From a virus: a stretch of DNA of 37,660 bases. Within the stretch, counting starts at the first letter, position 1; each line of letters starts with the position of its first letter. Positions 1 through 37,660 of this stretch are shown in pieces. The translations under genes were made by a program, and so were the position numbers. The notes beneath the pieces are model-generated. The model made no database searches. It was not told where the DNA came from and saw nothing but the letters and a program-made list of their open reading frames with translations. The stretch spans positions 1 to 37,660 of IMG/VR virus record IMGVR_UViG_3300046506_000122; one strand, given 5' to 3'.

Positions 1-2
1 CG

Positions 3-21
3 TTGCACCAAATTTGCACCA
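3..21 (+). promoter_or_regulatory. integrase arm-type sites (left arm; copy at 37536-37554)
   Basis: TTGCACCA occurs at 3-10 and 14-21, start to start 11 bp. The same pair appears at 37536-37554 in the right terminal copy, and an inverted copy TGGTGCAA lies at 37523-37530. The 11-bp period places the sites on one helix face, as expected for the integrase N-terminal arm-binding domain or accessory factors. The role is inferred from position next to int and the core. Confidence 0.65.
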
Positions 22-25
22 AATG

Positions 26-60
26 AAAAAGGGGCTAGCGCCTGCTAAGCGCTAACCCCT
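26..60 (-). terminator. intrinsic terminator for the rebuilt tRNA-Ser gene
   Basis: On the minus strand, directly after the tRNA CCA end, a 12-bp stem (30-41 with 49-60, one G-U pair) with a 7-nt loop is followed by five U residues (30-26). It lies between the tRNA core and the integrase gene, both read leftward. In a lysogen it would end the tRNA transcript and keep it from running into int. Confidence 0.8.
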
Positions 61-66
61 TGATTT

Positions 67-127
67 TGGCGGAGAGATAGGGATTTGAACCCTAGGAAAT
101 GTTGCCACTTCAACGGATTTCGAATCC
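67..127 (-). other. attP: attP core: 3' half of tRNA-Ser(CGA)
   Basis: Read on the minus strand this stretch has the 3' part of a serine tRNA: anticodon loop TTCGAAA with anticodon CGA, 3' anticodon strand, a long variable arm (GAAGTG-GCAA-CATTTC), T arm TAGGG-TTCAAAT-CCCTA, acceptor strand TCTCTCC, discriminator G and encoded CCA (67-69). The D arm and the 5' acceptor strand are absent: beyond 127 the sequence is phage DNA and no longer pairs. Bases 115-127 form the inverted repeat GGATT-TCG-AATCC around the anticodon loop, the usual crossover point for tyrosine integrases that use the anticodon stem-loop. Integration would rebuild a full tRNA from the host 5' half and this phage 3' half. 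Confidence 0.88.
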
Positions 128-178
128 AATTTTACCCTTTGATTTGCTTGAGGTTTTTCCCCTAACCCCCTGTATTTA

Positions 179-262
179 TTGCACCTTGCATCATGGTGAT
201 GAAGCGAGATAAAGCATGGTTTGCAACAGTCATTGCACCAAAATTGCACCATCGTTGCACCA
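179..262 (+). promoter_or_regulatory. integrase arm-type sites (right arm)
   Basis: TTGCACCA is repeated at 233-240, 244-251 and 255-262 with exact 11-bp spacing. A TTGCACCT variant lies at 179-186, overlapped by TTGCATCA at 186-193. With the sites on the other side of the core these make a typical lambda-type attP with two arms. Confidence 0.65.
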
Positions 263-373
263 CGGCCTATCCGACCAATGGGCGACCAGGGGGGTCGGGT
301 TGACGCCGATTTACCTATCAGGTACAAACGCACGCCGCGCCGAAACGTGGCGCACAAACCTATAACAATCGGC

Positions 374-402
374 TTGACGTTCTGTCTCACAGGCGTTACA
401 CA
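374..402 (+). promoter_or_regulatory. candidate promoter for the cargo genes
   Basis: TTGACG (374-379), 17-bp spacer, TACACA (397-402); predicted start near 409. It is the best sigma70-like match in the 263-481 gap, which otherwise holds no convincing gene. ATAACAAT at 362-369 partly resembles the CI operator just upstream, but only one half-site matches, so CI control is speculative. Confidence 0.35.
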
Positions 403-481
403 TGACAAGACCGTCGCGCGGTGGCAGTGCCCACGAGCGAAACCGGAAACGAACTTGGACATGGACAACAGGGGTTTCTAA

Positions 482-1138
482 ATGGCTTTGAATACAGGAC
501 TAGGATTCGCCAGATTCGCCGAACGCGAACATTGCCTAATAGAGTTGATCGCCACAACGCCACCCGAACCGACCGCGCACGAACTCAGATCAATACGCAA
601 AGCGGAAAAGCGCAAACGCCGCGAACTCTCAGCACTCAAAGAATCGGATTTCTTTTTCGACTTCACTCCCGCCGCGCCGTCCTCCGACCTTGAGGAACAA
701 ATGCGCGAGGCGTTGTTTACTAACTCCCCGGTCAAGTCTAAAGAGCCGGAACTATTGCTCGCCTCATTCGAGTTCGTTCCGAGCATAGTCAAGAGCGCGC
801 CGACTCCAGGCATTGAGCAAGCGAGCGAGACGGCAAAGCTACACGCCAAACTCGAAAAAGAAATAAGCGCATCCCTTCGCATTCCCGCCCCGAAAAAAAC
901 CCCACTCAAACGCAAAGACCCTTTGCCGACGTCTCGCTTTAAACGACGCCTTGAGGTCATGTTGTTAGTGCGGGATTTGGATTGGTACGAAATCCCGTTT
1001 ATCCATGTTGAATTCGATATGACCGCCGTAGAGGCTGAAATTGCAGCGGGCAAAAAGGCCCGTAGCTTTGGCCTCGTCGTGCGCAAATTGATTAGTGTTA
1101 AGTCAGAAGAAATAGAAGTCACTCGCGCGGCGGGTTGA
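482..1138 (+). CDS. hypothetical protein, putative lysogeny cargo
   Basis: The predicted protein is 218 aa and I recognise no family. It is strongly charged: a basic patch near residues 38-46 (RKAEKRKRR), an acidic mid-section, and a second basic stretch around 135-155 (KKTPLKRKD then RFKRRLE), with a hydrophobic, possibly folded C-terminal third. No signal peptide or membrane segment is seen. The ATG at 482 has only a weak upstream G-rich stretch (GGGG 7 nt before). It lies next to attP, outside the late operon, followed by an intrinsic terminator and the MvaT-like gene, which is the usual place for genes expressed in the lysogen. A long reading frame on the opposite strand (478-1185) is judged a shadow because the terminator and gene order fit the plus strand. 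Confidence 0.6.
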   Translation: MALNTGLGFARFAEREHCLIELIATTPPEPTAHELRSIRKAEKRKRRELSALKESDFFFDFTPAAPSSDLEEQMREALFTNSPVKSKEPELLLASFEFVPSIVKSAPTPGIEQASETAKLHAKLEKEISASLRIPAPKKTPLKRKDPLPTSRFKRRLEVMLLVRDLDWYEIPFIHVEFDMTAVEAEIAAGKKARSFGLVVRKLISVKSEEIEVTRAAG

Positions 1139-1146
1139 TTACTCTC

Positions 1147-1180
1147 GCCCGGTGTCACTCCGACGCCGGGCTTTTTATTT
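1147..1180 (+). terminator. intrinsic terminator between the two cargo genes
   Basis: A 10-bp stem GCCCGGTGTC (1147-1156) with GACGCCGGGC (1162-1171), one G-U pair, 5-nt loop, then TTTTTATTT. It sits only 28 nt before the next start codon, leaving no room for a separate promoter in between, so read-through or attenuation probably sets expression of the MvaT-like gene. Confidence 0.8.
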
Positions 1181-1207
1181 GCCAATCAAAAACAAGGAAA
1201 CGAAAGG

Positions 1208-1627
1208 ATGTCAAAGTTAGTCACATTCAAAGCAGCGGAAAGGGCGCTCGCGATTTACCATCGCGAACTGTTAGAAATGAAAAACGATCCCGAATTAAAA
1301 CGGGAACTTGAGTTCGACGCCGACCTAACCGAACTGCTCGCGAAGTACAAAGTCAGTCGCGAGACGTTGTTGGACATTTTGAAAATGGATAGTCAGAACG
1401 AAAGGAAAATTGCGGGCGCGAAACTCTCGAAACTCTCAGGGGTTCCGGCGAGTGACGGCAACGGGGACAAGAAGAAACAAGCGTGGCCGTTGCGGACTTA
1501 CCGCAACCCACACACGGGAAAGGAAATTAAAATTCGAATGGCGACCAACGCCACTTATGTCGAGTGGGCAAACGAATACGGAAAGGAAACGGTCGCCGGT
1601 TGGTTAACCCACACCGAAAAGGGATAA
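1208..1627 (+). CDS. MvaT-like H-NS-family xenogeneic silencer
   Basis: The protein has 139 aa. It resembles pseudomonad MvaT/MvaU: an N-terminal helical dimerisation region (about 5-60, with EMKNDPELKRELEFDADL in the place of the MvaT coiled coil), a lysine-rich linker (about 68-92) and a C-terminal DNA-binding domain (about 95-135) with the signature YRNPHTGKEI (98-107) and a conserved WANEYG. MvaT binds the minor groove of AT-rich DNA with an AT-pincer that includes a Gly-Asn pair; here the matching place reads M-A-T-N (111-114), so Asn is kept and Gly is replaced. SD AAGGAAACGAAAGG precedes ATG. Likely role (inferred): silencing phage or host AT-rich genes in the lysogen, or mixed oligomers with host MvaT. 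Confidence 0.82.
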   Translation: MSKLVTFKAAERALAIYHRELLEMKNDPELKRELEFDADLTELLAKYKVSRETLLDILKMDSQNERKIAGAKLSKLSGVPASDGNGDKKKQAWPLRTYRNPHTGKEIKIRMATNATYVEWANEYGKETVAGWLTHTEKG

Positions 1628-1655
1628 CCCCGGCGTCCTGATCGCGCTAAAGATG

Positions 1656-1680
1656 AACCCGGCACTATGCCGGGTTTATT
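1656..1680. terminator. convergent terminator shared by cargo and late operons
   Basis: AACCCGGCA (1656-1664), CTA loop, TGCCGGGTT (1668-1676), then TTTATT on the plus strand. It ends the MvaT-like gene and overlaps the stop codon of the leftward tail fibre gene (TAA, 1678-1676). On the minus strand the following U-tract is weaker, so efficiency is probably higher for rightward transcripts. Confidence 0.75.
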
Positions 1681-2797
1681 GTTTCTTGAGCGCGACAACT
1701 GGAATCGCGGTGTTGTAACCGACGATGTTTGCGCTGGTCATGTTCAACCCAGTGAGGTCCATCCCTCGGGAATACGACCCGCCCGGCAAAGACGCGTCAT
1801 TGAACAGGACCGCCGAAAGTGTGGTGGTCCCCGCCGCTATTTGCGTCATCGCGTCACTGATCGCCAACCCGGCGATTTGTCCCGGCACGTTCGCGCTTAC
1901 TTGCGAATACATGGCAAGGCTCGGCGATACACTCCCGTGCATGGCGACCCAATACAGGCCGGGGTTTATGGTCACGGGAGCGCCGAGGGTCACGGCAACC
2001 CGACCAGACGAAGCGGTCGACAGGTTGGCACTCGCCACACACGTTCCGGGTTTGCCCGCCCCGAGAAAGTTATAAATCCCGATATCAATTGAGGTCGCCG
2101 CCGACCCGGTTCGAACCGCTATCACAATGTCGGTGAACGTTAGCGGCGAATCCAGATAGACGAGGTTAAGGTGTAGCCGTGTCGCGCTGTTCAATGTCGC
2201 CGACGTATACCCGCCAACGCCGGTATAAAACGGAAAGTCATTGAGTGTCGCGGCGGCGCTCGCCATGCCGGATTGACTCCCGCCACTTGCCGCCGCCCAC
2301 GCAACAGCGCCAGCCACGACGGTTAAGACAAAGCCGTTTGTCCCGACGCCCAACCGTCCAGGCGTACCCGAGGCGCCACCGGTTATGATGTCGCCCGCCG
2401 TGGTCATCGGGTTAGCCATGCCCAAGACAATCGCCGACCACGCCGACCCACTCCAAACATAGGTTTTGTCGTCGGTTTTGTTCCAGACTCGCAAGCCTTC
2501 TTGACGGACGCCCATCGTGATCGGTGTTCCGGCCGAGGTATTACCCGGCACGAATACCCAGGCCGTACCAAAGTAACCGGCGAGGCAGTTCGCCCGGCCC
2601 GCCCATGCCCCGGTTGGACTCGCGCCGAGTATGTAGGTGTCCCCCTGCGCGGGCGAACCGGGCGGGGTATTGAGGCCGACACTGATAACCCCCGATAGCA
2701 ACACTTGAAATTGATTCAATGCGCTGTTGTGGATTATCTCGGGTTGCGCCTGTTGCCCGGCGAGGTAGTAAATGCCGAGGTCTGCGGATGTTGTCAT
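1676..2797 (-). CDS. DUF2793-type tail fibre / receptor-binding protein
   Basis: 373 aa, last gene of the late operon. Residues about 10-125 resemble DUF2793 domains found at the ends of tail fibres in phages with this tail-tip module: a QAQPEIIHN start, PPGSPAQGDTYI, TGAWAG, and tryptophan-rich GTAWVF and VWSGSAWS strands. Residues about 175-373 are Ser/Thr/Gly/Ala-rich beta sheet without a recognised domain and are a candidate receptor-binding tip. The start ATG follows SD AAGGGG at good spacing, 9 bp after the stop of the tip protein gene. Being last in the operon, it is the gene most likely exchanged between related phages. Confidence 0.7.
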   Translation of the reverse strand: MTTSADLGIYYLAGQQAQPEIIHNSALNQFQVLLSGVISVGLNTPPGSPAQGDTYILGASPTGAWAGRANCLAGYFGTAWVFVPGNTSAGTPITMGVRQEGLRVWNKTDDKTYVWSGSAWSAIVLGMANPMTTAGDIITGGASGTPGRLGVGTNGFVLTVVAGAVAWAAASGGSQSGMASAAATLNDFPFYTGVGGYTSATLNSATRLHLNLVYLDSPLTFTDIVIAVRTGSAATSIDIGIYNFLGAGKPGTCVASANLSTASSGRVAVTLGAPVTINPGLYWVAMHGSVSPSLAMYSQVSANVPGQIAGLAISDAMTQIAAGTTTLSAVLFNDASLPGGSYSRGMDLTGLNMTSANIVGYNTAIPVVALKKQ

Positions 2798-2806
2798 GGG
2801 TTCCCC

Positions 2807-5146
2807 TTACACGGTCGCGATAGCCGGGAAACCCCGGCCGCGAACGTCGCTTAGTTGATAGACGCTGAGCGTTACCGGATTGCCGGGGGTTAACCCGTCG
2901 GCCGTTTGTTCGGCGGCGGAATAACTCGCCGTGGGCGTGGTCGCGCTGATCGTGCGAACAACCGTCGCGCCGCTATAGATGTCGACTTGATACGCCTCGC
3001 TCGCCTCGCCCAAGGGAACAGGGCCGAGGCCGAGGCCGGGCGCTTGCAGGCGGGTACGCCGCACCCAGGACAACGCGAGGTTATTCGAACCATCGCGCAC
3101 GCCCGCAACGTGGACCGGGGACCGTGGCATTTTCCCAACGCCGTTATTCGTGAAGGCTTGCGCGGTCGTGTCGACCTCGTTAGTCAGGATGGACACGGGT
3201 TTGAACAGTCGCGAGTAATACCAGTCGGCCGGGCCGAACTCACTACGCCCGAGCGTGTTTGTGCGGAGCAACACGAACACCTCGGCCGCGCCGTGAGTGG
3301 TGTTCGCCTCCGTGCCAAGTCGGCCGCGTAGCAAGTTGCTCAGTGTGTAAGTGGCGGGACCGACCAGGGCGGCGGTGGCGAACTGGATAACCTCGCCGCC
3401 TTGCCCGTTGGCCGGGCCGACCCACGCCGCGTTATACCCGGCGATAATCAAATCCTCGCTCATGCTTTCCAGGGTCGCGCCGGGGTATTCGAGGACAACC
3501 GTTAGCGAGTTGCCACGGTCCCAAAAATCCGTCGGCCCGGTAGGCAACGCCACGGCGACGTCACCTATCACCGAACGAACGCCGACCTTGGACATGCTCG
3601 AATAAGACGACCCGCCATCAATCGACCGGCGAACATCGGCCCCACGCCACCCGGTATTTTCCCCGGTGACGACCCAATAAAACCCGGTGTCGTCGTTGCC
3701 GTCTTGGACGATTGGCATATCCATAAGCACGAGCCGCGTAACGCCGGGGAACTTGACCACGTTCGACGGCAAGTTGCCGTCAGTGCCGAACGCGTCGGAG
3801 GTATAAACCTCGGGGTCGTCGCGTTGTGCCGATATGGCGTTGATACCGTTATCCCCGCGTGTTATCCGCACGATCTTATAGGGCAGCGTTTGACCGTCCA
3901 CAACCACGCCCACGACGTCGCCCGAGGATCGGCGCACCCACTTATCAGTCACGGCAAAGTCGACGCTACGGCGGGCCGTCCAGGCTTCCCAAAGGGTACG
4001 GTCGGCAATCCGTCGCGCCTCGTCGACGCCCAAGGTTAGCGGTAACTCGACGCTAAGAATGTTCGCCGCGTTGCCTATATCCTTGCGCGCCCGTTGGCTA
4101 TTGATTTGATAATCAAGTGCCGGGTCGAGGTGCGTTAATGAAACTTCTTTGGGCATTTCCAGGCCGGTGACGGTTTGAAAGCGCGCCGGTTCGGTCGTGT
4201 TGTCGGCACCTTCAACCGCGCCCATATCGCCCACGGGTATTACGCCTTTCATGCCCGCGCCACGCTTCACGCAACGGACTTGCCCGGCCTGCTCGGCGAG
4301 GTCGAAATTGTAAGCAATGGCGAGCGGGGCGAGAACGCCGCTCGCTTGTGCCGCGCGCGCAATGACCAGCCCGCGCAGATCATCGGTTAACCCGGTGACG
4401 GAAATGTCAGTAACCCCGACACGACGGCCGATGTCTTGAATCACCGCCGCGACGTTGGTTGTTGCGCCCCCGGCAATCTCGACCTCGATGTTCGGAATCC
4501 GGTTGCCGAAGTCGGCCAACTGCAAATCCTTGAACACGATATAGGCAATGTTGCGATAAGCCGGGGTCGTCGGGTTGTTGGATTGAATCCACGAGTCACG
4601 GACTTGAACCGCCGTCCCCGGCCAAAAATGCATCTCTTCCATGACCGAATGCGTGCCGCTCGCCTTTGTCACAATCTGGCCGTTTACCGGGTCGACGGCG
4701 GGAACGGTCAAACCCGTGGCGTCGTAAATCAGTTTCGAGTTTGCCCATATGCGGTTAACACCAACCATCGTCCCGGCACCCATCGCCAGGGCGAAACTAA
4801 TCCGGTAGGAATAATTCGTTTGGGTCGCCCCGCCGCCGCCGCCTTTGCCGCCGCCGCTTTCCTCTTCCTCGGCGGTTTCGATTAAGCCGGTCGACCAAAT
4901 CACGTTTCCGCTCGCGCGGTTCTCAGGGCCGTAAATCAGCGGAATCGCATTGCCATAGGTCGAGACAATAATTTGTTTATCTTGCAGACGCGGCCCCTCA
5001 AGTTCGGGACCGTTGGGCGGGTCGATAAGACCGCCGACGGTCATACCGATTTGCGCGCCATAGATCGCGCCAGCCGGACCGCCACCAACAAAGAACCCGA
5101 TTACGGCACCAGCAGCGCCGCCGACAACTTGCCCGACGCTACTCAT
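2807..5146 (-). CDS. tail tip / host-specificity protein (GTA gp15-like)
   Basis: 779 aa. The N-terminus has a glycine-rich hydrophobic segment (about 8-45, VGGAAGAVIGFFVGGG) followed by conserved tip features such as STYGNAIPLIYG and a low-complexity linker (EEEESGGGKGGGGG, near residue 100). The central part (about 160-480) resembles the putative phage tail protein domain that builds the baseplate hub/tip in phages with DUF2460-DUF2163-NlpC modules; the C-terminal 150 residues look fibronectin-III-like. The ATG at 5146 is preferred over the in-frame GTG at 5152 because GAGGGG lies 5 nt before it and the ATG overlaps the NlpC stop (ATGA), giving translational coupling. Confidence 0.78.
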   Translation of the reverse strand: MSSVGQVVGGAAGAVIGFFVGGGPAGAIYGAQIGMTVGGLIDPPNGPELEGPRLQDKQIIVSTYGNAIPLIYGPENRASGNVIWSTGLIETAEEEESGGGKGGGGGATQTNYSYRISFALAMGAGTMVGVNRIWANSKLIYDATGLTVPAVDPVNGQIVTKASGTHSVMEEMHFWPGTAVQVRDSWIQSNNPTTPAYRNIAYIVFKDLQLADFGNRIPNIEVEIAGGATTNVAAVIQDIGRRVGVTDISVTGLTDDLRGLVIARAAQASGVLAPLAIAYNFDLAEQAGQVRCVKRGAGMKGVIPVGDMGAVEGADNTTEPARFQTVTGLEMPKEVSLTHLDPALDYQINSQRARKDIGNAANILSVELPLTLGVDEARRIADRTLWEAWTARRSVDFAVTDKWVRRSSGDVVGVVVDGQTLPYKIVRITRGDNGINAISAQRDDPEVYTSDAFGTDGNLPSNVVKFPGVTRLVLMDMPIVQDGNDDTGFYWVVTGENTGWRGADVRRSIDGGSSYSSMSKVGVRSVIGDVAVALPTGPTDFWDRGNSLTVVLEYPGATLESMSEDLIIAGYNAAWVGPANGQGGEVIQFATAALVGPATYTLSNLLRGRLGTEANTTHGAAEVFVLLRTNTLGRSEFGPADWYYSRLFKPVSILTNEVDTTAQAFTNNGVGKMPRSPVHVAGVRDGSNNLALSWVRRTRLQAPGLGLGPVPLGEASEAYQVDIYSGATVVRTISATTPTASYSAAEQTADGLTPGNPVTLSVYQLSDVRGRGFPAIATV

Positions 5147-5589
5147 AGACACCCCTCAAGGTTCGGATACCGCCACCAACTTTTCACCCGCGCCAACCAT
5201 TCGGGCGTTAGGCCATGCTCGACCACGCCGCCCGCCTCGCTGTACGAATGAATCAACGTCGAGTCGCCCCGGTTGTCACTCGCCAGAATCGCAAGGTGCA
5301 TCGGCAAATCATGTCGCCACTCTAACCACGCGATGTCACCGCATTGGGGCGCAACATCCAGGGGCCGCAAAAACTGGCGCATTCCCTCGCCCATCCGACG
5401 CGGGTTCGGAATCCGGCTATAGCCGCCGAACCGTTCCCACGCCTCGGCGTCCTCGGGGAGTGCGCCGGTTGCGTGACCGACGCCACGAATCAACCCGACG
5501 CAATCCACACCGACCCCACACAAAACCGCTTGATGGTGATACGGCGTGCCCAACCATCGCCGCGCCTCCGTGACAATCTGGTCGCGCAT
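5143..5589 (-). CDS. NlpC/P60 tail-tip peptidase
   Basis: 148 aa. This is a papain-like NlpC/P60 cysteine peptidase, thought to cut cell-wall peptide stems during DNA entry. Visible features: RRWLGTPYHHQ (10-20), catalytic Cys30 in GVDCVGLI, His98 in PMHLAIL and a further His114 in LIHSY. Length and position between the DUF2163 protein and the tip protein match the family in phages and gene transfer agents. SD AAGGGG precedes ATG 5589. Confidence 0.88.
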   Translation of the reverse strand: MRDQIVTEARRWLGTPYHHQAVLCGVGVDCVGLIRGVGHATGALPEDAEAWERFGGYSRIPNPRRMGEGMRQFLRPLDVAPQCGDIAWLEWRHDLPMHLAILASDNRGDSTLIHSYSEAGGVVEHGLTPEWLARVKSWWRYPNLEGCL

Positions 5590-5591
5590 AG

Positions 5592-7331
5592 TTACCCCTT
5601 CGCGTCGGGAAATTGGTTGATCGAATCCGAGCCGGGTACGTCGGGGAATCCGCCGTAATCCACCATGTCAGCGTTGAACCGCATATGGTCGGCGGGGGAT
5701 TTGTTACAACCGGGGGTCGCGGTGTAGGTGTCGCCAACCCCAATTGGGAACAGCAACGGCGACCAGAGAACAAAGGTTCCCGACTCAAAGCGTTTTATCT
5801 CGCTCGACGCGCCCGCGTTCGGCCCGGTTGTCCACGTCAGAATCCCGAGGTCGAAGTGTCCCGCCGCCTCGGCGCGCGTGGCGTCGATTACGATTCGCCG
5901 GGTCGCCTGATTACTGGCGGCCGGGACCGCTGTACTAGTGGCCGAACCGGCAACGGTAATCGCCGCCAGGTTTACCGGACACCGCGCGTCATGGATTGAA
6001 CCGAACCCATACCGACACGACGGGGTAAAGACTTCGAGCAATGCCTTTTGTCGAAGGTTGGCCGAGCCGGTCAACACCTCGAACTTAAACCCCTCGACCC
6101 CGTGGGTCATGGTCCCGGTCGTACCCGCCATCAAACGGAAAGGCGTCTCGCCGGTCGTGTTCAACCACGGGACCATCCAGACCTCGAACCGGGCAAAGTC
6201 GAACAGGCCGTTATACAAATCCTGTTCACTGATTCCGACGTCGGAAATGATCCCGAGTAGTTCCATGTTCCCGCTCGCGCCGATGGTCGTACTCTGTTCC
6301 GTGGCCGTAGCGCTCAAGGAATTGCAAGGGCTATGCACAACCCCCCGGAAAGTTAGCGGACGGTCGAGCGAGGTATAGGCGAACACATGCCCATCGGTTC
6401 GGGTGATCGTCCACGTTTGCGCCCATTGCGTCGTGCAAGGGATATGCTCGGCCAGGACGAGCGCCGCCATTTGGGTGACGGGTGTATTAGCGTGGAACTC
6501 GACCAGGGGCAGCGCGGCGAATTGCGTTTCCCGAATAGGCGGACTCGGCGCAATCATCACCAGCGCGGCGAATTGCGTTTCCCGAATAGTGGGCGTTGCA
6601 ATGCCGAGGACCAGCGCCGCAAGTTGTGTATCCCGTGTCGAAGTATCGCCGGACTCAAGAACTAATAACGTGTCTTGCGTTTGCCGTGCCTCGGCCGACG
6701 CCGGAAAAGCGGCCGTGTCGCCGTTGGTGCCCACGGCTATATCGTCAAAGTCTTGTGTCCCGGTAAACGCGGCGTTACCAACCCCGACCCAGCCGACGCC
6801 GGAAATCGTGGCGTCGGTTGTGTCGACGTTCCATGTCGCCGGTTCGGCGTCGGTTTGGCTGTTCCATACCCGCGCCTTGATCGACGTTCCGTTAACGCGA
6901 AACCGAAACCCGAGGAACACGGCGCCAACATAAGTAAAATTGAACGTCGCAATAGTGGTCAGCGTACCGGCCGACATTTTCGACACACGAAATTGAGTGT
7001 CGGAAAGGTTGTAAAACACATACCCCGTTTCAGAACCGGCGCTCCCCGAGCCACGCAGAACTAGCCAAAACTGGTCAGACGACGAGTAACTACTTGTTCG
7101 CGCGCGGACAAATATTTCGCTGTTGTCCCGGTTCGCGTCGGCGTCAACATCGTTCCACGACAGCAGGCGTTTAGCCGTAGTCGTGCGGGCGTGTTGTAGG
7201 TACTTGCCTTGAGTAGTCGTCGCGCTCGCTTGCACTAGCCAAGTCGAGCCCGTTGTTGTCCAGCGTTGTGTCCAGTTCGCCGGAGCCGCCCCGGTTGTGT
7301 CGGAGCCAAAGCTTGTGGCGTAGACAGTCAT
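5592..7331 (-). CDS. lectin-like / repeat-linker / DUF2163 tail protein fusion
   Basis: 579 aa, about twice the length of a plain DUF2163 tail-tip protein. Residues about 1-205 look like a beta-rich concanavalin-like domain (TSFGSD start, FWLVLRGSGSAG, a repeated F-R-F/V-N-G pattern, FDDIAVG). Residues about 215-295 hold four or five degenerate 17-residue repeats with the core R-E-T-Q-F-A-A-L-V-L. Residues about 295-579 are the DUF2163 domain (WTITRTDGHVFAYTSLDRPL, then CRYGFG, ARCPVN and C-terminal CNKSPADHMRF). DUF2163 proteins form part of the tail-tip ring; the extra domain probably extends outward and may bind glycans (inference). The start follows the stop of the upstream gene directly. 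Confidence 0.75.
   Translation of the reverse strand: MTVYATSFGSDTTGAAPANWTQRWTTTGSTWLVQASATTTQGKYLQHARTTTAKRLLSWNDVDADANRDNSEIFVRARTSSYSSSDQFWLVLRGSGSAGSETGYVFYNLSDTQFRVSKMSAGTLTTIATFNFTYVGAVFLGFRFRVNGTSIKARVWNSQTDAEPATWNVDTTDATISGVGWVGVGNAAFTGTQDFDDIAVGTNGDTAAFPASAEARQTQDTLLVLESGDTSTRDTQLAALVLGIATPTIRETQFAALVMIAPSPPIRETQFAALPLVEFHANTPVTQMAALVLAEHIPCTTQWAQTWTITRTDGHVFAYTSLDRPLTFRGVVHSPCNSLSATATEQSTTIGASGNMELLGIISDVGISEQDLYNGLFDFARFEVWMVPWLNTTGETPFRLMAGTTGTMTHGVEGFKFEVLTGSANLRQKALLEVFTPSCRYGFGSIHDARCPVNLAAITVAGSATSTAVPAASNQATRRIVIDATRAEAAGHFDLGILTWTTGPNAGASSEIKRFESGTFVLWSPLLFPIGVGDTYTATPGCNKSPADHMRFNADMVDYGGFPDVPGSDSINQFPDAKG
6510..6589 (-). repeat. 29-bp direct repeat inside the tail gene linker
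   Basis: Bases 6510-6538 and 6561-6589 are identical, 51 bp apart (17 codons, in frame). More diverged units lie near 6456-6480 and 6605-6645. They encode the RETQFAAL linker repeats. The near-perfect pair suggests recent duplication or gene conversion within the tail protein. Confidence 0.85.
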
Positions 7332-7333
7332 CG

Positions 7334-8407
7334 TTAGGCCGTCCGTGCGACTTTGAATTGAAGGGCATCAACAGCGGCGGGAACGAACGGGGCGGCGGTT
7401 GCCGGGTCGGTTTGAAAAACGTCTTGGCGGTAGGTGTAAACCTCCGTCAAAGGTTTGTCAGCACCATTCGAGGTCGAAGCCCCGGACACAATAGAGACTT
7501 GTGTGTTAGCCGAACCGGCTTCTGTCTTGCGCGCACGCTCGACCATGACAACCGCGTTCACAACCGAAATCCCGCCCGGCAAATTCTGTAACCCGAACTG
7601 CGAAACGAGGCCAACGGTGGCGGCGCTAATGTAATTCGTGTCGTCGTTCGGACTGGCCTCGTTGATACACAGATAACCGGACGCGGCACCTACGGCGGTC
7701 CAATCGGCGGTGGCCGTATTGGCATCGGGGAACAGGGTTAACACGCGGCGGTCGCCTATGAACGTGTTGTTGTAACTCGACGTATTGTCGTAGCAATACA
7801 CGTCGTCGATGTATTGGGTTTGGTCGACTTGAATGCCAGTGCCCGAGGCCGCACCCCCAATATAAACTTGACTGCATTCGGTTAGTGCGGTGGCGCAAGT
7901 ATCCACGCCGCTAACACTTAGGACGGTTGCGCCGTTCACCCGGACCTCGACCGTCCCGACGGTTTGGCTGAAAAATATAACCGCCTCGATATGCTGATAC
8001 GCACTCGCGACAATAACCGGAACCGACGTTACGCCGAGCGATGTACCAGAACCGGCACTCCCCCGCCACACCTCGATAGTCCCGGTCGACTGAATCACAA
8101 TTTGTATTTGATAGGTGTTCGTCGTATCGCTGTAACCAAAAATGCGTTGGGAATTATTGCCCGTCGGGAGCGCTGTAAAGTAAAACGCTGCGCCCATGCC
8201 GACGGTGGTTTTCGCGCCGCCCAAGACACGACGAACCCAGCTTTGCGCAGTGCTACCCCCGCCAGAGATTCGGAGGCTATACGTCCCCGTGCGCGGGTTG
8301 ATCGTCGAAATCGAAACAGACCCGCCGATCTCTGCATAAACCCCGTCAAGCAATTTCGCGTTCGTGGTTCCGTAGTGGTCGTAACCATCACACCAAAGCA
8401 AAGCCAT
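7334..8407 (-). CDS. concanavalin-like tail protein
   Basis: 357 aa with beta-rich composition and LamG/concanavalin-like spacing: ALLWCDGYDHYG at the N-terminus, repeated strands (SLRISGGGS, AAFYFTALP, GTVEVRVNG) and D-D-V-Y-C near residue 205. Proteins of this kind are found beside DUF2460 genes in siphoviruses and are thought to decorate the tail tip or bind surface glycans; the assignment is by pattern, not detailed homology. SD AGAGGTGA precedes ATG 8407. It resembles the N-terminal domain of the next gene product, so the two may be related. Confidence 0.6.
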   Translation of the reverse strand: MALLWCDGYDHYGTTNAKLLDGVYAEIGGSVSISTINPRTGTYSLRISGGGSTAQSWVRRVLGGAKTTVGMGAAFYFTALPTGNNSQRIFGYSDTTNTYQIQIVIQSTGTIEVWRGSAGSGTSLGVTSVPVIVASAYQHIEAVIFFSQTVGTVEVRVNGATVLSVSGVDTCATALTECSQVYIGGAASGTGIQVDQTQYIDDVYCYDNTSSYNNTFIGDRRVLTLFPDANTATADWTAVGAASGYLCINEASPNDDTNYISAATVGLVSQFGLQNLPGGISVVNAVVMVERARKTEAGSANTQVSIVSGASTSNGADKPLTEVYTYRQDVFQTDPATAAPFVPAAVDALQFKVARTA

Positions 8408-8422
8408 ATGTCACCTCTAAAA

Positions 8423-9100
8423 TCAGCAAGGGCGAATTTCGATTAGGACCAGATCGGCAAACCCGGAAACGCCGTAGTCCTGTAGCAAGCCGTCGAACGA
8501 TTCGTCCGATTCAAACCGGACCTCGACGTCGTACAGATACCCGGCACGCACCACGGCCCCAGGCGCGGGCGGCGCGCTAAAGGTGACGACGCCGGTAGCT
8601 CGGTCGACGGTCCAGAAAATCGGAGTCAGGGGGGTTGTCCACAACGTCGGGTCGGTGTTGTTGATCGAAACCTTGACGGTCGAAACGACCGGATGAACTA
8701 CGTTGCGCGTGTAGCTTTGCCCGCCGCGCGTGTAGGTCTTGACCAGTTGGAACGCCACGGTGATTCCGTCGCCAGTGCCTAGCACTTGATCGGAGAACGT
8801 AACCCCAGGCACGACATTAGGGCGGGTCAGCGGACACGACGCGAAGTCGAGCGGGTCGCGGAATGGGAACGAGCGCAACGGCCCGCGCATGATTAGCCAG
8901 TGATCGCGCACGGCCTCATAGACGTTGTGATCGCGGAACGCTTGCGGCAACGTGTACCGGCTTAACGGGTGTTCCCATCGCTGGTTCGCCTGTTCCGCGC
9001 CGGAGTCCGAATGCGTAATGGAAGTCGACCAACGCGGCGAACTCATGCACGGATAACCAGGGACGCAACGGTCTAAATAGACGTCGAGAAATCGGCTCAT
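8423..9100 (-). CDS. DUF2460 distal tail / tip protein
   Basis: 225 aa, the usual length. DUF2460 hallmarks are visible: aromatic N-terminal half with W-S-T-S and RWEHPLSRYTL, the central FPFRDPLDFAS segment, and a C-terminal GVVTFSAPPAPGAVVRAGYLYDVEVRFE block. These proteins sit at the distal end of the tail tube beneath the tape measure protein. The start ATG overlaps the tape measure stop (ATGA). Confidence 0.88.
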   Translation of the reverse strand: MSRFLDVYLDRCVPGYPCMSSPRWSTSITHSDSGAEQANQRWEHPLSRYTLPQAFRDHNVYEAVRDHWLIMRGPLRSFPFRDPLDFASCPLTRPNVVPGVTFSDQVLGTGDGITVAFQLVKTYTRGGQSYTRNVVHPVVSTVKVSINNTDPTLWTTPLTPIFWTVDRATGVVTFSAPPAPGAVVRAGYLYDVEVRFESDESFDGLLQDYGVSGFADLVLIEIRPC

Positions 9101-11127
9101 GATTGGCTCATTTGTTGTTTGGCACGGCGGGAGATTTGCCGTTGACTGGCGCGAAACGAATTCGCATCGGGGGTCGAGATGTTGAAAATTTGCGTATTGC
9201 GCTCGCTCGCGCCGCCTTGCGGTTTAATGCTTCCCGAGTTGCCGGGGATCATGTATTGCCGACCGTTCGACATGAACATTTCGGGCGCGTTGTTCTCGCC
9301 GACCTCGTACAGTTTCCCGGCCTCGACCGGACCCCCGACGGCTTTCCCGCCCGCGAACCCAAAGAAGTCGCCAGCCGCTTTTAAGCCGGTCGCCAACAAC
9401 CCGCCGCCACGGCTCCCGGTGTCTTTGCTGACAGCACCAAAAACCGAATCCATCAATTGCGCGGCGGCGGCCTCGGCAATCATTCGCTGTATGACCTTGC
9501 CAAAGTTCGCCGCCATGTCGTCGACCCCCCCGGCGAACGGGTCGAACAGGAAATCCGCAAACGCGCTTTGCATGTTGCGCGCGGCCTCGTCGGCGAACAC
9601 GGACATAACGTCTTTAGTTTCGGCCAACTTGTCTTGCGACTTGGACAATCCTTTGTCGAGGCCGTCCATTACGTTGTCGTATTGGGTCTGGTCTATGTCG
9701 CCCGCATTTAGCGATTTGCGTAGGGTTTCGACTTTCGTTTGATAGTCGTCTAAAAGTTTCTGGCCTTCGGTAAAGGTCGATTCTTGAACCGCGTTAAACG
9801 CGGTGACGCGCTCCGTGTGATCCTTGATCGCCTTTTGGGATTTGTCGTAAGCGTCGACGATTGCCAGGGCGGCGGCGGCGCTTTCCAATTGGGCTTTGGT
9901 CGCGCCGTCTTGGGCGAGTTTGTACAGGGTCGTTTGCGTGGTGGTCATGCCGACGGTCGCGGCTTGTTCCTTCAATGCCTCGACTTGTTTGTCTATCGCC
10001 GCCGCCGCTTTCGCCGCCGCTTTGGCGTTCGCGTCTTCTGCGGTGGTCGTGCGCTCAAGTGTCTTTGTATATTCGTGCGCAACCTTCGCCGCTTCTTGGG
10101 CTTTTTTGGCATAGGTGCCGTCGAACAGTTTGTCGATACGCTCGGCGCCTTTCGCCTCGGCCGCGTCCATGTCGGCTTTCATCGCTTTAAGCGTATCGGC
10201 GGCGATAGCAAAATCACCGCTCCCCGCTTGTACCGCCGCCGCTGCAAAACCGGCGAGGCTGATAGCCTCGGTTTGCAACTCAGTGCCGAGCGCAATCGCA
10301 ATTGCGGTCACGGTCTTAAGCACGGTTCCGAGGCCCGACGTTTTGTCGGCGGCGGTGTCCGAGTTGTCGGCGAGGTCAATCATTAACCCGACGATATCGT
10401 TTAACGCGGGCAACAATTCGGCGGCAAGGTTGTTCGCCATGCCGCGACTTACCCCGGCCAGAACCGTCAGGTTGTCATTAAAGTTGTCGGCGGCGGCGGC
10501 GGCCTCGGCGCTCATTACCAGGCCGAGGCGTTGCGCTTGATCGGTTAAATCTGTAATGCCTTGTTTGCCGCTATTGAGTAGCGGAATAAGTTTGGCGCCC
10601 GACTTGCCGAACAGGTCTTGAGCAATGGCGGTTTTGTTCGCGCCGTCGGTGTAGCCTTGGAATTTGTCGGCGACTTCCAGCATTAACTTGTCGGCGGTTT
10701 TCAAATCGCCGTTGTTGTCGCGCACACTTAAGCCGAGGTCGGCAAAGGCTTGCGCCTGTTTCTTGCCGCCCGCCGCCGCTTGCGAAATGGTCTTGTTAAA
10801 TTTGGTTAGCGCGCCGGTCAAACCTTCTTGCTCGACGCCCGCCGTCGACGCGGCAAAACTCAGACCTTGATAAGCCTCAATGCTGATCCCGATTGTCTGC
10901 GCCGTTTCCGCCGCCGCGTCGGCCGCGTCGATAGATTCCTTGATCCATCCAGCGAACGCGCCGGTTGCAAACGTGGCGATTGCCCCGCCTATCAACTTAC
11001 CGATTCGGGCATATCGCTTTTGCTGGTCCTCGGCGAACTTTTGGGAAAGGCGGTTGGCTTTGCCGAGGTCGGATTCTAAGCGCGCCAGATTCGCCGCGAT
11101 GTCGATTGTCAGCGTACCGAGCGACAT
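9097..11127 (-). CDS. tail tape measure protein
   Basis: 676 aa. It is the ruler for tail length and is carried in the tube lumen. Alanine-rich and largely helical, with a hydrophobic segment (about 46-62, IGGAIATFATGAFAGW), long coiled-coil stretches (about 340-400 and 440-510), and a lambda-type C-terminal region (about 500-600, ADEAARNMQSAFADFLFDPF). The C-terminus carries a LYEVGENNAPEMF motif. By the usual ratio of about 0.15 nm per residue, a tail near 100 nm is expected. SD AGGA precedes ATG; the gene follows the frameshifted chaperone extension by 11 bp. Confidence 0.93.
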   Translation of the reverse strand: MSLGTLTIDIAANLARLESDLGKANRLSQKFAEDQQKRYARIGKLIGGAIATFATGAFAGWIKESIDAADAAAETAQTIGISIEAYQGLSFAASTAGVEQEGLTGALTKFNKTISQAAAGGKKQAQAFADLGLSVRDNNGDLKTADKLMLEVADKFQGYTDGANKTAIAQDLFGKSGAKLIPLLNSGKQGITDLTDQAQRLGLVMSAEAAAAADNFNDNLTVLAGVSRGMANNLAAELLPALNDIVGLMIDLADNSDTAADKTSGLGTVLKTVTAIAIALGTELQTEAISLAGFAAAAVQAGSGDFAIAADTLKAMKADMDAAEAKGAERIDKLFDGTYAKKAQEAAKVAHEYTKTLERTTTAEDANAKAAAKAAAAIDKQVEALKEQAATVGMTTTQTTLYKLAQDGATKAQLESAAAALAIVDAYDKSQKAIKDHTERVTAFNAVQESTFTEGQKLLDDYQTKVETLRKSLNAGDIDQTQYDNVMDGLDKGLSKSQDKLAETKDVMSVFADEAARNMQSAFADFLFDPFAGGVDDMAANFGKVIQRMIAEAAAAQLMDSVFGAVSKDTGSRGGGLLATGLKAAGDFFGFAGGKAVGGPVEAGKLYEVGENNAPEMFMSNGRQYMIPGNSGSIKPQGGASERNTQIFNISTPDANSFRASQRQISRRAKQQMSQS

Positions 11128-11138
11128 AAATTCAATCC

Positions 11139-11716
11139 TCAGAACAGGGCGTCGATTGCGGCCGAGTGTTCGGCCGGGTCGTCGTATTCAAGCGGGGGGA
11201 GTGTGTTGGTTTGGATTTCGTAATCGACTTGATAAAACGCCATCCAGTCGACCAGTTGCGTCGACGACATTTGCCGCGCCAAAGCGTCCACGTTCCACTC
11301 GCCCAAATCACGGGCGAGCTTGAACAGGAAAAATTGCTCGGGGCGGCTTCTTAGTTTTTTGCGGCGTCCTCGGTAGCAGTTACCGAGAATCGATTTAGGA
11401 GAATTGCCGCGTCGGCAATCGCGCCTATTGGCCGCTCGGATTTGGTCGCGAGTGCGGCCACGTCGTCGAGCGTGAACAGGGCTACGCCGTCGGCGTCGGT
11501 GATGGAAAGGGCGACGAGGTTAAGTTTGATTTCGGCCATGAGTTCCACGGGGGCGCCGCTATCTTTCTGCGCACCCATACGCGCCCATTGAGCGAGGACC
11601 ATGCTACGGTCGCGAACCGACAGGGCGGTGATTGTTACGTCACCGCCCCACTCGGCCACCGGGACAACTTGTTGGGCGCGATCTTTCGCGCCCAAGATTT
11701 GGTCACGATTAAGCAC
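11139..11716 (-). CDS. tail assembly chaperone, -1 frameshift product (gpGT-like)
   Basis: After a -1 slip on A-AAA-AAC at 11360-11354, reading continues from base 11354 in the new frame (CTA AGA AGC CGC CCC) through 71 codons to TGA at 11141-11139; total about 192 aa. The added part reads like a gpT extension: SRPEQFFLFKLARDLG, then STQLVDWMAFYQVDYE, ending in DALF. This fills the 212-bp gap between the short form and the tape measure gene with an open frame that has no start codon of its own at the expected place. A downstream stimulatory structure was not identified. Confidence 0.88.
11351..11716 (-). CDS. tail assembly chaperone, gpG-like short form
   Basis: 121 aa starting at GTG 11716, which overlaps the tail tube stop (GTGCTTAA). 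Family cues are position, length, and a frameshift signal at its end. The protein coats the tape measure protein and helps assembly before tail tube polymerisation. The last codons read GCA AAA AAC TAA, which contain the slippery heptamer A-AAA-AAC (minus strand, 11360-11354) directly before the stop, so a fraction of ribosomes should shift into the -1 frame. Confidence 0.85.
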   Translation of the reverse strand: MLNRDQILGAKDRAQQVVPVAEWGGDVTITALSVRDRSMVLAQWARMGAQKDSGAPVELMAEIKLNLVALSITDADGVALFTLDDVAALATKSERPIGAIADAAILLNRFSVTATEDAAKN

Positions 11717-12368
11717 CGGCCACCTCGTACACTTCGCCCGTGATGGTGACGGCCAATGTCCCGGCGTTGGTGCCATCGACCGCGCCCGAATCGCTAAGCG
11801 AACGAACGTACCCCTCGAAAACTTTGATGTAACCGTTTTTCTTCACCAGTTTGAACCAGCGAGAAAGGGCGTCTTTCTTGGCTACCTTCGCTTCAATCTG
11901 AAACGCGTCATCCTCGACGTAATGCAAGTCGGCCGACATACCGCCCGCGTCTTGCAGGCCGAGGGTTTTTTCCTTGGCAGTCGAACAAAGCGTGGTCGTG
12001 TCGATTTCAGAGGCTTGACCGTCGAAGCCCGAATAGGACTTGTGTTGGCACGTCTCGAAAAATTGCAACAGGCCAGCCGTCCCGCCGCTCGTGTAGGTGG
12101 TAAACGCGGTCGAGTCGATGTTAGCCAGGGTCACGGTGGTGGCCGTGGTCGTCTCGACGATTCCCTTTAGGCCGTTGATTTCAGTCATGCCGACGACGGC
12201 GGCAATCTTGACGACATCGCCTTTCACAAAGGTATGCGTACCGACAGTCAGCACAGCTTTAGCCGCTTTCGAAATCGCGGTGATAGCAGTAGTGACCAGT
12301 GTTGCGGCCGTGTTCTCGATATAAAAGTGGGTGCCTTGACTCGACACCGCGCGGCTTTTAGTAGGCAT
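11709..12368 (-). CDS. major tail tube protein
   Basis: 219 aa from ATG 12368, chosen because GGAG lies 8-9 nt upstream and the longer frame has no support. The sequence begins PTKSRAVSSQGTHFYI and contains an N-terminal insertion (about 30-105, HTFVKGDVVKIAAV, TEINGLKGIVE, ATTVTLANID) typical of small beta domains in tube proteins. The remainder includes TLCSTAKEKTLGLQD and a C-terminal ITGEVYEV strand. The position before the frameshifted chaperones and tape measure gene supports the call. The gene is preceded by a hairpin with a U-tract (12388-12416). Confidence 0.85.
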   Translation of the reverse strand: MPTKSRAVSSQGTHFYIENTAATLVTTAITAISKAAKAVLTVGTHTFVKGDVVKIAAVVGMTEINGLKGIVETTTATTVTLANIDSTAFTTYTSGGTAGLLQFFETCQHKSYSGFDGQASEIDTTTLCSTAKEKTLGLQDAGGMSADLHYVEDDAFQIEAKVAKKDALSRWFKLVKKNGYIKVFEGYVRSLSDSGAVDGTNAGTLAVTITGEVYEVAGA

Positions 12369-12380
12369 TGCGATTACTCC

Positions 12381-12416
12381 AAATAAAAACCCCACGAGCG
12401 TTACGCTTATGGGGTT
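12381..12416 (-). terminator. hairpin plus U-tract immediately upstream of the tail tube gene
   Basis: On the minus strand AACCCCA (12416-12410) pairs with TGGGGTT (12394-12388), with an inner AGCG/CGCT stem, then TTTTTATTT, GGAG and the tube start codon. It has the form of an intrinsic terminator but lies in the leader of a highly expressed gene. It may end leftward transcripts that read across the antisense moron genes, or work as an mRNA-stabilising 5' structure. Confidence 0.7.
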
Positions 12417-12453
12417 ATCCGTGACGGTTGGGGGGTTTAGGTGGGGCGGTGTT

Positions 12454-12482
12454 TTGGCGGGCAAAAACAAATGTTGTAAGAT
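12454..12482 (+). promoter_or_regulatory. candidate promoter for the moron pair
   Basis: TTGGCG (12454-12459), 17-bp spacer, TAAGAT (12477-12482); predicted start near 12489, about 47 nt before the first moron start codon. Genes of opposite polarity inside a late operon need their own promoter, which is the main contextual support. Confidence 0.45.
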
Positions 12483-12535
12483 GTGAGGTCTAACCCGCCG
12501 CACGTTGCAGACGGGAACCAACCAGGGCGCAACAA

Positions 12536-13216
12536 ATGCCGAATCGACCCAAGCTGTTGCAGGTAAACGACGCCGTACAATTCAGGCTCGACAACGAGGC
12601 GCTAGGGTTCGACGGGTTGCGGGTCATGCCCGCCGCGTTCTATGCGGAGTTCCCGCAAAACGAACTGTCCGGGTTTTGTTTGCGTAACGGTTTGTACGCG
12701 CTCCCGACGACGGAACTTTGCGACCTCATAAACCGTTTGATTCTTGAGGTCAGTCCGACTAGATCGGCAATCGAAATCGGCAGCGGCAACGGCGTATTAG
12801 GTCGGGCGCTCGGCATTCCTTGCACGGATAACCATATGCAAGACGACCCGGTTATCCAGGCCCATTACCGGGCAATGGGGCAACCGGCCGTCAACTATGG
12901 GAAACACGTTTTGCGCATGTCGGCCGAGCAGGCGGTAAAGCAACTAAAGCCCGAGGTCGTCGTGGGTGCGTGGGTAACGCACAAATACCACCCGGCCGAA
13001 CACTTTCGCGGCGGCAACGTAATAGGCGTCGACGAGGGGGCAATGTTGAATCGAATCAAGCGATACATTTTTGTCGGCAACTCTAGGCCGCACGCTTTAA
13101 AACCCCTGCTCGCCGTCACCCATAAAACGATCAAAGCCGACTATATTTTTTCACGCGGGTTTGACGGGACCGGCAACATGGTTCTCGTTTGGGATAACCC
13201 GGATTTCGAGGGGTAA
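12536..13216 (+). CDS. methyltransferase-like moron protein
   Basis: 226 aa. Residues about 96-108 read SAIEIGSGNGVLG, a clear motif I (SAM-binding loop) of class I methyltransferases. The following strands (VVVGAWVTHKY near 142-152; RYIFVGNS near 174-181) fit a Rossmann core, but no D/N-P-P-Y catalytic motif of an adenine or cytosine-N4 DNA methylase is seen, so the substrate is unknown and the protein could be a degenerate or SAM-binding relative. SD AGGG precedes ATG 12536. It lies on the opposite strand within the structural operon, with its own candidate promoter. Confidence 0.6.
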   Translation: MPNRPKLLQVNDAVQFRLDNEALGFDGLRVMPAAFYAEFPQNELSGFCLRNGLYALPTTELCDLINRLILEVSPTRSAIEIGSGNGVLGRALGIPCTDNHMQDDPVIQAHYRAMGQPAVNYGKHVLRMSAEQAVKQLKPEVVVGAWVTHKYHPAEHFRGGNVIGVDEGAMLNRIKRYIFVGNSRPHALKPLLAVTHKTIKADYIFSRGFDGTGNMVLVWDNPDFEG

Positions 13217-13223
13217 CGCCACG

Positions 13224-13592
13224 ATGAAAAAGAAACGGCCGTATAACAGTGTCGGCCTCGGAATCGACGAGGCCGACGTGTTCGAAATGGGCTATCAATA
13301 CGCGCGCCAACTTGAGGACGGGACGTGGTTAGCAGTTGCGAAAATGTTCACAAACGGACGGCTCTATTTCAATTTGGATTATCACGGGGCCGAGTGTTGT
13401 TACTGTTATAAATCCGTGGCCGAGGCGTGCGCGGCAATGGCAGCATTCGACCCGGACCACGACGACGAACCGCAAGGTTGGCACAAAGACCCGGTAAACA
13501 ATCGCATTCGCCCCGGTGGTGATGCGTCAAAGGAAACCATCGGCTATCCGCCGCACGACTCAGGCGGTCAACTGCCAAATGGAAAAGTCTAA
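13224..13592 (+). CDS. hypothetical moron protein
   Basis: 122 aa from ATG 13224 (GAGGGG 11 nt upstream; 7 bp after the preceding stop). No recognised family. It has a mixed alpha/beta N-terminal part with ECCYCYKS (about 56-63), a three-cysteine cluster that could bind metal, and a polar, probably disordered C-terminus (about 80-122). It forms a unit with the methyltransferase-like gene. Its 3' end overlaps the oppositely oriented DUF3168 gene by 33 bp, so the two transcripts are antisense at their ends. Confidence 0.6.
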   Translation: MKKKRPYNSVGLGIDEADVFEMGYQYARQLEDGTWLAVAKMFTNGRLYFNLDYHGAECCYCYKSVAEACAAMAAFDPDHDDEPQGWHKDPVNNRIRPGGDASKETIGYPPHDSGGQLPNGKV

Positions 13593-13928
13593 GACGGCGT
13601 AAAACAATTTCGTCTCGGGGTCGTACAAATCCTGATCGCCGAGAAACACCACCTCGAACAGCGGGCTTGCCTCAATCGCCGCTTGTACCGCCAGGGCGAT
13701 TTGTTTGGAAACGCCATAGTTTGGCGACCAGCAATTAAGCTGCATTCGCGCGTGACGCATCAAACCCGAATCGGTCATGGAACCAATCCGCTCCCCGCTG
13801 ATAAGGCTGTATGTGACGTATGGGCGCAACTCCCCCTCGGGGAGAATGCCCGCCGCAACCCGTTGTCCGACAATGGCAGTCACGGCCGAGGCGGCAACCA
13901 ACACGGCATGGACGTCTGATTCGATCAT
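13560..13928 (-). CDS. DUF3168 tail completion protein
   Basis: 122 aa, usual length for DUF3168. Family features: N-terminal helix with LVAASAVTAIVGQRV, the RPYVTYSLISG strand, RMQLNCWSPNYG and a C-terminal VLDFSIWQ strand. The protein acts at the head-proximal end of the tail, related to lambda gpU terminator proteins. Its ATG overlaps the stop of the HK97 gp10-like gene (ATGA). Confidence 0.85.
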   Translation of the reverse strand: MIESDVHAVLVAASAVTAIVGQRVAAGILPEGELRPYVTYSLISGERIGSMTDSGLMRHARMQLNCWSPNYGVSKQIALAVQAAIEASPLFEVVFLGDQDLYDPETKLFYAVLDFSIWQLTA

Positions 13929-14425
13929 GTCCGGTTGCCCCCGTTTTCCTGCGCCAGTTTGTTAGCCTCGCGCACCACTCGACGTTTCGAATACGTCTCG
14001 AACTTTTGCAACGCCTCGTATTTGCGCGACTCGAACGCCGGTCGGAGCATAGGCGCGGCGGGCGTCTCGGCCGTACCGAATTCAAGGAATATCCAATAGA
14101 ACGGATCGTCCGGATTTTCGCGGGACTTGCCGCCGCTCGCCTTGAATTCTTTAACCGCCTTCTTGCCTAGTCCCTTGATCCCAACAAATACCCCGAACTT
14201 GTCGTTTTTCGAACGGCGAACGGTGATCGCATTCTTAACCGTTCCCGGCTTGCGTCCCTTTCTCGGTTCCTTGAGGATCGGCGCTTTTGATTGGGCGTCT
14301 TTGCGGATAACTTGCGCCGCCGCACGCAACGCGCCACGCATGACCTTTTCACCCAGGCGCGCGGGCAATTGCTTAAGCGTGGCCTCTAATTGCTTGAGTC
14401 CCTCGACCTTGATTTCATCGGCCAT
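13925..14425 (-). CDS. HK97 gp10-like head-tail joining protein
   Basis: 166 aa. It begins EIKVEGLKQLEATLKQLPARLGEKV and continues with a helix (MRGALRAAAQVIRKDAQ), a basic loop and FGTAETPAAPMLRPAFE (about 117-133), the family signature in which a conserved Gly-Thr precedes a Pro-rich turn. These proteins complete the head-tail neck before DUF3168-type proteins act. The ATG lies inside the end of the preceding gene (11-bp overlap). Confidence 0.87.
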   Translation of the reverse strand: MADEIKVEGLKQLEATLKQLPARLGEKVMRGALRAAAQVIRKDAQSKAPILKEPRKGRKPGTVKNAITVRRSKNDKFGVFVGIKGLGKKAVKEFKASGGKSRENPDDPFYWIFLEFGTAETPAAPMLRPAFESRKYEALQKFETYSKRRVVREANKLAQENGGNRT

Positions 14426-14744
14426 CGGTTAGCCCCTCGGTTGCCAGGATTTCCAGGGACGCGCCGATCTCGCGCGGGTTGATTGCGGATTGAATGTTGA
14501 ACGCGCGGCCGTCGTAAACGATACGCTGCGCGGTTTCGATTCCGGCCCGGTAACGGCAGCGAATACGGTGGGTGACTTCGCTTTGGGTTTGTTGCGCCGA
14601 CAACAGTTCGCGCCCGCTGATAGGGTCGACCGACGCCCACAAGGTCGCGACGAAATCCCAACCCTCTAGCGGCTGGCCGAATTCGTCGCGGCCGGTCTTG
14701 CGCGACTCAAAGGTGACGCGGTGGCGTAGTGGTCCGAGGCGCAT
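14415..14744 (-). CDS. phage head closure protein (SPP1 gp16-like)
   Basis: 109 aa. The sequence starts MRLGPLRHRVTFESR and contains GWDFVATLWASVDPISGRELL and QTQSEVTHRIRCRYR, all typical for head-tail stopper/adaptor proteins that close the capsid after packaging. Its start overlaps the upstream connector stop (TAATG). Confidence 0.87.
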   Translation of the reverse strand: MRLGPLRHRVTFESRKTGRDEFGQPLEGWDFVATLWASVDPISGRELLSAQQTQSEVTHRIRCRYRAGIETAQRIVYDGRAFNIQSAINPREIGASLEILATEGLTDGR

Positions 14745-15319
14745 TAGACAATCCCCGAAATCACGAACGGCGATAGCAACGAATCGACGCTAAGCGGCAC
14801 GCTCGAAACAATCGTCCCGACCACCACGGGTTCGCGGTTCTGGTCCCAATGCGCAATCAGCAACAGCATTGCCGACACGAGGTCAGACGGTACGTCGTCG
14901 GCCGCGCCATAGCCCGCCGTAAATTCAACTCGGACCGCCATCGGTTGCGCGCGGGTCGACGGCCATTGTTTCCCATAGGCGAGGTGAATCATGCCGATCA
15001 TTCCGGCCCGGTCCACGAGGTAATCCCCGGCCGCGAGAACTTGCGTCACACCGTTGGCGTCGATGTAACTAATTTCCTCGACCGATACCAACGGCGGGAG
15101 CGGGAGCGAGATAGACCCACACGGAAAGGCGTCGAGAATCAGCGCCCAACTTTGCGTCACGAACGCGCGGCGGGTGATGTTCTGCGCGTACCCGGTGGCG
15201 GCGGCAATCAACCGCTCGACCCCATCGTCATCGGTGGCGTCGTCAATTCGTAGACGGGTCTTGACCTCGGCCAACGTGACGGGTTCGGTCGCCGGGGCCG
15301 TGAGCAATTCTAGGCGCAT
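14744..15319 (-). CDS. head-tail connector protein (HK97 gp6-like)
   Basis: 191 aa from ATG 15319, picked because it overlaps the end of the preceding small gene and the further upstream ATG lacks support. It begins MRLELLTAPATEPVTLAEVKTRLRID, then DDDGVERLIAAATGYAQNITRRAF, the hallmark of gp6-type connectors that form a ring beneath the portal. The C-terminal half has the usual AVRVEFTAGYGAADDVPSDL and a hydrophobic helix. Confidence 0.88.
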   Translation of the reverse strand: MRLELLTAPATEPVTLAEVKTRLRIDDATDDDGVERLIAAATGYAQNITRRAFVTQSWALILDAFPCGSISLPLPPLVSVEEISYIDANGVTQVLAAGDYLVDRAGMIGMIHLAYGKQWPSTRAQPMAVRVEFTAGYGAADDVPSDLVSAMLLLIAHWDQNREPVVVGTIVSSVPLSVDSLLSPFVISGIV

Positions 15320-15504
15320 GGGTCGGCCTCGATGTTTTGCAGGCAATAAGCAACAGCGGTTTTATCGTCATCAATCCAGCCCATCGCCTTAAGCGTGGCG
15401 GCGGTCGATGTCGAGAATTCGGCAACCTGATTCGGTTGGTATTGTTTCTGTTCCAGAACAAACGCCACTAAACAACGGGCGGAAATGCTTTTAACTACGG
15501 CCAT
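15310..15504 (-). CDS. small hypothetical protein of the head module
   Basis: 64 aa with SD AAGGGGG before ATG 15504. Visible features are a hydrophobic N-terminal strand, a Gln-rich segment (EQKQYQPNQVAEF) and an acidic C-terminus. I do not recognise a family. It is the first gene after the capsid terminator and overlaps the connector gene, so it probably belongs to capsid or neck assembly. Confidence 0.65.
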   Translation of the reverse strand: MAVVKSISARCLVAFVLEQKQYQPNQVAEFSTSTAATLKAMGWIDDDKTAVAYCLQNIEADPCA

Positions 15505-15527
15505 TTTTTCCCCCTTCTGCGACGAGT

Positions 15528-15557
15528 AAAAAACGGGGCGAGCCGAAGCCCGCCCCG
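15528..15557 (-). terminator. intrinsic terminator after the major capsid gene
   Basis: On the minus strand CGGGGCG (15557-15551) pairs with CGCCCCG (15540-15534); the inner part contains a C-UUCG-G tetraloop; six T residues follow (15533-15528). It begins 9 bp beyond the capsid stop codon. It should favour a short capsid mRNA and lower the downstream head-tail genes, matching the need for several hundred capsid copies per virion. Confidence 0.87.
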
Positions 15558-15565
15558 GCTGTTTC

Positions 15566-16777
15566 TTAGGTCGCGGAATGCGCGTAATACTTCACGGCCG
15601 CGCTATCCATCAGGTTGCCGCCCGAGCGAATGAACGCCAGGAAACCGACTTGGCCTTTCGACGCGTAGGCGGAATCGTCGAAGCGCATCAGCGAAACCGA
15701 CATGGCATCGCGGATGATGTACTTCTTGAAATCGCCGTAGATGATCGACTTCGCGTTAGCGGCCGGGACCGCCATGTCGTTGTTAATCACCACGCTTTTG
15801 CCCAACAGCAGGTCAGGCGCCCCGGCAGTAATGCCCGCCTCATAGCCAGGAGTCCAGATTGGGCGGCCTGCGGTGTCCTTCAGTTTGCGCAACAGACCGC
15901 GAACGGTTTGGTTGAACATGAACTGACAAACGCCGCCGAGTTGATACGCCTCGTTTACCGACTCCAACAGGTCGACCAGATCGTCATAGATAACGGTCAG
16001 GGTTTGGCCGGTCGTGCCGACTTTGCCGGACGCTGCGCCAGTCACAACGCCGCGCGGTTGGGCAGTGCCGGTCCCGGTGGTGAAATGCTGGTTAGTGATG
16101 CGGCCGATTCGTTCAATGATGCGTTGACGGACAAACGCCTCAATGTCGACGGACGAGTCTTGCAGCAACTCGATAGGCACGGCGATAACCTTCGAGGAAT
16201 ATTTGTAGACGTTCAAACCCACGGTCCCGAACGATGGGTCCAGGGCGGCGGCGGCGGTGTTCTCGGCGAGCAGTTCGCCCACCTCGGCGGTGCCGTCGCT
16301 CGACGGGTAGGACAACGGGTTGCCCTGCGCGGTGGTCAACAGTTGGGCAACACCACGCATCCCGCCAAAGTCTTTCAGCGAGTTAATCAACTCGGAGGCG
16401 ACCAGGGACGGAACGGTATAACCACCCTCGGAACCCGTGGTGGTCGACATGGTGTTGTAGAGTTTGTGCGCCTGTTCCGCGCTCAAACCTTTTTCACCGC
16501 GACGCATCCAGCAGTCGAAAATTTTGATGTCCGACAGCATGTCGTCAGTGTCGCGCTTGTTCTTTGGTTCTTTGTGTTGCGCGTGTTCCTCGGCCGCAAG
16601 GTCGAGCAACTTTTGCTCGCGTTCAACGCGCGAATCAATGTCGGTGATTTCGCCGGTCAGGGCGTCATACCGGGTCTGATTCTCGGGGGTCCACACTTTA
16701 TCCTTGGACTCGTCCAACAGTTTGCGCGCCTCAATGGCTAATCCGTTGCGGCGCTCGCGCAATGCTTGAATGGTCAT
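15566..16777 (-). CDS. HK97-type major capsid protein
   Basis: 403 aa from the ATG at 16777. The ATG six bases upstream (16783) is only 3 nt from GGAG, whereas 16777 has it 9 nt away. Residues about 1-100 are a charged helical scaffolding (delta) domain likely removed by the ClpP-like protease; the shell domain follows with STTTGSEGGYTVPSLVASE, IGRITNQHFTTGTG, TPGYEAGIT and C-terminal SVSLMRFDDSAYASKGQVGF. All are typical of HK97-fold capsid proteins. The gene stands between two terminator-like hairpins. Confidence 0.93.
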   Translation of the reverse strand: MTIQALRERRNGLAIEARKLLDESKDKVWTPENQTRYDALTGEITDIDSRVEREQKLLDLAAEEHAQHKEPKNKRDTDDMLSDIKIFDCWMRRGEKGLSAEQAHKLYNTMSTTTGSEGGYTVPSLVASELINSLKDFGGMRGVAQLLTTAQGNPLSYPSSDGTAEVGELLAENTAAAALDPSFGTVGLNVYKYSSKVIAVPIELLQDSSVDIEAFVRQRIIERIGRITNQHFTTGTGTAQPRGVVTGAASGKVGTTGQTLTVIYDDLVDLLESVNEAYQLGGVCQFMFNQTVRGLLRKLKDTAGRPIWTPGYEAGITAGAPDLLLGKSVVINNDMAVPAANAKSIIYGDFKKYIIRDAMSVSLMRFDDSAYASKGQVGFLAFIRSGGNLMDSAAVKYYAHSAT

Positions 16778-16796
16778 TTGCATTTTCTCCGTGCAT

Positions 16797-16820
16797 AAAA
16801 AAACCCGCCGAATTGGCGGG
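16797..16820 (-). terminator. intrinsic terminator / leader hairpin before the major capsid gene
   Basis: On the minus strand CCCGCC (16820-16815), loop AATTC, GGCGGG (16809-16804), then TTTTTTT. GGAG of the capsid gene follows 10 nt later, leaving no space for a promoter between hairpin and gene. It is therefore either a leaky terminator after the protease gene or a protective 5' hairpin of a processed capsid mRNA. Confidence 0.85.
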
Positions 16821-16843
16821 CTTGGGTTCGCGTTGGCGAGTGC

Positions 16844-17554
16844 CTAGGGCGCGATGGTTTCGAGCAGAGACAACCGGCGCTCAAGTGCGGCGCGGTCGAA
16901 TACTGGTTCTGTTTCGGGGGGTTCGGTTAGTGCGGCCGGGGCGTTGCCGTAGGCCGCGAGGTTCCATTGATTTTTCGCCGCCTTCTGGCCGGTGGCGATA
17001 CGGTCGACAAAGCCGTTTGCTAGCGCCTCGTCAGCGGTGAACCACGTTTCAGCGTCCATCCATTCCGTAATGGTTTCCGGGGACTTGCCGGTCTTGCGCT
17101 GGTAGTCGGCGACGATAGAGCCGTCCACTTTGCGCAACAGTGCGGCCGTTGCTTCGAGGTCGTTCGCGTTGCCTAGCGCAATCGTCCAGGCGTTGTGGAT
17201 CATGAAGAAACCGCCGTCGGCAATTTCCACCTCGTCGGCCGCTAGCGCTACATAGGTCGCGGCGCTGGCGGCGTGCCCGTCGATATGGGCGACGACGTGC
17301 GCCGGGTGTTGGGCAAGTGCGTTCGCAATCGCGCGGCCGTCGAACACGTCACCGCCAGGACTGTTAATGCGGAGGTGAATCGTATCGACGTCGAGCGCCG
17401 CCAGTTGCGGGACAAATTCCTTTGCCGAGACACCGCCCGCCCACGATTCGCCGATGATGTCGTATAGGTATACGGTCGCCTCGCGCGCGGCCTGCTCGAT
17501 ACGAACCGAACGGGGCGCGGCTTGATTGCTTAGGTAAAGCTGCATCAGTTTCAT
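16844..17554 (-). CDS. ClpP-like prohead protease
   Basis: 236 aa. Residues about 25-185 are a ClpP/crotonase-fold serine protease: LRINSPGGDVFDG (61-73), nucleophile Ser97 in GHAASAATY and catalytic His120 in FFMIHNAWT, followed by the conserved TGKSPETITEWMDAETWF. The C-terminal tail (about 195-236) is Pro/Glu-rich. The enzyme matures the prohead by trimming the capsid protein N-terminus. The ATG overlaps the portal stop (ATGA). Confidence 0.92.
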   Translation of the reverse strand: MKLMQLYLSNQAAPRSVRIEQAAREATVYLYDIIGESWAGGVSAKEFVPQLAALDVDTIHLRINSPGGDVFDGRAIANALAQHPAHVVAHIDGHAASAATYVALAADEVEIADGGFFMIHNAWTIALGNANDLEATAALLRKVDGSIVADYQRKTGKSPETITEWMDAETWFTADEALANGFVDRIATGQKAAKNQWNLAAYGNAPAALTEPPETEPVFDRAALERRLSLLETIAP

Positions 17555-18801
17555 ACGCCAGCCCCTTGGGTCGCGTTGGTTAGATAGAGAACATCGCCGC
17601 CAGGAACGGGCGGCAAATTCTTGATGCGCCGCGCCTCGTTAACCGTCATCCAGCCTTGAGCGCCAGGACCGCCGAGCGATTTAGAAATCACCTCGGACTC
17701 GGTTTTCGAATCGCCCGCCAGCAAACCGTCACGGTTGAACTCGGCGAAATAGCGCGTCGAGCGGGGCCAAAGTTTGCGGTTCAATTCCTGCTCGATACGG
17801 CGGAGGTGCGGCCCGAGTGTGTAGCGAACAAACCCAATCGACATTTGTTCAATGCCACTCCCCCAACTGGTCGACGCGCTTGTCTCGCCGATCATATGAG
17901 GCGGCACACCGAACGCTCGGGCGATTTCCACCACCTGAAATTTTCGGGTTTCGAGTAGCTGCGCATCCTCGGCATTCAGCGAAACGGGTTCGACCTTGCC
18001 GCCGTTCACCATCAGCAACGGTTTGTGATGGTTGGCGTTGCCGGTATGCCGTTCGTTGAACTGGTCGCGGAGGTAGTTTTGTTGCGCCTCGGTTGGGGCT
18101 ACGCCTTGCGGATAACTCAGCACAACCGAAGGGGTCGCGCCGTTTGCAAAGAAAGTGCCCGAGTATTCGTCGGCCGCAAGGGCGGTCCCGACCGCTTGCC
18201 GGGCCGCGTATCGGATAACCGATTCGCCTTTGCAGCCGTCAAAACCGTAGCCAGGGAAATGCAAAACGTCGTGATCGAACAGGCCATAGACCGACTCGCC
18301 GTCGCTGACAAAATAGACAAGGTGTCCATCCCGTTGCGTGACGTGTACACACTCGCGCGGGATCGGCATAAGGGACGAGGGATTGCCGTTGCGGTCGCGG
18401 ATAATTTGGGCGAACCCATCACCGCGCATCAACATGCTCGACAACATCCATTCCCAAAACGAGCAGGCCGTAAGGGTTGGATATGGCGATTCATTGAGCA
18501 GCCACCATAGGTCATGCTCGACCTTGTTCCGCCCGCCATTCGATGTCCGCTCGTATACCGGGATAGGCAACAGGGCGACGGCCCCGGCAATCAACCGCGT
18601 ACACGAGTAAACCGCCGCGCTACGCTTTGCCGATTCGACCGTGACGGCCACGCCCGAGGACGCCGGGCGCACGCCGAAAAACTCGGCCCATTGTTCCGGC
18701 TTGCCCCAACCATCGAGGGTCGCGGCGTTGATCTTTTCAACCTGCGCGCGGAGCGTCGAGACTTCTTGCTCTAGCTGTTTTTGCTTGCCGAAAAATCGCA
18801 T
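17551..18801 (-). CDS. HK97-family portal protein
   Basis: 416 aa. It has an N-terminal coiled coil (about 5-30), ESAKRSAAVYSCTRLIAGAVALLPIPVYER (within about 55-85), GFAQIIRDRNGNPSSLMPIPRE, then AFGVPPHMIGE (about 295-305) with the conserved LGPHLRRIEQELN after it. The C-terminal TVNEARRIKNLPPVPGGD matches portal proteins that form the dodecameric DNA channel. Start and terminase stop overlap (TAATG). Confidence 0.93.
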   Translation of the reverse strand: MRFFGKQKQLEQEVSTLRAQVEKINAATLDGWGKPEQWAEFFGVRPASSGVAVTVESAKRSAAVYSCTRLIAGAVALLPIPVYERTSNGGRNKVEHDLWWLLNESPYPTLTACSFWEWMLSSMLMRGDGFAQIIRDRNGNPSSLMPIPRECVHVTQRDGHLVYFVSDGESVYGLFDHDVLHFPGYGFDGCKGESVIRYAARQAVGTALAADEYSGTFFANGATPSVVLSYPQGVAPTEAQQNYLRDQFNERHTGNANHHKPLLMVNGGKVEPVSLNAEDAQLLETRKFQVVEIARAFGVPPHMIGETSASTSWGSGIEQMSIGFVRYTLGPHLRRIEQELNRKLWPRSTRYFAEFNRDGLLAGDSKTESEVISKSLGGPGAQGWMTVNEARRIKNLPPVPGGDVLYLTNATQGAGV

Positions 18802-20315
18802 TAGAGCACCATAAAAAGTTCGTGTGATGGGGCCGATTCCGAGGGTTCACCTTGCGCGCCGACGGCCATTGCGAGCGCGACCATGCCGTCTATTCGGCCG
18901 GTTGCTTTCGACTTTGTGAACTTGCGGTTGCCCGCGTCGTCGGCCACGGTCACGGCGTTGGCCGCACACATTGTTAGGACCGGGTGATTACCGTGTCGGA
19001 GTTGTTTCGCGAGTAGCCGCGCTTCGAGTTCGCGCAGTGCTGGCGACATCGATACGAACCCTTGACCGAAGTTTTTAAACTTCAAAAGTTCGTCATCGGT
19101 GAACCCAGCGTCGACTAGCCAGGGGGTCAAAAACCGCATGTTGTAGCGGTCGAATGCAAGCGCTTGGACGTCGCATTCGTCGAACATATTCCGCAAGAAT
19201 CGCGCGACAAACTGGTACTGAATGGACCGGCCGGGCGTGAGTTCCAACAACCCTTCCCGCGCCCATAGGTCATACGGCACGCGGTCGGCTCGGGACTTTT
19301 CTTGAATGCCTTCTTCTGGTAGCCAGAACGTCGGGAAAATGTCCCCGGTTTCGCCCACTAAAACGAGCGATGTAAGGTCGGAAACGCTCGACAAATCGAG
19401 GCCCGCAAAGACCTTTTGCCCGCGCAAATTTCCAGGGGTTGCGGCGTTTTCATCCCACACCGCCTTCGAAATAAACGGCGCTCGGGCCTCGACTCGCTGA
19501 TTAAGAATCAGGTTTCTGTATGCCGGTTCGCGACTCGGCAAACGCTTAGCGTCGGAGGCTTGTCGGCGAACCTCGTCCTGATTCATGAAGTCGTCGAAAT
19601 GCGGATTGGCCGCGCGGATTGCCTCGTCGCTGAATGGGTCGAGGTCGACCGGGGCGGTGCATAGTTCGACCTTGTTCCGAGGGTCGGCGCCGGTCAAAGC
19701 GTCGTCGATTAGCAGGCTTAAAAGGTCCGCATCGGTCGGCGCTTGCGTCGAAATAATGATGGACATTGGTTGATCTTGCGCCGCGCTTGCGGTTTCCAAT
19801 GCCTCATAAAGTTGTGAGCGGGGGCCGTTCACTTGCCCGAGTTCGTCATGGATAACGAGCGCCGGACTCAATCCGAATTTGGTCGAGGCGTCGGCGGATA
19901 GCGCCTTGAAAAATGTCCCGAGTTCACCGCACAAAAGTTCCTTTGCCGTGTCCCGAATGTTGACGTAGTGCGATAGCTCGGCGCTAAGCCGGACAATCTT
20001 TGCCGCCAGTTCAAACAGAATCGCCGCCTGATCGCGGCTTTGTGCCGCGCTGTATAGCTGCGAATTCGGCCGAGCCTCGGGGCCGCACAAGTGCAACAGG
20101 ACAATGAACGCGCTGAATGCGGTCTTAGCATTCTTGCGAGCCATCGACAAAATGAAAACGCGAGTCGGCGAATCGTAAATCCGCATCACCCAGCGGCGTT
20201 GGTGTTTGGTTAACTTGACCCGTTGGCCTACATAACGACCCTCGGGGATACAACAATGCGATTCAATCCACGCACAATTCCGTTCGCCGCGCGTTAATCG
20301 TTTTCGATTTGCCAC
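18801..20315 (-). CDS. terL: terminase large subunit
   Basis: 504 aa, normal size for HK97-type TerL. N-terminal ATPase: Walker A-like SMARKNAKTA (57-66) with the family variant lacking the usual glycine spacing, Walker B ALVIHDE (152-158; D157, E158) and an ISTQAP coupling motif (188-193). C-terminal RNase H-like nuclease: Asp307 in FAGLDLSSVSD and a final acidic motif in GRIDGMVALAMA. It packages DNA into the prohead and cuts it at the packaging site. The gene overlaps TerS by 22 bp. Confidence 0.94.
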   Translation of the reverse strand: MANRKRLTRGERNCAWIESHCCIPEGRYVGQRVKLTKHQRRWVMRIYDSPTRVFILSMARKNAKTAFSAFIVLLHLCGPEARPNSQLYSAAQSRDQAAILFELAAKIVRLSAELSHYVNIRDTAKELLCGELGTFFKALSADASTKFGLSPALVIHDELGQVNGPRSQLYEALETASAAQDQPMSIIISTQAPTDADLLSLLIDDALTGADPRNKVELCTAPVDLDPFSDEAIRAANPHFDDFMNQDEVRRQASDAKRLPSREPAYRNLILNQRVEARAPFISKAVWDENAATPGNLRGQKVFAGLDLSSVSDLTSLVLVGETGDIFPTFWLPEEGIQEKSRADRVPYDLWAREGLLELTPGRSIQYQFVARFLRNMFDECDVQALAFDRYNMRFLTPWLVDAGFTDDELLKFKNFGQGFVSMSPALRELEARLLAKQLRHGNHPVLTMCAANAVTVADDAGNRKFTKSKATGRIDGMVALAMAVGAQGEPSESAPSHELFMVL

Positions 20316-20722
20316 GGCTTGAGTCCCTTCCCTTGTGGGCGAACCACTTTCTCAGCGCGGATTAGGCTCTGTTGTGTGAGTCGCATCGACCGTAATAGCG
20401 CGGTCATTGCGCGAGTCTCGCGTTCCATCATTGCGCCGAGCTTGTCGTATCGCTTCAAACCGTCGTCATCGGCCAGCCACGCGGGGTCGAACGCCTCGTG
20501 TTGTTGGGCGATTAAGTCGGCCTGTACCTTGTGGCGGCAGTATTGAGTCAGCATCGGCGCGTGTTCATCACCGAACCAATCGGCCGGTTTTGAATTCACG
20601 ACCGTGACCCACACCGCCTTTTGTGCGGGTGTCATGTCAGCGGGCGGCGCGAGGCGAACGGAATACGACGAAGGGGACGCGATAGAAAGCGAGGCCGTGG
20701 ATTTTTTTCCCCGGTCTGCCAT
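20294..20722 (-). CDS. terS: terminase small subunit
   Basis: 142 aa. PADMTPAQKAVWVTVVNSKPADWFG (about 27-51) followed by HAPMLTQYCRHKVQADLI and a helical C-terminal half with ETRAMTALLRSMRLTQQS is the pattern of P27-type small terminase subunits. It recognises the packaging site and recruits TerL. The start has SD AGGTG upstream. Confidence 0.85.
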   Translation of the reverse strand: MADRGKKSTASLSIASPSSYSVRLAPPADMTPAQKAVWVTVVNSKPADWFGDEHAPMLTQYCRHKVQADLIAQQHEAFDPAWLADDDGLKRYDKLGAMMERETRAMTALLRSMRLTQQSLIRAEKVVRPQGKGLKPWQIEND

Positions 20723-20811
20723 TTTGAATTCACCTTTTTGTTACAACTTAATGTGTCCGGACTTTCGTGAGCGGTCGCCGAGCAAAAACCCCTGTACTTT
20801 GACCCTCCCCC
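20723..20811. other. noncoding gap, candidate cos region
   Basis: This is one of few noncoding gaps within the late operon. It lies between the HNH nuclease and TerS genes, the position of cos in HK97-like phages with an HNH protein. It contains a run of C (ACCCTCCCCCCTACC) and the leader of terS. No cohesive-end sequence can be proven from the sequence alone. Confidence 0.4.
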
Positions 20812-21123
20812 CTACCTGTACCAGTGATGTAAGGGGTCCAGGGGGACGCCTGAGACGTCGCAACCGGGCAACACGCCCGACCGTTCGAGGGTTTGCTTTG
20901 CCGAGTCGTGGCACGTCTTACAGAGGCTTTGCAGGTTGAACGGATTGAAGAACAGCGCCCGATTCCCCTTGTGCGGTTGCTTGTGATCGGCAACGTTTGC
21001 CGATGTCGTCTTGCCTAGGGCTAGGCAGTAGCGACACAACGGTTCGGCCCGTAGCTGGGCAAGCCGTAACTGTTTCCATTCCCTTGTGTTGTAGAGGTGG
21101 TGCCAGGGGCTATTAGTCGCCAT
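20812..21123 (-). CDS. HNH endonuclease of the packaging module
   Basis: 103 aa. It has LYNTREWKQLRLAQL, the zinc pair C30-x2-C33, Asp46-His47 in ADHKQP, Asn63, a second zinc pair C68-x2-C71 and the terminal His72 in CHDSAK: a complete HNH motif. In HK97-like phages this protein stimulates TerL to cut at cos. The ATG lies inside the end of the preceding gene. Its position upstream of terS supports a cos-type packaging strategy. Confidence 0.9.
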   Translation of the reverse strand: MATNSPWHHLYNTREWKQLRLAQLRAEPLCRYCLALGKTTSANVADHKQPHKGNRALFFNPFNLQSLCKTCHDSAKQTLERSGVLPGCDVSGVPLDPLHHWYR

Positions 21124-21283
21124 CAGGCAACACCTCGACGCGTGCGGCTCGAATCGCCATAGCGTTAACCTTGTCAGGGTCAGGCGTGCGGTTCATCAAC
21201 ACGGCGACGACAGCGGTGCCGAAGGCGTACCACTTCCACCACCACGCAATCCGAACCCGTAACTTGCATTTGATTTGCGCCAT
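21113..21283 (-). CDS. small hypothetical protein, late operon
   Basis: 56 aa from ATG 21283, which overlaps the stop of the DUF1353 gene (TAATG); an upstream in-frame ATG is inside that gene and less likely. Basic and tryptophan-rich N-terminus (VRIAWWWKWYAFGTAVVAVLM, about 10-30) that may be a single membrane-associated helix, then a charged C-terminus. No family recognised. Confidence 0.6.
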   Translation of the reverse strand: MAQIKCKLRVRIAWWWKWYAFGTAVVAVLMNRTPDPDKVNAMAIRAARVEVLPDGD

Positions 21284-21690
21284 TAGCCCGCCTCGAACCA
21301 TTCAGGCTCGACGAAATCGTCTTTGCTCGTGCCGTCTTTGCGTTGATCCCAATAGACCCAACCACCCGCGCGGACACCTGCATACATGGCGTGACGCGTC
21401 ACCCAACCCACACCGCACGCCTCTAACGCTTCGAGAAACAATGCGTCGGCCTCGGCTCGGGTCGTGAAGTGCAGGCAATAGAGAAAGTCGTGCAGGACGG
21501 CCGCTTGCCGACTCGGCCCGTCGGGATCAATCAACCAACGCAAGGCACGCGGAATGCTCGCGAGGTCAGTGATAAAGCCACGCGGCACCATGTAGCGCGC
21601 GCCATTGAGTGCCAGGTAGAGCAGACCGACCAGGACCACCCATTCCCCCGCCTTATAGGCTCGGAGGTCCAACGGTGTCAGGAACGCCAT
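21283..21690 (-). CDS. DUF1353 protein
   Basis: 135 aa from ATG 21690, which overlaps the end of the upstream membrane protein gene. The segment YMVPRGFITDLASIPRALRW and then AAVLHDFLYCLHFTTRAEAD (about 33-80) is the DUF1353 signature. Family members are common in lysis and tail regions of siphoviruses; the function is not established. Confidence 0.82.
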   Translation of the reverse strand: MAFLTPLDLRAYKAGEWVVLVGLLYLALNGARYMVPRGFITDLASIPRALRWLIDPDGPSRQAAVLHDFLYCLHFTTRAEADALFLEALEACGVGWVTRHAMYAGVRAGGWVYWDQRKDGTSKDDFVEPEWFEAG

Positions 21691-21860
21691 AACGCTACCC
21701 CGTACCCGAGCAGGTAGAACCCCGCCAGGATCATCAAGAACATGGAACACGCGAACATCAAAAGGGCGTCACCCGTCATCCCCGCGCGATAGTGGGTTCC
21801 CGCGCGTCCGTGCGCCAAGATCGCAACGGCTACCAACAACAGGGGGATAACGAGCGACAT
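21678..21860 (-). CDS. small two-helix membrane protein of the lysis cassette
   Basis: 60 aa with two hydrophobic helices (about 2-17 and 32-56) separated by a polar loop with HGRAGTHYRAG. It lies directly behind the endolysin gene, 2 bp from its stop. Position suggests a lysis accessory such as a second holin, antiholin or unusual spanin component, but there is no lipobox or clear coiled coil, so this is only a guess. Confidence 0.6.
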   Translation of the reverse strand: MSLVIPLLLVAVAILAHGRAGTHYRAGMTGDALLMFACSMFLMILAGFYLLGYGVALWRS

Positions 21861-21862
21861 AA

Positions 21863-22297
21863 CTAGGCTCGGCCGAGGAACAACAGCCGTTCCTTGCGAC
21901 GGCGGGTTTCGAGTCCGGCTATCTTCTTGCCGTTGTCGTAAACCCAGCGCAAAAACTCGGTTCCGATACGCATAGGCTCGGCCCGGTCATTGACACACCG
22001 AAGCATGGTCGAGGACTTGAACGCACCTACGCCGATGTTGAACACGAACGAAACCAGGGCGTCGAACTCGTATTGTTCGAGCGGCACACGGACCAACTTG
22101 TTAACCGCCTCGACCGCCTCGGCGACGTCTTGCGCCAGCAACATCAGGGCGCGCGCCTCGCTTATCTGCATACCGGATAGGGCCGACCGGGTATGACCAT
22201 AGCCAATAGTCCACACGCCGCCCGTGTCGAGGTACGCGGTTAAGCGCAACTGCTCGAAACCCTTGATAGCGTCGAGGCCGTTCGAACTAAGGTTCAT
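21863..22297 (-). CDS. endolysin, GH24 T4-lysozyme type
   Basis: 144 aa. The catalytic triad has the exact T4-lysozyme spacing: Glu15 (GFEQ), Asp24 (YLDTGG) and Thr30 (WTIGYGH). The GYGHT motif and C-terminal FLRWVYDNGKKIAGLETRRRKE confirm a phage muramidase that cuts the peptidoglycan glycan strand. No N-terminal signal-anchor is seen, so it should depend on the holin for export. The ATG overlaps the holin stop (ATGA). Confidence 0.95.
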   Translation of the reverse strand: MNLSSNGLDAIKGFEQLRLTAYLDTGGVWTIGYGHTRSALSGMQISEARALMLLAQDVAEAVEAVNKLVRVPLEQYEFDALVSFVFNIGVGAFKSSTMLRCVNDRAEPMRIGTEFLRWVYDNGKKIAGLETRRRKERLLFLGRA

Positions 22298-22608
22298 TTG
22301 TTCACCCGCGCGTCGAGGTATGCGCTCGCGTAAATGCGCAACCGTTCAACACCCATGAATCCGATTGCGCCGCCCGCGAATGTCGCCATGCTCCCAGGCA
22401 ATCCGACCCATTCGAGCAGGGGGACGCATGACAGCGTGCAGAGGCCGCAAAGCGACCCCTCTAGGAACATTTGCCGACGTGTGCCGCCGCCGTACACGAC
22501 GCGCAGAACCGCCATAGCAACGGACATCGCGGGCGGGTACAAAATGACCGACACGCTCCCGAGCCAAGCAAGAAACGAAACCCACAAATCCGGGTTTTTT
22601 TCGGGCAT
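22294..22608 (-). CDS. lambda-family holin
   Basis: 104 aa from ATG 22608 (ACGGGGTG upstream); the frame stays open further 5' but that part overlaps the divergent gene and looks non-coding. PEKNPDLWVSFLAWLG, three hydrophobic helices (about 9-37, 50-66, 73-90), LLEWVGLPGSMATFAGGAIGFMGVERLR: these match lambda-family holins. It forms the inner membrane lesion that times lysis and is the first gene of the leftward late operon. Confidence 0.87.
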   Translation of the reverse strand: MPEKNPDLWVSFLAWLGSVSVILYPPAMSVAMAVLRVVYGGGTRRQMFLEGSLCGLCTLSCVPLLEWVGLPGSMATFAGGAIGFMGVERLRIYASAYLDARVNK

Positions 22609-22652
22609 GATTAACACCCCGTTGACGAGCCGTAATAAAAAAGGAGTTTGCG

Positions 22653-23078
22653 TTGCAGAAGAAAAACAAAGTGGCGTTGTTCGTGGCGAATCAGAGGCGG
22701 TTTCTGTTCCCGATTCGCAATAACTGGCGCTATTGGATCGCGTTGTTTGGTCCGGTGCCGTTGGCCTTTGCGTGGCCTTATGTCCTCGAACCAACCGTCC
22801 TAAACACCCTGCTATTCATCGCGTTCTATCTGATCGTGGTTCGGGCGTTTAGCCGGGCGATGATCCAGGCCCAAACCCGCGCAGACCGTCGCCGCCGTAT
22901 CGAATGGCGGGCCGAGGTCGCGGCCGAAGTCAGGCAACTTGAAAAGGACTATGCCGCTATCACGGCGATGTTTCGCGAGTTGCCGCCCGAGGTGCAGCAG
23001 GAACACGCCGAACGCATCAAAGGTCACGCGCTCAAGCTGTTGACGCTGAAAAAAATGCTTGCGGAGTGGATCGAATGA
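22653..23078 (+). CDS. membrane protein with C-terminal coiled coil
   Basis: 141 aa from TTG 22653, supported by AAAGGAG 6 nt upstream. Two hydrophobic helices (about 28-46 and 49-66) are followed by a long charged helix (about 75-141, RADRRRRIEWRAEVAAEVRQ then LKLLTLKKMLAEW) that is probably a coiled coil facing the cytoplasm. No family recognised. It opens the plus-strand cassette, divergent from the holin gene with only 44 bp between starts. It could be a superinfection-exclusion or lysis-modulating protein; this is speculation. Confidence 0.65.
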   Translation: MQKKNKVALFVANQRRFLFPIRNNWRYWIALFGPVPLAFAWPYVLEPTVLNTLLFIAFYLIVVRAFSRAMIQAQTRADRRRRIEWRAEVAAEVRQLEKDYAAITAMFRELPPEVQQEHAERIKGHALKLLTLKKMLAEWIE

Positions 23079-23431
23079 TTTTCGTGTTCGGCAGTAACCT
23101 AGCAGGGCGACACGGCCGGGGTTCGGCCCGTCACGCGCTCGACTTCCACGGCGCGCAATACGGCGTCGGCATCGGCCACCACGGCAACAGCTACGCAATC
23201 CCGACAAAGGACGCCAGGATTAGAACGCTACCCCTGTCCGTCATCGCGGGTTATGTGTCCGACTTCTTGGACTACGCCCGACGCAATCCCGACCTCGCTT
23301 TCAACGTGACAAAAATCGGGTGCGGGTTGGCCGGGTATCTCGAACAGGACATTGCCCCGATGTTCAAAGGCGCCTCGGATAACTGCAAATTGCCCGAGGG
23401 TTGGCGCGAGTTCGTGGGGGTCGCCGAGTGA
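23075..23431 (+). CDS. A1S_2505-family phage non-structural protein
   Basis: 118 aa. It begins MIFVFGSNLAGRHGRGSARHAL and has GHHGNSYAIPTKDARIRTLPL and KIGCGLAGYLEQDIAPMF, which match the small phage proteins annotated as A1S_2505 family. FGSNLAGRHGRG and GCGLAG look like a phosphate- or ADP-ribose-binding macro-like fold. ATG overlaps the preceding stop (ATGA). Biochemical role unknown; a nucleotide-signal binding function is possible. Confidence 0.8.
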   Translation: MIFVFGSNLAGRHGRGSARHALDFHGAQYGVGIGHHGNSYAIPTKDARIRTLPLSVIAGYVSDFLDYARRNPDLAFNVTKIGCGLAGYLEQDIAPMFKGASDNCKLPEGWREFVGVAE

Positions 23432-23649
23432 AATACGCCGTCGAGCAACGCCTACGCATGATCGATTTTTTGTTGCACCACTATGGCTACATAGGGCGCC
23501 CGCAAATGGTCGATTTTTTCGGCATCAGCACGCCGACGGTTTCGGCGGATTTCGCGCTGTACCTCGAACTGTTCCCGAGTAACACGCGTTACGACCTATC
23601 CGACAAACGCTATGTCCGGTTGCCCACGTTCAAACGGGGCTATCCGTGA
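23428..23649 (+). CDS. WYL-type HTH DNA-binding protein (HTH part only)
   Basis: 73 aa from GTG 23428, overlapping the previous stop (GTGA). RLRMIDFLLHHYGYIGRPQMVDFFGISTPTVSADFALYLEL is the winged HTH that normally forms the N-terminus of WYL-domain regulators. The WYL ligand-binding domain is absent, so this is a stand-alone HTH. It may control the cassette. Confidence 0.75.
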   Translation: MKYAVEQRLRMIDFLLHHYGYIGRPQMVDFFGISTPTVSADFALYLELFPSNTRYDLSDKRYVRLPTFKRGYP

Positions 23650-23876
23650 AACACCCGTCGCGCAAGGGGTCAGACTTGCGCAAGTTACTTCAATGGGCAA
23701 AGGCGCTCGGGTTCACTTGTGAAACCGGGGGCCGACACCTCATTTTCCGCCGCCATAACACGCGGGCGGTTTATGCGTCGTCGACGCCGAGTTGCCAGTA
23801 TGGACACGCGAACACCCGTCGCGACCTACTGCGCGCGGTGGCCGAGGCCGATCAAAAACAGGGAATGGAACCATGA
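23646..23876 (+). CDS. HicA-like small protein
   Basis: 76 aa from GTG 23646, coupled to the preceding stop (GTGA). Layout beta-alpha-beta as in HicA mRNA interferases: RKLLQWAKALGFTCETGGRHLIFRR has the place of the HicA lysine/serine/glycine-His loop (GGRHLIFRR; His32 region) and a C-terminal helix RRDLLRAVAEAD. No HicB partner follows. It may be an orphan RNA-binding relative rather than an active toxin. Confidence 0.6.
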   Translation: MKHPSRKGSDLRKLLQWAKALGFTCETGGRHLIFRRHNTRAVYASSTPSCQYGHANTRRDLLRAVAEADQKQGMEP

Positions 23877-24088
23877 TTGCGATTATCAATACCGGCGAAA
23901 TCGACGAGGTTGGCCGGTCGCTTTACCGGCTTCAAATCAATGACGCGCTGATCGCCGAGTTTTACCACCATCGTATCGACGGTTTGGGCGCGTGCCTCGC
24001 GTTGGCCGCTTGTGCCGCCGACCGTGCCCATTTCGATAAAATCAACGGGGTATTGAAACTGGCCGAGGAAAAACCCGATGTCCTTTAA
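23873..24088 (+). CDS. hypothetical protein
   Basis: 71 aa; start ATG overlaps the previous stop (ATGA). Compact alpha/beta sequence with an N-terminal strand (IAIINTGEID), LYRLQINDALIAEFYHHR and a central alanine-rich helix (LGACLALAACAADRA). No family recognised. It is the fifth gene in the overlapping chain. Confidence 0.6.
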   Translation: MIAIINTGEIDEVGRSLYRLQINDALIAEFYHHRIDGLGACLALAACAADRAHFDKINGVLKLAEEKPDVL

Positions 24089-24473
24089 AACGACCCTTGC
24101 CCAACGCCGAACAATGGCAAAGGAAAATGCAAAATGGCCGCTTAGCCTTAAACCTGTCCCGCGTGACCAATGGCCGAGCGCGCGACCCGAACTGTTAGAG
24201 GTTTGGCGCTCAAAAGGTTTTCTCGTGCAAGTCTGCGCCGAGAAAAACGGCTATGTCCGCATGTCGGCGCATCGTACCGCCCACACGGGGACCAATTGGG
24301 TCGCGGCGATTTTGTGGGATGAACTCATGCAACTTAAGCGGGAGTGCGGCCGGGGCCACCTCGACGCGCTGGAACTGTTCCCGGCCGATTCTGACGTGGT
24401 GAACGTCGCGAACATCCGACACTTGTTTTTCCCGCCCGAGCCGGTGGCCTTCAAATGGACGGGTGACGAATGA
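24078..24473 (+). CDS. conserved hypothetical phage protein (DUF7694-like)
   Basis: 131 aa. Features that I associate with a widespread small phage protein family: W-P-L-S-L-K-P-V-P near 21-29, EVWRSKGFLVQVCAEKNGYVR, WDELMQLKRECGRGH and DVVNVANIRHLFFPPEP at the C-terminus. The function is not known. The start lies within the end of the preceding gene (11-bp overlap). Confidence 0.6.
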   Translation: MSFKTTLAQRRTMAKENAKWPLSLKPVPRDQWPSARPELLEVWRSKGFLVQVCAEKNGYVRMSAHRTAHTGTNWVAAILWDELMQLKRECGRGHLDALELFPADSDVVNVANIRHLFFPPEPVAFKWTGDE

Positions 24474-24697
24474 ACGGGACACCACTCGAAATATGGACGG
24501 TGTTTGACCATCCAGACGACTATCCAGGCGAGTTTGTGGCTCGAAAGTGGTTAGTGTTTGGGGGCGCCTATTACCCGACCCACGACGTATTCACCGGCCC
24601 GACGTTGCAAAGCGTTCGCGACCAAATTCCGCCCGGCCTATGGTGTTCCCCACGAGCGCCCGAGGATGAACCCGCTATTGTCGAATCATGGTTCTAA
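24470..24697 (+). CDS. hypothetical protein
   Basis: 75 aa; ATG overlaps the previous stop (ATGA). Trp/Pro/Asp-rich with IWTVFDHPDDYPGEFVARKW at the N-terminus and VRDQIPPGLWC later, a style seen in many small phage proteins of unknown role. The pattern suggests a folded beta domain without membrane segments. Confidence 0.6.
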   Translation: MNGTPLEIWTVFDHPDDYPGEFVARKWLVFGGAYYPTHDVFTGPTLQSVRDQIPPGLWCSPRAPEDEPAIVESWF

Positions 24698-24728
24698 CCA
24701 GTGACACCAACAAAAAGGAGTAACACCT

Positions 24729-25022
24729 ATGGGCGATTGCCACCTTTACCACGATGAAATCCGAATCAACGTCGCCGACCCGACGAAAACCAAAGTGTGG
24801 GTTTACCTACGCGGCGAGGGCGATTGCCCGTTTCAGTGCGTCGGCTGGCACTTCAAAGAATTTCCGGCGTCCGTCACGTCTCAAGACATTTTGAATTTGT
24901 GGGCGGACGGTTATGAAAACCCGCTTTCATGGCCGCGTATGGACCCGCCGCCGACCGTACCGAACTACAACCCCGATTGGGACGCTATCGACGCACAACT
25001 ACGGTCAAAGACCATCAACTAA
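24729..25022 (+). CDS. hypothetical protein
   Basis: 97 aa with a strong SD (AAAAAGGAG, 9 nt before ATG 24729), the first gene in the cassette not coupled to the one before. CHLYHDEIRINV, KVWVYLRGEGDCPFQCVGW and a C-terminal Pro-rich segment (MDPPPTVPNYNPDWD) are visible; three cysteines lie in the first 45 residues. No family recognised. Confidence 0.65.
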   Translation: MGDCHLYHDEIRINVADPTKTKVWVYLRGEGDCPFQCVGWHFKEFPASVTSQDILNLWADGYENPLSWPRMDPPPTVPNYNPDWDAIDAQLRSKTIN

Positions 25023-25031
25023 GGGGGTCGC

Positions 25032-25280
25032 ATGACCGACATGACCGAAGCAACGAAAGCGGCCGGGGCGGCGCTCGAACAAGCGCTGAATTCGGCCGAG
25101 TGTGCCGAGGATCAAATCCGAATTGCGGAAATGTTCGTGGTCCTCGGCGCTAACTTTTTGCGCTGTTTCTACGGTGACGAACACACCCGGCAATTTCTGC
25201 AAAGGGGCATCGACGACCTACAACACCCGGCAGTCATGAACGTGATTCACATTGACGAGGCGCTAGGCACGAAACACTAA
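25032..25280 (+). CDS. hypothetical helical protein, last gene of the plus cassette
   Basis: 82 aa with SD AAGGGGG before ATG 25032. The sequence is largely helical and acidic (AGAALEQALNSAECAEDQIRI, RQFLQRGIDDLQHP). It is followed by a strong bidirectional terminator. No function can be proposed. Confidence 0.6.
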   Translation: MTDMTEATKAAGAALEQALNSAECAEDQIRIAEMFVVLGANFLRCFYGDEHTRQFLQRGIDDLQHPAVMNVIHIDEALGTKH

Positions 25281-25291
25281 ACGCCGCCCAC

Positions 25292-25323
25292 AAAAAAACC
25301 CGGTGCAATGACCGGGTTTTTTT
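25292..25323. terminator. bidirectional intrinsic terminator
   Basis: AACCCGGT (25297-25304) pairs with ACCGGGTT (25311-25318); the plus strand continues with a run of T to 25323, and the minus strand has a matching T7 run (25298-25292). It separates the rightward accessory cassette from the leftward early operon. A second weaker hairpin, GTCCCC/GGGGAC, follows at 25325-25343. Apart from these, I see nothing in the 25281-25408 gap. Confidence 0.9.
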
Positions 25324-25408
25324 GGTCCCCTGTTTTAAGGGGGACGGCTTTCAAGTTGGGGCGACGATACTCCCAGCCGGACGGGAGCGTCAAGCGCGAG
25401 TTTTTACC

Positions 25409-25759
25409 TCAAAAAAGTTCCTCGTCCAAATCCCAAAACGCCGGGATCAAATGGCTATAGCGCCAACGGTTAAGCGACTGAATACAGGTCGGGATGTCGA
25501 GCGGGAAACCGTCCCCCTCGCGAATGTCCTCGACGAGAAAGCCGGGACACTTGCCCCAAAACGTCGCGTAGGGTTCGTGGGCGTAAAACTCGTCGGCGTC
25601 CGTCGCTTGTGCCCAAGCAATTGCTTTCCTTAGTAGGGCCGCGTCGGCAATCCAAAGGTGTTGGCCGTCATCAATTAGGGCGATTGTGTCGTCATACAGT
25701 AGAACCAAATCCCCGTCCGGTCCTGCATTCAATTCTTGCCATAGTGTTCTCTTACTCAC
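25409..25759 (-). CDS. hypothetical protein, end of early operon
   Basis: 116 aa from GTG 25759, chosen because GGAG lies 8 nt upstream. Asp/Trp/Tyr-rich: LVLLYDDTIALIDDGQHLWI, AHEPYATFWGKCPGFL and a C-terminal acidic WDLDEELF. No known domain. As last gene before the terminator it is expressed with the early-late switch genes. Confidence 0.65.
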   Translation of the reverse strand: MSKRTLWQELNAGPDGDLVLLYDDTIALIDDGQHLWIADAALLRKAIAWAQATDADEFYAHEPYATFWGKCPGFLVEDIREGDGFPLDIPTCIQSLNRWRYSHLIPAFWDLDEELF

Positions 25760-25806
25760 TTATGCCACTCCATTTGCAAGCCCGTCATCGTGTCGGGCGG
25801 TTGGGA

Positions 25807-26445
25807 TCATATTAAGAACGTCGAACCCTTTCTAGCGCCGCCCGTCTCCCCGACTTCTAACGGCGATTTCATCACGCGGATAACGTCCGAAACCGGCTTG
25901 AGCGCTTCCCGGTCCAGGTCGTCGCACGCTTCGAAACAATGACCGACAAACCCGGCCCAATCGCGGGTCCATTGATCGCTACGCAAGCGGACACCGTACA
26001 CGTCGTCGAGCCATTGGCGGAAATCCTCGGGCTTTAGCAACGGGTCGAGGTTCGCGCTTTGCCCGCCTTGATGCATACGCCGATAACGGTAGAGGACGCC
26101 CATAGCGACATAGCGGGCGCGCGTGGCCTTGTGCGCGGTCATGCGCCCCGACTTGTCATAAGCGCGGACGTATACCGCCGCCTCGGCCGTCTCGCGCTGG
26201 TCGTCATTGGCAAGCGGGTTATAGAGCCAATGCCCGAACGCGGCGACGTAACCCGGCAATGTACCGATTGCCTGCATGACTCGCCCGGCTATTGCTTGAT
26301 GGACCGCCCGAACCGTTCGCCCGTCGAACTCGGACAATTGGACCGCGCCGCCGAGTTTGGCGCGCTCAATGGCGAACGAGGCGGCCGAATCGCCGGGCGA
26401 GTAATAGCAGTCGTGCCACGCTAACCGCGCGCTATTGAGTTTCAT
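25807..26445 (-). CDS. possible Q-like antitermination protein
   Basis: 212 aa from ATG 26445 (GGAGG 8 nt upstream, overlapping the previous stop). Helical and basic. The segment RARYVAMGVLYRYRRMHQGG, followed by LKPEDFRQWLDDVYGVRLRSDQWTRDW, loosely recalls Q-type antiterminators of lambdoid phages. The near-terminal position of the early operon, beyond the replication and nin-like genes, is also where Q is found. Homology is too weak to be sure; it may be an unrelated conserved phage protein. Confidence 0.4.
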   Translation of the reverse strand: MKLNSARLAWHDCYYSPGDSAASFAIERAKLGGAVQLSEFDGRTVRAVHQAIAGRVMQAIGTLPGYVAAFGHWLYNPLANDDQRETAEAAVYVRAYDKSGRMTAHKATRARYVAMGVLYRYRRMHQGGQSANLDPLLKPEDFRQWLDDVYGVRLRSDQWTRDWAGFVGHCFEACDDLDREALKPVSDVIRVMKSPLEVGETGGARKGSTFLI

Positions 26446-26446
26446 C

Positions 26447-27190
26447 CTATGAACCTCCAGGCAATGAAAACGCGATTTCGATTTGCGCGTCTGGTTCCCA
26501 AAGTGGGGCGCTGTTGTGGCTTTCGATACGGGCGGCGATAACCTCGGCGCGTTGCCCGGCCGTTGGGGGGCAATACATGCCGAAGCGCGCAATGCTCCCG
26601 CTATTGACCGCCGCGTTCGTCGAGTCGGCACTTGCCAGGGGTAGGCGTGAAAATATTTTGGGGTCGAGCATTCGGAGGCCATGCAAGCGGCAACGCGGGC
26701 GACCGTGTTGGTCGCATATCGCCGCCATGACCTCGCCGGTCCGTTTCCACCATGCCGGGGTTCCCGGCGTTTTCCATTTGCCCGAACTTCCCAACGCGAC
26801 CGTTCGCCATTCCATTGACAACCGGGTCAGGCGTTCGAGCGATTCGTGATAATGCCAAACCGGCACGCCGGGCAAGTGCCGAGGCCAGTCCTCGACGTAA
26901 CGATCATTCGCGGCCTCGTCGCCGTCGATTACGTCGGGAATCAGCGCCCAATCTAACCCCGGATGTCGCGCCCAATCGTCGACCCAGCGCGTGTACCCCT
27001 CGACGTCCAGTTGCCCGCCTTGCCGCCATACGGTGAACGCGCCGTTATCGAACACGAACGATTGGCACACCTCGGCGACACCCGGCAACTCGATAGGACT
27101 CGGAAACGGGATCAACGCATGTCGACCGGCGAGAAACTTAAGCGCGTCGAGGCGCGTCCCCCCGGCCGGTGTCCCGTGGTAATGGATCAA
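26447..27190 (-). CDS. TGT/DpdA-like protein (predicted deazaguanine transglycosylase fold)
   Basis: 247 aa from TTG 27190, supported by AAGGGGGCGG upstream and overlap with the previous stop (TTGA). The order of motifs fits a tRNA-guanine transglycosylase-like TIM barrel: FDNGAF (47-52) in the place of the TGT DSGGF active-site loop, IPDVIDG (84-90), VPVWHYHES (109-117), ALGSSG (132-137) as the glycine-rich loop, LHGLRML (169-175) and SADST (187-191) in the place of the nucleophilic Asp. It lacks a zinc-binding C-terminal domain, as do phage DpdA proteins that put 7-deazaguanines into DNA. No queuosine-precursor genes are present, so the substrate would come from the host. The fold call is inferred from motifs. 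Confidence 0.55.
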   Translation of the reverse strand: MIHYHGTPAGGTRLDALKFLAGRHALIPFPSPIELPGVAEVCQSFVFDNGAFTVWRQGGQLDVEGYTRWVDDWARHPGLDWALIPDVIDGDEAANDRYVEDWPRHLPGVPVWHYHESLERLTRLSMEWRTVALGSSGKWKTPGTPAWWKRTGEVMAAICDQHGRPRCRLHGLRMLDPKIFSRLPLASADSTNAAVNSGSIARFGMYCPPTAGQRAEVIAARIESHNSAPLWEPDAQIEIAFSLPGGS

Positions 27191-27396
27191 TTGCCGCCCC
27201 CTTTTTGTTGGAACTCGCATAGGTGGCGTTCGCACGTTGCTTTTGCCGTGTCGAGGTCAGTCCCCGCGTAAATAATCGGCGTGGTTCGCGGCGCTCGTGC
27301 GATATGAACGGTGATGCGTTCGTTAACAAACGACGACGCAATGATATAGCCGTCGTTTGACTCGATACGATATAGCCCCTTTTTTTGCCAGTTCAT
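27187..27396 (-). CDS. small hypothetical protein
   Basis: 69 aa from ATG 27396, which overlaps the upstream stop (ATGA). Beta-rich N-terminal part (KKGLYRIESNDGYIIASSF, then RITVHIARAPRT) and a C-terminal helix with CERHLCEFQQ. No family recognised. It is part of the translationally coupled chain of the early operon. Confidence 0.65.
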   Translation of the reverse strand: MNWQKKGLYRIESNDGYIIASSFVNERITVHIARAPRTTPIIYAGTDLDTAKATCERHLCEFQQKGGGN

Positions 27397-27719
27397 GCCC
27401 ACACCTCGGGGCCGAACTTGATCCCGGCCGTTTTCAGTTGGTAGCGAATCCATTCGGGTTCAACCCCGCATATCTGCGCGTGCCAAATGTTGCCCATCAA
27501 ATATTCGGACGCTTTCCGTCGTGCCGCCTCGGCCTCGAATCCGCGCTGATTCGTTATGAGGTCGTTTAACGCACTCGCGAAAATCGCGAGCATCAACCGC
27601 GCCTCGGCGTTGTCGGGGAACTGACAACCGATCTTGCGCACCAGGGCGCGGACTAAATCAAAAGTCTCGCGAGGGGTCCGACGTTCGCCGTTGCCTGTAC
27701 GTCCTAGGGGTCTGCTCAT
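27393..27719 (-). CDS. hypothetical protein, nin-like region
   Basis: 108 aa. Helical; the C-terminal half (RRKASEYLMGNIWHAQICGVEPEW) resembles small phage proteins in which a Trp/Cys-rich helix precedes G-x-x-P-E-W. No function is established for that group. Start ATG overlaps the upstream stop (ATGA). Confidence 0.65.
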   Translation of the reverse strand: MSRPLGRTGNGERRTPRETFDLVRALVRKIGCQFPDNAEARLMLAIFASALNDLITNQRGFEAEAARRKASEYLMGNIWHAQICGVEPEWIRYQLKTAGIKFGPEVWA

Positions 27720-28018
27720 GTTGTTATTTTCCTTTCCTTTATGAGTTCAACCAGCGTCCGCAACACCCCCTCAAGGTGGGCGAGTGCGGCGGTTTCAGCG
27801 TCGACTATCCGGGTGCGACGGTCGATTTCATCGTGACAACTCGAACACGCCCACGCGCCTAACAGGTCGTTGGGTTTGATCCCCATTCCGCACGTTCCGG
27901 CCAGCCGGTAATGGGCTAACACCGTCGTCTCGGGATCAAAGTTGCAGATACCGGCTAGCCGGACTTGGCAGTCGCGACCGCGTGCCGTCTCGCGTAGTTT
28001 GCTCAAAGGTCGAACCAT
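27716..28018 (-). CDS. DUF1364 nuclease-domain protein
   Basis: 100 aa. RETARGRDCQVRLAGICNF, ETTVLAHYRLAGTCGMGIKP and GAWACSSCHDEIDRRTR (about 9-70) match DUF1364, a small HNH-like nuclease-domain family of the nin region in lambdoid phages. Metal ligands are probably Cys17, Cys25, Cys58/61 and His62. The family is thought to act in recombination or DNA processing. It overlaps the phosphatase gene. Confidence 0.8.
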   Translation of the reverse strand: MVRPLSKLRETARGRDCQVRLAGICNFDPETTVLAHYRLAGTCGMGIKPNDLLGAWACSSCHDEIDRRTRIVDAETAALAHLEGVLRTLVELIKERKITT

Positions 28019-28707
28019 TCGAGGTCATCGCGCATCGGCGGGATGGACTCCAGGGTCTTTAAGTCGAGCAGCGTAAAATAGCCGCCGTGTTGCGGGAGCC
28101 AACCCCCCGTGTCGATGTGATAGACGTTGCCGAGGCGGGTCGGCCGATTGAGTGCGTTATGTCCGACGACGACGGCGGTTATCCCTTTCACCCCGCGCTC
28201 GTCGCCCGTTTCAACCCGAAGCCGCGACCATAGGCAAGCATTGCGGACGCTTTTTGAATCAAGCGCGCCGAGCAGGTCGCGCCAGTTATCAACCGGACAA
28301 TTCGCGTGGACGATTCCGACCATCCCGCCCGGCGTTTCGACCTCGATAGCAATTGGCAATTCGCGGAACTGCGCGGCGAACTCGCGCTGTTCATCCCAGG
28401 CCAACCCGGCGAACCACGACCCGCCGTTGTAAACCCAATTTTCCGTGTCGCAAGTGTCGAACCGGCAAACGTAGTCGTCGTGGTTGCCGCGTACCGAATG
28501 GACCCACGGTTTGTTCAACCACTCCAAAGCGGCGCGGCATTCGGGGCCACGGTCGACCAGATCGCCGACCATAAACAGACGGTCCCGAGTCGGGTCGAAA
28601 TGAACCGCATCAAGCGCACGCTGTAGCAAAGTGAAATAGCCGTGAACATCGCCGACCGCGAAGTCACGCCCGTGGACGTTGCGCGCGAATCGTTTGATTA
28701 GGCTCAT
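28003..28707 (-). CDS. lambda-type serine/threonine protein phosphatase
   Basis: 234 aa from ATG 28707, overlapping the upstream stop (ATGA); the longer frame has no SD. Residues fall at lambda phosphatase positions: Asp20 and His22 in GDVHG, Asp49 in GDLVDRG, Asn75 and His76 in RGNHD, with further His134 (VHANCP) and His183 (VGHN). This is the calcineurin-like two-metal phosphoesterase encoded in the nin region of lambda (NinI). Its natural substrate in infection is unknown. Confidence 0.92.
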   Translation of the reverse strand: MSLIKRFARNVHGRDFAVGDVHGYFTLLQRALDAVHFDPTRDRLFMVGDLVDRGPECRAALEWLNKPWVHSVRGNHDDYVCRFDTCDTENWVYNGGSWFAGLAWDEQREFAAQFRELPIAIEVETPGGMVGIVHANCPVDNWRDLLGALDSKSVRNACLWSRLRVETGDERGVKGITAVVVGHNALNRPTRLGNVYHIDTGGWLPQHGGYFTLLDLKTLESIPPMRDDLEWFDL

Positions 28708-28931
28708 GCGTCCCCCTCGGCTAATACCTCGTCGAGTTCCGCCTTTAGTTCGGCAATTGCCGCCTCGCGTGTTTCGCCCCACACAAACCACACGGGTTCG
28801 GTCGGCTCGTCCATCACCGTATCGGCCGTGGTGTCCCCGTATCGGCCCCAGGCGTAAACCCCGACGGTCGAAATCCCCTCGGCCGAGGCAATGCCGAAAC
28901 ACCCGTAACGCTCGCGAATTACATTGCTCAT
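28704..28931 (-). CDS. hypothetical protein
   Basis: 75 aa from ATG 28931, chosen over ATG 28937 because GGGAG is 8 nt away and it forms an ATGA overlap with the upstream stop. YGCFGIASAEGISTVGVYAWG and a C-terminal acidic helix (AAIAELKAELDEVLAEGD) are visible. Family not recognised. Confidence 0.6.
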   Translation of the reverse strand: MSNVIRERYGCFGIASAEGISTVGVYAWGRYGDTTADTVMDEPTEPVWFVWGETREAAIAELKAELDEVLAEGDA

Positions 28932-29185
28932 TGCCATAACTCCCGTTCGATCATCACCGCCCCGAGCATTCCGAGGGACACCCATTCGACGCGATAGCGA
29001 AAACGGTTCGCCGTTTCCTGTACGTCCAAATGGCAAAGGCATTCGTACCCCTCAAAACAGTGATCCATTTTCAGCGGGCCGATTAGGTGGTGAACGCCGC
29101 ACCCGAGCAACGTCGCGAGTTCGCCAGCGTTGCGGGCCATGTCGTCGGTTCCGTCCAGCTTTTTGACTTGCACCCATTCACACAT
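28928..29185 (-). CDS. hypothetical protein
   Basis: 85 aa from ATG 29185 (TGATG overlap with the upstream gene). CEWVQVKKLDGTDDMARNAGELATLLGCGV, then MDHCFEGYECLCHLD. It has five cysteines, which may bind metal. No known family. Confidence 0.6.
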   Translation of the reverse strand: MCEWVQVKKLDGTDDMARNAGELATLLGCGVHHLIGPLKMDHCFEGYECLCHLDVQETANRFRYRVEWVSLGMLGAVMIERELWQ

Positions 29186-29685
29186 CAGGCGGTTTCCTTG
29201 AAAGCGTCGATTTCGGCCATTTCGGTTAACCGTTCCGGGGTCAGGTTCGGCCAGTCGTGCGCAATGACATACCCACAAACGCCGGTCCAAAACGCCTTAA
29301 ATTCGTCCTCGCCCATCGAGCTATAGGAAAGGCTTTGCGGTTTCGTGCTAATCAAAACGCCGACCCCCGGAATGTCGGTTCGGGTGCGGTCGCAACAAAC
29401 GCCGGACTCGAATTGCAGTTCCTTGATTACCGCGTGGGATAACTTGCCGGTGAATCGGTCGAGTTGTTGGGCGAGGATTTTCCCCAGGCCATGCACAAGA
29501 CGATTGAACCGGGGGTTGCGTGGTCTGGTCAGGTACGCAAACACCCGCGTATTCAGACGGAACCCACGCTCGCGCAACATCGACCGATCGGCCTCACTCG
29601 CCGCGACGAAAGCCGCCGTCGGTTTGCCGGTGGCCGGGTCCGTCAGGACGCGCAAAATCAACTCAATCGGGAGCGGCTTAGTCAT
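29185..29685 (-). CDS. DUF1367-like phage protein
   Basis: 166 aa from ATG 29685, inside the end of the P-like gene. FRLNTRVFAYLTRPRNPRFNRLVHGLG and the later KPQSLSYSSMGEDEFKAFWTGVCGY are like DUF1367 proteins, which sit next to replication genes in lambdoid phages; the function is unknown. The match is partial, so moderate confidence only. Confidence 0.55.
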   Translation of the reverse strand: MTKPLPIELILRVLTDPATGKPTAAFVAASEADRSMLRERGFRLNTRVFAYLTRPRNPRFNRLVHGLGKILAQQLDRFTGKLSHAVIKELQFESGVCCDRTRTDIPGVGVLISTKPQSLSYSSMGEDEFKAFWTGVCGYVIAHDWPNLTPERLTEMAEIDAFKETA

Positions 29686-30349
29686 CGGTTGGTTTCTCCT
29701 TATTACGCCCGCGCAACTTATCCAGGGCGGCGCGACCGACCTCGGGCGTGCGACGACCCTCGACCGTTTCCGGTAGGCCAATCAAGATTGGGCGCAATGG
29801 CTGGCCGTTCACGACCATTCGGCAAACGATCTTGTACGCGCGGTTAAACAGTTCGCGGGACGTCTTGAGCGGCAAGGTCGACAGGTTGTAAAGCCCGACC
29901 TCGCGCGCGGCGTGCGACACGGCCTCATGCGACCAGGGGCCACGGTCGCCGCTCGGGTAGGCGCGTCGGGTTGCCTCGGCGTAGGCGTCATCCTCCGAAG
30001 GCAGCCCGAGCAGTTCCGGGGTCGGGTGACACATCGCGATAAAGCGACCCACGGACGGGACGAAATCCGAAGGCAGTCGACGACAGGCCGCGACCCCGAA
30101 CCGGATTTGTTCGATTTGAGTTATCCCCTCGGCGACAAACCCCTTGACCATCGACCGCTTGTAATCCTGTAGCGAGGCGTCATCCGGCCACGCTTGCCGC
30201 CATGCCGGGAAAATTGCTTTCAGTTCACGAACGAGCAGGTTGACCACGCGCCCGGCCGCGTCGTCGACGTTGGGTTGTTCCTCGTCGCCGCCTTGCATTT
30301 GCGTGCCACGGGCGACGATTCGATTTACCAGGCTCTTAACGTGATCCAT
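29678..30349 (-). CDS. lambda P-like helicase loader
   Basis: 223 aa from ATG 30349 (TGATG overlap with the replication gene). NLLVRELKAIFPAWRQAWPD (about 37-56), YKRSMVKGFVAEGITQIEQIRFGVAACR and DFVPSVGRFIAMCHPTPEL (about 95-113) are the hallmarks of the lambda P family, which brings host DnaB helicase to the phage origin. The C-terminus is basic. Pairing with the preceding O-like gene supports theta replication. Confidence 0.87.
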   Translation of the reverse strand: MDHVKSLVNRIVARGTQMQGGDEEQPNVDDAAGRVVNLLVRELKAIFPAWRQAWPDDASLQDYKRSMVKGFVAEGITQIEQIRFGVAACRRLPSDFVPSVGRFIAMCHPTPELLGLPSEDDAYAEATRRAYPSGDRGPWSHEAVSHAAREVGLYNLSTLPLKTSRELFNRAYKIVCRMVVNGQPLRPILIGLPETVEGRRTPEVGRAALDKLRGRNKEKPTDD

Positions 30350-31182
30350 CACAAGCCCCCTAGGTTTTGGGTCCATGTCAGGTCATCAAAATCCGGCCCG
30401 GCTTTGGCGAGTGGAACAACCCGGCGACCGGCGTAGGTCTGCGCGTTCAACATCCAGTTGCGCCACGTCGCCAGCCAGTCGGCGCGGACTTCACCCTTCG
30501 AACGGAAATGGTTCAAAAACTTTTCGGTTTCCAGGCTGATCGACGTAGCGGGCGCGCGTTCGTTTGCCCATACGATCATGTCGGCAGTTATCGGGAACAA
30601 CTCGGGGACCGCTGTTTTGCGTTTGGTTTTCGGGGCTTTCGGTTCGGTCGGTTCCGTGGCTTTAGGCTGTTGTTTCTTTTCTCTTCTCTTCTCTTCTCTA
30701 TCGTCACCCGTTACGTCACCCGTAACGCCCGGTGACGCGTCACCGTTTAACTTAAGTTTTTCCCTGTAGCGCGCTTGCCGTAGCGCACCCGTCGACCGCC
30801 CGCCATGCTTAGCCGGGGCGTTGTATTCCGTGAAGTTGGGCAAGGTGACGGTATTGTTTTGCGGGTCGTATATCGCCCACTCGACCGCCGCCATTGCCGC
30901 ACCAAAGCCGACGATTCCGGCCGCGTTGTCGAGCGTGTCGAGGGTCGACATATGCCACACGCCGTCCTCCGTGTGTTCGTTCGTTGCGCACCATACGCGT
31001 AACAGCGCCGCCAACGTGACGTCACGCGTAACGTCACGCGTGACCATTCCGTCGAGTGCGCCGTTATGGTTGGTCAATAGGCGACGGCCGATGTCGAGCG
31101 ACGACCCCAGGACGTCGGCCATTTTCCAAACCTTCGGATGGGTCGACAGTGACGCGCGGTATTTGATCCAGTCCCCGGCCAT
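30349..31182 (-). CDS. lambda O-like replication initiator
   Basis: 277 aa from ATG 31182 (TAATG overlap with the HTH gene). N-terminal winged-helix-like part (about 1-130, WIKYRASLSTHPKVWKMADVLG, LLRVWCATNEHTEDGVWHM), a charged linker (about 140-195) with DDREEKRREKKQQ, and a C-terminal domain (about 200-277, EKFLNHFRSKGEVRADWLATWRNWML) that may bind the P-like partner. The linker-coding DNA contains the iteron-like repeats, as in the lambda O gene, where the origin is internal. Confidence 0.8.
   Translation of the reverse strand: MAGDWIKYRASLSTHPKVWKMADVLGSSLDIGRRLLTNHNGALDGMVTRDVTRDVTLAALLRVWCATNEHTEDGVWHMSTLDTLDNAAGIVGFGAAMAAVEWAIYDPQNNTVTLPNFTEYNAPAKHGGRSTGALRQARYREKLKLNGDASPGVTGDVTGDDREEKRREKKQQPKATEPTEPKAPKTKRKTAVPELFPITADMIVWANERAPATSISLETEKFLNHFRSKGEVRADWLATWRNWMLNAQTYAGRRVVPLAKAGPDFDDLTWTQNLGGL
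30669..30699 (+). repeat. polypyrimidine tract beside the iterons
   Basis: A pyrimidine-rich strand containing tandem TCTTC/CTCTT units. On the coding strand it encodes the Lys/Arg/Glu linker. Its position 3 bp from iteron pair A suggests a duplex-unwinding or triplex-prone element, though codon bias of a charged linker could also explain it. Confidence 0.6.
30702..30744. other. candidate replication origin: iteron pair A and palindrome
   Basis: CGTCACCCGTTA (30702-30713) is directly followed by CGTCACCCGTAA (30714-30725), then the 14-bp perfect palindrome GGTGACGCGTCACC (30731-30744). On its left lies a pyrimidine-only strand tract of TTCTC-type repeats (about 30669-30699), which may unwind easily. 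The cluster is inside the O-like gene, as the lambda origin is. Confidence 0.6.
31020..31043. repeat. iteron pair B
   Basis: CGTCACGCGTAA (31020-31031) and CGTCACGCGTGA (31032-31043) are tandem 12-mers of the same consensus as pair A, CGTCAC-(C/G)-CGT-N-A, about 318 bp away in the same gene. They encode the repeated T-R-D-V of the protein. Another CGTGAC at 31015-31020 abuts them as an inverted half. Confidence 0.6.
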
Positions 31183-31445
31183 TACTCGGCCCGCCCGTCG
31201 TACCAATAGACGTCGACTTTGACCATTCGGCCATTGCGGTTCCGTACCGGGATACTGTCCGAGCGAATCGGCTCGCCACGGTTGCGCAGTTCGTGAACGC
31301 GGGCGGCGAGGCGGGTAAACCCCCAAAGCGTAAAGGCTTCCATTGTCGTAATGCGCCCGCCTGATTTCAGGTAGCGCAACACGACGGCCGCTTGAGACGT
31401 GGAGTTGTCAGAGTTCGGGTCGTTGTTCATACTGGCCTCGCTCAT
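31182..31445 (-). CDS. HTH domain protein (phage HTH_39-like)
   Basis: 87 aa from ATG 31445, with GGGGG 6 nt upstream; ATG 31430 (GAGG upstream) is an alternative start. AAVVLRYLKSGGRITTMEAFTLWGFTRLAARVHELRNRGEPI (about 20-61) is the small winged HTH common just before phage replication genes. It may regulate the early operon or assist replication. The leader hairpin at 31450-31486 could mask its SD. Confidence 0.75.
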   Translation of the reverse strand: MSEASMNNDPNSDNSTSQAAVVLRYLKSGGRITTMEAFTLWGFTRLAARVHELRNRGEPIRSDSIPVRNRNGRMVKVDVYWYDGRAE

Positions 31446-31449
31446 AGAG

Positions 31450-31492
31450 AACCCCCGGCCCGTTCCGCACGAACCTACCGGGGGTTTTTTTT
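31450..31492 (+). terminator. strong plus-strand terminator; on the minus strand an SD-masking hairpin
   Basis: AACCCCCGG (31450-31458) pairs with CCGGGGGTT (31478-31486), with an inner GTTC/GAAC stem, then a run of eight T on the plus strand (31485-31492). No plus-strand gene precedes it in this area. On the minus strand the 3' side of the stem is the GGGGG that serves as SD of the HTH gene, so the structure could limit its translation. Confidence 0.75.
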
Positions 31493-31497
31493 GGGAT

Positions 31498-31734
31498 TTA
31501 TTCGGCCGTGTACAGGTCGGGGCCGAGCGGGTAGAGGTCAGGCCGCAACTCGTTACGAGTCACCGCGCCTTTAACCGCGCGCTCAATTTTCAAAACCAAC
31601 TCGGCCGGGATCGTTAGGTTTCGATTGAGGCATTGCCAGATTCGCGGTTGACTCGTGCCGCAACGGCGGGCTAGTTCCGCTTGTCCCCCGGCGAGTCGAA
31701 CCGCTCGCTCAATTGGCCGTTCTACGTCCGTCAT
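31498..31734 (-). CDS. YdaS/Cro-like repressor
   Basis: 78 aa from ATG 31734, because AGGGGGGG lies just upstream; an earlier ATG (31755) lacks an SD. GGQAELARRCGTSQPRIWQCLNRNLTIPAELVLKIERAVKGAVTRNELRPDLYP (about 16-69) is a YdaS-type helix-turn-helix, the usual Cro counterpart opposite CI in gammaproteobacterial prophages. It is the first gene of the leftward early operon. Confidence 0.87.
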   Translation of the reverse strand: MTDVERPIERAVRLAGGQAELARRCGTSQPRIWQCLNRNLTIPAELVLKIERAVKGAVTRNELRPDLYPLGPDLYTAE

Positions 31735-31767
31735 GTCGGCCCCCCCCTGTTCCATTTTCGTAACACA

Positions 31768-31795
31768 AATATAACTTTGGTTTTAAGTCAGTCAA
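31768..31795 (-). promoter_or_regulatory. leftward early promoter (cro-like operon)
   Basis: On the minus strand TTGACT (31795-31790), 16-bp spacer, TATATT (31773-31768). It points into the YdaS/Cro-like gene. The CI-type operator at 31771-31784 lies across the spacer and the -10 box, so CI binding would block polymerase. Confidence 0.8.
31771..31784. promoter_or_regulatory. operator O1, ATAAC-N4-GTTTT
   Basis: ATAACTTTGGTTTT: one perfect and one near-perfect half of the palindrome ATAAC-N4-GTTAT. It covers the leftward early promoter. Confidence 0.7.
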
Positions 31796-31814
31796 GCGGC
31801 GATAACCTGAAAAC

Positions 31815-31842
31815 TTGACTTTCCAATAACAATGGTTATAAA
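31815..31842 (+). promoter_or_regulatory. cI promoter giving a leaderless transcript
   Basis: TTGACT (31815-31820), 16-bp spacer, TATAAA (31837-31842). With a start about 7 bp downstream, transcription would begin at about 31849, at the cI ATG at 31851. There is also no SD upstream of that ATG. Leaderless cI mRNA is known from the lambda maintenance promoter. Confidence 0.75.
31826..31839. promoter_or_regulatory. operator O2, ATAAC-AATG-GTTAT
   Basis: ATAACAATGGTTAT is a perfect inverted repeat of 5-bp halves with a 4-bp centre. It overlaps the cI -10 box, so a repressor bound here would turn down cI itself; in phage logic this could be the Cro-preferred site. A lone ATAAC half-site lies at 31802-31806. 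Confidence 0.75.
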
Positions 31843-31850
31843 TTTCATGC

Positions 31851-32579
31851 ATGAAAACGAACTTATCCCCGACATTGGCCGAGCGTCTGACAAGCGCGAT
31901 GAAAGCCCGCAAGCTAACCCAGGTCCAATTAGCCGCCCTGGTTTCTACCGTTTCCGGCTTTCCGATTTCCCAGGTCGCAATCCAGAAAATCACCTCGGGC
32001 AAAACTCAGCACTCCCGCCGAATCCCCGACATTGCTAGGGCTTTGGGCGTGTCGCCCGAATGGCTCGGTTATGGGGATTCGCCTTTCCCCGAAAGTGGGT
32101 CTACATTCACACCAGAACCTAACCATTCGTCGGACGTTCTCCAGAACACGGACCTCGACGAACTGAAAATAAAATGGGGGTCGGTGCCGGTGGTAGGGAA
32201 AGCAAAGCTAGGCGAGGACGGCTATTTCGACGAAGAAGGCTATCCGCCGGGGTTTGGCGATGGTTGCCTACGCATACAAAGCGACGACCCGGACGCCTAC
32301 GGTCTGCGCGTATACGGCGACTCAATGAGTCCACGCATCAAACACGGCGAGTTCGTGGTGATCGAACCGAATCAACCCCCGGTTCGTTATGAGGAGGTTT
32401 TAGTTAAGACCGTGGACGGTCGCAAAATGATTAAGGTGTTCGCGGGGTACGCCGAGGGCTATTACCGTTTCGACTCCGTGAACGAGGACCATAAGCCGAT
32501 TCACCTTGCCGCCGAGGATGTCGAGGCAATCCATTACGTCGCGGGCATTCTGAAAAAATCCCGCTACTTCGAGCAGTAG
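31851..32579 (+). CDS. cI: CI-type repressor (XRE HTH plus S24 peptidase-like domain)
   Basis: 242 aa. N-terminal HTH (about 8-70; QVQLAALVSTVSGFPISQVAIQKITSGKT, then IPDIARALGVSPEWL). C-terminal LexA/S24 fold with Ser158 in YGDSMSPRIKHGE and Lys195 in GRKMIKVF, spaced 37 residues as in LexA. The hinge (112-121, VPVVGKAKLG) lacks the classical Ala-Gly or Cys-Gly cleavage pair. Keeps the prophage silent; the catalytic dyad suggests RecA-linked induction, but cleavage at an atypical site or another antirepressor route is possible. Translation probably starts on a leaderless mRNA. Confidence 0.92.
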   Translation: MKTNLSPTLAERLTSAMKARKLTQVQLAALVSTVSGFPISQVAIQKITSGKTQHSRRIPDIARALGVSPEWLGYGDSPFPESGSTFTPEPNHSSDVLQNTDLDELKIKWGSVPVVGKAKLGEDGYFDEEGYPPGFGDGCLRIQSDDPDAYGLRVYGDSMSPRIKHGEFVVIEPNQPPVRYEEVLVKTVDGRKMIKVFAGYAEGYYRFDSVNEDHKPIHLAAEDVEAIHYVAGILKKSRYFEQ

Positions 32580-32595
32580 CCCACGCAAGGCATTT

Positions 32596-32623
32596 GCCCG
32601 CTATCACTGGCGGGCTTTTTTTT
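32596..32623 (+). terminator. intrinsic terminator after cI
   Basis: GCCCGC (32596-32601), 8-nt loop, GCGGGC (32610-32615), then eight T. It isolates the repressor transcript from the rightward operon that starts at the next promoter. Confidence 0.92.
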
Positions 32624-32639
32624 GCCCGGTGAAAACTTT

Positions 32640-32653
32640 ATAACTTTGGTTAT
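32640..32653. promoter_or_regulatory. operator O3, ATAAC-TTTG-GTTAT
   Basis: ATAACTTTGGTTAT, a perfect ATAAC-N4-GTTAT palindrome. It abuts the -35 box of the second early promoter (TTGACA begins at 32653). A further GTTAT half-site sits in the -10 region (32673-32677). Confidence 0.78.
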
Positions 32654-32680
32654 TGACAGGGGCCGGACGTGAGTTATATT
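32653..32680 (+). promoter_or_regulatory. rightward early promoter
   Basis: Consensus TTGACA (32653-32658), 16-bp spacer, TATATT (32675-32680). Predicted start near 32687, 23 nt before the first small gene. It should drive the recombination, methylation and excision genes and is likely under CI control through O3. Confidence 0.87.
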
Positions 32681-32709
32681 TGAGTCGTACCTAACAAGGA
32701 CGCGCCACC

Positions 32710-32841
32710 ATGACCACCATCGACAAAACTGTTCTGATCCTCGTTATCCTCGTCGGCTTAACCGGCCTCGCCTACGGCTATTCCGAAGTGGTCGTGGAAC
32801 CCATCATGAACATTGTCAAAGTTCTGCAAACCGCGAAGTAA
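32710..32841 (+). CDS. small membrane protein (43 aa)
   Basis: 43 aa: a short polar start, one hydrophobic helix (about 8-24, VLILVILVGLTGLAYG), then a mixed C-terminus. SD AAGGA lies 10 nt before ATG. It is the first gene of the rightward early operon, the position of small membrane proteins such as superinfection-exclusion or host-takeover peptides; its role is unknown. Confidence 0.7.
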   Translation: MTTIDKTVLILVILVGLTGLAYGYSEVVVEPIMNIVKVLQTAK

Positions 32842-32856
32842 CACCCCCGACCCGAA

Positions 32857-32876
32857 CCCCCCGACCAACAGGGGGG
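32857..32876 (+). other. GC hairpin in the rightward early leader
   Basis: CCCCCC (32857-32862), 8-nt loop GACCAACA, GGGGGG (32871-32876), without a following U-tract. It lies between the first two genes of the rightward operon and could be a boxB-like or mRNA-processing element. Confidence 0.5.
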
Positions 32877-32919
32877 ACGGGTGCAAGCCTCAAAATGGAT
32901 TAACGAGGAAATCCCCCCC

Positions 32920-33102
32920 ATGAAATCAACGCTAATCGAGCGGCAAATTGCCGTGTGCGAATCGTATATCCGCAACTTTGAATCGGGGTTGCCCTACGCG
33001 GACGGCCCGGCCTACTCCCAAGACAAGGAACAAATTCGGCAACTCCGAAAGGAGGTCGAGACGTGGCGCGAAATCCTGGCAATCGTGAAGGGGGCAGCAT
33101 GA
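32920..33102 (+). CDS. small helical hypothetical protein
   Basis: 60 aa from ATG 32920 (GAGGA about 11 nt upstream); an in-frame GTG at 32881 overlaps the GC hairpin region and is less likely. Mostly helical with KEQIRQLRKEVETWREILAIVK near the C-terminus, a probable coiled coil. No family recognised. Confidence 0.65.
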   Translation: MKSTLIERQIAVCESYIRNFESGLPYADGPAYSQDKEQIRQLRKEVETWREILAIVKGAA

Positions 33103-33389
33103 AAGCGACCATCAAGTTTTTCGTTCACCAGAAACCCGGCGAGCCGCAACGCCTGTTCACTAGCGATATGAGCGATTACCCCTTGAGCTTTGGCGCCATG
33201 CTCGGCACGTTCGAAACCGACGTGGAATGGCAAGGGTTCGAGCAAGACCCGACCGCCGTACTCGTCGAGCATTACCAACGGGAAATCGAACGGGAAACCG
33301 CCGAGCATCATTGCCGGGTTCATGTCCTAAACGAACAGATCAACAGTTTACTTTGCCTATCCCACGACGCGGACGAGTCGCCGCTATGA
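33099..33389 (+). CDS. hypothetical protein
   Basis: 96 aa; ATG overlaps the preceding stop (ATGA). KATIKFFVHQKPGEPQRLFTSDM, DYPLSFGAMLGTFETDVEW and a C-terminal coiled helix (EHYQREIERETAEHHCR). Function unknown; it lies upstream of the recombination genes. Confidence 0.65.
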   Translation: MKATIKFFVHQKPGEPQRLFTSDMSDYPLSFGAMLGTFETDVEWQGFEQDPTAVLVEHYQREIERETAEHHCRVHVLNEQINSLLCLSHDADESPL

Positions 33390-33529
33390 CTCGGCAACGT
33401 AACCAGCGGACCGCGCTCGGCTTTCTTGCGGGCCTCGCCTTCTGGTTCCTGCTCGCCGCTTTGCAGGCGCTCGGCGGGGCCGTCACTGATAACGCCTCGG
33501 CCATCGTCTCGACGCAATCCCAGCGCTAA
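33386..33529 (+). CDS. small membrane protein (47 aa)
   Basis: 47 aa, ATG overlapping the previous stop (ATGA). A basic N-terminus (TRQRNQRT) precedes one hydrophobic helix (about 10-29, LGFLAGLAFWFLLAALQALG) and a Ser/Thr-rich tail, giving an N-in single-span protein by the positive-inside rule. No known family. Confidence 0.7.
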   Translation: MTRQRNQRTALGFLAGLAFWFLLAALQALGGAVTDNASAIVSTQSQR

Positions 33530-33545
33530 CCCAGGAGGTCATACC

Positions 33546-34043
33546 GTGGATAAAACCCACTTTCGAAAGGCGTTCGACTCGCCGTACCTATCTAGCGCCG
33601 ATCTTGTCGGGCCGACGGTTTTAACCGTAGCTCGGGTGACGCTTGAGGCCGACCGCACGAAAAAGACAAAGGACGTTTTTAACACGGCATGGTTTGCCGA
33701 GCGCGAGTTGCGTCCCGGCGAAATCCTAAAGCCGATGATCCTCAACGCGACGAACTCGAACACGCTCAAGAAGTTGACCGGCTCGCCTTACATCGAGGAT
33801 TGGCAGAACCTCAAGGTCACGGTGTACGTCGACCCCAACGTCCGGTTTGGCAAAGAAGTAATGGAAGGGCTACGGATTAGCCCAAAGGCTCCGACCGTGG
33901 CGAGCATCACCCCGGCGACCGTGAAGGCGTGGCAAAACGCGAAGGCGGCGTATCTGCGCGACGGCAACCTAAACGCCGTGCTAGCCCGCGCCACCATGAC
34001 CGACGCCGACCAGCAACAACTAATCGCGGAGTGCGCCCAATGA
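33546..34043 (+). CDS. unknown protein paired with the exonuclease, candidate annealing or ssDNA-binding partner
   Basis: 165 aa from GTG 33546, fixed by the strong SD AGGAGGT 7 nt upstream. Beta-rich N-terminal domain (VGPTVLTVARVTLEADRT, VFNTAWFAERELRPGEILKP, NLKVTVYVDPNVRFG) that could be an OB-like fold, and a helical C-terminus (TVKAWQNAKAAYLRDGNLN). It overlaps the exonuclease start (ATGA), the place where Bet/RecT/Erf annealing proteins stand in other phages, yet I see no annealase signature. The role is inferred from position. Confidence 0.6.
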   Translation: MDKTHFRKAFDSPYLSSADLVGPTVLTVARVTLEADRTKKTKDVFNTAWFAERELRPGEILKPMILNATNSNTLKKLTGSPYIEDWQNLKVTVYVDPNVRFGKEVMEGLRISPKAPTVASITPATVKAWQNAKAAYLRDGNLNAVLARATMTDADQQQLIAECAQ

Positions 34044-34678
34044 AGTGGCGCGACGTCGAGCAGAACACGGACGAATGGTTCGCCTTGCGCATCGGCAAAG
34101 CGACCGCCTCGAACTTCGGAACGTTCATGGCGAACTATGGGAAAGCGTTCGGCGACCCGGCCAAACGTTACGCCTTGCAACTGGCGCTCGAACGGGTGAC
34201 GGGTCAGAAGGCGGAATTTAGTTTCAAGAGCGACGACATGGAACGCGGACACATTCAGGAACCAGTCGCGCGAATGCTGTACGAGGACGCGCAGTTCGTC
34301 GAGGTCACTAACGGCGGGTTCTTTGATTGCGGCACCTATGGCGATTCGCCGGACGGACTGATCGGCGAACGCGGCGTCCTCGAAATCAAGTCGGTGACGG
34401 CGGCGGTGCATTGGGCAACGGCCGAACGGGGATCATTCGACCCGGCGTACCGTTGGCAGTTGGTCGGACACCTCGACTGTACCGGCCGGGATTGGGTCGA
34501 CTTCGCGTCGTACTGTTCCGACTTCCCCGAGGCCGGTCAATTGATCGTGTACCGACAGGACCGCGACACCTTTAAGGATGAACTGTTGCAACTGGCCGAA
34601 CGCCGGGCCGAGTTCCTGGCGCTGGTCGACAAACTCACAATTAACATTCCCGAGGTTTGCTATGGCGCGCGGAGTTAA
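34040..34678 (+). CDS. YqaJ-type phage exonuclease
   Basis: 212 aa. YqaJ/lambda-exonuclease family: [15 protein letters not shown] (13-27), [10 protein letters not shown] (68-77), GDSPDGLIG (101-109; Asp105), VLEIKS (113-118; Glu115, Lys117) and QLVGHLDC (140-147; Gln140). These residues make the PD-(D/E)XK site that degrades one strand of duplex DNA to start recombination. Coupled to the preceding gene by an ATGA overlap. Confidence 0.92.
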
Positions 34679-35147
34679 CAAAGTAATTTTGGTCGGGACA
34701 TGCGGGCAAGACCCCGACGCCCGTTACCTACCCAACGGCAACGCGGTAACGACCTTGAGTCTCGCGACCTCGGAGAAATGGACGGACAAACAAACCGGCC
34801 AGCCGGTCGAGAAAACCGAATGGCATCGGGTCGCGTTGTTCGGCAAGGTCGCGGAAATCGCCGGGCAGTATTTGCGCAAGGGTTCACAAGTTTACATTGA
34901 GGGAAAGTTGCAGACGCGGGAGTGGGAAAAGGACGGGATCAAGCGCTACACGACCGAAATTATCGTGGACATGCGCGGCTCGTTGCAGTTGCTCGGACCG
35001 AAACCCGAGGGGCAACCGGCACCCGCGCAACAACGGCCGCAACAGAACCAGCAAGCGGCCCCCCAGCAAAGCCAGCAAGCCGCGCCGCCTGATAATTGGG
35101 ACGATGATATCCCCTTTATGCGGGTGCCTTACCTGGCGGGCGTGTAG
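34662..35147 (+). CDS. ssb: single-stranded DNA-binding protein
   Basis: 161 aa. N-terminal OB fold (about 4-112, [56 protein letters not shown]), a Gln/Pro/Ala-rich linker (about 115-143), and DDDIPF (147-152). In typical SSBs that acidic peptide is the C-terminus and binds partner proteins; here nine more residues (MRVPYLAGV) follow. The gene starts inside the end of the exonuclease gene. Confidence 0.93.
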
Positions 35148-35168
35148 CGCGTTAACGGGGGTTTGGGG

Positions 35169-36281
35169 ATGGTGACGTTTGGGTCAGTGTGTAGCGGAAT
35201 CGAATCGGCGTCGGTGGCGTGGCTCCCGCTCGGCTTTCGGTCGACGTGGTTTGCCGAGGTCGACCCGTTCCCTTGCGCGGTCCTGGCGCACCATTACCCG
35301 GACACGCCAAACCTCGGGGATATGACAGGGGTTGCGGCGTTGGTGTTGTCCGGGGCGGTCGACGCGCCGGACGTTCTGATCGGGGGTACGCCGTGTCAAG
35401 CCTTTAGCGTGGCGGGAATGCGCGAGGGGTTGGCCGACGAGCGCGGCGGTTTGACGCTTAAGTTTGTCGAGGTGGCGAATGCAATTGACTATGTTCGAGG
35501 ACGGTCCGGCAAACCCGCCGCCGTCATCGTGTGGGAAAACGTCCCCGGCGTATTGCAAGACACGGCGAACGCTTTCGGATGTTATCTCGCCGCCCTGGTG
35601 GGCGAATCCGAAGCGCTCCAGCCGTCAGGGGGAAAATGGTCGGACGCTGGTTGTGTGTATGGACCCGCGCGAGCAGTTGCGTGGCGGGTGTTGGATTCCC
35701 AATATTTCGGTTTGGCCCAACGCCGCCGACGTGTGTTCGTTGTCGCAAGTGCTAGAAGTGGGTTTGATCCCGCGTCGATATTATTTGAGTCCGAAGGCGT
35801 GCGCCGGGATATTGCGCCGAGCCGAGGCACGGGGCCGGAACTTGCCCGAGGCGTTACATGCGGCGTTGATTTCCGCAACCACTCATTAACCGGCGACCTC
35901 GCCCATACATTGCAGGCGGGCAAGAAAGGACCGGCTCCCGGCAATATGCCGCACGTCTTAACGACGCCGGGGGTTATGTCCGTTCACGGCACACAAGACC
36001 CGGACTTGTTAGTCGATATGGTTCACCCACTCGGGCGAAACGCCGGGCAAGAAAACGCAATATTCGAAGGCGGGCAAGTGCGCCGACTAACACCGCTTGA
36101 GTATGAACGGTTACAAGGCTTTCCCGATTACTACACGCTGATAAGTTGGCGCGGCAAACCGGCAACCGACACGCCGCGTTATTCCGCCATCGGTAACAGC
36201 AAACCGATTCCGGTAGTGCGTTGGATTGGCCGACGACTATTCGAGGCATTGAGCATTGACGAGGTGACTTATGGAAGCTGA
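35169..36281 (+). CDS. C5-cytosine DNA methyltransferase
   Basis: 370 aa from ATG 35169, with a TTG alternative two codons upstream. Motif order of 5-methylcytosine methylases: FGSVCSGIESAS (4-15, SAM binding), GGTPCQAFS (72-80, catalytic Cys76), ENVPGV (123-128), QRRRRVF (184-190), the variable target-recognition region (about 200-300), RLTPLEYERLQGFP near 315 and AIGNSKPIP near 345. No cognate restriction enzyme is seen nearby, so it is a solitary methylase that may protect the phage genome. Target sequence cannot be read from the protein. Confidence 0.93.
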   Translation: MVTFGSVCSGIESASVAWLPLGFRSTWFAEVDPFPCAVLAHHYPDTPNLGDMTGVAALVLSGAVDAPDVLIGGTPCQAFSVAGMREGLADERGGLTLKFVEVANAIDYVRGRSGKPAAVIVWENVPGVLQDTANAFGCYLAALVGESEALQPSGGKWSDAGCVYGPARAVAWRVLDSQYFGLAQRRRRVFVVASARSGFDPASILFESEGVRRDIAPSRGTGPELARGVTCGVDFRNHSLTGDLAHTLQAGKKGPAPGNMPHVLTTPGVMSVHGTQDPDLLVDMVHPLGRNAGQENAIFEGGQVRRLTPLEYERLQGFPDYYTLISWRGKPATDTPRYSAIGNSKPIPVVRWIGRRLFEALSIDEVTYGS

Positions 36282-36516
36282 AATTTTACACGTCCCCGAG
36301 ATTGCAAAACTAATGGGTCGTACAGAATCGGCCATCCGTAGCGCGGTGCAACATCGCGCCGATTGGTTGCCGCCGTTCTATAAGCAAGGCACGCGGATAT
36401 GCTGGCGCGTTGAAACAGTGCGCAAGTTCCTAAAGGATTTCGAACAGGGGGAATATAAAGAAGTGAAAGCCGGGCGGCCCCGTAAAGAGCCGCCGCGTGT
36501 GTTGGCACTAGGGTAA
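36271..36516 (+). CDS. putative excisionase (HTH_17/MerR-like)
   Basis: 81 aa; start lies within the end of the methyltransferase gene. EILHVPEIAKLMGRTESAIRSAVQHR (about 4-29), PPFYKQGTRICWRVETVRKFLKDF is a small winged-helix domain of the kind in excisionases and AlpA-like proteins. It is convergent with int, with a 9-bp overlap of their 3' ends. Opposite transcription of xis and int allows excision only when the rightward operon is active (inferred). Confidence 0.72.
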   Translation: MEAEILHVPEIAKLMGRTESAIRSAVQHRADWLPPFYKQGTRICWRVETVRKFLKDFEQGEYKEVKAGRPRKEPPRVLALG

Positions 36517-37479
36517 TTTGTCGGCCAGTCTCTCGGGGCTTAAGTGCGTGTAGCGCTTAAGCATCGACAGCGTTTTGTGTCCGGTAATGGCGGCGACTTC
36601 CATTAGGTCTAGGTTCAACTCGAACAGACGGCTAGTCGCCTCGTGTCTCAAGTCGTGAAAGTGAAGGTCGACAACCTCGGCCGCTTGTACCGCACGAACG
36701 AAATAATTACTAACCGATTGCGGCGAAATGCTAAAGACTCGCCCGTCCGAATTTTCCGGCAAAGCCTTTATGAGTTCGAGCGCTTTAGTCGAAAGCGGCA
36801 CCCGGCGACGGTCGCCGTTTTTCGTGTCCTCTAGATAAGCCACTCGCCCGCGAATCTGTTCCCGCCGCAACAGTACCAACTCACTCCGACGCATTGCCGT
36901 ATCGGCCGCGAGTTCGATTATCACGGGTAACTCGGGGTTAATCACTCGCGCCGCTTCACAAACCTTTTTGAGTTCGGCAGTAGTCGGGCGGCGGTCGCGT
37001 TCCTTGCTTCCCTTGGGGAGTCGTATTTGTTTGCAAGGATTGGTCAGTCCTTCCATATGCCACTCTTTAGCGGCGACCGAATAGAGGTGACTCAGGATTG
37101 CAATTTCCAGGCGCACAGTATTAGTCGCGACGTTTTGCTTTAGGCGCTCGTCTCGAAAGGTGGCGAGGTCGGACGGGGTAATGGCGCTTAGATACTTTTC
37201 GGCGAGCGGATGTTTTAGCCAACGCTTAATCCGAACGGCTTCCTGTTTTGATCCCTTCTTGCCGTCACTGATTTTCAAATACTTGTCGAGTGCCGCCGCT
37301 AGTGTGGTCTGGTCGGCTTTGCTTTTGTCGACGTATTTCGAGCGAGCCATGTCCCCCTCTATACCCGACGCCCATTTCACCGCCTCGCCTTTCGTGTCGA
37401 AAGTGGCGGTCATGGTTGGGTATCCCTTGCGCCTGATTTGCGCTTGCCAGGACGAACCGCGTTTGTTGTAGGTAGCCAT
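36508..37479 (-). CDS. int: tyrosine-family integrase
   Basis: 323 aa from ATG 37479 (GGGGATAACGAA upstream); the longer frame lacks an SD. N-terminal arm-binding domain (about 1-50), SAM-like core-binding domain (about 58-145) and catalytic domain (about 160-323) with the full set: Arg197 (TAMRRSE), Lys220 (DTKNG), His275 and Arg278 (HDLRHE), His301 (GHKT) and the nucleophile Tyr310 (KRYTHL). It catalyses integration at the tRNA-Ser(CGA) gene. The promoter region overlaps arm-type sites at 37523-37554, so the integrase may control its own expression. Confidence 0.95.
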   Translation of the reverse strand: MATYNKRGSSWQAQIRRKGYPTMTATFDTKGEAVKWASGIEGDMARSKYVDKSKADQTTLAAALDKYLKISDGKKGSKQEAVRIKRWLKHPLAEKYLSAITPSDLATFRDERLKQNVATNTVRLEIAILSHLYSVAAKEWHMEGLTNPCKQIRLPKGSKERDRRPTTAELKKVCEAARVINPELPVIIELAADTAMRRSELVLLRREQIRGRVAYLEDTKNGDRRRVPLSTKALELIKALPENSDGRVFSISPQSVSNYFVRAVQAAEVVDLHFHDLRHEATSRLFELNLDLMEVAAITGHKTLSMLKRYTHLSPERLADKLP

Positions 37480-37533
37480 TTCGTTATCCCCGTCGGTGGT
37501 TGGAAACCCAAGGATAGCCGAGTGGTGCAATGG

Positions 37534-37660
37534 CGTTGCACCAAATTTGCACCAAATGAAAAAGGGGCTAGCGCCTGCTAAGCGCTAACCCCTTGATTTT
37601 GGCGGAGAGATAGGGATTTGAACCCTAGGAAATGTTGCCACTTCAACGGATTTCGAATCC
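37534..37660. repeat. 127-bp terminal direct repeat, right copy
   Basis: This is the exact copy of bases 1-127. Reading on from 37660 into base 128 gives a continuous attP with arm sites on both sides of the core. That supports a circular or circularly permuted genome rather than a linear genome with true terminal repeats. Confidence 0.95.

Follow-up and report, generated by a model that had tools for sequence, protein, structure and literature searches.

What does a short protein with the motifs of a guanine transglycosylase do in a temperate phage, and from where would it draw its unusual base? We addressed this question in the viral record IMGVR_UViG_3300046506_000122, whose entire 37,660 nt constitute the stretch analyzed here (the window). 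A preliminary description had placed a DpdA-like protein, related to the tRNA-guanine transglycosylases (TGTs), at positions 26447–27190. Both the open reading frame (ORF) and its five motifs (FDNGAF, IPDVIDG, ALGSSG, LHGLRML, and SADST, in that order) were found as described, and the protein matches the PHROGs family phrog_887 with an E value of 4.7e-64. The ORF runs from a TTG start at 27190 to a stop at 26447. Its frame stays open as far back as a GTG at 27235, and there is a 4-nt overlap between the TTG start and the upstream stop. A start codon occupies the same position in 127 of 128 relatives (116 ATG, 8 GTG, and 3 TTG). Nucleotide differences from the closest relative, locus L001, number 40, 16, and 120 at codon positions 1, 2, and 3, and 194 of 232 residues are kept, indicating purifying selection. 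The ORF is a genuine gene and not a chance reading frame.

The ends of the window are identical over 127 bp (1–127 and 37534–37660), and the record is therefore complete and circular, with a length of about 37.5 kb. It carries integrase, CI-like repressor, O/P replication, head, tail, and lysis genes. The features on which the argument draws are as follows.

57 to 127, no strand: tRNA 3′-end-like stretch, a probable attP, inside the 127-bp end repeat and beside the integrase
25807 to 26444, minus strand: phrog_3373 protein of 212 residues, directly downstream of dpdA
26447 to 27190, minus strand: dpdA-like gene for a short (247-residue) guanine transglycosylase of the TGT superfamily, phrog_887, assigned by profile, tree, and fold
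27187 to 27453, minus strand: 88-residue ORF immediately before dpdA, with a 4-nt overlap between the two; a homologue occurs in the closest relative (L001) only
27393 to 27719, minus strand: 108-residue ORF of the dpdA operon
27716 to 28018, minus strand: YbcO-type HNH nuclease (PF07102, phrog_131)
28003 to 28704, minus strand: NinI-like serine/threonine phosphatase; the ORF is open to 28902, and the ATG at 28704 is the presumed start
29185 to 29781, minus strand: ORF for a NinB-like recombination mediator (phrog_319)
29678 to 30376, minus strand: lambda P-like helicase loader
30349 to 31326, minus strand: O-like replication initiation protein (phrog_2509)
31851 to 32579, plus strand: CI-like repressor (phrog_4)
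35163 to 36281, plus strand: C5-cytosine DNA methylase (PF00145, E = 1.2e-33), with a likely ATG start at 35169
36508 to 37530, minus strand: tyrosine integrase (phrog_1)

The dpdA gene occupies a lambda-like delayed-early stretch, in which the order is O-like, P-like, NinB, NinI-like phosphatase, YbcO nuclease, two small ORFs, dpdA, and phrog_3373. The phrog_3373 gene sits where lambda-like genomes often have the late antiterminator, a role suggested by this position. We also sought a conserved partner directly upstream of dpdA. In 67 relatives (L002, L012, L014, and 64 others), a conserved protein of 81–90 residues without a Pfam match overlaps the dpdA start; it has no homology to the product of the 88-residue ORF in the window. 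The putative attP stretch at 57–127 matches three Pseudomonas genomes at 82–90% and gave no match in the Cupriavidus and Caballeronia genomes searched; these sequence comparisons suggest a Pseudomonas-like host for the phage.

Comparisons at the sequence level place the protein among the DpdAs. The phrog_887 model recovers the DpdA proteins of phages 9g (2.5e-100), CAjan (2.3e-98), 7-11 (1.1e-75), and Dp-1 (2.9e-66), and it found no match in the record of nt-1, the source of DpdA2; an nt-1 protein shows a weak fold match to the window protein (E = 3.4e-3). DpdA1 proteins are distinguished by a conserved histidine (position 196) that is absent in DpdA2, and two histidines of the window protein, H112 and H169, are invariant candidates for that position. 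Searches with phmmer returned 7-11 (8.5e-30), CAjan (5.3e-10), and 9g (2.7e-8), and blastp aligned the protein with MED16 DpdA at 37% identity across 198 residues (E = 1.4e-42). The profile–profile comparison that the preliminary description had proposed as a check gave E = 2e-15 against the long DpdA group of 9g, CAjan, BcepGomr, and Dp-1; against host tRNA-TGTs it produced no alignment, using a TGT profile that is shallow (Neff 1.5). Sequence searches of Pfam, NCBIfam, and the PDB returned no relative of the protein. In a maximum-likelihood tree of 24 sequences, the short DpdAs, including the window protein, MED16, and 7-11, form a clade with 100/100 support that comprises 20 of the 24 sequences, and the long DpdAs of 9g, CAjan, BcepGomr, and Dp-1 fall outside it. 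The phages of clade-mates MED16 and 7-11 have been measured to contain dADG, the hydration product of inserted 7-cyano-7-deazaguanine (preQ0), in their DNA (PMC8306585, PMC6884629).

We built an AlphaFold2 model of the window protein from a 55-sequence alignment (mean pLDDT 86.9, pTM 0.84). Foldseek against the PDB ranked tryptophan-synthase (TrpA-type) barrels first, at low TM-scores, with no TGT among the best 50 matches. In a second look with VIA-align, which re-compared the candidates from Foldseek, TGT-superfamily entries fill all of the best 50 rows. These include archaeosine TGT 1j2b (Z 14.8, rmsd 4.5, 225 residues), Cap10 9ntn (Z 14.8, rmsd 3.9, 228 residues), Zymomonas TGT (Z about 14), and the DNA preQ0 insertase DpdA 7ui4 (Z 13.8, rmsd 4.4, 214 residues). 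Because the Z values are nearly tied, the fold supports membership in the TGT superfamily, and the DpdA placement rests on sequence and tree. The confident model predicts a TGT-type TIM barrel, in agreement with the fold first proposed for this protein from its motifs. Among 129 sequences, D47, D85, H112, G133, H169, D188, and S189 (model numbering) are invariant, and D47 and D188 align with residues of 9g and CAjan. In the model, D47, D85, and D188 lie at barrel strand ends in the same order as Asp102, Asp156, and Asp280 of TGT, suggesting that they are the equivalent catalytic aspartates; the mapping to TGT numbering, including that of D85, was made by strand order.

Does such a barrel act on RNA? 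A transglycosylase that alters guanines in host or phage tRNA and thereby tunes translation would have the same TGT fold, tRNA-TGTs make up many of the top structural matches, and several phage records annotate relatives as "queuine tRNA-ribosyltransferase". Against this, the protein does not match the PF01702 (tRNA-guanine transglycosylase) profile, and the zinc motif CxCxxC is found in 0 of 129 sequences, as expected from the original observation that the zinc domain of tRNA-TGTs is missing. The sequence moreover groups with DNA-acting DpdAs, and phages of relatives have dADG in DNA (PMC8306585). We consider action on tRNA unlikely.

Published measurements show what DpdA proteins of related phages do. 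Deletion of dpdA in CAjan, in which about 30% of guanines are modified, causes loss of dPreQ0 from the DNA (PMC6884629). Two DpdA-only phages without their own preQ0 genes have low measured densities, with 50 dADG per 10^6 nt in 7-11 (PMC6884629) and 354 dADG per 10^6 nt in MED16 (PMC8306585). No dADG was present in Mycobacterium phage Orion, whose DpdA is a singleton and whose host lacks preQ0 (PMC6884629). DpdA-only phages, temperate ones included, are already known; they were the largest group (76 phages) in the 2019 survey, which left their role open (PMC6884629).

The published densities require care. Full methylation of the 244 GATC sites that we counted in MED16 (L192, MK095605) would yield 5292 m6dA per 10^6 nt. 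The published value, 633 m6dA per 10^6 nt, is roughly one eighth of this, for DNA that was reported to be fully MboI-resistant (PMC8306585). This mismatch indicates that published absolute densities may be too low and cannot be used as site counts. We had considered that the MED16 dADG count might reflect a fixed set of rare sites, an idea dropped on account of this difference between predicted and measured m6dA. MED16 DNA is still cut by EcoRV, EcoRI, HaeIII, and other enzymes at sites with GA or GGC (PMC8306585). Strong protection should therefore not be taken for granted, and restriction evasion by the short subfamily is at most presumptive.

We next asked how the base would be supplied. 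A search of the whole record for QueC, QueD (PTPS), and the YhhQ/VUT preQ0 transporter found none, and no FolE, QueE, or QueF gene was present among the main ORFs scanned against PHROGs, in line with the earlier statement that the phage has no precursor synthesis genes. For comparison, we assembled 131 non-identical loci from viral and bacterial contigs. They were collected by similarity, with the best 80 per scan retained, so that fractions of the 131 are not population frequencies. On the Hymenobacter plasmids NZ_CP040937 and NZ_CP053909, a relative with about 50% identity extends the range of the gene beyond Proteobacteria and their phages. A relative in the 1.7-kb "Staphylococcus phage" record OR850331.1, with a score equal to those of Salmonella phage copies, is probably mislabelled or contaminated.

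Among the matches listed, a VUT/YhhQ-family gene abuts dpdA (within 12 nt) in 15 of the 131 relatives (L004, L005, L006, L009, L010, L156, L159, L165–L170, L173, and L175). The two genes share a strand in every case, and the transporter gene precedes dpdA in some relatives and follows it in others. The transporter gene of L003 matches PF02592 with E = 1.6e-9; this profile also matches genes near dpdA in Pam5 and RHph_X2_30 and, more weakly, in PS25B.1. The transporter–dpdA associations are spread over at least three tree branches. Queries with FolE, QueD, and QueC gave 0 matches at the loci of the 131 relatives listed. Transport of preQ0 in E. coli requires YhhQ (PMC5372724). Hutinet et al. 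(2019) had seen YhhQ in a subset of phages but no correlation with any phage group (PMC6884629), and the adjacency described here, which is testable, is the most useful addition to that survey. On the bacterial side, QueC and TGT are present in all 11 genomes with a related prophage, so preQ0 is available in those hosts, and its supply in the host of the window phage is presumed. The evidence ties the short DpdA subfamily to salvaged preQ0. The dependence on host precursor first proposed for this phage is supported by the absence of QueC, QueD, and a transporter, by QueC and TGT in the hosts of related prophages, and by the transporter adjacency in relatives.

Overall, we favor the interpretation that the window protein is a DpdA-type DNA guanine transglycosylase that uses host preQ0, with a probability of roughly 0.8. 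The DpdA identity given at the outset was upheld by family profile, tree, fold, and gene neighborhood; each of these tests could have failed, and together they support both the identity and the reliance on host precursor. In the proposed mechanism, the queuosine pathway of the host would make preQ0, and in the delayed-early period of infection the window DpdA would insert this base into DNA in exchange for guanine. Following the two-aspartate mechanism of TGT, one Asp would attack C1′ and hold the nucleoside covalently, with the other Asp serving as acid/base. The DNA would likely be left with preQ0 or dADG at low density, and the benefit may be the masking of sites from restriction or other nucleases. 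We infer DNA as the substrate in this phage, along with the final base, the timing, and the benefit.

A different purpose for the same chemistry would be to counter bacterial Dpd restriction islands: the mark would let phage DNA pass as self in hosts whose restriction targets DNA without deazaguanine. Two of the 11 genomes with a related prophage, those of Pseudomonas duriflava and P. argentinensis, do have DpdA, DpdB, and DpdC beside a QueC match (L204:8257-13391 and L205:5820-11046), in the order DpdC, DpdB, DpdA, second DpdB, QueC, such that a DpdB-family gene flanks DpdA on each side. However, most hosts of the short DpdA have no such island. In the genus of G001, a set of 399 genomes contains 17 with the phage-type gene, 4 with bacterial DpdA, and 0 with both, and this lack of overlap leaves a general counter-Dpd role unsupported and, in our estimate, quite improbable. 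Least credible is a Cap10-like protein of type IV CBASS that would conjugate or handle 7-deazaguanine on protein in prophage defence or counter-defence: protein deazaguanylation has been described (PMC11996544) and 9ntn ties for the top structural match, but the top matches lie within about 1 Z of each other and do not single out Cap10, of the Cap9 (QueC-like) and CD-NTase genes that would accompany it the record holds no QueC/Cap9 partner, PADLOC gave 0 matches for the window gene and three neighbors, and relatives sit in phages with dADG in DNA.

Returning to the DNA-modifying DpdA with host-derived preQ0, we considered whether it operates alongside a second modification. The C5-cytosine methylase reported in the preliminary description is indeed present, about 8 kb from dpdA and on the opposite strand. 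C5 methylase matches occur in the flanks of 42 of the 131 relatives listed, within 1.5 kb in 23 and directly adjacent in 13. This co-location is an association only, as the counts stand without a background rate. The proximity in relatives (23/131 within 1.5 kb) makes two layers of DNA modification plausible in the window phage. More tentatively, and with considerable doubt on our part, the short DpdAs of temperate phages could be a distinct salvage-fed type that marks few DNA sites, providing a sparse identity or regulatory mark instead of masking the genome, sometimes with its own preQ0 importer in the operon and often near a cytosine methylase. The temperate laboratory phages BTP1, SfI, and HK106 carry the gene, and the purpose of sparse deazaguanine is approachable there.

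Among known systems, MED16 DpdA (MK095605 gp38) offers a close parallel, as it is likewise a short singleton of the same clade in a phage without preQ0 genes. Both phages encode a DNA methylase, of the Dam-type adenine class in MED16 and the C5-cytosine class in the window phage; the MED16 paper names no integrase, whereas the window phage has a tyrosine integrase. The 7-11 DpdA (gp32), from a Salmonella phage with dADG in its DNA (PMC6884629), belongs to the same clade and is 34% identical to the window protein, but 7-11 is an 89.9-kb phiEco32-like phage and not a lambda-like temperate one. The CAjan and 9g DpdAs share the PHROG, the ordered motifs, and the invariant residues; unlike the 247-residue window protein, they are about 300 residues long, with a longer C-terminal part, and are encoded with preQ0/G+ synthesis genes.

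The DpdA of Dpd islands (PDB 7ui4), named a DNA preQ0 insertase, has a fold in common with the window protein, but it is about 430 residues long, is encoded beside DpdB and DpdC, and has 14% identity to the window protein in the structural alignment. The temperate phages BTP1, SPN3UB, SfI, HK106, SEN1, and Epa33 carry singleton family members at about 36–74% identity, located as in the window phage in early or delayed-early regions, although the neighbors differ. In Epa33, a C5 methylase directly adjoins the TGT-like gene, whereas the methylase of the window phage lies far away.
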